From an uncultured bacterium (GTDB lineage Bacteria; CAIJMQ01), in the NCBI GenBank assembly GCA_903821905.1, contig CAIJMQ010000093.1:1-11091 (forward strand): a stretch of DNA of 11,091 bases, read 5' to 3'. This document shows, piece by piece, positions 1 through 11,091 of the stretch. Every line of letters starts with the position of its first letter. Position 1 is the first letter of the stretch. A program made the position numbers and the translations under genes. Below the pieces are notes generated by a model that saw only the letters and a list, made by a program, of their open reading frames with translations, did not search any database and was not told the DNA's origin.

Positions 1-57
1 ACAATCAGATTCCTCGTAAAACCAGAGCATATTACAGTTATTTTTATTTGAATAGAA

Positions 58-630
58 TTATTTTTTGAATAATTCCAATTGGGATTTTTTAAATAATTTG
101 TAGTGTTTCAATATTCTCAAGAGTTCCAATTCATCACTATAGTAGTTTTTGTTACTTTTAACTGTCTTTATAAGCCAGGAGAGCATTGTTGGAAAGGTTA
201 AAAGATAATCTATCCCTTTTTGTTTTAATATTTTTTCCGATTTGTCACACATTTCCCTATTGGCAGGGAGATTAGAAATAACCAGGATTTTCTTAAAATC
301 ATCAGTTTTCAATATTTTCTGGGCTTCTTTTAAATTATCCGGATGCAAAAAATCAAGCAATCCTTCATCTTTATTAATAACTGAGGGGTAAAATTTATCA
401 GTATGCCACGGCTCAATCCTGATTACAGCATTTTGCACTGATTTTGCAGATTCACCGTCAAGCACAAATGCTTCCAGTTCTTTGTTTTGATTGGGATTAA
501 GGTTGATAATAAAGAAGTCCACGCCTCTTTTGGAAGCTTTCCCTTTAGGAACAAACTTACGGTTGGCTTTGACTACAAATCCGGACATCTCAAAAAACTC
601 TCTAACCAGTATTTCGTTTATATTGCTCAT
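58..630 (-). CDS. Conserved-looking hypothetical protein, possible PD-(D/E)XK-like nuclease fold
   Basis: I do not recognise this 190-residue protein with certainty. It has no signal peptide or membrane segment and looks like a soluble cytoplasmic protein. The N-terminus reads as a helix (residues 4-17, with Glu11), then a strand (FVVKANRK), a basic loop and a hydrophobic strand containing GVDFFII (Asp38). The order helix-Glu, strand, Gly-x-Asp-hydrophobic strand resembles the opening of PD-(D/E)XK endonuclease-like domains. A following strand VIRIEPWHTDKF (69-80) carries Glu73 but no obvious ExK, so catalytic competence is unproven. Residues 113-121 (FKKILVISN) and 139-148 look like further core strands. 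The C-terminus (about 165-190) is basic and helical. The ATG at 630 has only a weak A-rich ribosome site. It diverges from the LRV membrane-protein gene across a 111-bp gap. Existence as a gene is well supported; the function is a guess. Confidence 0.7.
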   Translation of the reverse strand: MSNINEILVREFFEMSGFVVKANRKFVPKGKASKRGVDFFIINLNPNQNKELEAFVLDGESAKSVQNAVIRIEPWHTDKFYPSVINKDEGLLDFLHPDNLKEAQKILKTDDFKKILVISNLPANREMCDKSEKILKQKGIDYLLTFPTMLSWLIKTVKSNKNYYSDELELLRILKHYKLFKKSQLELFKK

Positions 631-689
631 TCTTTTTTTATTTTACCACACTTGAAAGATAACTTGTAACCATCTTTACGATGATTTTT

Positions 690-708
690 ATAGTATAAAT
701 AGTATAAT
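690..708 (+). promoter_or_regulatory. Putative -10 region with a 9-bp tandem repeat
   Basis: Two perfect back-to-back copies of ATAGTATAA occupy 690-698 and 699-707. The second creates a consensus TATAAT at 703-708, 33 bp before the ATG of the LRV membrane-protein gene. No good -35 hexamer is visible at 16-18 bp, so promoter activity is only a proposal. The 12-mer TTTATAGTATAA (687-698) recurs exactly at 1661-1672, in front of the next gene. Confidence 0.4.
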
Positions 709-741
709 AAGAAAAAATAAAGAGCTAGAAAGAGGTGTAAT

Positions 742-1653
742 ATGTTATGGATGATTATTTTGATTGTAGGTTATGTTTTATTTTTTTCTTTGTTGCTTTT
801 TTACAAAGAAATTATAGAAGTATTCCAAAATACTAGCAATCAATTTTCCCCTATAAAATATGCTTTGATTGTTGGTGGAGGAGTTGCTAGTTGTTTCATT
901 GTATGGTCACTTATGGATTTGTTTAACCCTATGAACAACATTATTATCGGTGGTTATGGTTTGTGTCTTTTGCTTTTGCCACCCATTGCAACTCTCGTGG
1001 GAGCTGGCGGATTCTTAGTTTCGTGGGCTGTGATTATAATTTTTATTCTTTTTTCCCAAAAATATCGTTCAACAATTCCCCCCAAAAAACTGGTTGTCTA
1101 TGTTCTTCTGGCTATAGTAATTCTTAGTTTTACATTCTGGCGCACTTACACGTTTATTTCTACCAAGTTACTCTTTCGAGACATAGAATCTCTGCAAACC
1201 AGTCAAACTCGCCTATCAGAGATTTATGCAAAAGCAATAAAGAAAGGTGACACAAGAATATTGGGGGAATTAGCAATAAATCCAAATATATCCATTCAAA
1301 TATTGGAAGAGATTTATGCCTCTTACCAACAGTATCCAGCTAATGCCAAATACTACTCTATTTTTGTTTCTTTAGCTAAGAACAAGAATACTCCAGTTAA
1401 GATTCTTGAAGATTTAGTTAAAAAGCAAAACGTGGATGTTAGACATTACGTTGCAGATAATCCTAATACACCAGTAGAAACTTTAAGGATACTTGCTGAT
1501 GATGGATATTATTTAATCAGAACTGCTGTAGTTTATAATAGAAACACTCCCCGCGATATTCTTCTAAAATTAAAATCTGATAGGGATGAAGAAGTTAAAA
1601 AAGCTGCTAATTTAATGTGGAACAATAGAGGGTTTGATAAAACGTCTGAATAA
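742..1653 (+). CDS. Membrane protein with C-terminal leucine-rich repeat variant (LRV) repeats
   Basis: This 303-residue protein has about five hydrophobic segments in its N-terminal half (roughly residues 2-21, 40-61, 67-84, 87-106 and 116-138). A soluble C-terminal half follows, made of about four LRV-type repeats between residue 172 and 290. The repeat signature is visible as LAINPNISIQILEEI, LAKNKNTPVKILEDL, VADNPNTPVETLRIL and VYNRNTPRDILLKL, i.e. (V/L)A-x-N-x-x-(T/I)(P/S)-x-x-(I/L)L. LRV repeats form a right-handed solenoid and usually mediate protein contacts. In this architecture the solenoid would hang from the membrane on one side. No catalytic motif is visible. A fair ribosome site (GAGGTG, 732-737) supports the ATG at 742. 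It runs codirectionally with the HIT gene 26 bp downstream, which may be cotranscribed. The fold is well supported and the role is unknown. Confidence 0.85.
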   Translation: MLWMIILIVGYVLFFSLLLFYKEIIEVFQNTSNQFSPIKYALIVGGGVASCFIVWSLMDLFNPMNNIIIGGYGLCLLLLPPIATLVGAGGFLVSWAVIIIFILFSQKYRSTIPPKKLVVYVLLAIVILSFTFWRTYTFISTKLLFRDIESLQTSQTRLSEIYAKAIKKGDTRILGELAINPNISIQILEEIYASYQQYPANAKYYSIFVSLAKNKNTPVKILEDLVKKQNVDVRHYVADNPNTPVETLRILADDGYYLIRTAVVYNRNTPRDILLKLKSDRDEEVKKAANLMWNNRGFDKTSE

Positions 1654-1660
1654 AATATCT

Positions 1661-1679
1661 TTTATAGTATAATACCGCT
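1661..1679 (+). promoter_or_regulatory. Putative -10 box directly in front of the HIT gene (possible leaderless start)
   Basis: A consensus TATAAT lies at 1668-1673, only six bases before the ATG at 1680, and no Shine-Dalgarno sequence is present between the two genes. Transcription from this box would begin about at the A of the start codon, giving a leaderless mRNA. No convincing -35 box is seen, and read-through from the upstream gene is also possible. Confidence 0.4.
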
Positions 1680-2165
1680 ATGGAAAAATTGTGGGCGCCC
1701 TGGAGAGGGGAATACGTAAAAAACATAGATAAGGTTAAAGGTTGTTTTTTATGCCATGCCGTGAAATCAAAAGACGACTGTAAGAGTTTAATACCTTATA
1801 GAGCCAAACATTCTTTCGTCATATTAAACCGATATCCTTATAATAACGGACACCTTCTGATAGCTCCTATCAAGCACGTAAAAAATCTGGAAGATTTAAA
1901 CGAGAAAGAAGTAAATGAATTATTCTTACTTGTCAGGAAGATAATTCCGATATTAAAGAAGATATATCATCCGCAAGGATTTAACATGGGACTGAATCTC
2001 GGAGCATGTGCAGGAACAAGCGTGGAAGATCATCTGCATCTACATATAGTTCCACGATGGGAAGGGGATACAAACTTCATGCCCGTTGTAGGAGCAACAA
2101 AAATCATACCTGAATCACTGGAAGAAAGTTACAGAAGAATTAAAAGCGAAATTCAGAAGCATTAG
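1680..2165 (+). CDS. HIT-family nucleotide hydrolase/phosphorylase (Ap4A-type)
   Basis: This 161-residue protein is a typical single HIT domain. The histidine triad is clear at residues 118-122 (HLHLH) inside DHLHLHIVPRW, and the middle His120 would be the nucleophile that forms the nucleotidyl intermediate. An upstream CFLC (22-25) with His66 matches the zinc site found in many bacterial and archaeal HIT proteins. The segment GDTNFMPVVGATKIIPE (129-145) is characteristic of the Ap4A hydrolase/phosphorylase-like branch (FHIT-related), as is the N-terminal LWAPWRGEYV. It probably cleaves dinucleoside polyphosphates or related nucleotide-phosphate bonds in the cytosol. The exact substrate cannot be read from sequence. 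The protein is full length for the family, with all catalytic residues present. It lies 26 bp after the LRV gene and converges with the LysM gene over a 78-bp gap in which I see no strong terminator. Confidence 0.95.
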   Translation: MEKLWAPWRGEYVKNIDKVKGCFLCHAVKSKDDCKSLIPYRAKHSFVILNRYPYNNGHLLIAPIKHVKNLEDLNEKEVNELFLLVRKIIPILKKIYHPQGFNMGLNLGACAGTSVEDHLHLHIVPRWEGDTNFMPVVGATKIIPESLEESYRRIKSEIQKH

Positions 2166-2243
2166 CGTTAAAAATCAAACTTCTAATACCAAAGCAATAA
2201 GAAAACGTAAAATAAATCCAGTCCTATCTACCTCTTTAAAAAT

Positions 2244-2834
2244 CTATTTGTTAATCTTTAATTGAGGAATCTGCAATTCCTGCCCAGGATATATAAGATT
2301 GGGGTTTTTGATGTTATCTTTATTCGCCCTATAGATAAGAGGCCATTTATTAGCATCGCCGTATTCTTTTCTTGCAATACGCCACAGCGAGTCGTTTTTA
2401 TTTACGGTATAAGTAGTCCCGCCACGCACAAACTGTTCCTTATATGCTGCCAATTGGTCCTCTACTTGGGACAGATAATATTCGAGTTCTTCTCTTTGTT
2501 CTTTTTGGAGTTCTACTGTTTTTAAAGCTTGAGAAATTTCATTCTTTAGTCCTTGAAGTTCCTGTTCAGTAAGCATTTGGGGAGAAATCTTTGTTGCCAC
2601 TGTGCCGGGGGGCGTACCCACTATATAACCTCCTACTCCAATACCCCCGTTCCCCCATATATCTCTATCCTTAGATTCATAATTTACAACTCTCCAGCCA
2701 AATTCTTGTACTTTTGCCCTGATTCTATCCATTGTACTTTGTTGTTCAGTAGTTTTTCCTGCCGCAAAAACTGTCATACACATAAAAACTGAAATACAGG
2801 TAAGCATCAACACTTTTAAGATTTTACCTCTCAT
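2244..2834 (-). CDS. Secreted LysM-domain protein
   Basis: This 196-residue protein starts with a classical signal peptide: MRGK, a hydrophobic core of about 18 residues, and likely cleavage after VFA (residue 24). The mature part has a Gly-rich stretch (61-74, GNGGIGVGGYIVG) and a Gln/Glu/Leu-rich coiled-coil region (about 86-135). It ends in a LysM domain (about 141-190): YTVNKNDSLWRIARKEYGD...WPLIYRANKDNIKNPNLIYPGQELQIP. LysM binds N-acetylglucosamine-containing glycans, so the protein is expected in the periplasm bound to peptidoglycan. No catalytic domain is attached, suggesting a structural or scaffold role. The ATG at 2834 is chosen over an in-frame GTG at 2900 because a perfect AAGGAGG lies five bases upstream and the signal peptide begins there. 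A strong promoter sits about 80 bp upstream. Confidence 0.92.
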   Translation of the reverse strand: MRGKILKVLMLTCISVFMCMTVFAAGKTTEQQSTMDRIRAKVQEFGWRVVNYESKDRDIWGNGGIGVGGYIVGTPPGTVATKISPQMLTEQELQGLKNEISQALKTVELQKEQREELEYYLSQVEDQLAAYKEQFVRGGTTYTVNKNDSLWRIARKEYGDANKWPLIYRANKDNIKNPNLIYPGQELQIPQLKINK

Positions 2835-2839
2835 TACCG

Positions 2840-2846
2840 CCTCCTT
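2840..2846 (-). promoter_or_regulatory. Strong ribosome binding site of the LysM gene
   Basis: AAGGAGG on the minus strand, five bases before the ATG at 2834. It fixes this start against the upstream GTG at 2900. Confidence 0.9.
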
Positions 2847-2920
2847 TTTATTGAGAAACTTTTTAATTTTTAAATCTAACCCTAATAATATCAATTCCAC
2901 TTACGGCAAGGGCTTTTTGT

Positions 2921-2948
2921 ATTATACATCTTTCTTAAGACAAGTCAA
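2921..2948 (-). promoter_or_regulatory. Sigma70-type promoter of the LysM gene
   Basis: On the minus strand TTGACT (2943-2948), a 16-bp spacer and a perfect TATAAT (2921-2926). The predicted start is near 2914, leaving an untranslated leader of about 80 nt with no riboswitch fold that I could recognise. Confidence 0.8.
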
Positions 2949-2975
2949 GAAATCATGTTGGTTATGAATAGGAAT

Positions 2976-3005
2976 TTGACTAAAGAGATATTGGAGTGAT
3001 ATATT
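2976..3005 (+). promoter_or_regulatory. Sigma70-type promoter of the FmdB-like gene
   Basis: TTGACT (2976-2981), an 18-bp spacer and TATATT (3000-3005). The predicted start is near 3012, just upstream of the ribosome site at 3020-3025, and downstream of the in-frame ATG at 3009, which could therefore not be used from this promoter. It is divergent from the LysM promoter, with the two -35 boxes 27 bp apart. Confidence 0.7.
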
Positions 3006-3019
3006 CCTATGCTTATCTC

Positions 3020-3025
3020 AGGAGG
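3020..3025 (+). promoter_or_regulatory. Ribosome binding site of the FmdB-like gene
   Basis: AGGAGG four bases before the ATG at 3030. It decides the start in favour of MPTYDYEC, the canonical FmdB N-terminus. Confidence 0.9.
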
Positions 3026-3029
3026 AAAA

Positions 3030-3290
3030 ATGCCTACTTACGACTATGAATGCGAAAAATGCGGACATAAGTTTGAAATCTTTCAGAGCATGATGGCTGA
3101 AAAGTTGAAGAAATGTCCCAAGTGCGGCGGGAAAGTAAGAAGATTAATAGGAGCTGGAGCAGGGATAATATTTAAAGGGTCCGGCTTTTATGCCACAGAT
3201 TACAAGAAAAAAGAAAACAAAACTGCAAGTTCTAAAGGTTCTTCATGTTCTACGTGTACCCCAAAAGGTTGTTCTACCTGCAAGAAATAA
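3030..3290 (+). CDS. FmdB-family zinc-ribbon protein with extra C-terminal cysteines
   Basis: This is an 86-residue FmdB/CxxC_CxxC-type putative regulatory protein. The N-terminus MPTYDYECEKCGHKFE is near-canonical for the family. Four cysteines (8, 11, 29 and 32) form two knuckles of a zinc ribbon. A short Gly-rich stretch follows, then GSGFYATDYKKK (50-61), another family hallmark. The role of this family is not firmly known; the FmdB name comes from a gene proposed to regulate formamidase/amidase genes in a methylotroph, and the protein may bind nucleic acid or another protein. The Lys/Ser-rich tail ends in two more cysteine pairs, SCSTC (73/76) and GCSTCKK (81/84), which could hold a second metal. 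The start at ATG 3030 is chosen by its ribosome site and the family N-terminus. It is apparently monocistronic from its own promoter. Confidence 0.92.
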   Translation: MPTYDYECEKCGHKFEIFQSMMAEKLKKCPKCGGKVRRLIGAGAGIIFKGSGFYATDYKKKENKTASSKGSSCSTCTPKGCSTCKK

Positions 3291-3295
3291 ACTTA

Positions 3296-3340
3296 GTTTA
3301 AAGTTTCACTCTAACGCTATAAAAAACGCTAACTTTAGAC
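3296..3340. repeat. Imperfect inverted repeat between convergent genes
   Basis: GTTTAAAGTT (3296-3305) and AACTTTAGAC (3331-3340) pair at nine of ten positions around a 25-base loop, in the gap between the convergent fmdB-like and patatin genes. It could be a weak bidirectional terminator or mRNA end structure, but the stem is AT-rich, the loop is long and there is no clean T-tract after it. The loop also holds two AACGCTA copies (3313-3319 and 3325-3331). Confidence 0.3.
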
Positions 3341-3349
3341 AAGTATTTA

Positions 3350-4255
3350 TCAATAAAAAAGGGGTAAAAGCACTCTCCGAAGGTTCTTTTTCTCTGTATT
3401 CTCTTTATTAAGAGCCTCTTTCAGTAAAGATACTTGTATCTTTGCTTCTTCCTCTCCTTTATCTATTATCTCTTTAGCTTTGGAAAAAGAGAACCAGTCC
3501 CATTTCTCCATAGGAGGAGAAAATAAAAAATCTGCCAGTGAGGATTCTATACGAGCAAATTCCAATTCTCTTATCTCGGTCGCTCTCATCAGAACTTCTA
3601 AAGCTTTTGAGGGTTTTTTGTTATCCAATTTACCGGAAGACATTGCTATTACAAAATCAGCTCCCATTTTTTCTGCAGCTGTAACAGGCATTCTACTCAA
3701 AACCCCTCCATCCACAAGAATTCTCCCTTTATCTTTTATAGGAGAAAAAAGACCAGGGACACTGGAAGAAGCTGCTACGAAACGCAGAAGATTGCCTTCT
3801 TGGATAAGAATTCTTTTGCCTTCTTTCACGTCGGTAGCTACACAGGCAAAGGGTATCTTTGCGTCGGCAAAAGTTAAATTACTGGGGATAAGACGGCTTA
3901 AACTTTCCATTAAATTTTCTTCTTCCCAGACACCTTCTCTAAATATATCTATAATGTAAAAGGCGATATCTCTTATGAATTCACCGATTTTTTTAATGCC
4001 TTGGGGTTCTAATGTGAATTGTTTCTCTAAATCTCTAACTCGTTTTTGCTGACAGAAATCGAAAATCAATTCCTCAATTTTTTTAGCTGGAACTCCAGTA
4101 GCAAAAAGAGCTCCTATAGCCGAACCCATACTGCATCCTACTATAAGGTTAATGGGGATTTTTTCTTTTTCCAAAACCTTCAAAACACCTATCTGGCAGA
4201 AAGACCTGGCCCCTCCACCTGAAAGAACAAGAGCAGTTTTACTTTTATTATTCAT
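3350..4255 (-). CDS. Patatin-like phospholipase (RssA/YchK type)
   Basis: This 301-residue protein is a patatin-like serine acyl hydrolase. The oxyanion-hole motif GGGAR is at residues 13-17, the nucleophile elbow GCSMG at 40-44 (Ser42), and the catalytic aspartate in DGG at 182-184 (Asp182). These give the complete Ser-Asp dyad expected to hydrolyse acyl esters of membrane phospholipids. There is no signal peptide, so it should act in the cytosol or at the inner face of the inner membrane. The family segments FACVATDVKEGK and FVAASSSVPGLFSPI are intact. The C-terminal third is charged and less conserved. Its ATG overlaps the last codons of the MacB-type permease by 8 bp and has no ribosome site of its own, so translation is probably coupled to the permease. 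It is the last gene of the marR-efflux operon, an unusual place for a patatin. Confidence 0.93.
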   Translation of the reverse strand: MNNKSKTALVLSGGGARSFCQIGVLKVLEKEKIPINLIVGCSMGSAIGALFATGVPAKKIEELIFDFCQQKRVRDLEKQFTLEPQGIKKIGEFIRDIAFYIIDIFREGVWEEENLMESLSRLIPSNLTFADAKIPFACVATDVKEGKRILIQEGNLLRFVAASSSVPGLFSPIKDKGRILVDGGVLSRMPVTAAEKMGADFVIAMSSGKLDNKKPSKALEVLMRATEIRELEFARIESSLADFLFSPPMEKWDWFSFSKAKEIIDKGEEEAKIQVSLLKEALNKENTEKKNLRRVLLPLFY

Positions 4256-5519
4256 ATCTTAACGCTTCAATTGGGTCTAATAAAGCAGCTTTTCTGGCAG
4301 GATATATCCCAAAAGTAAGTCCAACAGCAACCGAAATAAAGAAAGCCAATAAAACTGACCATAAAGTAACTATTGTAGCCATTCCTGCAAATTTAGAAAC
4401 TATTTTAGGGATTATAACACCAAGGATCACTCCGACAAAACCTCCCGAGGCCGAAAGAATAACTGCTTCTGTTACAAATTGATAGATAATATCTCTTCTC
4501 TTAGCGCCCAATGCTCTTCTTATGCCTATTTCTCTTGTTCTTTCTGTAACAGTTGCCAGCATAATATTCATAATGCCAATCCCGCCGACAATTAATGAAA
4601 TAGCTGCTATTGAGCCAAGAACAATACTAAAAATCTTTTTAGTATGTTCTGCTTGTTTTAACAATTCCAATGGGACAAGGATTTCGAAATCCGGCTTCTT
4701 ATGGGTTGATTCTAAAATCTTGTTTATCAATGCAGAAGTTGTAACTATCTTATTAGAATCCTCGACACGAACAATAAAACGATGAAATTCAACCCAAGTC
4801 CTATCCCAAAAATTATTTCTTATAAGTATAATTTCCCCGAAGAAACCTCTTGCCGTACTCAATGGAAGATATACATCAAAATTAATATCTTCTGCCGCAA
4901 AACTCTCCGTACCTTTTGAGAAAATTTTTGCTTCTACTACTCCAATTACTGTGAAATAATTACTTTTTACTTTTATGTCTTTACCAATAGGATTTACTCC
5001 AGCAAAAAGGGTATTTTTTATTGAAGAACCTACTACAACCACTGATTTACTTCTATCCATATCAACTTCATTTAAAAATCTCCCACCTTTCTCAACTCTC
5101 ATATTGGTAGTTTCCGCATAGTCTGGAGTAGCTCCTACAATTCTCCCAGGAGTACTTTTATTAAGATACCAAATTTCTTCTTGTGCCTCCCAAGTAGAGA
5201 CAATATTTGCAATTGAAGGAATTGACTCAATCTTCCTAAAATCTGAAGATGTAAGACCATAAACATTAAGCATAGCCCTTTGGGCTGTGTTTGCATCCGG
5301 AGGTTTTACACTTCTAATAATTATATTATTACTTCCAAGTTCTTTAATTTTTTCCCTTGCTTCAAAACTGGCACCTTCTCCAATGGCAAGCATTGCTATG
5401 ACAGAAGCAACTCCAAAAACAATTCCTAACATAGTAAGAAAAGAACGTAGTTTATGAAGCCACAGGTTCTTTCCTCCAAACCTTATTATTCTTAGGATAT
5501 GAGAAATATTAATTTTCAT
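4248..5519 (-). CDS. MacB/LolC-type ABC transporter permease
   Basis: This 423-residue protein has the fold of the MacB family: one N-terminal helix (about 27-46), a large periplasmic domain (about 50-290) and three C-terminal helices (about 297-322, 345-372 and 385-405). Hallmarks are the N-terminal LRSFLTMLGIVFGVASVIAM, the cytoplasmic coupling segment ATVTERTREIGIRRALGAK (322-340) and the terminal YPARKAALLDPIEALRYE (406-423). Proteins of this class do not pump through the membrane. They use ATP to drive substrate movement through an attached periplasmic adaptor and outer-membrane channel by mechanotransmission. Here the ATPase is a separate protein, whereas in E. coli MacB the two are fused. 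The gene overlaps the ATPase gene by 11 bp and the patatin gene by 8 bp. The substrate could be a drug, peptide, siderophore or lipid and cannot be read from sequence. Confidence 0.95.
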   Translation of the reverse strand: MKINISHILRIIRFGGKNLWLHKLRSFLTMLGIVFGVASVIAMLAIGEGASFEAREKIKELGSNNIIIRSVKPPDANTAQRAMLNVYGLTSSDFRKIESIPSIANIVSTWEAQEEIWYLNKSTPGRIVGATPDYAETTNMRVEKGGRFLNEVDMDRSKSVVVVGSSIKNTLFAGVNPIGKDIKVKSNYFTVIGVVEAKIFSKGTESFAAEDINFDVYLPLSTARGFFGEIILIRNNFWDRTWVEFHRFIVRVEDSNKIVTTSALINKILESTHKKPDFEILVPLELLKQAEHTKKIFSIVLGSIAAISLIVGGIGIMNIMLATVTERTREIGIRRALGAKRRDIIYQFVTEAVILSASGGFVGVILGVIIPKIVSKFAGMATIVTLWSVLLAFFISVAVGLTFGIYPARKAALLDPIEALRYE

Positions 5520-6189
5520 CTATAATTTTCCCGTCTAGTATTCGTATTATTCTTTTAGATTGATCTGCAATTTTCGGGTCATGGGTTATTACAACAAGCG
5601 TTTTACCTTCTTCATTTAAATGAATTAAGAGACTCATGATTTCCTTGCCAGTTTCACTATCAAGATTTCCGGTAGGCTCATCAGCCAAAATCAAAATTGG
5701 TTGATTTATTAAAGCTCTTGCAATTGCAACTCTTTGCCGTTCACCACCTGAAAGTTCGGAAGGTCTATGTTTAATACGGGCTGCCAAACCTACAAGCTTT
5801 GCCAATTCTAAAGCTTTATCTTGAATAACACTTTCATCAATTCCCTGATAGAAAAGCGGGATACCTATATTCTCCAATACAGTTAACTGGGGAATAAGAT
5901 TGAATGTCTGAAAAACAAAACCTATTTTTCGACTGCGAATTTCAGAAAGCTCTTCATCCGATAATGTAGAAATTTTTTTTTCTTCCATAAGATATTCTCC
6001 TTCGGTGGGTTTATCAAGACATCCGAGTATATTTAACATAGTTGTTTTACCGCTTCCAGAAGGGCCCATAATTGATAAATGTTCTCCCGTCGTTATAGAA
6101 AGGTTGATTCCTTTAAGAACAGAAACTTCCACTTGCCCAAGGCTGTAAACTTTCCCTATATTATTAAGATTTATTATTTCCTTTTTCAT
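5509..6189 (-). CDS. MacB/LolD-type ABC transporter ATP-binding protein
   Basis: This 226-residue protein is a complete ABC ATPase with every catalytic element. Walker A GPSGSGKT is at 42-49, the Q-loop glutamine at 94 (FVFQTFNLIPQLTV), the signature LSGGE at 146-150 followed by RQRVAIARAL, Walker B ILILADE at 165-171, the D-loop NLDS at 175-178 and the switch histidine at 203 (ITHDP). The sequence context (LGCLDKPTEGEY, ADEPTGNLDSETG) places it in the MacB/LolD/FtsE branch, which partners type VII permeases such as the adjacent one. It is a cytosolic subunit that dimerises and powers the permease. It starts 11 bp after the adaptor gene stops, without a clear ribosome site of its own, and its end overlaps the permease start. 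The length is normal for a stand-alone subunit. Confidence 0.97.
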   Translation of the reverse strand: MKKEIINLNNIGKVYSLGQVEVSVLKGINLSITTGEHLSIMGPSGSGKTTMLNILGCLDKPTEGEYLMEEKKISTLSDEELSEIRSRKIGFVFQTFNLIPQLTVLENIGIPLFYQGIDESVIQDKALELAKLVGLAARIKHRPSELSGGERQRVAIARALINQPILILADEPTGNLDSETGKEIMSLLIHLNEEGKTLVVITHDPKIADQSKRIIRILDGKIIDEN

Positions 6190-6200
6190 TGCTTGTTTCT

Positions 6201-7901
6201 TTATTTCCCAGGTTTTGCAGTTTCCTTGCTCTCAAATTTCCCTTTTTCTTCAGCAGATGTCTTTTTCACTTGATATCCTGTTTCCCCCGGCAATATTACT
6301 ACAACCTCACCCTCTTTTAATCCACTTTTTACCTCTACCATATCCTCATTACTACTACCAAGTTCAACTTCCCTAATTTCCATTCTACTTCCCCTTAAAA
6401 CAGAACATGTAGAATGGCCTTCTCTTTCCGATGTTACAGCCAAAGGAACTACAAGAACATTTTCCAATTTTTCAACTAAAACTTCTGCGTTCACAGACAT
6501 GCCAGGCTTTAGTAAATCAAAACCCTGCCCATTTTTATCAAGAGAAACTTCAATGAGATAAACGTTTAAATCCGGATTCATCCACTTAAAATTAGCATCA
6601 GGTAAAGGAGAAATCTTCTTCACTTCTCCGGTAAAGGTTTTGTCAGGGAAAGCATCTACTTTTACAATAGTTTTCTGCCCGAGTTTTATTTTCTCTACTG
6701 AAGCTTCATGAATTCTTATCTCCACTCCCATACTGCTAAAATCTGGCAAATTTAACAATGCTTCACGATTACGGACATTTGTACCAGCTTGAATAGGGTC
6801 TTGAGAACGCCAAGGATTGTCACTTGACGCATAGGTAACAAGCCCGGGTTGAGTTGCCCTGATTGTGCAATTAGCAATATCTCGTTCAGCATCGCTAAGA
6901 TTATTTTTGCGTTCAAGATATGTAGCTTCCGTACTTTTAACGTCCGCTTCGGACTTGATAATCTCCGAGTCGCATTTAGCTTTTGTTCTGTCCAATTCTC
7001 TCAGGGATTCACGATAATTAGAAAGAAGTAATGCCACTTGTTTGGGAAAGTCATAATCAAGGAAAAGTTGATATCCTAACTTGGAATTTTCTGAAGATGC
7101 TTCCTGTTGTTGTAAAGAAAATCTGTCTGCATCTAATTCACTTTTTGTTATATATTCCTTTTCAGATAATTTTTCACTCCATTGGACTCTATCTTTCGCC
7201 CGCGCAACTTCTTCTTTAGTAAGATCTATACTATTCTCAAGTTCTCTTTTCTTATTAAGAGCTTCTCCTTCCAACTGCTGATTTGCTATCAACTCTGAAA
7301 AATTTATATTCCCATCCACACTTGCAATAATCTCAGCAGCCAATTTCTCCCCTAAATATTTTTCTAAATCTATCTTCGCAAACTTAACGTTCAATCCTGC
7401 CTGTATAATATCGCTCTCGTTTTGTTTTTTCTGTATTTCAAGATTCTGTTGTGCCTGCGTATAAGATGACAAACTATTCTCCACGCTTATCCTTAACTCT
7501 TCTGCACGGTCATCTAAATCCTTTGAATCAAGTTTAATAAGGATTTTGCTATCCTGCACATCCTTTTCAGTGATTAATACCCCTTCATCAATTACCTCAA
7601 GAATATTTCTCTGCCCAGGGACTTCATTAATAATCTTCTGAGAACGTAATGCTTTGAGATTTCCACCTTCAATAACAGATACCACCAAGTTTTCTCTTTT
7701 AACCTGATATGTAATAAGTGTTGATATTTTTCTTCTACCTTGAACAATTCCATTAATAAACAAAATCAAGCAGATCAAAATAACTCCACCAGCCAAGAAA
7801 AATTTGTTTTTACCCTGTAATGCTTTAGATGATACAGTTTTAATAAACGACCAAGTTATATTCCAATGAGATTTAGTTGTTTTCACCACTGATTTTCCCA
7901 T
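6201..7901 (-). CDS. MacA/HlyD-like periplasmic adaptor subunit, long form
   Basis: This 566-residue membrane-fusion protein has a short cytoplasmic N-terminus and one membrane anchor (about 34-52). Two half lipoyl motifs (about 72-128 and 345-375, the latter with IRATQPGLVTYAS) flank a long helical hairpin (about 130-345) rich in Glu, Lys, Gln and Leu. A beta-barrel (about 390-480) and membrane-proximal domain (about 485-545) complete it. It would bridge the MacB-type permease and the TolC-like channel across the periplasm. At 566 residues it is much longer than E. coli MacA (about 370), mostly through the hairpin. The ATG at 7901 is chosen because AAGGAG lies six bases upstream. Further upstream in-frame starts (ATG 7931, TTG 7934) lack such a site. 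The chosen start still overlaps the end of the TolC-like gene by 29 bp. Confidence 0.92.
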   Translation of the reverse strand: MGKSVVKTTKSHWNITWSFIKTVSSKALQGKNKFFLAGGVILICLILFINGIVQGRRKISTLITYQVKRENLVVSVIEGGNLKALRSQKIINEVPGQRNILEVIDEGVLITEKDVQDSKILIKLDSKDLDDRAEELRISVENSLSSYTQAQQNLEIQKKQNESDIIQAGLNVKFAKIDLEKYLGEKLAAEIIASVDGNINFSELIANQQLEGEALNKKRELENSIDLTKEEVARAKDRVQWSEKLSEKEYITKSELDADRFSLQQQEASSENSKLGYQLFLDYDFPKQVALLLSNYRESLRELDRTKAKCDSEIIKSEADVKSTEATYLERKNNLSDAERDIANCTIRATQPGLVTYASSDNPWRSQDPIQAGTNVRNREALLNLPDFSSMGVEIRIHEASVEKIKLGQKTIVKVDAFPDKTFTGEVKKISPLPDANFKWMNPDLNVYLIEVSLDKNGQGFDLLKPGMSVNAEVLVEKLENVLVVPLAVTSEREGHSTCSVLRGSRMEIREVELGSSNEDMVEVKSGLKEGEVVVILPGETGYQVKKTSAEEKGKFESKETAKPGK

Positions 7902-9474
7902 AGAGGTCTCCTTTCCATACTCCACTTTCATCAATTTCCAAAGTTTCAGTATCTCTTAAAAATTCCAGATAAGAAACTAAATAGTTTACAATTGCAGTTG
8001 ATAAAGAATTCTTTGCATTCAGATAGGACTCTTGGGCATCAAGTAAATCCCGCGTAGTTGCTCTGCCAGCCTGAAGCAGTAAATCTGTCCCTTCCACTCT
8101 ATTACTTGCAAGTTTAAGGCTTTTATCTTGAATAAGATATGTCTGGTATAACTCTTCCAAATCTCGGCATAGATTCAAAATGTCAAGTTTCATCTCGTCT
8201 CTTGTTTGAGTAACATTTCTTTTTTGTCTCTCAAAGTTAATCAAAGCCTCTCTAAAAGTATTTCTTTCTGGAACTTTATTTACTGGCAATTCCAAATCCA
8301 AAGCCGCTGTGTAAGATGGTTTCTCAAGCTCAAAAGTAGGCTTATTTTCTACAGGAGTAAGACTTTTAACACCTAGATTTAAATCAAGCTTAGTCCTCAA
8401 CGCATTTAAAGCAATATCTACATTTCTCTTGTCATCTTCCAACTGGTCATAAGCTGTCATTAAATCAAGTCTCTTCTCGAGAGCCAACTTTATAGATTCC
8501 TGTGGGTCAAGTTTTATTTCAGACATCCCCTTTTCTAAAAACGTTTCTAATACACTGACTTCAAGCGAAATTTTTACTTCCGGAGACAGACCCAAAAATA
8601 TTTTAAACTCATCAAGGAGTTGTTGGTAATCATTATTGGCGGAAATCCAACTTTGATACGCTCTATATTCATCCTGCCTTGTTTGTCCTACTTCAATAAG
8701 AGTCGCTCTACCCGCTTCAGAAAGCATTTCTATTCTCTCTCTTGTTTGTTTTAAGTAAGTGTAATTCTTGGAGTAATTTTCGAGATTGTTTTTTACTTCC
8801 AGTAGAGTGAAATACTTATCTGCAACAGTTACAGAAAAACTCCTCTGATATCTCAAAAAAGACCTTATTTGATATATTACGTCTCTCTCTGTCTGGATTA
8901 ACCCTGCTTGGGCAACGCTTCTCCCTGCACCTCTGAAGAGCGGTTGAAGTATATCCAAACCAACAACCGTTTGAAAAGTTTCATCTACATTCCCGGTTAT
9001 ATACTTGAGATATTCTTGAGCAATATTAAATGTTATTTGAGTCCCTTGAGCCAGCCATTTTATAAGATTTAAATTCAAACCTGCAGCTACATTTTCCGTT
9101 CCAGCGTTATCTTCTTCCCATGTTACTGTTCCGTCTATTCCATACCGTAAGCTGTAGTTATATCTCTGTGAAATCAAAGCTAAGGTTTTTAGGTAAACAT
9201 CCTCTTTAGCTGTTTGATAATCTCTATTATTTCTCGTAGCAATAATCAAAACATCTTTAAGGCTTAAAGGAGTATCTTCTGAAGGAGCCTCCTGTGTTGT
9301 TGGGAACTCAATATCCCATGGAATTTTCTCGGGGGTAACCTCTTTCGTCTTCTTCTCTAAGACCTTATAAACCTCTCTGTCAGCAGAAGTTTTTATTCGT
9401 GTAGCACTACATCCTGCAAGAAAAAAAATCATTAAAACCAGCGCTATATTACTAACACAATTTAGTTGTTTCAT
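7873..9474 (-). CDS. TolC-family outer-membrane efflux lipoprotein
   Basis: This 533-residue protein begins with a lipoprotein signal peptide: MKQLNC, a hydrophobic core, then the lipobox LAGC with Cys22 as the lipidated residue. The rest follows the outer membrane efflux protein pattern, two homologous halves (about 75-300 and 310-510). Each ends in helices of the kind EAGRATLIEVGQTRQDEYRAYQ (first half) and QAGRATTRDLLDAQESYLNA (second half), the latter a strong TolC-family signature. It would trimerise to a channel-tunnel in the outer membrane and dock on the adaptor encoded next. A polar linker of about 50 residues follows the lipid anchor. The gene starts 11 bp after marR without a clear ribosome site, suggesting coupled translation, and overlaps the adaptor start. 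All the channel features expected from sequence are present. Confidence 0.95.
   Translation of the reverse strand: MKQLNCVSNIALVLMIFFLAGCSATRIKTSADREVYKVLEKKTKEVTPEKIPWDIEFPTTQEAPSEDTPLSLKDVLIIATRNNRDYQTAKEDVYLKTLALISQRYNYSLRYGIDGTVTWEEDNAGTENVAAGLNLNLIKWLAQGTQITFNIAQEYLKYITGNVDETFQTVVGLDILQPLFRGAGRSVAQAGLIQTERDVIYQIRSFLRYQRSFSVTVADKYFTLLEVKNNLENYSKNYTYLKQTRERIEMLSEAGRATLIEVGQTRQDEYRAYQSWISANNDYQQLLDEFKIFLGLSPEVKISLEVSVLETFLEKGMSEIKLDPQESIKLALEKRLDLMTAYDQLEDDKRNVDIALNALRTKLDLNLGVKSLTPVENKPTFELEKPSYTAALDLELPVNKVPERNTFREALINFERQKRNVTQTRDEMKLDILNLCRDLEELYQTYLIQDKSLKLASNRVEGTDLLLQAGRATTRDLLDAQESYLNAKNSLSTAIVNYLVSYLEFLRDTETLEIDESGVWKGDLYGKISGENN
7908..7914 (-). promoter_or_regulatory. Internal ribosome binding site of the adaptor gene
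   Basis: AAAGGAG on the minus strand, six bases before the ATG at 7901 and lying inside the 3' end of the TolC-like reading frame. It is the only clear Shine-Dalgarno sequence that I see within the six-gene operon and it decides the adaptor start. Confidence 0.8.
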
Positions 9475-9485
9475 TGTTTTGTTCT

Positions 9486-9947
9486 TTATTTATGGGTCGT
9501 TTGGGCACAATTCAAAGGAGATTTCCCGATAAGTTTATTCAGCTCTTCAAGATGGACAACTAATTTCTTTTGTTCATCAGAAGAAAGATTCCCCAATAGT
9601 TGAACCACACGTTTTTTTCTAAGCCGTTTTTGGGTCTGAATGAACTTTTTCCCGTTACCAATTAAACAAAGCCTCGTTATTCTTCTATCCTTCTCGTCTG
9701 TTATTCTGCTTACAAATTTAGATTTCACCAACCTATCCACAATAGAACTAACAGTAGCCCGGCTAACTCCTGTAATTTCTGCTATCTGACTCATAGAAAG
9801 TTCGCCTTGAGCTGCCAATATCCACATAATCCTCATTTGAGCAAAGGTTATATTGTGTAAAAGAGGTTTTTTAGACGAATGAGAATGCATAGTTCTCATT
9901 ACCCTACTAAACAAAAATTCTATCTTTTCAACGTTTACCGTATCCAT
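9486..9947 (-). CDS. MarR-family transcriptional regulator
   Basis: This 153-residue protein has the winged-helix layout of the MarR family: N-terminal dimerisation helices (about 3-22), the HTH with LSMSQIAEITGVSRATVSSIVDRL (50-73, recognition helix about 62-73), and the beta-wing with the conserved DEKDRR (84-89). Long C-terminal dimerisation helices (about 97-140) complete it. MarR proteins are dimeric repressors that release DNA when they bind small phenolic or other ligands, and they often control adjacent efflux genes. As first gene of the efflux operon, with tandem palindromes over its own promoter, it most likely represses the whole operon including itself. The ATG at 9947 gives the normal N-terminus. 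Its ribosome site is weak (AAAGAA). The inducer is unknown. Confidence 0.96.
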   Translation of the reverse strand: MDTVNVEKIEFLFSRVMRTMHSHSSKKPLLHNITFAQMRIMWILAAQGELSMSQIAEITGVSRATVSSIVDRLVKSKFVSRITDEKDRRITRLCLIGNGKKFIQTQKRLRKKRVVQLLGNLSSDEQKKLVVHLEELNKLIGKSPLNCAQTTHK

Positions 9948-9957
9948 TTCTTTATAT

Positions 9958-9989
9958 TAGTTAGAATAGCTAATAGTTAGATTTGCTAA
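9958..9989 (-). promoter_or_regulatory. Tandem MarR operator candidates
   Basis: Two 16-bp direct repeats (9974-9989 and 9958-9973) match at 14 of 16 positions. On the minus strand they read TTAGCAAATCTAACTA and TTAGCTATTCTAACTA. Each contains a 13-bp palindrome TTAG-N5-CTAA (9977-9989 and 9961-9973). The first abuts the -10 box and both lie over the predicted start and leader, so a dimer bound to each would block the promoter. Further TATATTAG copies flank the array (9953-9960 and 9991-9998). Size and position fit MarR operators. Confidence 0.75.
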
Positions 9990-10017
9990 GTATATTAGGT
10001 TGGAAAATCAAAGTCAA
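9989..10017 (-). promoter_or_regulatory. Sigma70-type promoter of the marR-efflux-patatin operon
   Basis: On the minus strand TTGACT (10012-10017), a 17-bp spacer and TATACT (9989-9994), with predicted start near 9982, about 35 nt before the marR ATG. The -35 box overlaps the stop codon (10014-10016) of the hldD-like gene, so there is no separate intergenic spacer upstream. Confidence 0.8.
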
Positions 10018-10991
10018 TGCTCAAGATAAGAATTACCTTTCAGAAGATAATTCTTCACGTAATCCGATACCGCTTCTTTTAGTGTATGAGTTTTCTTTAT
10101 ATATCCTGCGTTCTTTAGCTTTTTCATATCGGCTTGGGTAAAGTACTGATATTTATCCTTTATGGGATTAGGCATATCTATATATTCAATATCCACTTCT
10201 TTTCCCATCGCTTCAAAAACCGCCGTTACAAGTTTACAAAAACTTTCTGCTTTTCCTGTACCGATATTAAATATTCCGTTTGCTTTTTTATTCTCAAATA
10301 TGAAAAGCGTCATTTCTACCGCATCCTTGATATATAAAAAATCTCTCATTTGATAACCATCTTTATATTGTGGGTTATAGGATTTAAAAAGTTGAACTTT
10401 ACCATCTCGTTTTATCTGCCTGAATGCTTTCAGAACCATACTTCTCATATTACCTTTGTGGTATTCATTAGGACCAAAACAATTGAAGTATTTGAGTCCT
10501 GCAATATATTTTAATAAACCTCCTTTATAAGCCCACAAGTCAAATAGATGTTTTGAACAGGCATAGGGATTCAGCGGTTTCAATTTTCCAAGATAAGAGT
10601 GCTCGTCACAAAAACCTTCCTGTCCGTTTCCATATGTAGCTGCGGAGGAAGCGTATACTAACCTCTTGTTATTTTTGATACACCATATTGCTATTTTCTT
10701 TGTATACTCATAGTTGTTCTGCATCAGATAATCAGCATCATATACAGTCGTAGAACTCTCGGCACCCATATGAATGATACCGTCTACTTTATTCCCAAAT
10801 TTACCCTTTTCGAGCTTTTCAATAAATTCATCTTTATCTATGGATTCTTTAAATTCTAAATTGGTAAGGTTGCCCCATTTTTTACATTTATCAAGCACAT
10901 CGACAACCAAGATTTCAGTATATCCCCTTAAATTAAGCCCCCATACAATAGCACTGCCAATAAATCCAGCACCACCTGTCACTATAATCAT
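10014..10991 (-). CDS. hldD: ADP-L-glycero-D-manno-heptose 6-epimerase
   Basis: This 325-residue protein is an extended short-chain dehydrogenase/reductase that matches HldD (RfaD) along its length. The Rossmann motif TGGAGFIG is at 5-12 and Asp31 ends the second strand. The active site has Ser115/116 in YASSAATYG and the YxxxK pair Tyr143/Lys147 in NPYACSK. HldD-specific segments include HMGAESSTT (74-82), KYFNCFGPNEYHKG (167-180), FNIGTGKAESF and QYFTQADMKKLKNAGY near the end. The enzyme inverts C6 of ADP-heptose to give the L-glycero-D-manno-heptose used in the lipopolysaccharide inner core, in the cytosol with bound NAD(P). E. coli HldD has 310 residues, so the length is normal. The start ATG at 10991 has no obvious ribosome site. 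A second gene probably ends 38 bp upstream, suggesting a cotranscribed unit extending beyond the window. Confidence 0.93.
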   Translation of the reverse strand: MIIVTGGAGFIGSAIVWGLNLRGYTEILVVDVLDKCKKWGNLTNLEFKESIDKDEFIEKLEKGKFGNKVDGIIHMGAESSTTVYDADYLMQNNYEYTKKIAIWCIKNNKRLVYASSAATYGNGQEGFCDEHSYLGKLKPLNPYACSKHLFDLWAYKGGLLKYIAGLKYFNCFGPNEYHKGNMRSMVLKAFRQIKRDGKVQLFKSYNPQYKDGYQMRDFLYIKDAVEMTLFIFENKKANGIFNIGTGKAESFCKLVTAVFEAMGKEVDIEYIDMPNPIKDKYQYFTQADMKKLKNAGYIKKTHTLKEAVSDYVKNYLLKGNSYLEH

Positions 10992-11029
10992 ATTTTGAAA
11001 TTTTAAAAGTTAATTAATAGGAAGAAACT

Positions 11030-11091
11030 TTATTGAGGATAGATTGTTCTGCCGTCCTTTAGTTTTACTGGTTCGGGCTTACCTGAACCTA
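11030..11091 (-). CDS. 3' end of an unidentified gene (partial, cut by window edge)
   Basis: An open minus-strand frame enters from the right edge and ends at TAA (11030-11032). The visible C-terminus reads GSGKPEPVKLKDGRTIYPQ. The other two minus-strand frames hit stops, and this short tail has a reasonable coding character, with codon use like its neighbours. It lies 38 bp upstream of hldD on the same strand. Twenty residues are too few to name a family. Confidence 0.5.
   Translation of the reverse strand, partial: GSGKPEPVKLKDGRTIYPQ

Follow-up and report, generated by a model that had tools for sequence, protein, structure and literature searches.

The MarR family includes several regulators whose operators bear on the locus described here. 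MepR of Staphylococcus aureus, the MarR-family autorepressor of the mepRA operon (MATE efflux), recognizes the half-site signature GTTAG (PMC8044140), and its site at mepR covers the start region just after the -10 box; one dimer is thought to bind at the mepR promoter and two at the mepA promoter (PMC3617543). MexR of Pseudomonas aeruginosa, a regulator of RND efflux, has two sites, PI and PII, with half-sites arranged as GTTGA-N5-TCAAC (PMC9892617). The SlyA/RovA proteins of Enterobacteriaceae use the half-site TTAGC/GCTAA and are linked to an efflux system that they repress (PMC6401476), with SlyA also acting as a countersilencer of horizontally acquired genes. Finally, in the Rv2887–DNA complex of Mycobacterium tuberculosis two MarR dimers occupy nearly opposite faces of 30 bp of DNA, with about 15 bp for each dimer (PMC5526998).

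Here we analyze an 11,091-nucleotide stretch of DNA from an uncultured bacterium (hereinafter the window) in which a gene for a MarR-family protein heads a predicted efflux operon and is preceded by a tandem of palindromes. As with mepRA, the predicted arrangement is that of a MarR-family autorepressor of an efflux operon, and the predicted operator takes the position of the MepR site at mepR, directly behind the -10 box. The window differs from the MepR system in that the promoter of the regulator carries two complete TTAG-N5-CTAA palindromes with a period of 16 bp, and in its pump, a MacAB-TolC-type ABC exporter accompanied by a patatin gene. The five-base separation of the half-sites is shared with MexR, whose half-site is TTGA as compared to TTAG in the window. 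In contrast, the SlyA consensus TTAGCAAGCTAA corresponds to TTAG-N4-CTAA, whereas both palindromes of the window have N5 and are thus not of the SlyA type. The Rv2887 target is unlike the window in being GC-rich, in having only one palindromic site of the two and in being recognized by indirect readout.

A probable operator joined to the promoter of an efflux operon

The first gene of the operon codes for a 153-residue winged-helix protein that scores well above the curated Pfam cut-offs for both MarR_2 (59.1 bits against a cut-off of 27) and MarR (55.7 bits against 24.6). The genes that follow on the same strand code consecutively for an outer-membrane factor, a periplasmic adaptor, an ABC ATPase and a MacB-like permease, which together constitute a tripartite exporter of the MacAB-TolC type, and the operon ends with a patatin-like phospholipase (Table 1). 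These genes are tightly packed, with the listed start of the adaptor gene overlapping the TolC-like gene, and marR-tolC-hlyD-ABC-macB-patatin is most simply read as one transcript. The patatin-like gene overlaps the end of the MacB-type exporter gene. Separately, the ABC ATPase gene contains an imperfect 18-bp tandem repeat with 84% matches (5782–5817). We found no terminator-like site between the upstream epimerase gene and the promoter; hence, some read-through from that gene is possible.

Table 1. Features of the window (positions in the 11,091-nucleotide stretch; strand relative to the sequence as given)
Feature	Position	Strand	Basis and remarks
Patatin-like phospholipase, last gene of the operon	3350..4255	-	Pfam Patatin 1.6e-29; 8-nt overlap with the permease gene
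MacB-like FtsX permease	4248..5519	-	Pfam MacB_PCD 7.2e-37, FtsX 2.8e-20; overlaps the ATPase gene
ABC transporter ATPase	5509..6189	-	Pfam ABC_tran 1e-33; 11-nt gap to the adaptor gene
Periplasmic adaptor (HlyD/MFP type)	6201..7934	-	Pfam HlyD_D23 3.8e-10, HlyD_3 3.7e-08
Outer-membrane efflux protein (TolC/OEP type)	7873..9474	-	Pfam OEP 2.3e-24; 11-nt gap to marR
MarR-family regulator, first gene of the operon	9486..9947	-	Pfam MarR_2 5e-16, MarR 4.5e-15
Operator palindrome 2	9961..9973	-	sequence; TTAG-N5-CTAA, 13 bp
Spacer CTA	9974..9976	-	3 bp; sets 16 bp centre to centre
Operator palindrome 1	9977..9989	-	sequence; TTAG-N5-CTAA, 13 bp
Predicted transcription start	9982	-	inferred, about 7 nt past the -10 box; inside palindrome 1
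-10 hexamer TATACT	9989..9994	-	17 nt from the -35 hexamer
-35 hexamer TTGACT	10012..10017	-	sequence and consensus scan
NAD-dependent sugar-nucleotide epimerase, upstream gene	10014..10991	-	Pfam Epimerase 6.8e-39

Read along the minus strand, the pair TTGACT-N17-TATACT, which matches the consensus at 10 of 12 positions in a consensus scan, is followed by TTAGCAAATCTAA-CTA-TTAGCTATTCTAA, such that a pseudopalindromic site is positioned over the MarR regulator's own promoter. The -35 hexamer overlaps the TGA stop (10014–10016) of the epimerase gene, and the ATG of marR (9947) lies 13 nt downstream of palindrome 2. An earlier sequence-only reading had described a near-consensus promoter followed by two 16-bp repeats identical at 14 of 16 positions; direct comparison of the two units and Tandem Repeats Finder (9958–9989, period 16, 2.0 copies) reconfirm this description, and the tandem is the sole one of its kind with a 16-bp period in the window. 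The same reading placed the first palindrome as abutting the -10 box. The contact is real, but it goes beyond mere abutting, as the last T of the box (9989) doubles as the base with which palindrome 1 opens. Each of the four half-sites contains TTAG, preceded by C, G, A and G in turn; two of the arms accordingly read GTTAG, the signature of MepR, and the other two do not. An additional inverted element, CTAA-N5-TTAG (CTAATATACTTAG, 9986–9998), overlaps the -10 box; it is probably incidental since no consistent counterpart of it was seen in the homologous modules discussed below.

When sequences of the length of the window are simulated with a first-order Markov model, 0.8% of them contain a 16-bp tandem of equal quality, and the double palindrome is found once in the 1.30-Mb draft genome of the organism. 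Single TTAG-N5-CTAA sites are not enriched in that genome (29 as compared to 47 for the reversed control). Among 15 distinct single sites that were inspected, 13 lie inside open reading frames and each of the two in intergenic DNA consists of one palindrome alone; therefore, no further target was found, and this search of the draft genome lends no support to a wider regulon.

Recurrence of the double site at MarR genes

We scanned the exact pattern TTAG-N5-CTAA-N3-TTAG-N5-CTAA over the GTDB species contigs, with a query that consisted of DNA only and carried no information on the neighboring genes, and recovered at least 120 loci. Among the matches listed, 76 of 120 have the 5′ end of a MarR open reading frame no more than 250 bp from the tandem. 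Of these 120 listed loci, 37 come from Micrococcaceae, and outside that family the MarR start lies within the same distance at 40 of the 83 loci listed. A second count relied on a profile derived from four proteins, namely the window MarR and three relatives from its phylum that lack the exact tandem: this profile detects a MarR at 74 of the 120 listed loci, as compared to 4 of 662 control positions shifted by 1–3 kb within the same loci. Pfam confirmed the MarR assignment in all ten proteins sampled. The MarR-adjacent loci are spread over at least 16 named phylum-level groups, including archaea, where they occur in Bathyarchaeota, Thermoplasmatota, Thermoproteota and Nitrososphaerota. Thus, the proposal of the earlier reading that the tandem is a MarR operator gains strong support from its association with MarR genes across genomes, together with a recurrent promoter register and a frequent linkage to exporters (see below).

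The tandem lacks an adjacent MarR at 44 of the 120 loci among the matches listed. Some of these sites precede unrelated genes, and one in Microbacterium (L054) precedes a gene for a TetR-like regulator; hence, the motif is not confined to MarR genes. In Microbacteriaceae we observed TTAGC-N3-GCTAA tandems with the same 16-bp period, none of whose eight loci has an adjacent MarR (among them L054:7928, L067:3290, L082:5904, L089:212 and L128:6295). In certain cyanobacterial loci (L072, L141, L147 and L150), the tandem is not placed at the start of the MarR gene but 0.7–1.4 kb away from it, and possibly controls the genes in between.

Genes for ABC exporters, for RND pumps and for an MFS protein are found among the neighbors of the MarR-adjacent modules. 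A chloroflexotan locus (L063) and one from an unclassified bacterium (L098) carry MarR-HlyD-ABC-MacB in the order that these genes have in the window, and an omnitrophotan locus (L168) combines MarR with an RND pump and a protein of the TolC type. At four loci (L122, L127, L139 and L118) a tandem without a MarR neighbor directly precedes MFS, RND or HlyD genes, which is what one would expect if regulators of this kind also had distant targets. Two of these come from Nostoc relatives (L122:4259 and L127:1781), where the tandem lies 38–45 bp before an MFS exporter gene and no MarR is encoded within the fetched DNA.

Spacing of the palindromes and register with the promoter

We scanned spacers of 0 to 16 bases over 786 genomes, of which 386 were varied and 400 belonged to one Chloroflexota-centred group. 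MarR-adjacent pairs were recovered with spacers of 0 (nine pairs, mostly from one chloroflexotan orthologue group), 2 (one pair), 3 (four in addition to the window) and 10 (one pair), and no pair with a MarR neighbor was found in these 786 genomes for spacers of 5, 6, 7, 9, 11, 13 or 15. A period of 16 bp is one preferred period at MarR genes, with counts that are small and partly orthologous. The pairs with no spacer constitute a second fixed geometry: a TTAG-N5-CTAA doublet with a 13-bp period (CTAATTAG at the junction) is found at the starts of MarR genes in Chloroflexota, and likewise in a single genome from elsewhere (L184–L191 and L179, operator at 1501–1526).

The register of the operator with the promoter was examined in an alignment of the 35 MarR-adjacent modules that come from bacteria outside the Micrococcaceae. 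In 15 of the 35 modules TTGAC starts at -27 or -28 from the operator, and in 16 of them a promoter matching at least 9 of 12 consensus positions has its -10 box ending on the first T of the operator, exactly as in the window, as compared to an expectation of 0.20 from shuffled upstream sequence. The hexamers taken by themselves are not significant, with 38 promoter-like sites in the window as compared to 35.8 expected; it is through its register with the operator that the promoter stands out. The Micrococcaceae, whose loci with the tandem operator include L051, L056–L058, L062 and L064, show a distinct arrangement: in 26 of 35 loci TTGAC is placed at -7 from the operator, and an ATG follows the double site within a few bases. 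The double site therefore lies over the -10 region in this family, and Arthrobacter and its relatives probably use a leaderless promoter embedded in the operator. Several of the archaeal loci have a TATA-like stretch directly next to the operator.

The window MarR and its relatives

The window MarR retains the wing motif D-R-R (D87, R88 and R89), with R89 being invariant across the aligned MarR rows, and has an alanine at position 64 as compared to the proline found in 88% of the tandem-associated MarRs. It is at most about 31% identical over its full length to any other MarR, and a protein scan of the GTDB contigs with it recovered no close relative. The relatives from its own phylum (27–30% identity, six genomes) lack the exact tandem; hence, no footprint from close relatives is available for the operator. 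The MarR tree, which bears on whether the tandem-associated MarRs have a single origin, is poorly resolved: the tandem-associated label changes 17 times on it as compared to 33 in shuffles, and the window MarR does not group firmly with the tandem-associated MarRs.

A proposed mechanism and its alternatives

We consider it very probable that the tandem serves the adjacent MarR as an operator for autoregulation; two dimers on opposite faces of the DNA would then block the start region and repress the operon until a ligand released them. Under this proposal, the marR-tolC-hlyD-ABC-macB-patatin operon has a sigma-70-type promoter joined directly to the operator, and each 13-bp TTAG-N5-CTAA palindrome would take one MarR dimer via its two winged-helix domains. 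The two dimers would sit side by side, span the predicted transcript from about -7 to +22, and lie on nearly opposite faces because the centres of their sites are 16 bp apart, i.e., about 1.5 turns at about 10.5 bp per turn. This geometry had been put forward by the sequence-only reading; its arithmetic holds and the Rv2887 complex offers a precedent for it (PMC5526998). The bound dimers would stop RNA polymerase from binding or from opening the start region, such that the regulator and the pump would be repressed together, and a small ligand, probably a substrate of the pump, would release the MarR protein, in keeping with ligand release being the norm in the family (PMC6401476). Cooperativity between the dimers is possible, and the kept spacing argues for it. 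Weighing against the proposal as a whole are the lack of the exact tandem in the relatives from the phylum, the tandems that have no MarR neighbor, and the alanine 64 and loose tree placement of the window MarR.

An alternative that we regard as unlikely is that a single dimer acts in vivo, with one palindrome as the true operator, the other weak or vestigial, and repression effected by occlusion of a single site. The single dimer thought to bind the mepR promoter (PMC3617543) would be a parallel for this, and palindrome 2 of the window indeed lies beyond the core promoter. However, neither palindrome has lost an arm, and a period of 16 bp is encountered at MarR genes in at least 16 named phylum-level groups, which implies selection on the pair. 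We give distinctly less credence to the possibility that another regulator, of the TetR type or otherwise, binds the site while the adjacent MarR acts elsewhere: a survey of Pfam domains and open reading frames found no other regulator encoded in the operon or its immediate neighbors, and the DNA pattern alone retrieves MarR genes at most of the listed loci, against which stand the MarR-less tandems that precede other genes, including the TetR-like one of Microbacterium. That the tandem is a chance repeat in an AT-rich region with no excess of promoter-like hexamers, or an RNA or leader element, in either case without operator function, is scarcely credible, given that the double palindrome appears in none of 3000 simulated window-length sequences, that the leader folds no better than its shuffles (z -0.28) and has no Rfam match, and that loci with the pattern are strongly enriched in MarR genes.

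Implications

By itself, the locus would be an ordinary MarR autoregulatory operator; the new part is the exact composite layout that recurs across phyla. We posit, with about equal weight for and against, that this layout constitutes an undescribed phylum-spanning module, in which TTGAC-N17-TATAxT shares its T with TTAG-N5-CTAA-N3-TTAG-N5-CTAA ahead of a nearby start codon, the start region would be held by two MarR dimers on opposite faces, and this geometry would have been kept despite the divergence of the MarRs to about 25–30% identity. We found no description of such a fixed-geometry module in the open-licence papers searched. Alternative fixed layouts also occur, namely those of the Micrococcaceae, with TTGAC abutting the operator, and of the Chloroflexota, with the 13-bp period. 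With the exact DNA pattern, exporters under MarR control, and their targets, could be found at little cost in lineages that have not been cultivated. For the source organism, the pattern predicts that a MacAB-TolC-type exporter and a patatin lipase are under inducible control.
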